NCBI RefSeq assembly: GCF_000423825.1
Contig: NZ_AUIS01000017.1
Location: 1-52,217 of the forward strand
Source: Thermithiobacillus tepidarius DSM 3134
GTDB taxonomy: Bacteria; Pseudomonadota; Gammaproteobacteria; Acidithiobacillales; Thermithiobacillaceae
DNA length: 52,217 nucleotides
Direction of reading: 5' to 3'
Position numbers and translations under genes: made by a program. Positions 1 through 52,217 of this stretch are shown here, in pieces. The notes under the pieces were generated by a model. That model saw only the letters and a program-made list of their open reading frames with translations. It was not told the origin of the DNA and searched no databases. Positions within the stretch are counted from its first letter, which is position 1. Each line of letters begins with the position of its first letter.

Positions 1-107
<107 letters not shown>

Positions 108-244
108 TTATGCGTTAAACGCTGAAAACCGGGATGCGCCTTGTCGCAGGCAATCGAAGGCCCCGGCGCCTTGGGTCGCGAGCCGATGGGCGTGCCTGGT
201 CTGCATTCCCGCATGTTGTCTGCCTGATTGCGGCAGAGTGGGAT

Positions 245-260
245 AGCAAAGCGCGTGCCC
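245..260 (-). promoter_or_regulatory. Sigma-54 (-24/-12) promoter for the sulfide:quinone reductase gene
   Basis: Read on the minus strand the site is GGGCACGCGCTTTGCT, against the consensus TGGCACG-N4-TTGCW. Only the first base differs, and the invariant GG and GC are correctly spaced. Transcription would start near 234, giving a leader of about 140 bases. It points into sqr and away from the activator gene. Confidence 0.75.
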
Positions 261-265
261 ATGGA

Positions 266-278
266 AAACCCATTGATT
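266..278 (-). promoter_or_regulatory. IHF-like site between the sigma-54 promoter and the upstream repeats
   Basis: Minus strand AATCAATGGGTTT matches WATCARNNNNTTR except at the last base. It lies in an AT-rich patch between the sigma-54 promoter and the TGACA/TGTCA repeats, where IHF often bends DNA so that the activator reaches the polymerase. Such short sites also occur by chance. Confidence 0.4.
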
Positions 279-312
279 TTGCAGTGATTCATGTTTTTGC
301 CTGGCGGCGTGC

Positions 313-341
313 TTGACAAGGATGTCAGTTGTTCATGACAT
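313..341 (+). promoter_or_regulatory. Possible sigma-70 promoter of the divergent activator gene
   Basis: A perfect TTGACA (313-318) is followed after 17 bases by TGACAT (336-341), a poor -10 box with three of six matches. It lies 58 bases before the activator start codon and within the TGACA/TGTCA repeats. Confidence 0.35.
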
Positions 342-371
342 TGTGGCAGACAACCCTGTCCGATAATGTCA
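314..371. promoter_or_regulatory. Candidate upstream activating sequence, TGACA/TGTCA half-sites
   Basis: There is a perfect inverted repeat TGACA-AGGA-TGTCA at 314-327, and TGACAT at 336-341 matched by ATGTCA at 366-371. Four half-sites therefore lie 55-110 bases upstream of the sigma-54 promoter, the usual distance for an enhancer-binding protein. They also overlap the likely sigma-70 promoter of the activator gene, which would allow autorepression. Confidence 0.5.
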
Positions 372-398
372 ATGCTTGCCCCGGGGGAGGAGAGCGCC

Positions 399-1712
399 AT
401 GAGCCCGCACTGGTCGCGCGTCATTCAGTCCATCATCGACGTGCAGGAAGATCCCTTCGTACTGATCGACGAGCAGTACCGCATCGTCGCTGCCAACGCG
501 GCTTACAGCCGGGCCTATGGCGTGGCGCCGGCGCAGGTGGTCGGGCGGCATTGCCATGCCGTGTCCCACCACCTGGCCCACCCCTGCCACATGCATGGCG
601 AGGACTGCCCGCACCAGCGGGTCTTCCAGCGGGGCGAGGCGTACCAGGCGTTGCACACCCACTATGACCAGCATGGCGAGGCGGAGCACGTGCGCATCAA
701 GGGCCATCCCGTCCAGGGCCCGGATGGGCGCCTGCTGCTGGGTGAGTCGGTCCAGCAATTGGCCTCCGCCCAGGAACTCGATTGCGATGAGATGAGGCTG
801 ATCGGCCGTTCTCCTGTCTTCCTGGCGACCATCGAGCAGCTGGGCAAAGCAGCGGCAAGCAGCGTCAGCATTCTGCTGCACGGGGAGAGCGGCGTGGGCA
901 AGGAGCTGGCAGCCCGCTACGTGCATCAGCGCAGCCGCCGCAGCCAAGGGCCCTTCCTGGCGGTCGATTGCGCCACCCTGAGCGAATCCCTGTTCGAAAG
1001 CGAGATTTTCGGCCATGAACGCGGCGCATTCACGGGCTGTACGGGCCGCAAGCAGGGATTGTTCGAGCTGGCGGACGGCGGGACCCTGTTCCTGGACGAA
1101 CTCGGCGAAATTCCGCTGAGCGTGCAGGCCAAGCTGCTGCGGGTGCTGGAAACGGGCGAATTCCGGCGGCTCGGCGGACGCGAGCTGCTGCGCGCCGACG
1201 TGCGGATCGTAGCCGCCACCAACCGCGACCTGCCGCGGATGGTGGCCGAAGGCCGCTTTCGCGAGGACCTGTACTACCGCCTGGCCTGCCTGAGCGCGCG
1301 GCTGCCCGCTCTGCGCGAGCGGCGCAGCGATATTCCCGCCTTGGCGCAAATGCTGCTGGCGCGCATCAACCAGGCGAATGGCTCCCATGCCCGGCTGAGC
1401 GAGGCCGCGCTCCAGCGCCTCATGGGTCACGATTTCCCGGGCAACGTGCGCGAGCTGCGCAACGTCCTGCAGCGGGCGGCGGCGATGTGCAGCAATGGCC
1501 TCATCGGCGAGCCGGAGCTGGGGCTGCCGCCCGCGCCGGCGCTGCCGGCGACGGCAGTGCCCGGCGCCGGCCGCGCCCTGGATGCGCTGGAAAGGGATTA
1601 CCTGCGCGAGTTGCTGGCGCGCTTCGGCGGCAATCGCAAGCAGGCAGCCGAGGTGATGGGCATCAGTGAGCGAACCGTGTACCGCAAACTCAAGCGCTAC
1701 GGCCTGTCATGA
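399..1712 (+). CDS. Sigma-54-dependent transcriptional activator, PAS-AAA+-Fis
   Basis: 437 residues from the ATG at 399, chosen because GGGGGAGGAG lies just upstream. A PAS domain covers roughly residues 8-120 and contains a Cys/His-rich stretch with C52, C63, C70 and many histidines. The AAA+ domain has Walker A GESGVGKE (162-169), Walker B TLFLDE (229-234) and FREDLYYRL. The sigma-54 contact loop reads GAFTGC (209-214) instead of the usual GAFTGA. The C-terminal 42 residues form a Fis-type helix-turn-helix. There is no response-regulator receiver domain, so the PAS domain is the likely input, perhaps redox, metal or sulfur species. Divergence from sqr and a sigma-54 promoter in the gap suggest that sqr is its target; that link is inference. 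Confidence 0.9.
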   Translation: MSPHWSRVIQSIIDVQEDPFVLIDEQYRIVAANAAYSRAYGVAPAQVVGRHCHAVSHHLAHPCHMHGEDCPHQRVFQRGEAYQALHTHYDQHGEAEHVRIKGHPVQGPDGRLLLGESVQQLASAQELDCDEMRLIGRSPVFLATIEQLGKAAASSVSILLHGESGVGKELAARYVHQRSRRSQGPFLAVDCATLSESLFESEIFGHERGAFTGCTGRKQGLFELADGGTLFLDELGEIPLSVQAKLLRVLETGEFRRLGGRELLRADVRIVAATNRDLPRMVAEGRFREDLYYRLACLSARLPALRERRSDIPALAQMLLARINQANGSHARLSEAALQRLMGHDFPGNVRELRNVLQRAAAMCSNGLIGEPELGLPPAPALPATAVPGAGRALDALERDYLRELLARFGGNRKQAAEVMGISERTVYRKLKRYGLS

Positions 1713-1743
1713 TCCGCAGCGGCCCAGCCGCGTTCCGCGGCAT

Positions 1744-2688
1744 TCAATCCTGCCGGCGCGCGGTGCGGCGGTGCTGGAGCAGCATGATTTCCGCTTTCGC
1801 TCCCAGGAAGACGTAGACCCCAAGGCCGAGCAGCAGGCCGACGGCGGCGAAGATGAGCCACGCGGCATCGCGCAGGTGGTCCGGCTTGTCGATGGCGAAC
1901 TTGAAGACCAGCATCAGGGCCTCGATGGAAATGGCGATGAGGATCGCCGCGATGAAGCGGGTCAGGGTCCGGCGCGTGGCGCTGTGCCGGCGCACGTCCT
2001 TGTGGATCAGCACCTCTTCCTCGAAGATGGTCTTGGCCAAATCGAAGATGGCCAGGGCCAGGGTGAGGAGGATGGTCGCCTGGAAAGGCGCGGCATAGGT
2101 GTTGGCATCGCTGAAGCTGCTCCACATGGCGCCCAGCGCCAGCAGCGCGTGGGCACCGAGAGCCAGGCTGATGACCAGCAGGCCCAGGGAGAAGAGGGCG
2201 TAGATCGCCTTGAAGACCGGCTCTAGGCGCCGCCGCCCGCGATCGCCCTCGAGCAGGGCCAAGGCGCGCTGGAAGTCCACGTCGGCCACCAGCACCCCGA
2301 CGAGTCCGCCGTCGCGTCCGCGCACCGGGACGGCGGCGGTGACGCACATTTCCCGCGTGGCCGAGGACAGGTAGGGTGCGGTCAGGACGGCGCCGCCGTC
2401 GAGCGCCTGCCGGTAGTAGGCACGGTGGCTGCGGTCGGCGCCGGCGCCGGCAGCGGCGATGCGCTTGCGGTGGCGGGCGTGCACCACATTGTCGCAGACC
2501 TGCCGGCCCTCGCCGTCGAGGGCGTAGCACAGATCCAGAAAGGGGTATTTCCGCAGCAGGCAGCGGAGGGTTTCCGTCAATCGGGTCCGATCGGCGAAAA
2601 GCTCGGGCCTGCCCGCGCCTTCCAGGATCGCGCCCAGAAAAGTGGAGAGCTCCTGGCGTGCTTCGTAGAATCTTTCGAAAGGGTTCAT
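1744..2688 (-). CDS. PDC/Cache-like sensor domain fused to a membrane domain, no output domain
   Basis: 314 residues from the ATG at 2688. Residues about 1-150 resemble a PDC/Cache small-molecule sensor, with a YYRQALDGG stretch followed by YLSSATREMCVTAAVPV and GLVGVLVADVDF. About four hydrophobic helices follow, roughly residues 160-185, 195-225, 245-265 and 275-300. No histidine kinase, GGDEF, HAMP or chemotaxis output domain is present, and no membrane helix precedes the sensor, which is unusual because Cache domains normally lie outside the cell. It is convergent with the sigma-54 activator, 31 bases apart. Function unknown; a sensory or signal-relay role is a guess from the fold. Confidence 0.65.
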   Translation of the reverse strand: MNPFERFYEARQELSTFLGAILEGAGRPELFADRTRLTETLRCLLRKYPFLDLCYALDGEGRQVCDNVVHARHRKRIAAAGAGADRSHRAYYRQALDGGAVLTAPYLSSATREMCVTAAVPVRGRDGGLVGVLVADVDFQRALALLEGDRGRRRLEPVFKAIYALFSLGLLVISLALGAHALLALGAMWSSFSDANTYAAPFQATILLTLALAIFDLAKTIFEEEVLIHKDVRRHSATRRTLTRFIAAILIAISIEALMLVFKFAIDKPDHLRDAAWLIFAAVGLLLGLGVYVFLGAKAEIMLLQHRRTARRQD

Positions 2689-2868
2689 GGGCGCCTGCTG
2701 TTGTTGTGATGTCGACAACTGAAGCAAGGCGCGTGCCTGGCGCCGAAGCACGGAAAAGCGCGGCCGATGGGCCGCAGGCCGCACCGACGGCGGGCAAGCG
2801 GGCTGTTCTGATGCAGGGCTTCGGGCAGGGCAGGGGGCGCGAGCCCGAGGAAAGGCCCGCGGCTGTCG

Positions 2869-3921
2869 TCAGCTGGCTTCCGGCAGGCTGTAGGGCAGGT
2901 CCAGCAGTTCCAGGAGCGGGCCCTTCTCGCTGCCGAGGCGCAGATCCTCCGTGGCATTGTCGATGCGCAGCACCGCCAGGCAGTCGTAGGTGCCCCGTCC
3001 GGTGGGCGCGCAATCGACGATCTGGCCGATGGCCTGACCCTCCAGCGTCGTGCCGACGATGGCGGTGCCGGGATCGGCGGCGATCGGACTTTCCAGGCGA
3101 TAGGCACGGCTTTTCAAGCGGCCCAGATACTTGGTGCGGGCCACGATCTCCTGGCCGGGATAGCAGCCTTTCTTGAAGTTGATGCCGCCCAGGATCTCCA
3201 GGTTCAGCTCCTGCGGGATGAACTGCTCGGCGGTGGGCGCGCTGACGAGCCCGATGCCGGCGCGAATCCGCAGCAGGCGCCAGGGAGCCATGCCCGCGGC
3301 GTGCACGCCTTGCGCCTGCAACTGCTCCCACAGCGCCTGCAGGCGCTCCGCCGTGCCCATGACCAGGAAGGCCGGGGTGTTGCTCCAGGGCAGCCGGATG
3401 ACGGTGCAATCGGCCTGGGACCGGCTGGCGTTGGCTTCCGGCGGGACCGCTTCGGCGCCCAGCGCCTGGGCCAGTGCGCTTTCGGCCTGCGGCCCGGCCA
3501 CGCCGAGGCGCACCCACTGCGCGCCGGCTTCTTCCAGGTCCACCTTGGCCATCAGCCGGTACTTCTTCAGGCGCTCGACCAGGCCCTCGCTGAGATCGCC
3601 GGCAGGGTGCAGCCAGTAGGCGTCCTGCCAGCGGTGCACGAGGAAGTTGGCCAGCATGCGGCCCTTGGGATTGCTGTAGCTGCTCAGTTGCGCGCGGGCG
3701 TCGCTTACCTCGCGGATGTCATTGGAAAACTGGCCCTGCAGGAATTTCTCCGCGTCGGGACCGGCGACCCGGATGAGGCCGTAGCAGGACAGGTCGGACA
3801 TGATGGTGCCGTGGGCGGCAGCCTCCAGCTCCCTTTGCGGTTGGCCGAAGTCCAGCACCTGGTCCTCGAGGTCAAAGCGTGCGTCTTGCTTCTCCAGAAA
3901 GTTGCGCCACACTGTGTGCAT
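2869..3921 (-). CDS. ygfZ: Folate-binding protein YgfZ (iron-sulfur cluster maintenance)
   Basis: 350 residues, related to the GcvT aminomethyltransferase fold. The family signature KGCYPGQEIVARTKYLGRLK lies near residue 250 and contains the conserved cysteine. YgfZ binds folate and supports assembly or repair of certain iron-sulfur enzymes in the cytoplasm. Its place beside ygfX and nadB matches the conserved ygfZ-sdhE-ygfX-nadB-rpoE neighbourhood of gammaproteobacteria, except that no sdhE is found between 3922 and 4130. The start is the ATG at 3921 (MHTVWRNFLEK). Confidence 0.92.
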   Translation of the reverse strand: MHTVWRNFLEKQDARFDLEDQVLDFGQPQRELEAAAHGTIMSDLSCYGLIRVAGPDAEKFLQGQFSNDIREVSDARAQLSSYSNPKGRMLANFLVHRWQDAYWLHPAGDLSEGLVERLKKYRLMAKVDLEEAGAQWVRLGVAGPQAESALAQALGAEAVPPEANASRSQADCTVIRLPWSNTPAFLVMGTAERLQALWEQLQAQGVHAAGMAPWRLLRIRAGIGLVSAPTAEQFIPQELNLEILGGINFKKGCYPGQEIVARTKYLGRLKSRAYRLESPIAADPGTAIVGTTLEGQAIGQIVDCAPTGRGTYDCLAVLRIDNATEDLRLGSEKGPLLELLDLPYSLPEAS

Positions 3922-4129
3922 GGGTGGTCCTTTTTTGGCTGAGGAGTCAGACTTGATGGGCGAGGTGCAGGGGGGTAGGCGCAGTGCGGATCTGCCGCCG
4001 GAGATCAGCGGGCGCGGCCCGAATCGTAATGCCGGCGCCGCTCCCGAGCTCTCGCGCCCCGGCCCTCGTGCTTTTGACGTTCATCATACCCAAACGAATT
4101 ACTCGGGAAAAGCGCAGGACTGGACCGAC

Positions 4130-4567
4130 TTGCCTTTGTCGCCGGCGCGCTCGGCCTTGGCGGTGCTGCCGCCGGGGCTGCTGCTGATCAGCCTGTGCCT
4201 GCCGCCCTGGTGGGCGCACTGGCCCCTGGCTTTGGGGGTGGGCATGCCGGTGCTGCTCTGGGGAGGGTTGGTCTGGGCCTGCGCGGGCGTGCGCCCCTGT
4301 TCTCGCGCGGTGACGGCGCTGGCTTGGCTCGAAGCGGACCGCTTCGCCTTGGCCCTGGGCAGCGGGCGGCGTCTGCACGCCCGGCTGCTGCCGGGTGCCT
4401 TCGTGCATCCGCGCCTACTGGCCTTGCGCTTCCGCGGCGAGGATGGGCGCGTCTACCGGCTGCTCTACCCGGCCGCTAGCCGGGAGCGGCAGCGCTTGCG
4501 GCCGTTGCGGGTGCTGCTGCTGCATCGATCCCGACCAGCCGCGGCGCCGGCCAGTCCTTCTGCATGA
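4130..4567 (+). CDS. ygfX: YgfX-like small membrane protein (DUF1434, CptA family)
   Basis: About 145 residues if translation begins at the TTG at 4130; an ATG at 3956 in the same frame would add 58 residues of non-conserved sequence. Two adjacent hydrophobic segments (about residues 8-25 and 31-48) are followed by a soluble part containing RLHARLLPGAFVHPRLLALRF, the recognisable core of YgfX proteins. In E. coli YgfX pairs with SdhE and affects cell shape or membrane flavoproteins. Here the partner sdhE is not seen. The last 92 bases overlap the end of nadB on the opposite strand. Identification rests on topology, core motif and position. Confidence 0.7.
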   Translation: MPLSPARSALAVLPPGLLLISLCLPPWWAHWPLALGVGMPVLLWGGLVWACAGVRPCSRAVTALAWLEADRFALALGSGRRLHARLLPGAFVHPRLLALRFRGEDGRVYRLLYPAASRERQRLRPLRVLLLHRSRPAAAPASPSA

Positions 4568-6158
4568 CCGTGTCCAGCGGCGGCAGGGCATTGGGAGCGT
4601 AGTCCAGCGAGAAGTGCAGGCCGCGCGACTCATGCCGGGCCTGGGCCGACTGGATGATCAGGTCGGCCACCAGCACCAGGTTGCGCAGCTCGATGAGGTC
4701 GTTGCTCAGGCGGAAATGCGAGTAGTACTCGTCGATTTCCGCCTTGAGGAGATCCACCCGGCGCTTGGCCCGCGCCAGGCGCTTGTTGCTGCGCACGATG
4801 CCCACGTAGTCCCACATGAAGCGGCGCAGCTCATCCCAGTTGTGGGACACCACCACCTCTTCGTCTGAGTCGGTCACGCGGCTCTCGTCCCAGGCCGGCA
4901 GGGCGGGCAGGGGCAGGCGCGAGAGATGGTCCCACTGGGCGCCGATGTCGGCGCACAGCGACTCGGCATAGACGACGCACTCCAACAGGGAGTTGCTGGC
5001 CAGGCGGTTGGCGCCGTGCAGACCGGTATGGGTGACTTCGCCGATGGCGTAGAGACGCGGCAGGTCCGTGCGTCCCTGCAGGTCCACCATGACGCCGCCG
5101 CAAGTGTAGTGGGCCGCCGGCACCACCGGAATTGGGCCTTTGGTCATATCCAGGCCCAATTGCAAACAGCGCTGGTATATATTGGGAAAATGGGTTTTGA
5201 TAAACTCGGCTGGCTTGTGCGAAATGTCGAGGAGCACGTGATCGTCTCCCCGGCGCTTCATTTCCGCGTCGATCGCACGGGCGACGATGTCGCGGGGCGC
5301 CAGCTCTGCGCGCGGGTCGTAGCGCTGCATGAACGGCTCGCCGTTGATCAGCTTGAGCCGGCCGCCCTCGCCGCGCACCGCCTCCGTGATCAGGAATGAC
5401 TTGGCCTGCGGGTGATACAGACAAGTGGGATGGAACTGGATGAACTCCATGTTGGAGATCCGGCAGCCCGCCCGGTAAGCCATGCTGATGCCATCGCCGG
5501 TCGCCACGTCCGGGTTGCTTGTGTACAGATACACCTTGCCCGCTCCGCCGGTCGCCAGGATGGTGACCTTGGCGGCAAAGGTCCTGACCTGCTGGCGCTG
5601 CTTGTCGAAGGCATAAGCACCCAGGCAAGCGGCATCAGGCAGGCCCAGCTTGGTGCCCGTGATCAGATCCACGGCCAGGTGCTGCTCAAAAATGCGAATG
5701 TTGGGGTGGCTCCGTGCCCGGCTCGCCAGGGAAATCTCGATGGCCCTGCCCGTGGCGTCGGCGGCATGGAGTACCCGCCGCTGGCTGTGGCCTCCTTCCC
5801 GTGTCAAGTGATAGGTGTCCCCCTCTTCGGCGAGGCCTTCGGCGTGCTCGCGGGTGAAGGCGACGCCTTGGCTGACCAGGCTGCGGATCGCCTGCGGGCC
5901 GTGCTGCACCACGTGGCTGACCACGTCCGCGTGGCACAGGCCCGCGCCGGCCACCAGCGTGTCCTGGATGTGCGCGGCAAAAGAGTCCGTATCCGCCATG
6001 ACCGCCGCAATGCCGCCCTGGGCCCACAGGGTGGCCGTGTCGGTGAGGCCGCACTTGGCCAGTACCGCGACGCTGCCCAGTTCGGCCAGGCCGAGGGCGG
6101 CGGTCAGGCCGGCGACGCCGCTGCCGATCACGAGGAAGTCACTGGCGTATTGTGTCAT
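4476..6158 (-). CDS. nadB: L-aspartate oxidase
   Basis: 560 residues from the ATG at 6158, preceded by AGCAGGA. It catalyses FAD-dependent oxidation of L-aspartate to iminoaspartate, the first step of NAD synthesis. Visible features are the FAD motif GSGVAG (12-17), WAQGGIAAV, the active-site region EGGHSQRRVLHAADATG, AAHYTCGGV and HGANRLASNSLLE near the flavin, and a helical C-terminal domain. The C terminus ends in a low-complexity Ala-rich tail, and its final 92 bases overlap ygfX on the other strand. nadB lies divergently from rpoE, as in many gammaproteobacteria. Confidence 0.95.
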   Translation of the reverse strand: MTQYASDFLVIGSGVAGLTAALGLAELGSVAVLAKCGLTDTATLWAQGGIAAVMADTDSFAAHIQDTLVAGAGLCHADVVSHVVQHGPQAIRSLVSQGVAFTREHAEGLAEEGDTYHLTREGGHSQRRVLHAADATGRAIEISLASRARSHPNIRIFEQHLAVDLITGTKLGLPDAACLGAYAFDKQRQQVRTFAAKVTILATGGAGKVYLYTSNPDVATGDGISMAYRAGCRISNMEFIQFHPTCLYHPQAKSFLITEAVRGEGGRLKLINGEPFMQRYDPRAELAPRDIVARAIDAEMKRRGDDHVLLDISHKPAEFIKTHFPNIYQRCLQLGLDMTKGPIPVVPAAHYTCGGVMVDLQGRTDLPRLYAIGEVTHTGLHGANRLASNSLLECVVYAESLCADIGAQWDHLSRLPLPALPAWDESRVTDSDEEVVVSHNWDELRRFMWDYVGIVRSNKRLARAKRRVDLLKAEIDEYYSHFRLSNDLIELRNLVLVADLIIQSAQARHESRGLHFSLDYAPNALPPLDTVMQKDWPAPRLVGIDAAAAPATAASAAAPG

Positions 6159-6197
6159 CGAGTCATCCTGCTTCTCTTGCAAAGGTGCGAAGGTCTC

Positions 6198-6225
6198 TTG
6201 GTGATGCGTTCAATTTTGCTACTAT
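6198..6225 (+). promoter_or_regulatory. Possible sigma-70 promoter for the rpoE operon
   Basis: TTGGTG at 6198-6203 and TACTAT at 6220-6225 are 16 bases apart, about 120 bases before rpoE. The -10 box is good and the -35 box weak. No sigma-E type GAACTT/TCTGA pair was seen between 6159 and 6346. Confidence 0.35.
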
Positions 6226-6277
6226 ACCCGCTACAACAACGAAAGGGCACTAGACAGCCTCTTGCTTGCGCCCCTAC

Positions 6278-6297
6278 GGCTGACGGGCCCGTCAGCC
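6278..6297. repeat. Perfect 20-base palindrome in the rpoE leader
   Basis: GGCTGACGGGCCCGTCAGCC is its own reverse complement. It lies about 50 bases before the rpoE start codon and downstream of the putative promoter, so it could be a dimeric operator or form a stem in the leader RNA. No run of T follows, so it is not an ordinary terminator. Confidence 0.6.
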
Positions 6298-6346
6298 CCT
6301 CCGGTGCTGCCCTACGAACCGAATGAGTGCACGAGGAATGCCGGCA

Positions 6347-6934
6347 ATGGCCGAACACGAGAGCGATCGCCTTTTAGTCGAGCGCGTCCAAAAGGGCAAC
6401 AAAGGGGCCTTCGACCTGCTCGTGCGCAAGTACCAGCACAAGGTCCTGTCCCTGGTCTCGCGCTATGTGCGCGATCCGGAGGAGGCCGAGGACGTGGCCC
6501 AGGAGGCGTTCATCAAGGCCTATCGTGCCCTGAAAACCTTCCGGGGCGAGAGCGCGTTCTATACTTGGCTCTACCGTATTGCGGTGAACACGGCCAAGAA
6601 CTATCTGGTGGCTCAGGGGCGTCGTCCCCCCACGGCCGACTTTGAGTCGGAGGATGCGGAACAATTTGAGGGTGCCGATGCACTAAGGGAGTATGATACG
6701 CCCGAGGGTATGTTGCTGGAGCGCGAACTGGCTCAGCGTATCACCGAGGCATTGGATCATCTGCCTGCAGACTTGCGCGTGGCCATCACCCTGCGCGAGT
6801 TCGAGGGTTTGAGCTACGAGGAAATCGCCCAGGCCATGGATTGTCCCATCGGCACCGTGCGATCCAGAATATTTAGAGCCAGAGAGGCCATCAGTAGGGA
6901 GCTGGAACCGTTGCTGGAAAGAAAGGACATTTAA
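6347..6934 (+). CDS. rpoE: Extracytoplasmic-function sigma factor RpoE (AlgU type)
   Basis: 195 residues from the ATG at 6347, with GAGGAA eight bases upstream. Region 2 carries DLLVRKYQHKV and AEDVAQEAFIKAY; region 4 carries LREFEGLSYEEIAQAMDCP and GTVRSRIFRARE. It directs transcription of envelope-stress genes when released from the anti-sigma factor RseA, whose gene starts two bases after its stop codon. The operon continues through rseC and a DegQ-type protease, the arrangement of algU-mucA-(mucB)-mucC-mucD in Pseudomonas. Confidence 0.96.
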   Translation: MAEHESDRLLVERVQKGNKGAFDLLVRKYQHKVLSLVSRYVRDPEEAEDVAQEAFIKAYRALKTFRGESAFYTWLYRIAVNTAKNYLVAQGRRPPTADFESEDAEQFEGADALREYDTPEGMLLERELAQRITEALDHLPADLRVAITLREFEGLSYEEIAQAMDCPIGTVRSRIFRAREAISRELEPLLERKDI

Positions 6935-6935
6935 T

Positions 6936-7523
6936 ATGTCGATAAACAAGGAAGAGCTGTCTGCCTTTGTGGATGGAGAATTGACGGATGCCGAGGTTGA
7001 GCGCCTCTTCGAGCGGTTGATGCGAGACGAAACGCTCAGAAAGGATTGGTCCCGCCTCCATACCACCGCTTATCTGCTGCACTCCCGTCAATCTGCCACC
7101 CTGGCCAGTGCCGGCTTTGCCGACCGCGTTGCTGCGGCGGTCGAGCTGGAGCCCACCATACTGGCCCCGGCTGCCCTGGCACCCAAGCATGCCCCATTGC
7201 CTCTCTGGGGCAAGGTGGGGGCGGTTGCCGTGGCCGCCAGCGTAGGCGCCATCAGTTTCCTGCTGCTGCAGCCGCAGGACACGGCGACCACGCCGTTCAC
7301 GACCAGCGTGTCGGCGCCGGTCGCCGGTCCCGTGCGCCTGCCGGACGGCATCAGTCCGGCAGCCGTGAACGACATCAGTACCTACGGCGCCCGCCAGTGG
7401 TCGCCTTTGCAGCTGCAGCCGGAGAACAGCCTGGAGGCGTACCTGGCACAGCAGCGGGCCCTGGAGGCGCATCTCCAGCAGTCGAGAAGCAAGCCGGTGG
7501 CTGCCGCTGAAGCCGTGCAGTAG
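6936..7523 (+). CDS. rseA: Anti-sigma-E factor RseA/MucA
   Basis: 195 residues. The N-terminal cytoplasmic part, starting MSINKEELSAFVDGELTDAE, matches the sigma-binding domain of RseA. One membrane helix lies at about residues 94-112, followed by a periplasmic tail of some 80 residues rich in Ala, Pro and Gln. It would hold RpoE at the membrane until cut by periplasmic and intramembrane proteases. The gene that normally encodes the periplasmic partner RseB/MucB is absent downstream. Confidence 0.9.
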   Translation: MSINKEELSAFVDGELTDAEVERLFERLMRDETLRKDWSRLHTTAYLLHSRQSATLASAGFADRVAAAVELEPTILAPAALAPKHAPLPLWGKVGAVAVAASVGAISFLLLQPQDTATTPFTTSVSAPVAGPVRLPDGISPAAVNDISTYGARQWSPLQLQPENSLEAYLAQQRALEAHLQQSRSKPVAAAEAVQ

Positions 7524-7544
7524 CTGTTCCGGCAGTCGGCAGTC

Positions 7545-8054
7545 ATGAGTGCGCAACTGCTCGAAGAAGAGGCCGAAGTTCTGCGTGTCGAAGGCGAGAT
7601 CGCCTGGATCGATGCGCAGCGCCGGTCGACCTGCGGCAGCTGCGCCGTGCAGAAAGGTTGCGGTACCGGCGCCTTGGCCAAGGTGCTGGGCCAGCGCAAG
7701 CTTGAAATGAGCGCCCTCAATCGGGTGGGCGCCAAGCCGGGCGACCGCGTGGTGGTCGGCATCGCCGGTGCCGCGTTGCTGAAAGGCTCTCTGGCCGTCT
7801 ATACGGTTCCTTTGCTGCTCTTCTTCGCCATGGCCTTGTTGGGCCAGACCATGGCGCACAATCTTCAGGCAAGCGCTGTCGAGGGCTGGGTCGTCCTGTT
7901 CGCGCTCGGCGGCCTGCTGCTCGGCTTTCTGTGGGTGCATCGCTTCGGTCAACGCATTCGTCACGATGTCCGCTATCAGCCCGTGATCCTGCGCGTCGTC
8001 CGCAGTGGGCAAGCGGTTCCCATTCGCCCGCTCTCCGAAGGTCCCCTCCCTTGA
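7545..8054 (+). CDS. rseC: RseC/MucC family membrane protein
   Basis: 169 residues. A soluble N-terminal part carries Cys30, Cys33 and Cys39, the cysteine cluster of the RseC/MucC (SoxR-reducing complex) family. Two membrane helices follow (about residues 83-100 and 113-131). Known members modulate sigma-E or take part in reducing SoxR; which applies here cannot be read from the sequence. It follows rseA by 21 bases and precedes the protease gene. Confidence 0.88.
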   Translation: MSAQLLEEEAEVLRVEGEIAWIDAQRRSTCGSCAVQKGCGTGALAKVLGQRKLEMSALNRVGAKPGDRVVVGIAGAALLKGSLAVYTVPLLLFFAMALLGQTMAHNLQASAVEGWVVLFALGGLLLGFLWVHRFGQRIRHDVRYQPVILRVVRSGQAVPIRPLSEGPLP

Positions 8055-8151
8055 AAACAAAAAAGTCTTTTCGGCGGCAGCCGTTTGGGCCATATTTATA
8101 AGCTTCCAATCAAAAATTTGCTTCAACCATCCGATGCGAAGGAGTCCGACA

Positions 8152-9558
8152 GTGAACAACCGTGTAAAGGCGCTCTGGTTCCGGCCTTATGCTTTCCTTT
8201 TGGCCGCTTTCCTCACTTTGCTGCCGGCCGCGCAGGCGGCGGAGCTGCCGGACTTCGCGCGCTTGGTGGAGCAGTATGGCCCCGCCGTGGTGAACATCAG
8301 CACCACGCAGACGATCCGGGGACGGGTCATGGGCCCGGACATGGACCTGCCCGAAGGTACGCCTTTCGATGATTTTTTCCGCCACTTCTTCGGCATTCCC
8401 AACGGGGGCGCGCCACGGGAGTTCAAGGCCCAATCCCTGGGATCCGGTTTCATCATCAGTCCGGACGGCTATGTGGTCACCAACGCCCATGTGGTGAAGA
8501 ACGCGGACAAGATCGTGGTGCGGCTGACCGATCGGCGCGAATTTGAAGCCAAAGTGATCGGCAAGGACGAGCGCACCGACATCGCCCTGCTCAAAATCCC
8601 CGGCCAAGCCCTGCCGGTGGTCAAGATCGGCGATCCGAGCCGGCTCAAGGTGGGAGCCTGGGTGGCGGCGATCGGTGCACCCTTCGGCTTCGAGAACAGC
8701 GTGACGGCCGGCATCGTGGGCGCCAAGGGACGCAGCCTGCCCAACGAGAGCTACGTGCCCTTCATCCAGACCGACGTGGCCATCAACCCCGGCAATTCCG
8801 GCGGCCCGCTCTTCAACATGGATGGCGAGGTGGTGGGGGTGAACTCGCAGATCTACAGCCGCACCGGCGGTTTCATGGGGCTGTCCTTCGCCATTCCCAT
8901 CGACGTGGCCATGCAGGTGGTCAACCAGCTGCGCAGCACCGGCAAGGTCAGCCACGGCTGGCTGGGCGTGATGATCCAGGAGGTCACCCGGCCGCTGGCC
9001 GAGTCGTTCAAGATGAGCAACCCGAACGGCGCGCTGGTTGGCGACGTGGTGCCCAATGGCCCCGCCGCCAAGGCCGGCATCCGGCAGGGGGACGTGATCG
9101 TGGCCATCAATGGCAAGGCCATCAACACCTCCGGCGATCTGCCGCCCATCGTGGGCATGATGCCGGTGGGCAGCCGGGCCGAGCTGACCGTGATCCGGGA
9201 TGGCAAGCCGGTGAAGGTGAACGTGGTCATCGAGGAGTTGCCCAAGGAGCCGGCGGCGCTGGCGAGCGGCAACCTGCAGTCGGATCGCTTGGGTTTGACC
9301 GTCGGTCCGTTGCCGCAGGCGCTGCGCCAGCGCCTGCGCGTGGAAGGCGGCGTGCAGGTGCTCAAGGTCACGGAAGGGCCGGCGGCCGACGCCGGTTTCC
9401 GGCCGGGCGACGTGATCCTCGCCATTGCGCAGCAGCCCGTCGCCGGTCTGGAGCAGTTCCGCCGCCTGGTCGCCAGCCTCCCCGTGGGTCAGCCCGTGCC
9501 GGTGCTGGTCAAGCGCGGGCCGGGCAGTCTGTACCTGGCCCTGCGGCTGGACAAGTGA
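8152..9558 (+). CDS. Periplasmic serine protease DegP/DegQ/MucD family
   Basis: 468 residues from the GTG at 8152, chosen because GAAGGAG lies seven bases before it; an ATG at 8134 lies ahead of that site. A signal peptide of about 29 residues ends in AQA. The trypsin-like domain has the triad His113 (TNAHVV), Asp143 (RTDIALL) and Ser216 (NPGNSGGP), followed by two PDZ domains (from about residues 260 and 370). It degrades or refolds damaged envelope proteins. The rpoE-rseA-rseC context matches MucD. A stretch of AT-rich sequence (8052-8110) precedes the gene, but no clear promoter was identified. Confidence 0.94.
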   Translation: MNNRVKALWFRPYAFLLAAFLTLLPAAQAAELPDFARLVEQYGPAVVNISTTQTIRGRVMGPDMDLPEGTPFDDFFRHFFGIPNGGAPREFKAQSLGSGFIISPDGYVVTNAHVVKNADKIVVRLTDRREFEAKVIGKDERTDIALLKIPGQALPVVKIGDPSRLKVGAWVAAIGAPFGFENSVTAGIVGAKGRSLPNESYVPFIQTDVAINPGNSGGPLFNMDGEVVGVNSQIYSRTGGFMGLSFAIPIDVAMQVVNQLRSTGKVSHGWLGVMIQEVTRPLAESFKMSNPNGALVGDVVPNGPAAKAGIRQGDVIVAINGKAINTSGDLPPIVGMMPVGSRAELTVIRDGKPVKVNVVIEELPKEPAALASGNLQSDRLGLTVGPLPQALRQRLRVEGGVQVLKVTEGPAADAGFRPGDVILAIAQQPVAGLEQFRRLVASLPVGQPVPVLVKRGPGSLYLALRLDK

Positions 9559-9857
9559 TGGCGGTGTCTGGTGCTGTCGCGCCGGTCACCCTGCGCCTGC
9601 TGGGCCGGCCGGAATGTCACCTGTGCACGGACATGTTGGCGCTCCTGCAGCCCTATCTGGCCGGCGGCCAGGTGCAATTGGAGCTGGTGGACGTGGACAG
9701 CGATCCGGCACTGGCCGCCCGGTACGGGCTGCTGATCCCGGTGCTGCTGGCCGGCGAGCAGGAGCTTGCCCGCTACGTGCTGGATCCGACGCGGCTCAGC
9801 GCCTTTTTGCAGGCTGCCGGCTGCGCGCCCGCCGCGAATGCGGCGATGCCTGAATGA
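9558..9857 (+). CDS. Glutaredoxin-like protein (DUF836)
   Basis: 99 residues. The ATG at 9558 uses the last base of the protease stop codon (TGATG), which implies translational coupling. A thioredoxin-like fold is indicated by a CHLC redox motif near residue 20 (RPECHLCTDM) and a cis-proline region (GLLIPVLL). Such small proteins probably reduce disulfides, but substrates are unknown. A similar gene is common in front of lepA in this operon type. A strong terminator follows about 100 bases downstream. Confidence 0.82.
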   Translation: MAVSGAVAPVTLRLLGRPECHLCTDMLALLQPYLAGGQVQLELVDVDSDPALAARYGLLIPVLLAGEQELARYVLDPTRLSAFLQAAGCAPAANAAMPE

Positions 9858-9961
9858 GGGAACTTTGCTAAAATGATCGATCCCGTCGAGCAACGGAACG
9901 CCAGCCCTTGCCGCAGCCCGAACGAGGCGGCTTGAAGGCTTGTCAAAGTTTTTCACTTTTG

Positions 9962-9994
9962 CAAGAAAAGGGAGCGGATCGCTCCCTTTTCTTG
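9962..9994 (+). terminator. Strong rho-independent terminator
   Basis: Arms CAAGAAAAGGGAGCG (9962-9976) and its exact complement (9980-9994) enclose a three-base loop. A-rich and T-rich flanks allow termination in both directions, and TATTTT follows on the plus strand. It ends the rpoE operon before lepA. Confidence 0.9.
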
Positions 9995-9998
9995 TATT

Positions 9999-10027
9999 TT
10001 GCAGCGATGCCGCAGCTGTCATAAGAT
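9999..10027 (+). promoter_or_regulatory. Probable sigma-70 promoter of lepA
   Basis: TTGCAG (9999-10004), a 17-base spacer and TAAGAT (10022-10027) lie between the terminator and lepA. The start of transcription would be near 10034, leaving a leader of about 24 bases. Confidence 0.45.
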
Positions 10028-10057
10028 GGCGGCTCCCGGCACTTGGCAGATCCCGAG

Positions 10058-11857
10058 ATGACTGATACCAGCAAGATTCGAAATTTTTCCATCATCGCCC
10101 ATATCGACCACGGCAAGTCCACCCTGGCCGATCAGTTCATCCGCCTGTGCGGCGGCCTGAGCGAACGGGAGATGAGCAGTCAGGTGCTCGACTCCATGGA
10201 CATCGAGCGGGAGCGCGGCATCACCATCAAGGCGCAGAGCGTGCGCCTGCATTACAAAGCGGCCGACGGCAACGTCTACACCCTGAATCTCATCGACACG
10301 CCGGGGCACGTGGACTTTTCCTACGAGGTGAGCCGCTCCCTGGCCGCCTGCGAGGGCGCGCTGCTGGTGGTGGATGCCTCCCAGGGCGTGGAGGCGCAAA
10401 GCGTGGCCAACTGCTACACCGCCTTGGAGCACAACCTGGAGATCCTGCCGGTCCTGAACAAGATCGATCTGCCGGCCGCCGATCCGGAACGGGTCAAGCA
10501 GGAGATCGAGGAGATCATCGGCCTGGACGCCGGCGATGCCGTACTGGCCAGCGCCAAGGAGGGGGTGGGCATCACCGACATCCTGGAGCGCATCATCGAG
10601 CGCGTGCCGCCGCCCGCCGGCAGCGCCGACGAGCCCCTGCAGGCGCTCATCATCGATTCCTGGTTCGACAACTACGTCGGCACCGTGGTGCTGGTGCGCG
10701 TTTTCAACGGCAGCCTGCGCGCCGGCCAGAAGATCCTGACCATGGCCGGCAAGCGCCAGTACCTGGTGGAAAAGGTGGGTGTCTTCACGCCCAAGCCGCT
10801 GGTGGTGGGAGAGCTGGGTCCCGGGGCGGTGGGCTTCGTCATCGCCGGGATCAAGACGGTGGACGGCGCCAAGGTGGGCGACACCCTGACCGAGGCCGCC
10901 CGTCCCGCCGCCGCGCCGTTGCCGGGCTTCAAGGAAGTCAAGCCGCAGGTCTTCGCCGGCCTGTATCCGGTGGAGTCCAGCGACTACGACGCCTTCCGCG
11001 ATGCCCTGGAAAAGCTGCGCCTCAACGACGCGTCCCTGCATTTCGAGCCGGAGACCTCGCAGGCTCTGGGCTTCGGCTTCCGTTGCGGTTTCCTCGGCAT
11101 GCTGCACATGGAGATCATCCAGGAGCGCCTGGAGCGCGAGTACGGCCTGAACCTGATCACCACCGCGCCGACCGTGGTATACCAGGTCGAAACCACGGAC
11201 GGCAATGTGATCGAGGTGGAGAACCCGGCCAATCTGCCGCCGCCGCAAAAGATCGCCGAGATGCGCGAGCCCATCATCGAAGCCAACATTTTGGTGCCGG
11301 AAAAGTACCTGGGCGCGGTGATCGGTCTGTGCGAGGAAAAGCGCGGGGTGCAGAAGAACCTGCAGTTCATGGGCGGGCAGAGCATGCTGACCTATGAGCT
11401 GCCCTTGAACGAGGTGGTGCTCGATTTCTTCGACCGGCTGAAGTCGGTCAGCCGCGGCTATGCCTCGCTCGATTACGAGTTCAAGCGCTTCCAGCCCTCC
11501 AACCTCGTGAAGATGGACGTGCTTATCAACGGCGACAAGGTCGACGCCCTGTCCCTCATCGTCCACCGCGACCAGGCCAACTATCGGGGCCGCGAGCTGG
11601 TGGCGCGATTGCGCGAACTGATCCCCAGGCAGATGTTCGACGTGGCCATCCAGGCGGCCATCGGTTCGCAGATCGTGGCCCGCGAGACGGTCAAGGCGCT
11701 GCGCAAGAACGTCACCGCCAAGTGCTATGGCGGCGACATCACGCGCAAGCGCAAGCTGCTGGAAAAGCAGAAGGAAGGCAAGAAGCGCATGAAGCAGGTG
11801 GGCAGCGTGGAAATTCCCCAGGAAGCCTTCCTGGCGGTGCTCAAGGTGGAAAAATAA
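10058..11857 (+). CDS. lepA: Elongation factor 4 (LepA)
   Basis: 599 residues, the usual LepA length, from the ATG at 10058 ([12 protein letters not shown]). The translational GTPase domain has [16 protein letters not shown] and NKIDLP, and the C-terminal LepA-specific domain contains [12 protein letters not shown]. It acts on the ribosome in the cytoplasm during initiation or back-translocation. As usual, lepB follows downstream. Confidence 0.97.
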
Positions 11858-11952
11858 GCGCGCGGTCGGCGCACGCGCATGCCTGATTGGGAGCGGGACG
11901 CCGGACAGGATCGGCGTTTCCGGGCCGGCGGTTTTTCAAGGGGAAAAGAAGC

Positions 11953-12720
11953 ATGGATTTCAGCTTGTTGATGTTCGTTTTGCTGCTGCTCACCGGTATG
12001 ATCTGGCTGCTCGATATTGTGCTGCTGCGCCGGCACCGGGCTCCCGAGCGTCCTGAACCCTGGCCGGTGGAGTACGCCAAGAGCTTTTTCCCGGTCATCC
12101 TGGTGGTCTTCGTCATCCGCTCCTTCGTGGTCGAGCCCTTCAAGATCCCGTCTGGCTCCATGATTCCCACCCTGCTGGTGGGCGACTTCCTGCTCGTCAA
12201 CAAGTTCACCTACGGCTTGCGCCTGCCCATCGTCAACCAGAAGGTCACCCAGGGCAGCCCGCTGCAACGCGGTGATGTGGTGGTGTTCCGCTACCCCGAA
12301 GACCCCAGCAAGGACTACATCAAGCGCGTGGTGGGTTTGCCCGGCGACACGGTCGCCTATATTAACAAGCAGATCGTCGTCAATGGCCAGCCGGTGCCCA
12401 TGCAGTATATGGGCGACTACAGCTATGTGACCGAGCAGGGGTATATCCTGGATACCCAGAAATATCAGGAGTCCCTGGGCCATCATGTGCACGACGTGCT
12501 TATCGTGCCCAACAGCGGCATGAGCGAGATGGATCCGATCACGGTGCCCGCCGGCCAGTATTTCATGATGGGCGACAACCGGGACAACAGCAACGACAGC
12601 CGCTACTGGGGCTTCGTCCCCGATGACAAGATCGTTGGTAAGGCCATGTTGATCTGGTGGTCCTGGGACGGGCAGCGCAACCGGGTGCGCTGGGATCGCA
12701 TGGGAGAGTGGATTCCATAA
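11953..12720 (+). CDS. lepB: Signal peptidase I
   Basis: 255 residues from the ATG at 11953, preceded by AAGGGGAAAAGAAG. Two N-terminal membrane helices (about residues 3-24 and 43-60) anchor the periplasmic catalytic domain. The catalytic serine is Ser69 in PSGSMIPTL and the general base is Lys124 in DYIKRVVGLPGD. GDNRDNSNDSRYWG is the family's C-terminal signature. It cleaves signal peptides from exported proteins. Confidence 0.96.
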   Translation: MDFSLLMFVLLLLTGMIWLLDIVLLRRHRAPERPEPWPVEYAKSFFPVILVVFVIRSFVVEPFKIPSGSMIPTLLVGDFLLVNKFTYGLRLPIVNQKVTQGSPLQRGDVVVFRYPEDPSKDYIKRVVGLPGDTVAYINKQIVVNGQPVPMQYMGDYSYVTEQGYILDTQKYQESLGHHVHDVLIVPNSGMSEMDPITVPAGQYFMMGDNRDNSNDSRYWGFVPDDKIVGKAMLIWWSWDGQRNRVRWDRMGEWIP

Positions 12721-12741
12721 CTATAATGAGGGGGAGGAGGA

Positions 12742-13143
12742 ATGCAGCAGGTGGTTGGCATGACGGGGCCGATGGGAGAACGGGGCGCGACATTGATCGG
12801 CCTTCTGTTTTGGGCGGTGCTGCTGGTCTTGGTGGCCGTGCTCACCGCGAAGATTTTTCCGGTTTATTACGAGTACTGGTCCGTCATTACCGCGGTCCGC
12901 TCCCAGGCGCAAAGCACCGACAGCGTGGCCAGCGACAAGGACGTGCGCGATTCGCTGCTGAAGCGCTTCGAGGTGGCGGACGTGGACCACGTCGAACCCG
13001 AGGACATCCAGGTCGAACGGGATTCGGAAAACAACCTGGTCATTCGGGTGAACTACGGGCGCAAGGTGAAACTCTTCGGCAATATGAGCGCATGCTTCGA
13101 TTTCAGTACTCAGGCAAGCACAAGGCAGGTGGACGGGACTTGA
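12742..13143 (+). CDS. DUF4845 family membrane protein
   Basis: 133 residues. A short N-terminus ending in GERGATLIGLL, which resembles the start of type IV pilin-like segments, leads into one membrane helix (about residues 16-40) and a soluble domain of about 90 residues. Genes of this family lie between lepB and rnc in many proteobacteria; their function is not established. The stop codon TGA at 13141-13143 overlaps the TTG start of rnc. Confidence 0.8.
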   Translation: MQQVVGMTGPMGERGATLIGLLFWAVLLVLVAVLTAKIFPVYYEYWSVITAVRSQAQSTDSVASDKDVRDSLLKRFEVADVDHVEPEDIQVERDSENNLVIRVNYGRKVKLFGNMSACFDFSTQASTRQVDGT

Positions 13144-13811
13144 GTTTGGACAGCCTACAGCAAAAGCTCGGGTACGCATTCCGGGACCAGAATCTGCTGC
13201 GCCAGGCGCTGACCCATCGCAGCTCGCACGTGTTCAACAACGAGCGGCTGGAATTCCTGGGCGACGGCGTGCTGAATTTCGCCGTGGCGGAGATGCTGTA
13301 CCGGCGCTTTCCGCAGGCATTGGAAGGCGATCTGTCGCGCATGCGGGCACGGCTGGTGCGCGAGGAGACCCTGGCCGAGGTGGCGCAGAGCCTCGATCTG
13401 GGCAAGCATCTGATTCTGGGCATCGGTGAGCAGCGCAGCGGCGGTTTTCGGCGTGCCTCGATCCTGGCGGACGCCCTGGAAGCGGTGCTGGGCGGCGTCT
13501 ACCTGGACAGCGGTTTCGATGCCGTGCACGCGGTGATCCGCCGCCTCTTGGGCCATCATCTGTCCGACGAGCTGATCAAGGCGCAGCTGAAGGACCCCAA
13601 GACGCGCCTGCAGGAATATCTGCAGGCCCAGGGCAAGTCCCTGCCGCGCTACGAGCTGGTGCTGGAAAAGGGCGAGGCCCACAACAAGCGTTTCGTGGCG
13701 CGCTGCCATGTGCAGGGGCAGGAGCCGGTGGACGCCGAGGAGGGCAGCCGCCGCAAGGCCGAGCAGGCGGCGGCTGCCCTGATGCTGGAGCAAATGGGCA
13801 AGGTGGGCTGA
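13140..13811 (+). CDS. rnc: Ribonuclease III
   Basis: 223 residues, against 226 in E. coli. The best start is the TTG at 13140, with AGGTGG six bases upstream and TTGA overlapping the preceding stop codon; a second TTG lies at 13146. The RNase III signature NERLEFLGDG is at residues 34-43 and the metal-binding acidic region at ADALEAVLGG. The last 70 residues form the double-stranded-RNA-binding domain. It processes rRNA precursors and structured mRNAs. No ATG or GTG is available near this position. Confidence 0.95.
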   Translation: MSLDSLQQKLGYAFRDQNLLRQALTHRSSHVFNNERLEFLGDGVLNFAVAEMLYRRFPQALEGDLSRMRARLVREETLAEVAQSLDLGKHLILGIGEQRSGGFRRASILADALEAVLGGVYLDSGFDAVHAVIRRLLGHHLSDELIKAQLKDPKTRLQEYLQAQGKSLPRYELVLEKGEAHNKRFVARCHVQGQEPVDAEEGSRRKAEQAAAALMLEQMGKVG

Positions 13812-14714
13812 GTGGACGAAACGACCCATAAAAGCGGCTATGTGGTGTTGGTGGGGCGGCCCAACGTGGGCAAGTCGACCCTGCTCAACCATCTGGTGGG
13901 CCAGAAGGTCAGCATCACGTCACGTCGACCGCAGACCACCCGTGACCGCATTCTGGGCATCAAGACCCGCCCCGACGCCCAACTGCTGTACGTGGACACC
14001 CCGGGCATCCACGTGGCCAAGTCCCAGCTCAACCGCTACATGATGCGCGTGGCCAAGAGCGCGCTGACCGACGTGGATGTGGTGGCGCTGGTGGTGGAGG
14101 CCGGGGTTTTCCGCGACGACGACCAGCGCGCCCTGGATTTGGCGCGCCAGGGCACGGCACCGGTCATCCTGGTGGTTAACAAGGTGGATCGGCTCAAGGA
14201 CAAGGCGGCATTGCTGCCCTTCCTGGAAGCCATGGCCCAGCGGCACGACTTTGCCGAGATCGTGCCGCTGTCGGCGCGCCGGCCCGAGGACGTGCAGCGC
14301 CTGGAAGACCTGCTGGTCCGCTATCTGCCGATGGGCGAGCCCTTCTACGGCGAGGACGAGATCACCGACAAGTCCATGCGCTTCATGGCGGCGGAGCTCA
14401 TCCGCGAGCAGGTCTTCCGCAGCTTTGGGCAGGAGGTGCCCTACGCCATGGCCGTCGCCATCGACGAGTTCAAGGAAGAGGGCCGCCTGACGCGCATCCA
14501 TGCCACCATCTACGTGGAGCGGGAGGGGCAGAAGGCCATCCTGGTCGGCGCCGGCGGCGAGCGGCTCAAGCAGATCGGCCAGGCGGCCCGCCTGGAGCTG
14601 GAGAAGCTGTTGGACCGACGGGTGTTCCTGGGGCTTTGGGTCAAGGTCAAGAGCGGTTGGTCCACGGATGCCCGCGTGCTGCACAGTCTCGGCTATCATG
14701 ACGGAGAGAGCTGA
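13812..14714 (+). CDS. era: GTPase Era
   Basis: 300 residues from the GTG at 13812, directly after the rnc stop codon. G1 is GRPNVGKS (15-22), with DTPGI and NKVD further on, and a C-terminal KH domain containing AILVGAGGERLKQIGQ. It binds the 3' end of 16S rRNA and assists assembly of the 30S subunit. The rnc-era-recO order is conserved. Confidence 0.97.
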   Translation: MDETTHKSGYVVLVGRPNVGKSTLLNHLVGQKVSITSRRPQTTRDRILGIKTRPDAQLLYVDTPGIHVAKSQLNRYMMRVAKSALTDVDVVALVVEAGVFRDDDQRALDLARQGTAPVILVVNKVDRLKDKAALLPFLEAMAQRHDFAEIVPLSARRPEDVQRLEDLLVRYLPMGEPFYGEDEITDKSMRFMAAELIREQVFRSFGQEVPYAMAVAIDEFKEEGRLTRIHATIYVEREGQKAILVGAGGERLKQIGQAARLELEKLLDRRVFLGLWVKVKSGWSTDARVLHSLGYHDGES

Positions 14715-15514
14715 TGACCGCGCCGGAGGCGGTACCCGCCTATGTGCTGCACCGCCATCCTTATCAGGAGAGCAGCCTGCTGGTGGAGTTGTTCACTGCC
14801 GAACACGGGCGCATCGGCGCCGTGGCGCGCGGCGCGCGGCGGCCGCGCAGCAGCTTGAGCCGTCTGCAGCCTTGGCAGAGATACCTGGTGAGCTGGCGGG
14901 GGCGCGGGGAGCTGGTGACCCTGACCCAGGCCGAGGAAAGCGGGCCCATCCTGGCCTTGTCCACCCTGCCGACCCTTTGCGGCTTCTACCTGAACGAACT
15001 GCTGCTGCGCCTGCTGGCCCGCTGGGATCCCCATCCGGCGCTTTTCACCGCCTACGAGACGGCCCTGGCCGATCTGGCCGCCGGCCGGGAGCCCGACTGG
15101 GTGCTGCGGCGCTTCGAGCTGGAGCTGCTGCAGGCCATCGGCTTCGGTCCCGATCTGACCCACTGCCGCAGCTGCGGCAAGACCCTCAATGACGCAGCGG
15201 GAAAATGGTACTATTTCCCGCAGGAAGGCCTGTATTGCGAGGAGCACGGCGCCGGCCGCTTCGGCGGCTTCGCCCTGAACGCGCCGACCCTCCTGCAGTT
15301 GCAGGGCGCGCCGGGGCTGCCCGACGCAGCCGAGCGGCGGATGGCCAAGCACTGGCTGCGCGGCGAGCTGGCCGCGCTCCTGGGCAGCCGGCCGCTGCAG
15401 AGCCAGGCCCTCTTGCGGGCCTACTGGCGCGGCCATCATGCCGCGGATGCTGCCGGCACGCGCAATCCCGACGGCGAACCGTCTTCCCTGGAGGCAGAGA
15501 ACCCGGATGATTAA
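14714..15514 (+). CDS. recO: DNA repair protein RecO
   Basis: 266 residues. The ATG at 14714 shares one base with the era stop codon. An N-terminal OB fold ([20 protein letters not shown]) is followed by helices and a possible zinc site, CRSCGK and YCEEH, near residues 155-180. RecO loads RecA with RecR at gaps during recombinational repair. It overlaps pdxJ by eight bases. Confidence 0.93.
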
Positions 15515-16235
15515 ACTAGGCGTCAACATCGATCACATCGCCACCCTGCGCCAGGCGCGCGGCACCCGCTTCCCGGACCCGATCCAGGCCGCCTTCGAGG
15601 CGGAGCAGGGCGGCGCGGACAGCATCACCCTGCACCTGCGCGAGGACCGGCGCCACATCCAGGTGCGCGACGTGGAACTGCTGGCACAGACGGTGCAGAC
15701 CCGCATCAATCTGGAAATGGCGGTCACCGAGGAAATGATCCAGACCGCCCTGCGCGTGCGTCCCGCCGACTGTTGCCTGGTGCCGGAGCGGCGCGAGGAA
15801 CTGACTACCGAGGGCGGGCTGGACGTGGCCGGGCAGCTGCAGAAAGTCGGCAAGGCCTGCAAGCGCCTGAAGGAGGGCGGGGTGCGCGTGTCCCTGTTCG
15901 TGGACCCCGATCCCTTTCAGCTGGAGGCCGCCGCAGAGGCCGGCGCGCCGGTGGTGGAGATCCATACCGGCCGCTACGCCGATGCCGCCGACGCCCAGGC
16001 CCGCCAGGACGAGCTGGCGCTGATCGAAAGCGCCGTGGCCCTGGCCCAGTCGCTGGGCTTGCAGGTGAACGCCGGGCATGGCCTGAACTACCATAACGTG
16101 CAGGCGGTCGCCGCCATCCCCGGCATCGCCGAGCTGAACATCGGCCATGCCATCGTCTCGCGTGCGCTCTTCAGCGGCCTGCGCCAGGCGGTGCAGGAGA
16201 TGAAGCGCCTGATGCGCGAGGCCGCCGCCCGTTGA
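15507..16235 (+). CDS. pdxJ: Pyridoxine 5'-phosphate synthase
   Basis: 242 residues from the ATG at 15507. The start [20 protein letters not shown] is typical of PdxJ, and [10 protein letters not shown] and [12 protein letters not shown] line the active site of the TIM barrel. It condenses deoxyxylulose 5-phosphate with 3-amino-2-oxopropyl phosphate to make vitamin B6. It overlaps recO by eight bases and acpS by four. Confidence 0.97.
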
Positions 16236-16618
16236 TCGTCGGCATCGGCACCGACCTGGTGGAAACCGCGCGCATGCAGGCTTTGCACGCGCGCTTCGGC
16301 AACCGGCTGGCGCAACGGCTGCTCGGCCCATTGGAACTGGCGGACTTCGTCGCGCACGCGCATCCAGCTTCCTTTCTGGCTCGCCGCTTTGCCGCCAAGG
16401 AGGCCGCCCTCAAGGCCCTGGGCACGGGCCTGCGCGACGGCATGCGCTGGCGGGACGTGCAGGTGACGCATACGAACCTGGGGCAGCCGCAGCTTCTGTG
16501 GGCGGGCCGCGCGCAGGCGCGGTTGCTGGCTTTCGGCGAGGGTATCAGGGCGCATTTGAGCATCTCCGACGAGCGGGGCCACGCCCTGGCCTTCGTAGTG
16601 CTGGAAATCGCCCCATGA
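16232..16618 (+). CDS. acpS: Holo-[acyl-carrier-protein] synthase
   Basis: 128 residues. The start is the TTG at 16232, overlapping the pdxJ stop codon as [15 protein letters not shown] carries the magnesium-binding aspartate, and [14 protein letters not shown] is the second signature. It transfers phosphopantetheine from CoA to acyl carrier protein. The ATG at 16615 in its stop codon is an alternative start for the next gene. Confidence 0.95.
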
Positions 16619-16671
16619 GCGCCCCGGCGAACGGATCCGGCCGTCGATTTTCGTTGCAAGAAGGAACTGGA

Positions 16672-17640
16672 ATGTCATCGTTTGCCGACAAGCTGCCGCC
16701 CCTGGCCAGCCTGGGCCGCGCCCGGGTGCTGGTGGCGGGCGACGTCATGCTCGACCGCTATTGGCACGGCGCCGTGGAGCGCATTTCCCCCGAGGCGCCG
16801 GTGCCCATCGTGCGCGTGCAACGGGAGGAGGAGCGGCCCGGCGGCGCCGCCAACGTGGCCATGAACATCGCCGCCCTGGGGGCGGGCGTGAACCTGCTGG
16901 CGCCGGTGGGGCTGGACGAGGCGGCCGGACGCCTGGAAGCGCTGCTGGCCGGGCAGGGCGTGTCTCACCAGTTGCTGCCCGATCGCGCCTGCCCGACCAC
17001 GGTCAAGCTGCGCGTGATCAGCCAGCATCAGCAGTTGCTGCGCATGGATTTCGAAGACCAGCCGGCGCCGCATCACATCGACGGCCTGATGGAGGCGGTG
17101 CAGCAGGCCTGCGGCCAGGCGGACCTGCTGGTGCTGTCCGACTACGCCAAGGGCGCCCTGAGCGAGGCGCCGAGCCTGATCGCCCACGCCCGGCGACAGG
17201 GGTTGCGGGTGCTGGTGGACCCCAAGGGCCGGGACTTCGCCCGCTATCGCGGCGCTTATCTGCTGACGCCCAACCGCTTGGAATTCCAGACGGTGGTGGG
17301 CCCCTGGCGCGACGAGGCGGATTTCCTGGCCCGCGCCCTGGCCCTGATCGAGGATCTGCAGTTGCAGAGCCTGCTGGTGACCCTGGGCGAGGGGGGCATG
17401 ACCCTGGTGCTGGCCAGCGGCGAGCACTTTCATCATCCGGCCCGGGCGCGCGAGGTCTTCGACGTGACCGGCGCCGGCGACACGGTGATCGCCACCCTGG
17501 CCGCCGCCCTGGCGGCGGGCTGGGCGCTGGACGACGCCGTCACCCTGGCCAACGAGGCGGCGGGGATCGTGGTCGGCAAGCTGGGCGCCGCCGCCGTCAG
17601 CCCGGCGGAGCTGGCGCAGGCGCTGGGACGGACGGAGTAG
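16672..17640 (+). CDS. D-glycero-beta-D-manno-heptose-7-phosphate kinase (HldE N-terminal type, RfaE1)
   Basis: 322 residues from the ATG at 16672, which has AAGGA seven bases upstream; an ATG at 16615 would overlap acpS. It belongs to the PfkB/ribokinase family: [11 protein letters not shown] and [12 protein letters not shown] near the N terminus and the anion hole [11 protein letters not shown] near residue 265. The protein stops after the kinase domain, so the adenylyltransferase half of bifunctional HldE is missing and must be encoded elsewhere. It contributes ADP-heptose for the lipopolysaccharide core, together with hldD directly downstream. Confidence 0.93.
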
Positions 17641-17687
17641 GCGCGGCGGCACGGCGCATCGGGAATCACAAGCAAGCGGGAAACGGC

Positions 17688-18686
17688 ATGTATATCGTAA
17701 CGGGTGGTGCAGGCTTCATCGGAGCCAATATCGTCAAGGGGCTGAACGCGCGCGGCGAGCGCGACATCCTGGTGGTGGACAATCTGAGCAGCGGAGACAA
17801 GTTCCGCAACCTGGTAGACTGCGAGATCGCCGACTACCTGGACAAGGAGCTCTTCCTGCAGACGCTGCAGCAGGGCAAGCTGCCCAAGGCCGCGGCCGTG
17901 TTCCACGAGGGCGCCTGCTCCGACACCATGGAGCCGGACGGCCGCTACATGATGCAGAACAATTACGAATACTCGAAGGCTTTGCTGGCCTGGTGCCAGG
18001 ACCAGCGCGTGCCGCTGCTCTACGCCTCCAGCGCCTCCGTCTACGGCGCCGGCCGGGTCTTCGAGGAAAGGCGCGAGTTCGAAGCCCCCCTCAACGTCTA
18101 CGGCTACAGCAAATTCCAGTTCGACCAGTTCGTGCGCCGCGTCCTGCCCGCGGCCAGCGCGCCCATCGTCGGCTTCCGCTACTTCAACGTCTATGGGCCG
18201 CGCGAGCAGCACAAGGGCCGCATGGCCTCGGTGGCCTTCCACTTCTTCAACCAGTACCGCGAGCACGGCTACGTGCGGCTGTTCGAGGGCAGCGACGGCT
18301 ATGCCCACGGCGAGCAGCGCCGCGACTTCGTTTTCGTGGACGACGTGGTCGAGATCAACTTCCACTTCCTGGATCATCCCGGGCAGGGCATCTTCAATCT
18401 GGGCACCGGCCAGGCGCAGAGCTTCAACGAGGTGGCGGTGGCGGTCGTCAACGCCGTCGACGCCCTCCGGGATCCGCAGCACCGACCCCGCGACCTGCAG
18501 ACCCTGCAGCGGGAGAACGTCATCCAGTACATCCCCATGCCCGCCGCCCTGCACGGCAAGTATCAGAGCTACACCGAGGCCAACATCGCCGCCCTGCGCC
18601 GGGCCGGCTATGGGGCCCCCCTGCAGCGGGTGGAGGAAGGCGTGGGCAACTACGTCCGCTGGCTGGCCGCGCGGCAGGAGGGCTGA
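17688..18686 (+). CDS. hldD: ADP-L-glycero-D-manno-heptose 6-epimerase
   Basis: 332 residues from the ATG at 17688. An extended short-chain dehydrogenase fold with [10 protein letters not shown] at the N terminus, [22 protein letters not shown], the catalytic Y-x3-K as YGYSK, and [11 protein letters not shown]. It converts ADP-D,D-heptose to ADP-L,D-heptose for the inner core of lipopolysaccharide. It lies between the heptose kinase gene and a second sugar-nucleotide epimerase gene. Confidence 0.95.
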
Positions 18687-18688
18687 GC

Positions 18689-19699
18689 ATGCCGCGCAAG
18701 GTGCTGGTAACGGGCGCGGCCGGCTTCATCGGCTATCATTTGAGCCAGCGCCTGCTGGCCCGCGGCGACGCGGTGGTCGGCATCGACAACCTGAATGATT
18801 ATTACGAGGTGGGCCTGAAGCAGGCGCGCCTGGCGCGGCTGGAGGGGCAGGCGGGCTTCCGTTTCCGGCGCCTGGATCTGGCCGACCGGGCCGCCGTGGC
18901 CGAACTCTTCGCCGAGGGCGGCTTCGACGTGGTGGTGAATCTGGCCGCGCAGGCCGGCGTGCGTTATTCCCTGGAGAACCCCGCCGCCTACATCGACAGC
19001 AACCTGGTGGGCTTCGGCAACGTGCTGGAGGGGTGCCGCCAGGGCGGCGTCAAGCACCTGGTTTATGCCTCCAGCAGCTCCGTCTATGGCGCCAACACCC
19101 GCATGCCCTTCAGCACCCATGACAACGTGGATCATCCCGTGTCCCTCTATGCCGCCAGCAAGAAGGCCAACGAGCTGATGGCGCACAGCTACAGCCACCT
19201 CTTCGGCCTGCCCTGCACCGGCCTGCGCTTCTTCACCGTCTACGGGCCCTGGGGCCGGCCGGACATGGCCTACTTCAGCTTCACCCGCAAGATCCTGGCC
19301 GGCGAGCCCATCCCGGTCTTCAACCACGGGCAGATGCAGCGGGACTTCACCTACATCGACGACATCGTCGAGGGGATCGTGCGGGTGATGGAGCACATCC
19401 CGTCGCCCGATCCGGTGTGGTCGGGCGACGCCCCCGACCCGGCGAGCAGCTACGCGCCCTACCGGGTGTACAACATCGGCAACAACCAGCCGGTGGCACT
19501 GCTGCATTTCATCGAGACCCTGGAGCAGGCTCTGGGCCGCAAGGCGCAGCTGGAGCTCCTGCCGTTCCAGCCCGGCGACGTGCAGGCGACCTACGCCGAC
19601 ATCAATGATCTGGAGCAGGCCGTCGGCTTCCGGCCGGCCACCCCCCTGGCCGACGGCCTGGCCCGCTTCGTCGCCTGGTACCGCGACTACTACCGCTGA
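18689..19699 (+). CDS. NAD-dependent epimerase, likely UDP-glucuronate 4-epimerase
   Basis: 336 residues from the ATG at 18689, two bases after the hldD stop codon. TGAAGFIGYHL binds the nucleotide; GIDNLNDYYEVGLKQARL and YSLENPAAYIDSNL are characteristic of the UDP-glucuronate 4-epimerase (CapI/LpsL) group; catalytic YAASK and RFFTVYGPWGRPDMA follow. The product UDP-galacturonate would feed lipopolysaccharide or capsule. Substrate is inferred from subfamily motifs. Confidence 0.88.
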   Translation: MPRKVLVTGAAGFIGYHLSQRLLARGDAVVGIDNLNDYYEVGLKQARLARLEGQAGFRFRRLDLADRAAVAELFAEGGFDVVVNLAAQAGVRYSLENPAAYIDSNLVGFGNVLEGCRQGGVKHLVYASSSSVYGANTRMPFSTHDNVDHPVSLYAASKKANELMAHSYSHLFGLPCTGLRFFTVYGPWGRPDMAYFSFTRKILAGEPIPVFNHGQMQRDFTYIDDIVEGIVRVMEHIPSPDPVWSGDAPDPASSYAPYRVYNIGNNQPVALLHFIETLEQALGRKAQLELLPFQPGDVQATYADINDLEQAVGFRPATPLADGLARFVAWYRDYYR

Positions 19700-19730
19700 C
19701 AGCACGGCGGGAATTCGCCCAGGACCGACC

Positions 19731-21569
19731 ATGCCCGCCAGCTCCCGCTCTCCCGCAGAACTCGCCCGTCAGACCCTCACGCGGCTGGCGGCGCTGCGCC
19801 TGCCCCCGACCCCGGCGCACTATGCGCGCATTTACGCCGAGGTGGCCGGCGAGCCGGCGCCGCCGGCCGGGCCGGAGCCGGCCGCCCTGCTCGGTGAGAT
19901 GCTGCGCGACGCCGCCGCCCGCCATCCGGAGCTGGCGGGCGTGCTCCAGGAACTGGAGCAGTGGCGCAGCACGGCCAATTGGCAGCCGCTGCTGGAGCGG
20001 CTCCTGCAGGGGCTGGCCTTCAGCGCCGGACCGGCCGGCGTCTGGGGCGATCTGTGCAAGCGCCTGGTCCGGGAGTGGGAGCGGCGCCAGGCTGGGCTGA
20101 CCTATCTGCAAAAGCAGGAGGCCTTGGATCGGCTGGTGAGCAGCCGGGGGGCAGATCCCCAGGGCTTTGCCCTGGCGCTCGCCACCCTGCTGCAGCAGTG
20201 GGCCGCCCTGCCGGAGCGCTCGCCGGCCGTGTTCCCGCCGACGCCGTCCGAGGTGTCCGAAGCGGCGGCTGGGCCGGGGGGGCGTTTGCGCCGCCTGCTG
20301 CCGTATGGACCGCAAGCGTCGCCCGCAGCGCAGGTGGAAGCTTTCCAGCAGTGGCGGGAAGTGCTGGTGCAGGCGCTGCGCTTCGGCGTCGTCCCGCGTC
20401 TGGGGTGCTGGCCGCACCTGCAGAGCGAGGCCGAACGCCTGCTCCGCGCCGCCGAGCGGGTGGATGACGGCGCCGCGCTGGCGGCCTTCGCCCGCGAACT
20501 CAAGCAATTCTGGATCCGGATCGAGCTGCAGGGCAACGTCGATGCCCAGCTGCAGGAGGGCCTCATCGCGCTCTTGCGCCTCTTCACCGAAAACATCACC
20601 GAGCTGCTCATCGAGGACCAGTGGCTGGCCGGGCAGATGGCCAGCATCCAGGGCCTGATCCAGCCCCCGCTGGATCTGTCGGCGCTCAAGCGGGTGGAGG
20701 AGCAGTTCAAGGAAGTCATCTACAAGCAGGGCTTCCTGAAGCAGTCCATCCTGGAGGCCCGCGAGGCCCTGAAGTCCATGGCCGGGCTGGTGATCGGCAG
20801 CATCGAGCAGGTGTCCCTGGCCACGGGCGAATACTATCAGCTGGTCCAGGCATGGGCGGCCGAGCTGGAGCGCACCGAGGACCTGAACGAGATCAACCGC
20901 ATCCTGCGCGACATCCTTCAGCAAAGCAAGGGCATCGAGGAGCAGACCCGGCGCCTGCACACGGAGCTCCTGGCCGCGCGTCAGCAGGTGGAAAGCGCCG
21001 AGGGCCGTATCCGCAGCCTGGAGCAGGAGCTGGAGGAGGTCAGCCAGCTCATCCAGGAAGATCCCCTGACTGGCGTGCTCAACCGTCGCGGCATGGCATC
21101 GGCCTTCGCCCGCGAGTTCAGCCGGGCCCAGCGACTGCGCACGCCGCTGAGCGTGGCCCTGCTGGACATCGACCACTTCAAGAGCCTGAACGACAGTTAC
21201 GGCCACGACTTGGGCGATCAGGTGCTCAAGCACTTGGTCAAGGTCTTCGGTGGCGCGCTGCGGCCTACCGACATCCTGGCGCGCTCGGGAGGCGAGGAGT
21301 TCGTGATCCTGCTGCCCGACACGGATCTGGATCGGGCTGAGCAGGTGCTGACCCGCCTGCAGCAGGTCCTGGCGCGTGCGCCGTTTCCGCACAACGGCAG
21401 CCCGTTGCCCATCACCTTCAGCGCCGGCATCGCCCGCTGGCACGCGCCGGAAAGTATGGAAAGCCTGCTGGAGCGGGCTGACCAGGCCATGTACCAAGCC
21501 AAGAAGGCCGGGCGCAATCGGGTAATGGCGGCCAACCAGGCCGGGCCCTTATCCGCTGGCAGCTCTTGA
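19731..21569 (+). CDS. Diguanylate cyclase with long N-terminal helical region
   Basis: 612 residues from the ATG at 19731. The first 430 residues lack membrane helices and look helical, with a probable coiled coil just before the catalytic domain (about residues 400-440). The GGDEF domain has DPLTGVLNRRG, DIDHFKSLNDSYGHDLGD and the active motif GGEEF near residue 520. The inhibitory site RPTD lies at the canonical distance upstream, so product inhibition is expected. It would make cyclic di-GMP in the cytoplasm. It ends a run of envelope-sugar genes, which hints at control of polysaccharide output. Its stop codon lies inside the sigma-32 promoter of the next gene. Confidence 0.93.
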   Translation: MPASSRSPAELARQTLTRLAALRLPPTPAHYARIYAEVAGEPAPPAGPEPAALLGEMLRDAAARHPELAGVLQELEQWRSTANWQPLLERLLQGLAFSAGPAGVWGDLCKRLVREWERRQAGLTYLQKQEALDRLVSSRGADPQGFALALATLLQQWAALPERSPAVFPPTPSEVSEAAAGPGGRLRRLLPYGPQASPAAQVEAFQQWREVLVQALRFGVVPRLGCWPHLQSEAERLLRAAERVDDGAALAAFARELKQFWIRIELQGNVDAQLQEGLIALLRLFTENITELLIEDQWLAGQMASIQGLIQPPLDLSALKRVEEQFKEVIYKQGFLKQSILEAREALKSMAGLVIGSIEQVSLATGEYYQLVQAWAAELERTEDLNEINRILRDILQQSKGIEEQTRRLHTELLAARQQVESAEGRIRSLEQELEEVSQLIQEDPLTGVLNRRGMASAFAREFSRAQRLRTPLSVALLDIDHFKSLNDSYGHDLGDQVLKHLVKVFGGALRPTDILARSGGEEFVILLPDTDLDRAEQVLTRLQQVLARAPFPHNGSPLPITFSAGIARWHAPESMESLLERADQAMYQAKKAGRNRVMAANQAGPLSAGSS

Positions 21570-21593
21570 AATGGCCGTGCCCTGACCCCAACT
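21565..21593 (+). promoter_or_regulatory. Sigma-32 (heat-shock) promoter of the Hsp20 gene
   Basis: CTTGAAA (21565-21571), a 14-base spacer and CCCCAACT (21586-21593) match the sigma-32 consensus CTTGAAA-N13/15-CCCCATNT in all but one defined position. The -35 element contains the stop codon of the diguanylate cyclase gene. Transcription would begin near 21600. Confidence 0.75.
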
Positions 21594-21648
21594 AAGCAAG
21601 TGGAAAAGCAACATGATCCGTCAACCACTTGATGAACAGGAGGTTATC

Positions 21649-22110
21649 ATGGCTAACATCACCCAGAGACCCGCAGGCCGGCAGGTGGCGCGTGGCATGG
21701 CCGATCCCTTCGATCAGATTTTCGAGAGCATGATGCCGGCCTTCTTCCGTCCGGTGCGCATGACCGAGCTCATGGGCGAAGGCGTGGGACGCGCGCCCAG
21801 CATCGACATCGTCGACCGCGACAACGAAATCGTGGTCAAGGCCGACATTCCCGGCATCAAGAAGGAGGATCTGGACATCCAGGTGCAGGGCAATCAGGTC
21901 TTCATCAGCGGTCAGGTGCAGGACGAAAGCGAGCAGGAGCAGGGCAATTACCTTTATCGCGAGCGCCGCTTCGGCAGCTTCTCCCGCAGCATCCAACTGC
22001 CCGAGGAAGTGGACAGCAACCAGGCCAAGGCCACCTGCCACGACGGCATCCTGGAGCTGGTGCTGCCCAAGGCGGAGTCGGCCAAGCGCAAGAAGATCGA
22101 GATCCAGTAA
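21649..22110 (+). CDS. Hsp20/alpha-crystallin small heat-shock protein
   Basis: 153 residues from the ATG at 21649, with AACAGGAGG upstream. The alpha-crystallin domain (about residues 48-145) contains IDIVDRDNEIVVKADIPG and the C-terminal strand GILELVLPK. The N-terminal arm FDQIFESMMPAFF is a short hydrophobic segment used in oligomer assembly. It holds unfolding proteins soluble during heat or other stress. A heat-shock promoter lies upstream and a terminator just downstream, so the gene is a single transcription unit. Confidence 0.95.
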   Translation: MANITQRPAGRQVARGMADPFDQIFESMMPAFFRPVRMTELMGEGVGRAPSIDIVDRDNEIVVKADIPGIKKEDLDIQVQGNQVFISGQVQDESEQEQGNYLYRERRFGSFSRSIQLPEEVDSNQAKATCHDGILELVLPKAESAKRKKIEIQ

Positions 22111-22129
22111 GCGCGCGCCCTCCCGCGGC

Positions 22130-22153
22130 AAAACCCGGCTTCGGCCGGGTTTT
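22130..22153 (+). terminator. Rho-independent terminator after the Hsp20 gene
   Basis: AAAACCCGGC and GCCGGGTTTT enclose a TTCG tetraloop, followed by CTTTT. The symmetrical arms may also serve the convergent SLC13 gene, whose stop codon is at 22157-22159. Confidence 0.92.
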
Positions 22154-22156
22154 CTT

Positions 22157-23947
22157 TTATAGATAAAGGAGATAGCTCATGCCGACGGCGATGACGATGA
22201 ACAGCACGGACATGATGCCGCCCGCGCGCATGAAGTCGGCGTTGCGATAGCCGCCCGGCCCCATGAGCAGGGCATTGACTTGGTGAGTGGGCAGGAAGAA
22301 GGAGTTGGAAGCGCAGATGCCCACCAGCAGCGCCAGCGCGCGCGGGTCGATGCCGGCCATCTGGCCCATGCTGATGACCAGCGGCACCAGCAGCACCGTC
22401 GCCGCCACGTTGGACATGAACAAGGAGAAGAGGGTGGCCAGCACGGCTACCGCCAGAAGGAGCAGCAGCACGTGGGCGCCGTGCAGCCAGCTCATCAGCT
22501 GGGTGGCCACATAGACGGCGGCCCCGGATTTTTCCATGGCCAGCCCGAGCGGAATCAGCCCGGCCAGCAGGAAGACCGTGCGCCAGTCCACCGCCTTGTA
22601 GGCCTCATCCATGGGCAGGACCCGCAACAGCACCATCGCCAGGGCGCCGCTCATGAGCGCCAGGGACAGCTGTACGCCCGCCAGCGCCAAGCCGATGGCG
22701 CCGGCGAAGCAGAGCAGGGCCAGGTTGGCCTTGGACTCGTCCATCAGCTCCGCCTGCACCGGGGTCACCGGCACGAAATTCTGCTCGTCAGCCAGGCCCT
22801 TGATCCGCTCCCAGCGCCCATAGACGATGAGCGCATCGCCCGCTTGCAGGGGCTCGTCGGAGAAATCACCACGCACCTGCTCGCCGCGGCGGACCAGCAC
22901 CAGCGGTTCCACACCGTAGTGGCGGCGCAGGGCGATCTCCTCCAGGGTCTGGCCGATGAGCGGCGCCCGCGGCGCGACCACCACCTCGGCGAAGCCGGCG
23001 GCATGGGCGCCGAGGCGCTCTTCGAAGGTTTCCGGGGCGGCGCGCAGCTCCAGGCCGAAGTCGCTGGCAAAGCGCCGCGCATCCGCCTCGTCGCCGATCA
23101 CCGCCAGCACCTGCCCGCGCGCGAAATGGGCGTGCCGCCAGGGAGCGTAGAGCACTTCGCCGCCATCCTCCAAGGCTACCAGTGACAAATGGTAGCGCCC
23201 ATGCATGCCGACCTCCTCGCGGGTCTTGCCGATCAGCGGGCTGCCGGCGGCCACGCGCAGCTCGAAGAGGGTGCCCGGCAGCTGATAGCTCTGCATGAGG
23301 GCCTGCTGCAGCTGGGTGCTGCTGCTGGTGCCGCCGGCGGCCGGCAGCACCAGCTTGCCGAAGAGCACGAAGTACAGGATGCCGGCGGCCAGCAGCGCCA
23401 GCCCGATGGGCGTGACGGCGAAGAGCCCGAAGGTTTCCTGGCCCCCGCTGCGCATGAGATCGTTGAGGATGATGAGCGGGCTCGAGCCCACCATGCTCAA
23501 GGTGCCGCCCAGGATGGCGGCGAAGCCCATGGGCATGAGCAGGCGCGAGGCGGGAATGCCGCTTTGCCGGGAGATGCGCATGAGCGCCGGCAGGAAGAGG
23601 GCGGCGGCGCCCACGTTCTGCATGAAGGCGGAGATGCCGCCCACGGTGGCGGAGACCAGCGCCGTCAGGCGCGACTCCCGCCCGCCGGCCAGCCGCAGGA
23701 TGGGTCGGGTCACCCGCTGCATGACGCCGGTGCGGTCCACGCCGTAGCCGAGGATCATCACGGCGACGATGGAGATCACGGCGTTGCTCGCGAAGCCGGA
23801 AAACACTTCCTGCGGGCTGACCAGGCCCAGCCAGCCCAAGGCCAGCATCACCAGCACCGCCACCACGTCGACGCGCAGCAACTCAGTCACGAAGAGCAGG
23901 ATGGTCACGGCGAGCACGCCGAGAACGAGCATGATTTCAGGCGTCAT
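22157..23947 (-). CDS. SLC13/DASS-type transporter with two TrkA-C (RCK_C) domains
   Basis: 596 residues from the ATG at 23947. Several membrane helices come first, then two soluble TrkA-C domains (about residues 205-290 and 295-375), then further helices. Conserved segments include AFMQNVGAAALFLPALM, SMVGSSPLIILN and, near the end, SNVAATVLLVPL and SNSFFLPTHQVNALLMGPG. This architecture is found in sodium/sulfate or dicarboxylate symporter relatives such as SAC1-like proteins. The likely substrate is an inorganic anion such as sulfate, but it cannot be assigned. It is divergent from a DsrE-like gene. Confidence 0.85.
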   Translation of the reverse strand: MTPEIMLVLGVLAVTILLFVTELLRVDVVAVLVMLALGWLGLVSPQEVFSGFASNAVISIVAVMILGYGVDRTGVMQRVTRPILRLAGGRESRLTALVSATVGGISAFMQNVGAAALFLPALMRISRQSGIPASRLLMPMGFAAILGGTLSMVGSSPLIILNDLMRSGGQETFGLFAVTPIGLALLAAGILYFVLFGKLVLPAAGGTSSSTQLQQALMQSYQLPGTLFELRVAAGSPLIGKTREEVGMHGRYHLSLVALEDGGEVLYAPWRHAHFARGQVLAVIGDEADARRFASDFGLELRAAPETFEERLGAHAAGFAEVVVAPRAPLIGQTLEEIALRRHYGVEPLVLVRRGEQVRGDFSDEPLQAGDALIVYGRWERIKGLADEQNFVPVTPVQAELMDESKANLALLCFAGAIGLALAGVQLSLALMSGALAMVLLRVLPMDEAYKAVDWRTVFLLAGLIPLGLAMEKSGAAVYVATQLMSWLHGAHVLLLLLAVAVLATLFSLFMSNVAATVLLVPLVISMGQMAGIDPRALALLVGICASNSFFLPTHQVNALLMGPGGYRNADFMRAGGIMSVLFIVIAVGMSYLLYL

Positions 23948-24077
23948 GGAAAGGGTGGCTCCGGATCGTGAAGCGGCTGCGGATGCCGCGTTACGCAACG
24001 GCGCATCGCTTGCAAAGAAACAAGCTTGCTTATATTGTTATTAGATAATTCAGGTGTGCCCATCCGCTAGCCGTGAG

Positions 24078-24083
24078 TATAAT
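24078..24083 (+). promoter_or_regulatory. Consensus -10 box before the DsrE-like gene
   Basis: TATAAT is perfect and lies 42 bases before the start codon in an AT-rich stretch (24030-24100). The hexamer 17 bases upstream, TGTGCC, is a poor -35 box, so the promoter may need an activator. Confidence 0.45.
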
Positions 24084-24125
24084 TATAAGGCATTTTCTCG
24101 AGCTTCATTTTTCAAGGAGACTTAG

Positions 24126-24503
24126 ATGGCTGACAAACTGTTGATGATGATGGTGAACACGGATCCCTCCAACCCCCAGGAGCTGGGCGCGCCTTTCTTC
24201 CAGGCGACCGTGGCCGCCGCGATGGACTACGAAGTCGAAGTCATTCTGACCGCCCGCGCCGGCGAGCTGGCCAAGAAGGGCGTCGCCGAGAAACTGTTTG
24301 TCATGCCGGGCAGCCCCAAGAGCGTGTACGATTTCATCAAGGACGCCCATGAGGCCGGCGTGAAGTTCTACGCCTGCACGCCCACCTTGGAGCTGTGGAG
24401 CGCCACCAAGGAAGACCTGATCCCCGAAATCGAGGACGTGGTCGGCGGCGCTTACGTCATCGAACAGGCCATGGACGACGACGTCGTTACCTTTACCTAT
24501 TAA
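24126..24503 (+). CDS. DsrE-family protein
   Basis: 125 residues from the ATG at 24126, with AAGGAG upstream. The start MADKLLMMMVNTDPSNPQE and the segment KFYACTPTLELW, holding the only cysteine (Cys84), identify the DsrE/DsrF-like fold. Some members carry sulfane sulfur on this cysteine in dissimilatory sulfur metabolism or tRNA thiolation, whereas others have no known role. The residues between 10 and 30 match the peroxiredoxin-like DsrE subgroup. The setting, opposite a possible sulfate transporter, fits a role in sulfur handling, but this is inference. Confidence 0.85.
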   Translation: MADKLLMMMVNTDPSNPQELGAPFFQATVAAAMDYEVEVILTARAGELAKKGVAEKLFVMPGSPKSVYDFIKDAHEAGVKFYACTPTLELWSATKEDLIPEIEDVVGGAYVIEQAMDDDVVTFTY

Positions 24504-24515
24504 GTAAAGGCCTGC

Positions 24516-25085
24516 ATGGACAAGTCAACCCTGCCGGGCCCGGTATCCATCATCCACAGCCCGGCAGCCGTTGACGCAGCGGTGCGCGACATTGCTGCAC
24601 GCATCAACGCCGACCTGGCGGCACTGGCGCCGGTCGAGCCTCCTCTGGTCATCTGTGTGCTTACGGGTGCCATCGTTTTCACGGGCATGCTGCTGCCCCA
24701 TCTCGCCTTTCCCCTGGAACTCGATTACCTCCACGCGACGCGCTACGGCAGCGCCACGGTGGGCGGCGAGCTGCGCTGGATCGCCCGTCCCCGCAACAGC
24801 CTGAAGGACCGGGTGGTGATCCTCGTCGACGACATCCTCGACGAAGGCGTGACCTTGCACCAGATCCAGGCCCACTGCCGGGCCGAGGGCGCCAGCCGGG
24901 TGCTGACGGCGGTGCTCATCAACAAGGTTCGCCCACGCAGCCTGACGGTGCCGGTCGACTACATGGGGCTGAACGTGCCCGACGTGTACGTGTTCGGCTA
25001 CGGGATGGACTGCAGCGGCCTATGGCGCAATGCCCCCGGGGTCTTTGCCCTGCACGAGGGCATCTCCGCCGAGGTAAATACATGA
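24516..25085 (+). CDS. hpt: Hypoxanthine-guanine phosphoribosyltransferase
   Basis: 189 residues. The PRPP-binding loop VVILVDDILDEGVTL lies near residues 107-121, and CVLTGAIVF near residue 47 forms the pyrophosphate loop. It converts hypoxanthine or guanine and PRPP to IMP or GMP. It overlaps the next gene by four bases, and that gene encodes an enzyme that can release hypoxanthine or adenine, so the two probably act in sequence. Confidence 0.93.
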   Translation: MDKSTLPGPVSIIHSPAAVDAAVRDIAARINADLAALAPVEPPLVICVLTGAIVFTGMLLPHLAFPLELDYLHATRYGSATVGGELRWIARPRNSLKDRVVILVDDILDEGVTLHQIQAHCRAEGASRVLTAVLINKVRPRSLTVPVDYMGLNVPDVYVFGYGMDCSGLWRNAPGVFALHEGISAEVNT

Positions 25086-25951
25086 GTTTAGTCGGCATCA
25101 TAGGCGGCAGCGGCCTGACCAAGCTGAAGAACCTGGAAATCGTTCACCGCCGCATCGTCCGCACACCCTACGGCGAGCCCTCCGGCCCGCTGACTTTCGG
25201 GCGTCTGGGCCACACGGAAGTGGTGTTTCTGGCGCGGCACGGCTACGGCCACACCATCCCGCCGCACCAGGTCAACTATCGGGCCAACATCTGGGCCCTG
25301 CACTACGTGGGCGTGCGCCAGATCATCGCCGTCGCCGCCGTGGGCGGCATCGCGGAGGCGATGCAGGCGGGCGTCATCGCCTGTCCGGACCAGTTGATCG
25401 ACTACACCCACGGCCGCCATCACACCTTCTTTGAAGGCGGCGACAAGCAGGTGGTCCACATCGATTTCAGCTTTCCCTACTGCGAGCGGCTGCGCCTCGA
25501 CTACCGGGCGGCGGCGGAGCAGCTCGGCAAGCCGCTGCTCATGGCCGGCGTCTACGCCGCCACCCAGGGCCCGCGCCTGGAGACGGCCGCAGAAATCCGC
25601 CGCATCGAGCGCGACGGCGGCGACATGGTCGGCATGACCGGTTCGCCCGAGGCGCAGCTGGCCCGCGAACTGGGCCTGTGCTACGCCCCCATTTGCCTGG
25701 TGGTCAACCCGGCGGCGGGCAAGACCGAGGGCGTGATCAGTCTGGAGAGCCTGCAGGAGGTCATGGTCGAGGGCATGGGGCGGGTGCGCCAATTGCTGGA
25801 AACCATCGTGCCCCTGACCAGCCACCACGAGGGTCCCTGCCAGTATTGCGCGCCCTCGGCCGCCCAGGCGATGAGCATGCAGACCCAGCAGACGGGCAGC
25901 GAAGAGGTGCTCGATTCCTACAGCAGCGGCAACAGCAGCATACCGAATTGA
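25082..25951 (+). CDS. S-methyl-5'-thioinosine / thioadenosine phosphorylase
   Basis: 289 residues from the ATG at 25082 (overlap ATGA with hpt). It belongs to the PNP/MTAP family 2: GIIGGSGLTKL at the N terminus, RHGYGHTIPPHQVNYRANI for phosphate and ribose, AATQGPRLETAAEIRR and MVGMTGSPEA. The same gene pair exists in Pseudomonas, where the enzyme prefers methylthioinosine and produces hypoxanthine. The C-terminal 45 residues extend beyond the usual length and carry CQYC and a Ser/Gln-rich tail. Distinguishing inosine from adenosine preference needs an alignment. Confidence 0.9.
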   Translation: MSLVGIIGGSGLTKLKNLEIVHRRIVRTPYGEPSGPLTFGRLGHTEVVFLARHGYGHTIPPHQVNYRANIWALHYVGVRQIIAVAAVGGIAEAMQAGVIACPDQLIDYTHGRHHTFFEGGDKQVVHIDFSFPYCERLRLDYRAAAEQLGKPLLMAGVYAATQGPRLETAAEIRRIERDGGDMVGMTGSPEAQLARELGLCYAPICLVVNPAAGKTEGVISLESLQEVMVEGMGRVRQLLETIVPLTSHHEGPCQYCAPSAAQAMSMQTQQTGSEEVLDSYSSGNSSIPN

Positions 25952-26069
25952 CGGGGCGCGGTTGCGCTGGATTGAGCCGGGGCGGTGGGCGTGCAGTCGT
26001 GGCTTGGGCTGAGCGGCGCGAAGCCCAACGGGGTTAGGAGCGGGTTGTGCCCGCGGGTTGGGTGTCGGG

Positions 26070-26167
26070 GGTTGCCCGACGGCAACCTGCTTTGCCACTC
26101 CCGCTGGTCGCTCTCGCTGCGCTCGCGAAAACGGGCAGGGCCCGTTTCCTGAGGCGCCATAGGCGCC
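26070..26167. repeat. Cluster of three short perfect hairpins
   Basis: GGTTGCC-CGAC-GGCAACC (26070-26087), AAACGGGC-AGG-GCCCGTTT (26129-26147) and GGCGCC-ATA-GGCGCC (26153-26167). None has a proper T run. One may serve as a transcript end for the upstream phosphorylase gene. Confidence 0.55.
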
Positions 26168-26385
26168 GACAGCGCTGCGGTAAACTCCCTTGGTCGTTTT
26201 GCCGATCACTGCGTTCGCTTTCGCTACGCTCACGAAACTTCGCTGCGCTCGTTTTGCCGCTCCCGTTTTCCCGCCCCGCGCAGGCGCGGGGTGCCCGGCG
26301 CGACTTGCGGGACAACGGGGTGGAAAACCCAGAACCTCGGAACCCACTGCACGGTGCAGCAGCATCGCGTGGGCCTGCCCCAATA

Positions 26386-26417
26386 CCCTCTCCATTTGAG
26401 AGCGGGCAGGATGAGGG
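26386..26417 (+). repeat. 32-base repeat, copy 1
   Basis: Begins CCCTCTCC and ends GATGAGGG with a partly self-complementary centre. Copy 2 is at 26556-26587 with the same length and ends. Similar CCCTCTCC...GAGGG elements are scattered in many proteobacterial genomes. The last two bases overlap the REP doublet. Confidence 0.7.
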
Positions 26418-26489
26418 CTGTAGGAGCGAGCTTGCTCGCGATTTCATCTACCGGCAGAGCGGCTCGCGAGCAAGCTCGCTCCTACAGCC
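26416..26489. repeat. REP doublet (BIME-like), two inverted 26-base arms
   Basis: The left arm (26416-26441) and right arm (26464-26489) are perfect reverse complements, 22 bases apart. Each arm contains its own hairpin GCGAG-CTTG-CTCGC next to TGTAGGAGC, the hallmark of REP elements known from Pseudomonas. REP elements of this kind are mobilised by TnpA-REP transposases; none is encoded here. Confidence 0.88.
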
Positions 26490-26555
26490 CGTGAACCAAC
26501 GCGGCCAGGCACGCTGCCGGAGCATTGATGGCGCGGCGCTCGCCTGCCACGAACA

Positions 26556-26587
26556 CCCTCTCCCTCGGTGAGAGGCCGGGATGAGGG
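26556..26587 (+). repeat. 32-base repeat, copy 2
   Basis: Same ends (CCCTCTCC and GATGAGGG) and length as the copy at 26386-26417. The two copies flank the REP doublet. Confidence 0.7.
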
Positions 26588-26751
26588 GGCGGTGCGGCGA
26601 ACGCCCCCAGGGCCATGCGGCTGGACCGGACATGGGCGCGAGCTGACTCGCGCTTCCCTGCCGGGCGCTCCAATCCATCGCGAGCCAGCCCACGCCTGTA
26701 TACCCTCACTTGGCATTCGCCGCATACCCGCTCCCCAGCCTGGACTCCCGT

Positions 26752-27897
26752 TCAGCATTCTGCGCCTGCTCCATCCCCCATCAGCGCCAGCACGCCGTCC
26801 AGGCCCGTGTGCTGGATGCTGTAGTCGGCCTGGGCGCGGACCACGGGTTTGGCGCGGTAGGCGATGCCGAGGCCGGCTTTCTGCAGCATGGGCAGGTCGT
26901 TGGCGCCGTCGCCCATGGCGATGCAGCGGCTCAGCGCCAGGCCATTTTCCCGGGCCAGGGCTTCCAGGATGCGGGCCTTGCCCTGGGCGTCCACGATTTC
27001 GCCCAGGACGCGGCCGGTCAGCTTGCCGCCCTTGATTTCCAGCGTATTGGCGAAGGCGTAATCCAGCCCCAGCCGCGCCTTCAGCCGGTCGGTGAAGAAG
27101 GTGAAGCCGCCGGACACCACGCCCACCCGGCAACCCTGGGCGCGCAGGCCGGCCACCAGCCGTTCGGCGCCGGGATTCAGCCGCAGGCGTTCCTGATAAA
27201 CCCGCTCCAGCATGCTCTCCGGCAGGCCTGCAAGCAGGGCCACGCGCGCCTTGAGGCTGGCGGCGAAGTCCAACTCGCCCTGCATGGCCCGCTCGGTGAT
27301 GGCGGCCACCTGCGGCTTCAGTCCGGCCATGTCGGCCAGTTCGTCGATGCATTCGATGCTGATGAGGGTGGAGTCCATGTCCGTGAGCAGCAGGCCGAAA
27401 TGGCCGGGCTGCCAGTCGGCGGGACAAACGGCGGCATCCACGCTCAGGTCGGCCACGGCTTCCGCCAGGCGATGGTTGAGCAGACGCAGGTCGGCGGCCG
27501 CGCCCGCCACATTGATCTGCAGGACTGCGGCGCCGTTGGCGCGCAGCGGCCCGGCGGCGGCGAAGCCGGCCAGGTGCAGCGCATCCAGTGCGCGGCGCAG
27601 CACGCGGCCGTCCAGCTGCGGGCCTTGCAGCACCAAGCGCGCCGCCGCGGGGGCCTCTTCCAGGAGCAGGCCACGAAAGATCTGGTCGGTGGCGGCCTGT
27701 TGCTGGCTCGCCTGCTCCAGCCAGTTCCGGGCGGCGTCCAGGGAAGCGGCGTCGGCTTCCATCTGCCAGGCGCGCAGGCGCAGGCCGGCCCATTGCTGCG
27801 CGGCGAGATCGTCGAGACGCAGGCCGGCGGGCAGGGCGGGCAGCGCCAGGGGGGCGGCATCCTGGGGAGCGAGGCAATTGAGGAGCAGGCGCGGCAT
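26752..27897 (-). CDS. serB: Phosphoserine phosphatase
   Basis: 381 residues. The first 165 residues form a regulatory ACT-like region; the HAD phosphatase domain follows with DMDSTLIS (nucleophile Asp), VSGGFTFF and GDGANDLPML. It dephosphorylates phosphoserine to serine, the last step of serine synthesis. The start codon lies three bases after the mfd stop codon, so mfd and serB form one operon. Confidence 0.95.
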   Translation of the reverse strand: MPRLLLNCLAPQDAAPLALPALPAGLRLDDLAAQQWAGLRLRAWQMEADAASLDAARNWLEQASQQQAATDQIFRGLLLEEAPAAARLVLQGPQLDGRVLRRALDALHLAGFAAAGPLRANGAAVLQINVAGAAADLRLLNHRLAEAVADLSVDAAVCPADWQPGHFGLLLTDMDSTLISIECIDELADMAGLKPQVAAITERAMQGELDFAASLKARVALLAGLPESMLERVYQERLRLNPGAERLVAGLRAQGCRVGVVSGGFTFFTDRLKARLGLDYAFANTLEIKGGKLTGRVLGEIVDAQGKARILEALARENGLALSRCIAMGDGANDLPMLQKAGLGIAYRAKPVVRAQADYSIQHTGLDGVLALMGDGAGAEC

Positions 27898-27900
27898 GCT

Positions 27901-30900
27901 TCAATCCTTGAGTGTGCGAATGAGGTCGATCATGGCTTGGCAGCGGGCCAGGCCCTCGGGCAGCGCCTGGGTGAGGCGCAGCTTGTCCTGGCCTTCCAGG
28001 CGATAGTGTTGCTGCCGGGTCTGGATGAGCTGGATGATGGTTTCGGGTTTGACCTTGGGCTCGGGCCCGAAGTGGATGCGCCCGCCCGCCGGGCCGGCGT
28101 CGATGCGCAGGATGCCGGTGGCCGCGGCCAGCAGCTTGAGCTCCGCCTGGCAGAACAGGGTCTTGACCGGCTCGGGCAGCAGGCCGAAGCGGTCGATCAT
28201 CTCCACCCGCAGCTCATCGAGCTGGTGCTGGTCCTCCGCCTGCGCGATGCGCTTGTACATCTGCAGGCGCAGGTGCACGTCCGGCAGGTAGTCGGCCGGG
28301 ATCAGGGCGGGCACGTTCAGGTTGATCTCCGGACCGGTCTCCCGGCTATCGCTCAGGGCCTGCGGGTCGCGGCCGGCGCGGATGGCTTCCACCGCCTCGC
28401 TCAGCAGTTCGGAGTAGAGGGTGAAGCCTACTTCGTCGATGCGCCCGCTCTGCTCCTCGCCCAGGATCTCGCCGGCGCCGCGGATCTCCAGGTCGTGGCT
28501 GGCCAGGGCGAAGCCGATGCCGAGGTCCTCCAGGGACTGGATGGCCTCCAGGCGCTTCTGGGCGTCGCTGCTCATGGCCCCCGGCTCGGGCGTGATGAGA
28601 TAGGCGTAAGCGCGGTGGTGGGAGCGGCCCACCCGGCCGCGCAACTGGTGCAGCTGCGCCAGCCCCAGCTTGTCGGCGCGGTTGATGACGATGGTGTTGG
28701 CCTGCGGGTTGTCGATGCCCGACTCGATGATGGTGGTGCAGAGCAGCAGGTTGAAGCGCTGGTGGTAGAAGTCCAGCATGACCGCTTCCAGCTCGTGCTC
28801 GCCCATCTGCCCGTGGGCGATGCGGATGCTGGCCTCGGGCAGGAGATTGGCGAGCTTGTGGCCCATGCGCTCGATGCTCTGCACCTCGTTGTGCAGGAAG
28901 TACACCTGACCGCCGCGGCGGATCTCGCGCAGGCAGGCTTCGCGGACCAGGGTATCGTCCCAGACGTTGACGAAAGTCTTGACCGGCAGGCGCCGCTCGG
29001 GCGGGGTGCTGATGATGGACAGGTCGCGCAGGCCGGCCAGGGACAGGTTGAGGGTGCGCGGGATCGGCGTGGCGGTGAGGGTCAGGATGTCCACCTCGGC
29101 GCGCAGTTCCTTGACCCGATCCTTCTGGCGTACCCCGAAGCGGTGCTCCTCGTCGAGGATGAGCAGGCCGAGATCCTTGAATTTCACGTCCTTTTGCAGC
29201 AGCCGGTGGGTGCCGATGACGACGTCAACCGCGCCGGCCGCCAAGCCCTCCAGTACCGCCTTCTGCTCCTTGGCGCTGCGAAAGCGCGACAGCAGCTCCA
29301 CCCGCACGGCGCTCTCGGCAAAGCGGTCGCGGAAGTTCTCGAAGTGCTGCTGGGCCAGCAGGGTGGTGGGCACCAGCACTGCCACTTGGGCGCCGCCGTG
29401 CACGGCCATGAAGGCGGCGCGCAGGGCCACCTCGGTCTTGCCGAAGCCTACGTCGCCGCAGACCAGGCGGTCCATGGGTTGCGGCGAGTTCATGTCGGCG
29501 ATGACGGCATCGATGGCGGCCTGCTGATCCGGCGTCTCCTCGAAGGGAAAGCCGGAAACGAAGTCCCAGTAGGCGTCGTCCGGCGCCGGGAAGGTGCGGC
29601 CCTGGCGTGCGGCGCGCCGGGCATAGATGTCCAGCAGCTCGGCGGCGGCATCGATGGCCTTGGCCCGGGCGCGGGCCTTGGCCTTGCTCCACTGGTCGCT
29701 GCCCAGCTTGGACAGGGCCGGCAGCTCGGTGACGTTGCCCACGTAGCGGCTGATGCGATCGAGGGCGGCGATGGGCACGTAGAGCAGGTCGTTGTCGGCG
29801 TACTCGAGCATGACGTACTCGTTGACGTCGCCGCGCTCGGCAAAGGGCATGGCCAGTCCCTTGAAAAGGCCGATGCCGTAGTCCTCGTGCACCACCGGAT
29901 CGTCGAGGTTGAGCTCGCCCAGATCGCGGATCACCGCTTCCAGGCTGTGCTTCTGCTGCGCCCGCTGGCGACGCTGGGCGAAGACCCGGTTGCCGAAGAG
30001 CTGGGCCTCGGAAACGAGCGCGAACTCCGCCACATCGCCCGCGGCGGCGAGTTGCAGGAGGCCGCGCTCCAGCGGCGCGGTGACCAGCGCCAGGCGAACG
30101 TCGCCGGCCAGGAATTCGGCCCAGTCCTTGACCGTCACCGGCACATGCTGGCGCACGCGCAGGCTCTCGTGCAGGGCCTCGCGCCGGCCCTTGGATTCGG
30201 CGGCGATGAGCACGCGCGCCTCGGCGGGCAGGGCGTCGACCAGGGCGAGCAGCTTGGCGAAGGGGTCCTGGCCATGGCTGGCCGCCAGATCCGGCGGCGG
30301 GGCGAAGGCGGCGTCTAGGCTGGTGGGCGGCGTCTGTTCGACCGCGCGGGTTTCGAGCTGCACCAGCGCTTGCCGATCGAGGGTTTCCTGCCAGGCCGCC
30401 AGGGGCAGGCACAGCCGTTCGGGTGCGAGCACCGGGCGGTTGCGGTCGTGCTGGCGGTCGGCATATCGGGCCTGCCATTCGTGCCAAACTTCCTGATAGG
30501 CCTGCTCCCAGCTTGGTTCCAGCACCACGGCGCTGCCCGCGGGCAGGTAGTCGAAGAGTGAGGCGGTCGTGTCGAAGAAGAAGGGCAGGTAGGCTTCGAT
30601 GCCGGCCGGCAGCAGCCCGCGGCTGACGTCCTTGTAAATGCTGCTGCGCTGCGGGTCGCCGGCGAATTCGGCGCGGAAGTTGGCGCGGAAGCGCTGCACG
30701 GCCTCCTCGTCGCTGGGCACCTCGCGCGCGGGCAGGAGCGCCACGCGCTCGACCTTGTCGCTGGACAGCTGGGTTTCGGGATCGAAGCGGCGGATGCTGT
30801 CGACTTCGTTGTCGAAGAGGTCGATGCGATAGGGCGTGGCACTGCCCGTGGGGAAGAGATCCAGAATGCCGCCGCGCCAGGCGACTTCCCCCGCCTCGCC

Positions 30901-31386
30901 CACCTGGCCGACTTGCCGGTAGCCGGCGTTGACCAGGCGCAGGCGGAAGGCTTCCGGATCGAGCAGTTCTCCGCGCGACAGCATGAAGGCGCGCTGCTCC
31001 AGGTAGCTGGGCGGCGGCAGTTGCTGAATGGCCGCCGACAGCACGGTCAGGACGATGCCCTGGCCGAGGCCGCGCATGGCATAGAGGGTACCCAGGCGCT
31101 GCGCGGTCAGGTCCGCCGGCGGCGAGAAGAGGTCGTAAGGCAGCACTTCCCGGTCAGGAAAGTAGAGCAGCGGCAGATCCTCGCCGCCGGCACCGAAAAA
31201 GCGCAGCTCGGTTTCCAGTTGCCGCAGCGTGGTCGCCGAGTTGGCGATCACCAGAAGCGGGCGGCGCCAGGTCCGGGCTGCCGCCACCAGGACCGGTGCC
31301 GGCGCGCAGCCGTGCAGGCTGCCGATGACGAGCGGCAGGCCGGCGGCGGGCGGGGAGGGGGGCAGGGCGGGCAGTGCGGGTATCAT
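27901..31386 (-). CDS. mfd: Transcription-repair coupling factor Mfd
   Basis: 1161 residues, close to the 1148 of E. coli, from the ATG at 31386 (MIPALPALPP). The frame stays open far upstream across ispD on the other strand, but the homologous part begins near this ATG. Order: UvrB-like domain (FPDREVLPYDLFSPP), RNA-polymerase-interacting domain (DPVVHEDYGIGLFKGL), helicase motor with Walker A GDVGFGKTE and DEEHRFG, TATPIPRTL, and the C-terminal autoinhibitory domain. It removes stalled RNA polymerase and recruits UvrA. A TAATAT box upstream (near 31422) could be its -10. Confidence 0.96.
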   Translation of the reverse strand: MIPALPALPPSPPAAGLPLVIGSLHGCAPAPVLVAAARTWRRPLLVIANSATTLRQLETELRFFGAGGEDLPLLYFPDREVLPYDLFSPPADLTAQRLGTLYAMRGLGQGIVLTVLSAAIQQLPPPSYLEQRAFMLSRGELLDPEAFRLRLVNAGYRQVGQVGEAGEVAWRGGILDLFPTGSATPYRIDLFDNEVDSIRRFDPETQLSSDKVERVALLPAREVPSDEEAVQRFRANFRAEFAGDPQRSSIYKDVSRGLLPAGIEAYLPFFFDTTASLFDYLPAGSAVVLEPSWEQAYQEVWHEWQARYADRQHDRNRPVLAPERLCLPLAAWQETLDRQALVQLETRAVEQTPPTSLDAAFAPPPDLAASHGQDPFAKLLALVDALPAEARVLIAAESKGRREALHESLRVRQHVPVTVKDWAEFLAGDVRLALVTAPLERGLLQLAAAGDVAEFALVSEAQLFGNRVFAQRRQRAQQKHSLEAVIRDLGELNLDDPVVHEDYGIGLFKGLAMPFAERGDVNEYVMLEYADNDLLYVPIAALDRISRYVGNVTELPALSKLGSDQWSKAKARARAKAIDAAAELLDIYARRAARQGRTFPAPDDAYWDFVSGFPFEETPDQQAAIDAVIADMNSPQPMDRLVCGDVGFGKTEVALRAAFMAVHGGAQVAVLVPTTLLAQQHFENFRDRFAESAVRVELLSRFRSAKEQKAVLEGLAAGAVDVVIGTHRLLQKDVKFKDLGLLILDEEHRFGVRQKDRVKELRAEVDILTLTATPIPRTLNLSLAGLRDLSIISTPPERRLPVKTFVNVWDDTLVREACLREIRRGGQVYFLHNEVQSIERMGHKLANLLPEASIRIAHGQMGEHELEAVMLDFYHQRFNLLLCTTIIESGIDNPQANTIVINRADKLGLAQLHQLRGRVGRSHHRAYAYLITPEPGAMSSDAQKRLEAIQSLEDLGIGFALASHDLEIRGAGEILGEEQSGRIDEVGFTLYSELLSEAVEAIRAGRDPQALSDSRETGPEINLNVPALIPADYLPDVHLRLQMYKRIAQAEDQHQLDELRVEMIDRFGLLPEPVKTLFCQAELKLLAAATGILRIDAGPAGGRIHFGPEPKVKPETIIQLIQTRQQHYRLEGQDKLRLTQALPEGLARCQAMIDLIRTLKD

Positions 31387-31504
31387 GGAATTCGTGTCAT
31401 CGCTTCTCGGTTTGGGCGCCAATATTAGCCCGATCGACCGCCTTTGACTATGCGCCGCGGATGCAGGAAGATGCGCGGATTGTCGATCGGAGTGGCACGT
31501 CGTT

Positions 31505-32242
31505 ATGACATTGGATTCTTCGCAAGCGGAGCGGGCCTGGGCGCTGGTGCCCGCCGCCGGCGCGGGCAGCCGCATGGGCGCCCCGCTGCCCAAGCAATAC
31601 CTGACCTTGGCCGGGCGGCCGGTGCTGGCGCATACCCTGGCCCGGCTGTGCCGGCACCCCCGCGTTGCCGGGGTGCAGGTGATGCTCGCGCCCGCCGACG
31701 CACATTGGGCCGGCGTTGCCGAGCACTTGGACGCCGCCACCCGAAGAAAGTTGCTGCCCATCGCGGTCGGCGGCGCGACGCGGGCGGCATCGGTCCTGAA
31801 CGGCCTGCGGGCGCTCGGCACGCAGGCCGCGCCGGGCGATTGGGTGCTGGTGCATGACGCGGCGCGTCCCTGTCTGCGCCGGCGCGATCTGGACAGCCTG
31901 TTCGCGGCCCTGGATGCGGGCGCGGCGGGGGCCATCCTGGGCGTGCCGGTGGCGGACACCATAAAGCGCGTGCGCGACGGCGAGATTCTGGAAACCGTGG
32001 ACCGCAGCCGCCTGTGGCGCGCCTTCACGCCCCAGGCCTTCCGCCTGGAAGTGCTGCTCGACGCCCTGCAGCGGGCCCTGGATGCCGGCATCGAGGTGAC
32101 GGACGAGGCCAGCGCCGTGGAGTGGGCGGGTGGGCGGCCGCGCATGGTGGCGGGCCACGCAGACAACATCAAGGTGACGCTGCCCGAGGACATGGCGCTG
32201 GCGGCGCAGATCCTGGCGGGCCGGGACGAGGAGGAGCGATGA
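31505..32242 (+). CDS. ispD: 2-C-methyl-D-erythritol 4-phosphate cytidylyltransferase
   Basis: 245 residues from the ATG at 31505. The nucleotide-binding motif [16 protein letters not shown] lies near residues 17-32, and [10 protein letters not shown] and VADTIKRV are conserved in IspD. It makes CDP-methylerythritol in the non-mevalonate isoprenoid pathway. TTGACT (31444-31449) and GAAGAT (31467-31472), 17 bases apart, are a weak possible promoter. It overlaps ispF by four bases (ATGA). Confidence 0.95.
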
Positions 32243-32715
32243 TGCGCATTGGACAAGGCTTCGACGTGCACGCCCTGGTCGGCGGGCGGCCCCTGATCCT
32301 GGGCGGTGTCCAGATCCCCTACGAGCGCGGGCTGGCCGGCCATTCCGACGCCGACGTGCTGCTGCATGCCGTCTGCGATGCCCTGCTGGGCGCGGCGGCC
32401 CTGGGAGACATCGGCCGCCATTTCCCCGACACCGACGCCACCTTCGCCGGCATCGACTCCCGCATCCTGCTGCGCGACGTCATGGACAAGGTGCGCCGGC
32501 AGGGCTGGCGTCTGGGCAACCTGGACGCCACGGTGATCTGCCAGCGGCCGCGCCTGGCGCCGCACATCCCCCACATGGTCGCCAACATCGCCAGCGACCT
32601 TCAGGTCGAGGAGCGCCTGGTCAACGTCAAGGCCACCACCACCGAGCATCTGGGTTTCGCCGGGCGCGGCGAGGGCATCGCCGCGCAGGCGGTGGTGCTG
32701 CTCCAAGCCCTGTGA
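32239..32715 (+). CDS. ispF: 2-C-methyl-D-erythritol 2,4-cyclodiphosphate synthase
   Basis: 158 residues from the ATG at 32239 (a second ATG follows at 32242). Metal ligands are the D and H of GFDVHAL and the histidine of [29 protein letters not shown] closes the active site. It forms the cyclodiphosphate in the same pathway as IspD. It overlaps truD by four bases (GTGA). Confidence 0.96.
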
Positions 32716-33770
32716 GCACCTACGCCTTTCCGGGGCCGGCGCTGGGCGCCCGCATCCGCGAAGCGCCCGCCGACTTCCAGGTGGAGGAGGTCCTGCCCTT
32801 TGGCCCTGACGGCGCCGGACAGCACATCTGGCTCGCCGTGCGCAAGACGGGGCTCAACACCCATGAGGTGGCGCGCCGGCTCGCCCGGCTGGCGGGCGTG
32901 CGGGAGCGCGACGTGGGCTATGCGGGGATGAAGGACCGCCACGCCGTCACCACTCAGACCTTCACGCTGGATCTGGCCGGCAGGCCGGAGCCGGACTGGA
33001 GCGCGTTGGAGGACGGGCAACTCCAATTGCTGCAGGTGGCCCGGCATTCACGCAAGCTGCGGCGCGGCGCCCTGACCGGCAACCGCTTTGCCCTGCGCCT
33101 GCGCGCGCTGCAGGGCGATCCGGCGGTGCTGGCCGAGCGCCTGGATCTGATCCGCGCGCATGGCTTTCCCAATTACTTCGGCGAACAGCGCTTCGGCCTG
33201 GCCGGCGGCAACCTGGACAGGGCCGCCGCCCTGCTGGCGGGCCGCTTCCGTCCCCGGGACCGCCATCTGGCCGGCATTTATCTGTCCGCCGCCCGGGCCG
33301 CGCTCTTCAATGCGGTGCTGGCGGCGCGCGTCGAGGCCGGCACCTGGAACCAAGTGCTGTCCGGCGAGCTGGTGATGCTGGCCGGCAGCCGCAGCCTGTT
33401 TCCGGCCCGGCCGGAGGAGCTGATGGACCTGCAGGCGCGGGCGGCGGCCCTGGACCTGCATCCCACCGGCCCGCTTTGCGGGCGCGGCGGGCTGCAGCCG
33501 CAAGGCGAGGCGGCGGACGCGGAGCGGGCGGCGCTGGCCCGCTGGCGCGGCCCGGAGCCCCTGGCGGCGAGCGGCCTGGACTGGGCCGCCGCCTTGGACG
33601 CCCAGGGGCTGGAGGCGGACCGCCGCCCGCTGCGCGCGCTGGCCGGTGAGCTCACGTGGGCGGCGGCGGAGGATGGCGGCTGGCTGCGCTTCACCCTGCC
33701 GGCCGGCAGCTATGCCACCAGCCTGCTCGACGCGCTGCTGCAGAGCGGCCAGCCGCTGCCGGCGGACTAG
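32712..33770 (+). CDS. truD: tRNA pseudouridine(13) synthase TruD
   Basis: 352 residues from the GTG at 32712. The family motif [14 protein letters not shown] near residues 74-87 holds the catalytic aspartate, and NYFGEQRFG is the second signature. It isomerises uridine 13 of tRNA-Glu. The ispD-ispF-truD order is conserved in gammaproteobacteria; the usual next gene, surE, is not present here. Confidence 0.95.
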
Positions 33771-33779
33771 GCGGCGCGC

Positions 33780-34325
33780 CTAATCCTCCAGGATGTGGGT
33801 CGGCAGGCCGTCGATGCTGCGCTGATTCTTCTCCCGCCAGTAGTCGCGGATGCCCTGTTCACCTTTTTTTTCCGCCCAGCGCGCCAGCGTCTCGCGCTCG
33901 CCCACGTAGTCGTACAGCGGCACGCCATAGCCGCAAGAGGTCTGCACCGTCTGCACGTCGACGACGATGATCTGCCGCTCCGCGGGCAGGGCATCGAAAT
34001 GGGCATGAAACTGCGCCCATTCGGGATCGCGCGGCCGGATCACCCGGCCCTGGCCGTAGAGGCGCAGGATCAGCGGCTTGTCGGCGAAGCTGCAGAACAT
34101 GAGCGTGATGCGGCCGTTCTCCCGCAGATGGGCGGCGGTCTCGTTGCCGCTGCCGGTGAGGTCCAGGTACGCCACCGTGCGCTCGTCCAGGCAGCGGAAG
34201 CTGTTCAGCCCCTTGGGCGACAGATTGACCCGTCCCGATGCCGGGGCGGTAGCGGTGAAAAAGATCTGCTGCTGCGCAATGAATTCACGCACGGTATCCG
34301 TCAGCGCATCGTAGAATTTCGCCAT
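33780..34325 (-). CDS. Pyridoxamine 5'-phosphate oxidase-like flavoprotein
   Basis: 181 residues starting MAKFYDALTDTVREFIAQQQ. The split-barrel flavin-binding fold is indicated by FFTATAPASGRVNLSPKG and RITLMFCSFADKPLILRLYG. Proteins of this group bind FMN, F420 or heme, and the substrate is usually unknown. It is convergent with truD, ten bases apart. No function is assigned beyond the fold. Confidence 0.8.
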   Translation of the reverse strand: MAKFYDALTDTVREFIAQQQIFFTATAPASGRVNLSPKGLNSFRCLDERTVAYLDLTGSGNETAAHLRENGRITLMFCSFADKPLILRLYGQGRVIRPRDPEWAQFHAHFDALPAERQIIVVDVQTVQTSCGYGVPLYDYVGERETLARWAEKKGEQGIRDYWREKNQRSIDGLPTHILED

Positions 34326-34419
34326 GGCGGCATGCTTCTCCTATGGAATGGGCAATTGTGGAAGGTTCGCACGGATTCGCAGCTTGCCGCCTGCCGGATG
34401 GCCACGACAAGGGTGGCGC

Positions 34420-35037
34420 TCAGCTTTGCTGGCGCGCCAGCAGCACCACCACCGCGCCGCTGCCGCCCTCCGTCGGCCGCGCCTGGGCGAAGGCCAGGAC
34501 CTCCTCCCGCTGCATGAGCCAGCCGCGCACCTTGCCTTTCAGGACCGGCTCACGGTTGGGCGAACTCAAGCCCTTGCCGTGGATGATGCGCACGCAGCGC
34601 AATCCCTGGCGCTGCACCTGCGCCAGGAAGATCCCGAGGGCTTCCTTGGCCTCGGGCACCGTCAGGCCGTGCAGATCGAAGCTCGCCTGGATGGCGAAGT
34701 GGCCGCGGCGCAGGCGGCGCAGCAGATTGTGCTGCAGCCCCGGGCGCAAAAAGAGCAGTTCCTCGCCGGTTTCGAGGCTGTCCAGGTCGACGGCGTGGGT
34801 GAGCAGGCTGTCCAGGACGTCGCGCTCGTCCCGATGGCTTTGCTTGGGAATGGGCGGGGGCGGGGGCGCCTTGGCAATGGCCCGCACCGGCCGCTTGAGC
34901 GGCTGTACGTCCTTGACGGCCTCGCGAAATTCGCTCTGTTCCTCCAGGCTGAGGGCCGCGCGCCGGCGGGATCTTTTCTGCTGCGCGTGCGGCGGGCCGG
35001 CCCTGCTGCTTTGCCGGGAGGCGGCCCGCTTCTTCAC
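34420..35037 (-). CDS. Smr-domain protein
   Basis: 205 residues. A basic, disordered N terminus of about 80 residues leads to an Smr domain (about residues 118-200) with FDLHGLTVPEAKEAL and VRIIHGKGLSSPNREPVLKG. Smr domains bind or cleave nucleic acids; in E. coli, SmrB cuts mRNA at collided ribosomes. It begins three bases after the trxB stop codon, so the two are probably co-transcribed. Confidence 0.88.
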   Translation of the reverse strand: MKKRAASRQSSRAGPPHAQQKRSRRRAALSLEEQSEFREAVKDVQPLKRPVRAIAKAPPPPPIPKQSHRDERDVLDSLLTHAVDLDSLETGEELLFLRPGLQHNLLRRLRRGHFAIQASFDLHGLTVPEAKEALGIFLAQVQRQGLRCVRIIHGKGLSSPNREPVLKGKVRGWLMQREEVLAFAQARPTEGGSGAVVVLLARQQS

Positions 35038-35040
35038 TGC

Positions 35041-36018
<978 letters not shown>

Positions 36019-36067
36019 CTAATATACTACGGAATGGTGCCCACGGCGAACTGGCGCCGGCCCGCGG

Positions 36068-36096
36068 TTGACAGTGCGGCGAGGCTGGCGTAGCTT
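36068..36096 (+). promoter_or_regulatory. Probable sigma-70 promoter of ftsK
   Basis: A perfect TTGACA (36068-36073), a 17-base spacer and TAGCTT (36091-36096). The -10 box is weak (three of six). Confidence 0.5.
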
Positions 36097-36180
36097 GGGC
36101 CAAACCGCTTGTCGGCCCGGCCGCCAACCCTGTCCGCCGGGAGCGGCAAAGCCCGCGTATAAGGCAAAAGAAGCACCCGC

Positions 36181-38559
36181 ATGAGAAAAAACGCAGTCCC
36201 GCTACGCAACGAGCGAATCACGCCTCCCCGGCAGAACGGGCCCGCCGACGCGAGTGCCCCCTTACGCGAAACCGCTCTCTTCCTCCTCATCGCGCTGGCC
36301 CTGTATCTGGCCTTGTCGCTGCTGAGCTTCAACAAGGACGATCCCAGCTGGTCGCACAGCGGTCCCGGCGAAGGCGTGGAGAACCTGGGCGGCATCGTGG
36401 GCGCCTATGTGGCGGACATCGGCATGCAGCTGCTGGGCGCCTTTGCCATGGCGCTGCCCGTGGCCTTGGGCATCCTGGCCCTGTCCTGGTACCGCCGCCT
36501 GACCGGCAGCGCAGAACCCGTGCGCTTGGCCAGCCGGCTCTTCGGCCTTGTCCTGGTCGCTTCGGCCGGCGGCGCCCTGGCGACCTATTACTGGCCCGCC
36601 GACTGGTGGATGCTGCCGACCACCGGCGCGGGCGGCCTGTGGGGGCGCTGGCTGGCGGGCCGCGCGGCCGGCTTCCTGAATCAAGCCGGCGCCAGCCTGT
36701 TCTTCTTCGCCCTGCTGCTGACCGGCGTTTCCCTGCTGAGCAATCGCTCCTGGCGCGAGATTTTCGGCTGGCTGGGGGAGGGCGCCGGCACCCTGGGCGG
36801 ACTGGGACAGCGCGGCGGCGCGGTCGTCGGCCGTCTGTTGCAAGCGCTGCGTGACCGGCGGGGCGAGCGTGCCGCGGCTCAGCGCCGGGCCCGGCAGGCC
36901 GAGCCGGCTCCGCGGATGGTTCAATCCCGGCCGCCGGCACCCGCGGCGCCGCGGCCCGCGCTGCTGGACGAGAACGATTGGGTTGCCGAGGCACCGGCGG
37001 CCGCGCCGCCCCGGCCGCCGGTGCTGCGCCCGGCCCCAGCGCCGGCGCCCAAGGTGTCGCCGGTGCAGGAGAGCTTTTCCGAGCTGGGCCTGCCTGCCTT
37101 GAGCGAGCTGGATGAGCCGGAGCCGCCGGCGGCGGCGGAATCCGAAAGCGCGCTGGCGCAGCGCTCCCGGCTCCTGGAGGAGAAGCTGGCCAACTTCGGC
37201 GTGTCGGCGGAAGTGGTGGCGGTGCACCCCGGTCCGGTCATCACCCGCTACGAGATCGAGCCCGGTCCCGGCGTCAAGGTCAGCCAGGTCGCCAATCTCT
37301 CCAAGGATCTGGCCCGCTCCCTGTCGGCCATCAGCGTGCGCGTGGTGGAGACCATTCCCGGCAAGTCGGTGATGGGCATCGAGATCCCCAATGCCCGGCG
37401 CAGCATGGTGCGGCTGCGCGAGCTCCTGGCCAGTCCGGCCTTCACCGGCATGGAAAGCCTGGTGGCCCTGGCCCTGGGCAAGGACATCGGCGGCAATCCG
37501 GTGGTGGCGGATCTGGCGCGCATGCCGCATCTGCTGGTGGCCGGCACCACCGGCTCCGGCAAGTCGGTCGGCGTCAACGCCATGATCCTGAGCATGCTCT
37601 ACAAGGCGCGCCCGGAAGAAGTGCGCTTCATCATGGTCGATCCCAAGATGCTGGAGCTGTCGGTCTACGAAGGCATCCCCCATCTGCTGGCGCCGGTGGT
37701 CACCGACATGAAGGAGGCGGCCAACGCCCTGCGCTGGTGCGTGGCGGAGATGGAGCGCCGCTACAAGCTGATGGCGGGCGTCGGCGTGCGCAACCTGGCC
37801 GGCTTCAACAAGAAGGTGCGCGACGCCGCGACTGCCGGCGAGCCGCTCTACGAAGCCAAGCCGCAGATCGGCGTGGAGACCGCGCCGCCTTTGGAACCGC
37901 TGCCCATGATCGTGGTGGTCATCGACGAGCTGGCCGATCTCATGATGGTGGTGGGCAAGCAGGTGGAAGACCTCATCACCCGCCTGGCGCAGAAGGCGCG
38001 CGCCGCCGGCATCCACCTCATCATGGCCACCCAGCGGCCTTCGGTGGACGTGATCACCGGCCTGATCAAGGCCAATGTGCCTACCCGCATCGCCTTCCAG
38101 GTGTCATCCAAAATCGACTCCCGAACGATATTGGACCAAGGCGGCGCCGAGCAGTTGCTGGGACACGGCGACATGCTCTACCTGCCGCCGGGTACGGGCC
38201 ATCCGCTGCGGGTGCACGGCGCCTTCGTGGGCGACGACGAGATTCACCGGGTGGTGGCCTTCCTGAAACAGCAGGGGACGCCCGACTACATCGAGGCCAT
38301 CCTCAGGTCCGCCGACGGCGATGGTCCGGAGAGCGACGGCGAGGAGGGCGGCGGCGAGGCCGACCCGCTCTACGATGCCGCGGTGGCCATCGTCACCGAA
38401 TCCCGGCGCGCCAGCATCTCCATGGTGCAGCGCAAGCTGCGCGTCGGCTACAATCGCGCGGCGCGCATGATCGAGGAAATGGAACGCGCCGGCATCGTCG
38501 GACCCCTGCAGAGCAACGGCAGCCGCGAGGTGTACGCGCCGCCGCCGATCCCCGATTAA
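36181..38559 (+). CDS. ftsK: DNA translocase FtsK
   Basis: 792 residues. Four membrane helices in the first 190 residues anchor it at the division septum. A Pro/Ala-rich linker (about residues 215-330) is followed by the motor with Walker [11 protein letters not shown] and Walker [14 protein letters not shown], and a C-terminal gamma domain that would read KOPS sites (from about residue 730). It pumps DNA during chromosome segregation and activates XerCD. The linker is much shorter than in E. coli FtsK, as in many bacteria. Confidence 0.96.
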
Positions 38560-38568
38560 AGGAGTCCC

Positions 38569-39240
38569 ATGAACAAGCTCAAGCGTTGCATCCCGGTCTT
38601 TTGCCTCGGCCTGGCGCTCGGCGCCCCGGCCCTGGCCGTGAGCCAGCCGGCCGCCGCCGCAGTCGCCCAGCCCGACAAGACGAGCATTGCGCTCATGAAC
38701 CGTTTCTTCAATTCGGTCAAGACCCTGGAAGCGGATTTTCAGCAGGAGGTGGAGAACGACAAGGGCCGCATCACCAAGCGGGCCAGCGGCGAGATCGCCC
38801 TGTCGCGGCCGGGCAAGTTCCGCTGGGTCTATGCCGATCCCGAGCCGCAGGAGATCATCGGCGACGGCGAAAAGCTGTGGGTCTACGACAAGGATCTGGC
38901 CCAGGTCTCGGTGCGGCCGCTCAATTCCGCCCTGGGCAACACCCCGGCGGCGCTGATCGCCGGGCGCAACGTGGTGGCCCAGCACTATCAGGTGCGCTCG
39001 CTCGGCCGGCGCGGCGATCTCTACTGGGTGGAACTCATTCCCAAGAGCGAGAACTACGGCTTCCGCCGTGTGCTGATGGGGCTGGCCGATGACGCGGGGC
39101 TGCTGCACAGCCTGGAACTCTACGACAACTTCGGCCAGACTACGCGCCTGCACTTCAGCAACATGCAGGTCAACAAGCCGGTGAGCGGCCAGCAGTTCAG
39201 CTTTGCGCCGCCCGCCGGCGTGGACGTGTTGCAGCAATAA
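38569..39240 (+). CDS. lolA: Outer-membrane lipoprotein carrier protein LolA
   Basis: 223 residues with a signal peptide of about 30 residues rich in Ala. Typical LolA segments are FFNSVKTLEADFQQEV, GEIALSRPGKFRWVY, LWVYDKDLAQVSVRPL and NTPAALIAG. It carries lipoproteins across the periplasm from LolCDE to LolB. ftsK-lolA is a conserved pair. A strong hairpin follows the stop codon. Confidence 0.93.
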   Translation: MNKLKRCIPVFCLGLALGAPALAVSQPAAAAVAQPDKTSIALMNRFFNSVKTLEADFQQEVENDKGRITKRASGEIALSRPGKFRWVYADPEPQEIIGDGEKLWVYDKDLAQVSVRPLNSALGNTPAALIAGRNVVAQHYQVRSLGRRGDLYWVELIPKSENYGFRRVLMGLADDAGLLHSLELYDNFGQTTRLHFSNMQVNKPVSGQQFSFAPPAGVDVLQQ

Positions 39241-39259
39241 AATCAAACAGCTGGAACCC

Positions 39260-39298
39260 CGCCTGGCCGCTGCCGGCGCCACCGGCAGCGGCCAGGCG
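39260..39298 (+). terminator. 17-base perfect stem after lolA, terminator-like
   Basis: Arms CGCCTGGCCGCTGCCGG (39260-39276) and its exact complement (39282-39298) enclose five bases; only CTTTC follows, so termination may be incomplete. It lies about 20 bases before the ribosome binding site of the next gene. Confidence 0.6.
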
Positions 39299-39319
39299 CT
39301 TTCACAAGGAGAAGCATCT

Positions 39320-40501
39320 ATGCGTTTGCACACCCTGTCCTGGGGCATCGCCCTGGCCCTGCTGAGCCAAGGCGCCCAGGCTTCCGGTTTTCGCCTGCCC
39401 GAAATGTCGGTGGCGGGCATGGGGCAGGCCAATGCCATGGTGGCCGATGACGAGCCGGTCAGCGCCTACGGCTACAACATCGCCGGCATGGGCTTCCACC
39501 CCGGCACCCGCGCCAGCCTGGAAATGGTGGGCATCAAGCCCAGCTTCAAGGTGAGCAACGCCAACGGCAGCTTCGACAGCGAGAACGGCTCGGAGTACCT
39601 GCCGGCCCTCTACGTGACGCACCGGCTCAAAAGCCAGCCCCTGGCCTTCGGCCTGGGAGTGAACACGCCCTACGGCCTGAAGACCGACTGGCCGGCGGGG
39701 ACCTTCACGGCACCCGGCGCGCTGCAGGCCTTCGTGCCCACCTTGAGCGAAATCCGCATGGTCAACGTGAACCCCAGCGTCGCCTATCTGCTGCGCCCCA
39801 ACCTGAGCGTGGCGGTGGGCCTGAACTATTACAACGTCTTCTCGGCCAAGCTGGACAGCGTGGGCGGCGAGCTGAACGGCTCCGGCAGCGGCTTCGGCGC
39901 CAGCCTCGGCGTCCTCTACACCACCGAGCGCTTCAACCTCGGCCTGCAGTACCGTTCGCGCGTCAAGGTGGACCTGGACGGCGATTCCAGCAGCGGCCCG
40001 GCGACCACCCAAGTCACCTTCCCGGACACCCTGCAGGCCGGCATCCTGTACCGTTTCACGCCCAAGTGGTCGACGGAGTTCGACGTGGACTGGACCGGCT
40101 GGTCCAGCTTCGATCGCCTGGACATCAGCACATCGAACGGCACCCTGAGCAGCTCGAATCAGTGGAAGAGCGCCATGGCCTACCGGCTCGGCACCACCTA
40201 CCGGGTGAACGACGCGCTGCGCCTGCGCGCCGGCTACGCCTTCGACCAGACCGGCCAGCAGGACGCGCACTTCTCGCCGCGCATTCCCGACGCTGACCGC
40301 CATCTGATCGGCCTGGGCGCGGGCCTGCAGGCGGGCGCCTGGACCTGGGATCTGGGCGCCAACTACGTCTACGCCGCCAGCCGGACCATCGACAACAGCA
40401 CCCCGCCGAGCGGGCCGGATCTGAACGGCACTTCCGTGTATAATGGCACCTACGAGTCCAGTGCGCTGCTCTACGGCGTCTCGCTGTCCCGCAGCTTCTA
40501 G
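39320..40501 (+). CDS. OmpP1/FadL/TodX-type outer membrane protein
   Basis: 393 residues from the ATG at 39320, with AAGGAGAAG upstream. A signal peptide of about 22 residues ends AQA. The mature N terminus SGFRLPEMSVAGMGQANA is the plug segment typical of the family, followed by repeated amphipathic strands and a C-terminal aromatic residue (SLSRSF) that suits outer-membrane insertion. Relatives transport hydrophobic compounds such as fatty acids or toluene. In most genomes lolA is followed directly by rarA, so this gene looks like an insertion. Confidence 0.9.
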   Translation: MRLHTLSWGIALALLSQGAQASGFRLPEMSVAGMGQANAMVADDEPVSAYGYNIAGMGFHPGTRASLEMVGIKPSFKVSNANGSFDSENGSEYLPALYVTHRLKSQPLAFGLGVNTPYGLKTDWPAGTFTAPGALQAFVPTLSEIRMVNVNPSVAYLLRPNLSVAVGLNYYNVFSAKLDSVGGELNGSGSGFGASLGVLYTTERFNLGLQYRSRVKVDLDGDSSSGPATTQVTFPDTLQAGILYRFTPKWSTEFDVDWTGWSSFDRLDISTSNGTLSSSNQWKSAMAYRLGTTYRVNDALRLRAGYAFDQTGQQDAHFSPRIPDADRHLIGLGAGLQAGAWTWDLGANYVYAASRTIDNSTPPSGPDLNGTSVYNGTYESSALLYGVSLSRSF

Positions 40502-40524
40502 GTGCTTTGGGAGAAGTGTCATCG

Positions 40525-41853
40525 GTGGACCTCTTTGCGGATGAGTCCAATCTGGAAGGGCAGCCTCTGGCCGCCCGCATGCGCCCCCGTGCCCTGGACG
40601 AGTACATCGGCCAGGCGCAGCTCCTGGGGGCGCATGGGCCGCTGCGTCGGGCGATCGAGGCCGACCGCCTGCATTCCATCATCCTGTGGGGGCCGCCCGG
40701 CACCGGCAAGACCACCCTTGCCCAGCTGATCGCCCGCCACACCCAAGCTCTGTTCCTGTCGCTCTCCGCCGCCTTCTCCGGCGTCAAGGAGATCCGCGCC
40801 GCCATGGAGGAGGCCGGGGTCGCCCGCGCCCAGGGCCGGCGCGTCATCCTCTTCGTGGACGAGGTGCACCGCTTCAACAAGACCCAGCAGGACGCCTTCC
40901 TGCCCTTCGTGGAGAACGGCACGGTGATCTTCATCGGCGCCACCACGGAAAACCCCAGCTTCGAACTCAACAACGCGCTCCTGTCGCGGGCCCGGGTCTA
41001 CGTGCTGAAGCCCCTGCAGCCTGATGACCTGCGCACGCTCATCGATCGGGCCCTGGCGGACGAGGCGCGCGGCCTCGGGCGCGAGCGCATCCACTTCCCG
41101 GCGCCGCTGCGCGACGTGCTGGCCCAGGCCGCCGACGGCGATGCCCGGCGCGCCCTCAACCTGCTGGAAGTGGCGGTGCAGTTGGCCGACCGTGACGATG
41201 CCGGCGTACTGCAGGTGGACGAGGCCACGCTGCAGGCGGCCCTGGGCGCCTCCCTGCGCCGCTTCGACAAGGGCGGCGAGGACTTCTACGACCAGATTTC
41301 GGCGCTGCACAAGTCGGTGCGCGGCTCCGACCCGGACGGCGCCCTGTACTGGCTGGCGCGCATGCTGGACGGCGGCGCCGATCCGCTCTACGTCGGCCGG
41401 CGTCTGGTGCGCATGGCCAGCGAGGACATCGGCAACGCCGATCCCCGCGCCCTGGAAATCGCCCTGGCGGCCAAGGACGCCTACGACTACCTGGGCTCGC
41501 CGGAAGGTGAGCTGGCCTTGGCGCAGGCCATCGTCTACCTGGCCACGGCGCCCAAGAGCAATGCCGTCTATACCGCCTGGAAGGCGGCCGTCGCCGACGC
41601 CCGCCAGTCCGGCAGCCTGGAGGTGCCCCTGCACCTGCGCAATGCGCCCACCCGCCTGATGCGCGAGCTGGGCTACGGCAAGGCCTACCGCTACGATCAC
41701 GATTACCCGAACGCGGTGGCGCCCGGCCAAAGCTACCTGCCCGACGAGCTGCGCGGCCGGCGCTACTACCAGCCCGCCGGGCGCGGCTACGAGCAGCGCA
41801 TCCGCGAGCGCATGGATTGGGTGACCTCGCTGCGGAACGAGGAGGCGTCCTGA
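40525..41853 (+). CDS. rarA: Replication-associated recombination protein RarA (MgsA)
   Basis: 442 residues from the GTG at 40525; a TTG at 40507 and a GTG at 40516 are in the same frame and cannot be excluded. LAARMRP and YIGQ near the start, Walker A GPPGTGKT, FVDEVHRFNKTQQD for Walker B and sensor GATTENPSFELN match RarA. The AAA+ ATPase acts at stalled replication forks. It is followed at one-base overlap by crcB. Confidence 0.94.
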   Translation: MDLFADESNLEGQPLAARMRPRALDEYIGQAQLLGAHGPLRRAIEADRLHSIILWGPPGTGKTTLAQLIARHTQALFLSLSAAFSGVKEIRAAMEEAGVARAQGRRVILFVDEVHRFNKTQQDAFLPFVENGTVIFIGATTENPSFELNNALLSRARVYVLKPLQPDDLRTLIDRALADEARGLGRERIHFPAPLRDVLAQAADGDARRALNLLEVAVQLADRDDAGVLQVDEATLQAALGASLRRFDKGGEDFYDQISALHKSVRGSDPDGALYWLARMLDGGADPLYVGRRLVRMASEDIGNADPRALEIALAAKDAYDYLGSPEGELALAQAIVYLATAPKSNAVYTAWKAAVADARQSGSLEVPLHLRNAPTRLMRELGYGKAYRYDHDYPNAVAPGQSYLPDELRGRRYYQPAGRGYEQRIRERMDWVTSLRNEEAS

Positions 41854-42230
41854 TGCTGCCGGTGCTCGCGGCGGTGGCGGCGGGCGGCGCCCTGGGCAGC
41901 GTCCTGCGCTATCTGGCCACGCTCGCGGTGCAGGGCTGGTTGGGCCGTGCCTTTCCCTATGCTACCCTGCTCATCAACGTGTCCGGCTCCTTTTTGATGG
42001 GTTTTCTCTTCATTCTGACCCTGGAGCGGCTCAGCCTGGATCCGGCGCTGCGAACCGGCCTGCTGACCGGGGTGCTGGGCGGCTACACCACCTTCTCCAC
42101 CTTCTCCATGGAAAGCCTCCTGCTGCTGGAGGAGGGGGCGTGGCTGCGCGCCGGGCTCTATGTGCTGCTCAGCACCGGCCTGGGTCTGCTGGCGGCTTGG
42201 TTCGGCGCGAGCCTGGCGCGCCAGCTCTGA
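41853..42230 (+). CDS. crcB: Fluoride channel CrcB/Fluc
   Basis: 125 residues from the ATG at 41853, with GAGGAGG upstream. Four membrane helices; GALGSVLRY, FPYATLLINVSGSFLMG and GGYTTFSTFSMES are the fluoride-channel signatures, including the phenylalanine box. Two copies form a dual-topology dimer that exports fluoride. No fluoride riboswitch is possible directly upstream because rarA is coding there. Confidence 0.94.
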   Translation: MLPVLAAVAAGGALGSVLRYLATLAVQGWLGRAFPYATLLINVSGSFLMGFLFILTLERLSLDPALRTGLLTGVLGGYTTFSTFSMESLLLLEEGAWLRAGLYVLLSTGLGLLAAWFGASLARQL

Positions 42231-42257
42231 ATCTGGCACATTGGCGAGGGCGGTCCC

Positions 42258-44102
<1,845 letters not shown>

Positions 44103-44108
44103 CGCCGC

Positions 44109-44142
44109 CTGTCACATCACTGTCACATGCCTGTGCCACAAT
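44109..44142 (+). promoter_or_regulatory. Pho box and -10 element before the EAL-GGDEF gene
   Basis: CTGTCACATCACTGTCAC (44109-44126) matches the PhoB consensus, two CTGTCAY repeats 11 bases apart, in 16 of 18 positions. A third, weaker repeat CTGTGCC starts at 44131, again in 11-base phase. CACAAT (44137-44142) begins exactly 10 bases after the box, the geometry of PhoB-activated promoters, with the start of translation at 44172. Confidence 0.7.
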
Positions 44143-44171
44143 GAGGATTCCGATAACGATAAGGCACAGCC

Positions 44172-45959
44172 ATGGGAGTCCCGCAAGTCGGCAGTCTGCT
44201 GCATGACGTCCTGGAAACAGGCGCGCTGCGCACGGTATTTCAACCCATCGTCTGCATGAACAGCCGGCTGGCCTACGGGGTCGAAGGCTTTCTCCGCGGC
44301 CCGCCCGGCCATCCTCTGGAGTCGCCGCTGGCCCTCTTCGCGGAGGCGGAACGCGAAGGCTTGCTGATGCCGCTGGAAGCCCAGGCCCGCACTGCCACGC
44401 TGGCGGCCTTTGCGGGCCTGGGCTTTCCGGGCAAGCTCTTCATGAACGTCAATCCGTCCTGCCTGCTGGACCCGCGTTTCCAGGCCGACGCCCTGCTCGC
44501 CGCCCTGGGGCAGGCCCATCTGGCGCCCCAGCAGGTGGTGCTGGAGCTGACCGAACACCACCCTATCGATGATTTCGCCAGCCTGCACGCGGTGGCGGAG
44601 GATTTCCGCCGGCAGGGGGTGGGCATCGCCATCGACGACCTGGGGGCCGGTCACGCCAGCATGCGCCTGCTCTGCGAGCTGCGTCCCGATTTCCTGAAAA
44701 TCGACAAGTTCTTCGTGACCCGCCTCGACCATGACCCGGTCAAGCGCAAGGTGGTGCGCGGCATCCTGGGCATGGCGCGGGCGGTCGGGGCGCGGGTGGT
44801 GGCGGAAGGCGTCGAGCGCTTCGAGGAGCTGCGCGTGCTCATGGACATGGGGGTGGATCAGGCCCAGGGCTATCTGTTCGCCCGGCCGCAGGCGATCCCT
44901 GATCCGGCCGCCCTGGCCCGCTTCTCCTGGCCCGAGCTGGCAGCCGCGCCCGTGTCCAGCGAGCTGACCTTCGGCACCGCCGCCTTGCTGCTGCAGCATG
45001 CTCCTGCCTTTCCGCACGACATGCGGGCGGCGGAGCTGCTGGATTACCTGGGCCGGGAGGGGCAGGCGATGACCGCGATTCCGGTGGTGCGGGATGATCG
45101 CCCGCTCGGCCTGATTTCGCGCCCGGAGTTCCAGGAGCGCATGGCCCGGCTCTACGCGCGCGAGCTGCTCGGTCGCGAGCCCATTGCCAATTTCGTGGTG
45201 CCGGACTCCCTGATCGTGGACAAGAACGAGCCGCTGGACCTGATCAGCCATGACCTGACGCGCCAGCACGAGACCGCGCAGACACGCTACCCGCTGGACT
45301 ATTTCCTGATCACTTCGCACGGCCGCTATGCCGGCGTGGGCAGCGCCCTGAGCCTGCTGCGCCGGATCACCGATGCGCAGATGGATCTGGCCCGCCATGC
45401 CAATCCGCTGTCCGGGCTGCCGGGCAACATTCCCATCCAGCGCCGCCTGGAGGGGTTGCTGAAGCAGCAGGTGCCGTTCACCGTCGGCTACTGCGACATC
45501 GACAACTTCAAGCCCTTCAACGACGTCTACGGCTACGCCCGCGGCGACGAGATGCTGCGCGAGCTGGCCCAGATCCTGGTGCGCAGCACCGGCATCGAGA
45601 CCGGCTCCCTGCATCAGGATCTGCTCGACCACTTCGTCGGTCACGTGGGCGGGGACGACTTCGTGGTGATCCTGGCGGGGCTGGATCAGGAGCACATCTG
45701 GGCCGACATCCTCGACCGCTTCGCCCAGGTGGCGCCCATCTTCTACGATCCCGAGGACCAGGCGGCAGGCGGCATCCACACCCGGGACCGGCGCGGCCAG
45801 ACTCAGTTCTTTCCTGTCTCCAGCCTGTCCATCGGCGTGGTGCCCTGCCCGGTGGGGCGCTTCACCCACCCCCAGGAGATCGCCCACGCCGCCAGCATGG
45901 TCAAGGCGCAGGCCAAGCAGCGGCCGGGCAACCAGCTCTTCGTCGATCGCCGCCAGTGA
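44172..45959 (+). CDS. Cyclic di-GMP enzyme, EAL-CBS-GGDEF architecture
   Basis: 595 residues. The EAL domain (about 1-255) has the motif written EGFLRG instead of EALLRG, with MNVNP, LELTEH, IDDLGAG, LKIDKFF and VVAEGVE retained, so the metal ligands are present. A CBS-pair-like linker (about 265-405) follows, then a GGDEF domain (about 410-585) with motif GGDDF and DIDNFKPFNDVYGYARGDE. No RxxD inhibitory site precedes GGDDF. There is no membrane helix. It could hydrolyse and make cyclic di-GMP; which activity dominates is not decidable here. A Pho box precedes the gene. Confidence 0.92.
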   Translation: MGVPQVGSLLHDVLETGALRTVFQPIVCMNSRLAYGVEGFLRGPPGHPLESPLALFAEAEREGLLMPLEAQARTATLAAFAGLGFPGKLFMNVNPSCLLDPRFQADALLAALGQAHLAPQQVVLELTEHHPIDDFASLHAVAEDFRRQGVGIAIDDLGAGHASMRLLCELRPDFLKIDKFFVTRLDHDPVKRKVVRGILGMARAVGARVVAEGVERFEELRVLMDMGVDQAQGYLFARPQAIPDPAALARFSWPELAAAPVSSELTFGTAALLLQHAPAFPHDMRAAELLDYLGREGQAMTAIPVVRDDRPLGLISRPEFQERMARLYARELLGREPIANFVVPDSLIVDKNEPLDLISHDLTRQHETAQTRYPLDYFLITSHGRYAGVGSALSLLRRITDAQMDLARHANPLSGLPGNIPIQRRLEGLLKQQVPFTVGYCDIDNFKPFNDVYGYARGDEMLRELAQILVRSTGIETGSLHQDLLDHFVGHVGGDDFVVILAGLDQEHIWADILDRFAQVAPIFYDPEDQAAGGIHTRDRRGQTQFFPVSSLSIGVVPCPVGRFTHPQEIAHAASMVKAQAKQRPGNQLFVDRRQ

Positions 45960-45965
45960 TCCCGT

Positions 45966-46706
45966 TCAGCTTGCATCGGCGGCGGGCGGCGTGGCGGGGA
46001 AGACATCCCGGAAGGCGGCGAAGCTGCTGGTGAACATGAGCGGGGCCAGCAGCAGCCAGCCGAGGCCGAAGGTCAAGGTGGCCAGCATGGCAAAAATGAG
46101 GTACAGCAGCACATAGACGAGAAAGGCCGGCCAATTGGCCAGCACGGCATTGAAGCTGAGGCGCAGGGCGCCGATGGCGTCGCGGCCCGCCAGGGCGATC
46201 AGGGGCGTGGCAAAGAAAAACGCCATGGCCAGCGGCACGATCAGGAGCAGGAAAAGCAGCCCCGCCGCCGCGCCGGCACCCAGGACCGCCGCCACCGGAT
46301 CCAGCTCCGCGCCGCCCGCCGACCAGGCCATGCCGCCGGCGCCGAGCAGGCTCCCGCCGATGGCCATGAGCACCAGCATCGCCAGGACCATCTGGGCGGC
46401 GAGCAGGATCAGGCCGAGGATGACGAGGTCCTTGAACTGGCGTCGGAAGCCCTCGAAGAGCAGCTCGAAGGGCGCCTCGTCTCCCGTTTCGAGTCGCTGC
46501 AGGGTGTAATAGACGCCGGCTACGAGCACCGGACCGAAGAGCATGGCCGCCAGATGGCCCAGCAGGGGCACCAGGCCGGCCAGCAGCATCAGCACGAAGA
46601 TGACCAGTACTTGGCTGAAGATGAGCAGAGGCGCCCGCATCAGCCAGCTCCAGCCTTCCTGGTACCAGTCCCAGCCCCGTCCCGCTTCGATCTTGCGGTA
46701 AGCCAT
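45966..46706 (-). CDS. Multi-pass membrane protein, BPSS1780-like
   Basis: 246 residues from the ATG at 46706, preceded by AAAGGGGAAG. The N-terminal AGRGWDWYQEGWSWLMRAP precedes about six hydrophobic segments. This layout resembles the BPSS1780 family of uncharacterised membrane proteins. It is convergent with the EAL-GGDEF gene, six bases apart, and divergent from the next gene. Function unknown. Confidence 0.7.
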   Translation of the reverse strand: MAYRKIEAGRGWDWYQEGWSWLMRAPLLIFSQVLVIFVLMLLAGLVPLLGHLAAMLFGPVLVAGVYYTLQRLETGDEAPFELLFEGFRRQFKDLVILGLILLAAQMVLAMLVLMAIGGSLLGAGGMAWSAGGAELDPVAAVLGAGAAAGLLFLLLIVPLAMAFFFATPLIALAGRDAIGALRLSFNAVLANWPAFLVYVLLYLIFAMLATLTFGLGWLLLAPLMFTSSFAAFRDVFPATPPAADAS

Positions 46707-46866
46707 ATCTTCCCCTTTGTGCGAAACGCCTCCTGTGCAGTGTAGCCGCTGCCGCGCGGCCATACCAAACCAGGCGGTGGGGCGTGGGCAATTGGTCCGA
46801 TTCCCGTGTCCGGCAAATTCCATTTCAATCCTCTGCCATACATCTAATGAAAAAGTGGGAGGAGTC

Positions 46867-47979
46867 ATGGCCACCGGCGTTCGCATCATCCGCGGTCAGC
46901 TTGCGCCGTCCGATTGGCAGGGTTTCCAGCCGCCGACCGTCTTTCAGCGGCCCGAATCCATGCGGGCATGGACGCATACCTTCGGAGCCGCACGCAATCC
47001 GGTCCTCCTGCTGGCGGAGAACGCCCAGGGTCGTGCGCTCCTGCCGCTGGCGGTGGACGCGGCGGCGCCTTGGCCGGGCACCTCGGGCGTCTCACTCTTC
47101 CACAGGCTCCATCCCGGCCGGCGCTATGAGCTGGCCATGGCCGGCGCTCGGCTCTGGGGACGCCTGGGCGGTATCCTCCGGGGCACGCACTGCCATGTGC
47201 TGGGTGCCGGTCCTTGCGAGGAGCAGGACATGCTGGTGGCGGGGAAAGTGCCGGCGGCCGAGATCGCGGCAGGTCTGGATCGCCTGCGCTGCCGCCGCCT
47301 GACGGTCGCTTCGATCGCCGGCGACAGCCCGCTGACGACCTTGCTGCCGCAACTGTTCAGCGACGTCAGCATGCGCCAGTGCGATGTCATGCCCGTATTG
47401 CACACGGGCCGCCAGGCCCTGGCGTCCTTCCGCAAGCTGCATCCGAACGATGCCTACAAGCACCGGCGCCTGCTGCGGCGGGGCGGGCGCATCGAGCACG
47501 TCACGGATACGGATGAGGCGCGCCGCATCCTGGCGCGTGCCTTCGAGCTCAAGCGAAGCAACTGCCTGCAGGAAGGGAAATTCAATCTTTTCGCCGATCG
47601 CCGCTATGAGCACTGGCTGGACCAGCTGGTGACAGGGCGCCTGGGCGATTTCGTACACCTGGATGCCCTCTTTATCGGCACTGACCTGGCGGCCTGTGTC
47701 GTGTATTTCACCGCGCCAAACGTGTGGAGCATGTATTTCGTCGTCTACGACAAGGCCTTTGCCAAGCAGTCGCCTGGTACGGTGCTGCTCTGGGATCTGC
47801 TGGAGCGCGCGGTCGCCGCGCAGGTGCCGGTCTTCAGCTTTCTCGCCGGCGATGAGCACTACAAGGAGCGCTGGGCGGACGACGTGATTCCGCTGCTCAC
47901 CATCGAGGCGGCAGGCCTGTTGCACCCCAGCCAAGTGCCGGCCACCCTGCAGGCCAGCCCGGAAACGCCTGCCGGATAA
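46867..47979 (+). CDS. GNAT-fold protein, CelD/BcsL-like
   Basis: 370 residues from the ATG at 46867, with GGGAGGAG directly upstream. The C-terminal half contains FRKLHPNDAYKHRRLLRRGG, ARRILARAFELKRSN and SMYFVVYDKAFAKQSPGTVLLWDLL, the pattern of the acetyltransferase group (Acetyltransf_6) linked to exopolysaccharide and cellulose loci (CelD/BcsL). It probably acylates a sugar or polymer precursor, but substrate is unknown. No signal peptide or membrane helix. Confidence 0.75.
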   Translation: MATGVRIIRGQLAPSDWQGFQPPTVFQRPESMRAWTHTFGAARNPVLLLAENAQGRALLPLAVDAAAPWPGTSGVSLFHRLHPGRRYELAMAGARLWGRLGGILRGTHCHVLGAGPCEEQDMLVAGKVPAAEIAAGLDRLRCRRLTVASIAGDSPLTTLLPQLFSDVSMRQCDVMPVLHTGRQALASFRKLHPNDAYKHRRLLRRGGRIEHVTDTDEARRILARAFELKRSNCLQEGKFNLFADRRYEHWLDQLVTGRLGDFVHLDALFIGTDLAACVVYFTAPNVWSMYFVVYDKAFAKQSPGTVLLWDLLERAVAAQVPVFSFLAGDEHYKERWADDVIPLLTIEAAGLLHPSQVPATLQASPETPAG

Positions 47980-48087
47980 GGCGCCGCGCTGCCCGCCGGG
48001 CCGTTTGCCTTGCCGGCGCGCCCTGTGGCATCCTACTTCGCGCAAAGCCGCGCCTGAACGGCTGTTTCCGCCCGGGAACCAAAGCAC

Positions 48088-48178
48088 GGAGAGGTGGCAG
48101 AGCGGTTGATTGCGGCGGTCTTGAAAACCGTTGACGGCTGATACCCGTCCGTGGGTTCGAATCCCACCCTCTCCGCCA
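48088..48178 (+). tRNA. tRNA-Ser (anticodon UGA)
   Basis: 91 bases. The acceptor stem GGAGAGG pairs with CCTCTCC (48168-48174), the discriminator is G and CCA is encoded (48176-48178). Anticodon TGA lies at 48122-48124 in a CTTGAAA loop. The long variable arm TGACGGCTGATACCCGTC and GGTTCGAATCC confirm a class II tRNA-Ser. TTGCCG (48010-48015) and TACTTC (48034-48039) are a weak possible promoter. Confidence 0.97.
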
Positions 48179-48260
48179 ACCCAGGCATCTTTGCCCGCTT
48201 TCCTGAGCACCGCCTGATTTCCCGTGCCCGCGGGACCTTCGGCAGGAGGAAGCCAACGCC

Positions 48261-49688
<1,428 letters not shown>

Positions 49689-49804
49689 CGCGCCCGGCCA
49701 GGCCGCGCTTCCGTCCTTGGTAGGATGGACTTCGCCCGCCGATCCCCGTTAGATGGAAAGCAAAGAACAAGAAATTACTATAGAAACGGGTGGGGAGGAT
49801 GGCC

Positions 49805-50404
49805 ATGTCCAGCAATCTCGTTTATCTGTGGGAACATCGTGAGCGTCCCAAAGTCCTGTCCCCGGCCTGGAGCAAGTCGTGGGCCAAGCGGGTGCTGCAC
49901 CTGCGCGCGCTGCTGCGCGCCAACTGGCGGCGGGCGAAACTGGAAGCCGCCGGCGTGCAATTGGGCCCCATGACCGAAATCGGCGAGCTGAAGCTGAACG
50001 GGCCGGGCCGGAATCTTTTCATCGGCGCGGAATGCGCCATCGTCGGCGAGGTGCGCATCGCCCTGCACGCGCCGGTGCGCATCGGCGATCGGGTGGTCAT
50101 CAACGACGGCGTGCGCATCCTGACGGGAGAGCATGACGTCTGCGATCCCGCTTGGCGCATGACCGCTGCGCCCATCCGCATCGAGGACTACGCCTGGGTG
50201 GCCGAGGGCGCCATCATCCTGCCGGGCGTGCGCATCGGCAAGGGGGCGGTGGTGGGGGCCGGCGCGGTGGTCACGAAGGATGTGCCGGACTTCGCCATTG
50301 CCGTGGACAACCCCGCCCGCATTCTCGACAAGAAGCGCTGCACCCGCTTCCGCTACAGCCCGGTGCGCTTCCTGGCCACCTACGAGGCGTGGCTGGGCCA
50401 CTGA
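49805..50404 (+). CDS. Left-handed beta-helix (hexapeptide) acyltransferase
   Basis: 199 residues. The ATG at 49805 is six bases after GGGGAGG; an ATG at 49799 in the same frame touches that site. Hexapeptide turns include [28 protein letters not shown] and [25 protein letters not shown], and a catalytic histidine is likely in GEHDV. It would transfer an acyl group to a sugar, as in the WbbJ/maltose-acetyltransferase family. A TACTAT box at 49776-49781 may be its -10. It probably belongs with the beta-helix gene downstream. Confidence 0.85.
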
Positions 50405-50541
50405 GCCCGATGGCGTGGCCGGCCGGGGCGTGGTGCGGTCGCGCGTGACGGACCATCCTGCGCAGCCTCTGGCGCCGGCCCATCCCGCCTGATCTTTGTG
50501 CCGCGGCAGCGGAAATTCTCCGGTATCCGAGGACGTTGTGC

Positions 50542-52217
50542 ATGAAAGGATGGAAAATGATCATGCTGGCTCTGGGTGTTCCCGTCGTCTCGACCCTGCT
50601 CTGGCTGGCTGCGGCCCCGGACCCGGACAACATATCGTTGACTGCGCCGGCGGCCGTGACGGCCGAAGCCAGCCCGCCCACGCAGCTGGCGGCGCTGTCG
50701 GTGGCCGGCAAGCCGCTCTTTGCCGGCCGCGCCGAGCGGGACGAGGACCGGGCGCATTTCCTGCCGGTCAGCGACAGGGCCGATCTGCAGAAGGCCCTGG
50801 ACCGCTATCGCGTGCTGCGTCTGGAGCCGGGCGATTACACCGTGGGCGGCGTGTCGGCCCTGCACTTGCGCAGCGGTCAGCGGCTCTACGGCATGCCCGG
50901 CAGCAAGATCCCGCGGGTGATCGTCGAGGGCGGCACCCAGGGCGCGGTGCTGTCCACGGTGCAGACGCCGGTGATCGAGTTTCCGCCCTCGCCGCGGGTG
51001 ACCCGCGCCAACCGCTTCGAGCGGATCGAGGGACGGCTCGAAGTGCAGGGCGCCAAGCTGGAGCGCAACCTCTTTCTCGATCTCGCCGAAACCCAGATCA
51101 CCGTCGACACCCGCAGCCAGGGCTACCTCAAGGACAACCGCTTCATCCGCGTGATGACCCACTCGCGCTATCCCGCCATCCAGATCCGCGGCGATCGCCG
51201 CCGCCAGTCCTCGGGCAACGTGTTCCTGTGGACCAACCTCCTGACCCCCCATGGCGACGCCATTTACATCGACAACCAGGCGGACATCACCTTCGTCGGC
51301 CTGGATGTGGAATCCTGGAACTGGAGCCGCAAGGCCCGCTACCCGGCCATGTTCACCACCGGGCCCATGGGCACCCTGCGGGTGATCATGGCCAACGGCG
51401 GCCAGCATCTGCCGGATGAGAACAAGACCGGGATCTTCAACGTTGCCGCCGACCGTTTCGAGCTGCTCGGCCTGAGCATCGACCGGGCCGCGCAGCCCGG
51501 CATCGTCCTGCAGCCCGCCAACCAGCTGTCGGTGCTGGTCAATACCGGTTCCTGGCGCATTGCCAAGGCGCCGGGAACGGGCCCGCTCCTGTCGGCTTTC
51601 ACGGCCGAGGTGGAAAGAGAGGCCACGAATGCCGATGCTCCGGCGCGGCCGGCCGCCAAGGTCAAGCCGCAAAGCCTGGCCCGCCTCTTTGCCTCCGGCG
51701 CAGCACCCCTATGGGAGCGGCCCGTCTTCCATGCCATCCCGGATCCGGCGGGCCCGGACTGGGACCGGGATCTGGCGGAAAAGAAGGATTCCGCGAGCTA
51801 CATCCAAAATCTGGTCGACAGCCAGGGCGTGGCCCGCTTGCCGGCCGGCATCTACTACATCTCCCGGCCGATCAAGCTCAAGCGCGGCCAGGGCATCATC
51901 GGGGCCGGCGCGGACAAGACCGCCATCATCGCCAAGAGCCCGGATATCGATCTCATCGTCAGCGATGCCCGCCTGACCCAGAAGTACAGCACGACCCGCT
52001 TCGCCTTGGCCGACCTGACCCTGCAGGGCGGGCGCAACGGCATCCATCATGAGCCCAACGGCGCCGGCGGCGGCGCGCAGTTCAACAAGATCTTCCTGTC
52101 CCACGTGACCATCCGCGACATGCGCGAGGCCGGCATCTTCATCGACCGCATCATGGCGTGGGACAACAACTTCATCGATCATGTGAACTTCTTCCGCAAC
52201 GGCGTGGGCATCAAGCA
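50542..52217 (+). CDS. Exported right-handed beta-helix protein, 3' end cut by window edge
   Basis: 558 complete codons without a stop from the ATG at 50542 (GAGGA eight bases upstream; a further ATG at 50557). A hydrophobic segment at about residues 6-24 is a signal peptide or anchor. Two regions have the look of parallel beta-helix (pectate-lyase-like) coils: RVLRLEPGDYTVGGV onward (about residue 90-330) and ARLPAGIYYISRPIKLKRGQ onward (about residue 430 to the edge). Such proteins bind or cleave polysaccharides at the cell surface. No catalytic residues can be named. Confidence 0.75.
   Translation, partial: MKGWKMIMLALGVPVVSTLLWLAAAPDPDNISLTAPAAVTAEASPPTQLAALSVAGKPLFAGRAERDEDRAHFLPVSDRADLQKALDRYRVLRLEPGDYTVGGVSALHLRSGQRLYGMPGSKIPRVIVEGGTQGAVLSTVQTPVIEFPPSPRVTRANRFERIEGRLEVQGAKLERNLFLDLAETQITVDTRSQGYLKDNRFIRVMTHSRYPAIQIRGDRRRQSSGNVFLWTNLLTPHGDAIYIDNQADITFVGLDVESWNWSRKARYPAMFTTGPMGTLRVIMANGGQHLPDENKTGIFNVAADRFELLGLSIDRAAQPGIVLQPANQLSVLVNTGSWRIAKAPGTGPLLSAFTAEVEREATNADAPARPAAKVKPQSLARLFASGAAPLWERPVFHAIPDPAGPDWDRDLAEKKDSASYIQNLVDSQGVARLPAGIYYISRPIKLKRGQGIIGAGADKTAIIAKSPDIDLIVSDARLTQKYSTTRFALADLTLQGGRNGIHHEPNGAGGGAQFNKIFLSHVTIRDMREAGIFIDRIMAWDNNFIDHVNFFRNGVGIK

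Follow-up and report, generated by a model that had tools for sequence, protein, structure and literature searches.

The phoA and pstS promoters of Escherichia coli carry two CTGTCAT-type 7-mers, set 11 nt apart in place of a -35 element, with the -10 element following about 10 nt further on. In Pseudomonas fluorescens, expression of RapA at low phosphate takes place via PhoB and a Pho box, and the protein is a phosphodiesterase (PDE) in vivo (PMC3032545). PA3258 of Pseudomonas aeruginosa, an EAL-CBS-GGDEF protein, is a homologue of RapA (PMC12900916, a 2026 paper; PMC9394441), and untagged PA3258 in Salmonella displayed apparent PDE activity, as well as apparent diguanylate cyclase (DGC) activity once the PDE had been disabled (PMC12900916). 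The P. aeruginosa binding-atlas paper does not mention PA3258 in its main text. Here, we compare these systems with a locus of Thermithiobacillus tepidarius DSM 3134, contained in a stretch of 52,217 nt that was analyzed as a whole and is referred to as the window. An initial annotation of this DNA had proposed a PhoB promoter in front of an EAL-CBS-GGDEF enzyme and had pointed to PhoB control of an EAL protein in P. fluorescens, which matches RapA, with its PhoB dependence and Pho box (PMC3032545).

The predicted promoter region and its enzyme gene

The features of the locus are collected in Table 1. Direct reading bore out the two CTGTCAC repeats in exact 11-base phase that had been described, and also the third, weaker repeat with a -10 ten bases on. 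The three repeats (starting at 44109, 44120 and 44131) are all 11 nt apart, the spacer between the second and third being ATGC, and CACAAT, which begins exactly 10 nt past the Pho box, has one base in common with the third repeat. The Pho box scores 14/14 against CTGTCAY-N4-CTGTCAY and 17/18 against CTGTCAYAWAWCTGTCAY; the earlier count of 16 consensus bases out of 18 holds if T is required as the 7th base. The genome was examined by pattern and family searches and through selected stretches. CTGTCA-N5-CTGTCA occurs exactly in two places of the whole 2.96-Mb genome, and since the other one (C21) ends in CAA and thus fails the last position, the window site is the sole 14/14 Pho box. CTGTGCC (44131-44137) recurs in inverted form as GGCACAG (44163-44169), so that the predicted transcription start is flanked by a 7-nt inverted repeat, which may be due to chance.

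Table 1 Features of the window around the EAL-CBS-GGDEF gene
Feature	Coordinates	Strand	Remarks
serS (seryl-tRNA synthetase)	42595..43863	+	further upstream
rof-like gene (Rho-inhibitor family)	43860..44102	+	overlaps the end of serS; stops 6 nt short of the Pho box
Pho box	44109..44126	+	CTGTCAC repeats 44109-44115 and 44120-44126, spacer ATCA; 14/14, unique genome-wide
Third, weaker repeat	44131..44137	+	CTGTGCC, same 11-nt phase; 5/7 match, read directly
Predicted -10 box	44137..44142	+	CACAAT, 4/6; 10 nt past the Pho box
EAL-CBS-GGDEF protein	44172..45959	+	595 aa, ATG at 44172; probable orthologue of PA3258/RapA
EAL domain	44208..44888	+	residues 13-239; Pfam 8.7e-50
CBS pair	44970..45401	+	about residues 267-410; Pfam CBS 8.8e-4, below cut-off
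GGDEF domain	45408..45956	+	from residue 413, signature GGDDF; Pfam 9.8e-13

The same genome encodes PhoB (TIGR02154, 319.9 bits, above the curated cut-off of 296.2) in a locus with the order phoB-phoR-pstS-pstS-pstC-pstA-pstB-phoU, which was assigned partly by position and sequence, one pstS being confirmed by Pfam. Candidate Pho boxes were found before pstS and before the genes for an OprP-type phosphate porin, PhoX and a zinc-dependent phospholipase C; a -10 starting in TA at 10 nt accompanies several of these boxes. The window Pho box matches the consensus better than all of these.

The EAL-CBS-GGDEF architecture given in the initial annotation was confirmed by Pfam for the EAL and GGDEF domains and, for the CBS pair, by Pfam CBS matches in 12/12 family members scanned (best 3.1e-17) and by two CBS-like alpha/beta units in the middle region of the predicted model of the protein (pLDDT 81.9). 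All eight EAL catalytic residues are present (E38, N92, E125, D155, D156, K176, E212 and Q232), while the RxxD inhibitory site, looked for in the GGDEF domain, is absent. A Foldseek search against the PDB matched the EAL domain alone among the top hits and returned nothing on a CBS ligand.

The window protein aligns with the protein of the PA3258 locus of P. aeruginosa at 40.4% identity over 591 columns (residues 1-589, E 6e-127). The gene at that locus (L166, in NZ_CP042268.1) has a box of its own, GCGTCATAAAACAGTCAT, scoring 11/14, with TGAAAT 10 nt on, and adjoins a gene for a carboxy-terminal-processing protease; from this neighbour, by way of the PA3257-PA3258 order, we take it to be PA3258. 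Because PA3258 is homologous to RapA and matches the window protein over its full length, the comparison with RapA is one of homology, beyond analogy, and the window protein is probably an orthologue of RapA, the link being made through PA3258.

Judging from the position of the -10, transcription would start near 44149. Our main reading, to which we give a probability of roughly 0.87 on the basis of sequence comparison, is that a PhoB-dependent promoter with this start drives a RapA-type enzyme apart from serS and the rof-like gene, and that the EAL domain of this enzyme lowers cyclic di-GMP. When phosphate is scarce, PhoR would phosphorylate PhoB, and PhoB~P would bind and occupy both CTGTCAC repeats, standing in for the -35 element. 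Sigma-70 polymerase would then use the CACAAT -10, and the enzyme gene, presumably induced in this way by phosphate limitation, would be read separately from the serS-rof operon. The net effect of the EAL domain would most likely be a reduction in cyclic di-GMP, the conserved GGDEF site might provide either control by GTP or a second, synthetic activity, and the CBS pair would read a cytoplasmic signal, probably a nucleotide-like one.

Conservation of the predicted promoter among relatives

A genome-contig scan and a search across the class using the CBS region supplied the relatives, with 43 distinct upstream regions; those with a single domain (EAL only in L048-L050, for the most part GGDEF only in L054-L073) were excluded from the family. 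A box of at least 11/14 is present in 29/43 upstream regions (mean 1.5 and maximum 6 in 200 shuffles) and one of at least 12/14 in 21/43 (mean 0.2 in 200 shuffles), figures in which the shuffles overstate the count of separate events, as the relatives are not independent and common descent could partly account for the conservation of the promoter. The remaining 14 of the 43 lack a box of at least 11/14. With the box picked blind to the -10, similarity to TATAAT in the relatives was highest at a spacing of 10; TATA-like sequences come up easily, and the CACAAT of the window matches at four of six positions only. Among neighbouring genes, which served as a control, a box of at least 12/14 was found in 2/87 compared with 21/43 in the family (Fisher p=2e-10); the two genes concerned are a phoB and a pstS. 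None of 40 unrelated EAL genes had a box of at least 11/14. In 14/15 EAL-first genes of a second sample, several of which look closely related, the joint score of box and -10 was 14 or more, against 0.14 in shuffles.

Several members of the family also have Pho genes as neighbours. One lies directly upstream of phoB (L180), another beside phoB (L181), a third within about 4 kb of phoB-phoR (L172), and a fourth between a PhoD-like gene and phnD-C-E-E, a phosphonate-type transporter (L124). A Pho-type neighbour, an OprP porin, was found at 1/40 unrelated EAL loci. Two family copies from draft assemblies (L044 and L051) have a frame broken near the start and no single open frame.

Within the window, allowing up to two mismatches to the Pho box gives two matches, one of them exact, against 0.70 expected, so that such a match is not rare in 52 kb and the box might be a chance repeat, or the site of another regulator. 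This explanation is very improbable, given that the exact site is unique in the genome, conserved together with its -10 spacing in relatives and absent from paralogues. A chance origin of the box was ruled out by the shuffles, the reverse strand, the neighbouring genes and the unrelated EAL genes. As the same pairing of box and enzyme recurs in relatives across many bacteria, the window promoter is very probably real, and the PhoB promoter originally proposed is supported, at the level of sequence, by conservation in the family, the genomic PhoB regulon and homology to PA3258 and RapA.

The enzyme gene might, on the other hand, owe most of its transcription to the serS-rof operon, with the box merely modulating its expression. 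It is on the same strand as serS and the rof-like gene, a gap of 69 nt separates it from the latter, and the nearest relative (68% protein identity) has the same order serS-rof-enzyme. That gap is nearly all taken up by the predicted promoter, and in the nearest relative the box and the -10 are kept while most of the remaining gap has diverged. Most of the relatives scanned, however, keep the box without serS-rof adjoining, and we regard transcription mainly from the operon as quite unlikely.

Direction of the cyclic di-GMP change and possible outputs

The EAL catalytic site is kept in 44/46 family members, the GGDEF site in all 46 and both sites in 44/46. The GGDEF site being invariant in the family, the window protein may be bifunctional. 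One relative, L010/L202 (G043), has lost the EAL residues with the GGDEF site intact, carries a 14/14 Pho box and has a PhoU-domain gene about 1 kb upstream; with a perfect Pho box and no EAL site, the Pho output there cannot be hydrolysis. A second member that has lost the EAL residues, L107 (G108), is without a good Pho box. The counts for the two sites, the L010 locus and the apparent DGC activity of PA3258 (PMC12900916) would all suit an enzyme that, once induced by PhoB, acts mainly as a DGC or is governed by its CBS pair, such that starvation raises cyclic di-GMP. We consider this unlikely for the window protein, in which 8/8 EAL residues are intact and whose counterpart RapA is a PDE in vivo (PMC3032545). 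The residue states of the EAL and GGDEF sites in the family, together with the activities of PA3258 (PMC12900916), lead us to favour a PhoB-induced enzyme that would be dominated by its PDE activity, with the GGDEF domain mediating control or a second activity.

A profile search for LapG (Peptidase_C93) found no match in the T. tepidarius genome and did find one in the control genome, Caulobacter; a search for LapD found no match in T. tepidarius, nor in the controls. Since LapG was not found, the dispersal output of RapA cannot simply be carried over. The suggestion that the logic known from P. fluorescens applies here thus stands as regards a homologous enzyme under a predicted PhoB promoter, but not as regards dispersal. 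The genome encodes four PilZ proteins, which are possible receptors of cyclic di-GMP.

The CBS module and comparison with known systems

Histidine kinases and CBS-GGDEF-EAL proteins were also found with the CBS module of the family at their front. The joint promoter score reaches 14 or more for 9/17 CBS-first proteins of the kinase group (0.43 in shuffles) and for 5/10 CBS-first genes of the second sample. CBS histidine kinases with Pho-type promoters include L134-L149, L208 and L215, and in several cases the gene after a CBS kinase codes for a receiver-domain protein of about 310 aa. The order phoB-phoR-pstS-CBS kinase occurs in two related genomes (L208 among them), and a CBS-GGDEF-EAL gene, L222 (G145), comes directly after a pst-phoU-phoB-phoR run. 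We found no published description of Pho-controlled CBS histidine kinases, within an incomplete coverage of the literature.

The presence of CBS kinases and CBS-GGDEF-EAL genes with Pho promoters or in phoB/phoR/pst loci suggests a phosphate-linked sensor module, the outputs of which would comprise EAL/GGDEF enzymes, histidine kinases partnered by a receiver protein, and CBS-GGDEF-EAL proteins. Whether the CBS pair is a widespread sensor of phosphate starvation, with interchangeable outputs and placed under PhoB promoters or in pho/pst loci, seems to us evenly balanced. If so, Pho induction would supply a second cytoplasmic sensor feeding cyclic di-GMP and two-component signalling.

Taken alone, the window locus fits the known RapA pathway; the interest lies in how widely the link extends and in the sharing of the CBS module. 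What was a single-species case, RapA in P. fluorescens, widens into a conserved connection of phosphate starvation with cyclic di-GMP across Gamma- and Betaproteobacteria, one that persists in a genome that gave no match for LapG, the known output, and the CBS module common to Pho-linked kinases raises a testable question, namely which signal is sensed at phosphate depletion.

In RapA of P. fluorescens Pf0-1, a PhoB-controlled cyclic di-GMP phosphodiesterase, a Pho box precedes the gene as it does in the window; its output runs through LapD-LapG-LapA, whereas the T. tepidarius genome gave no LapG match. PA3258 has the same active-site residues as the window protein and likewise a box and a -10, but its box is weaker (11/14) and its neighbour is a protease gene, compared with the 14/14 box and the serS-rof neighbours of the window gene. 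The classical phoA and pstS promoters resemble that of the window in the spacing of their repeats and the distance to the -10; they serve phosphate uptake, whereas the window promoter precedes the gene of a second-messenger enzyme.
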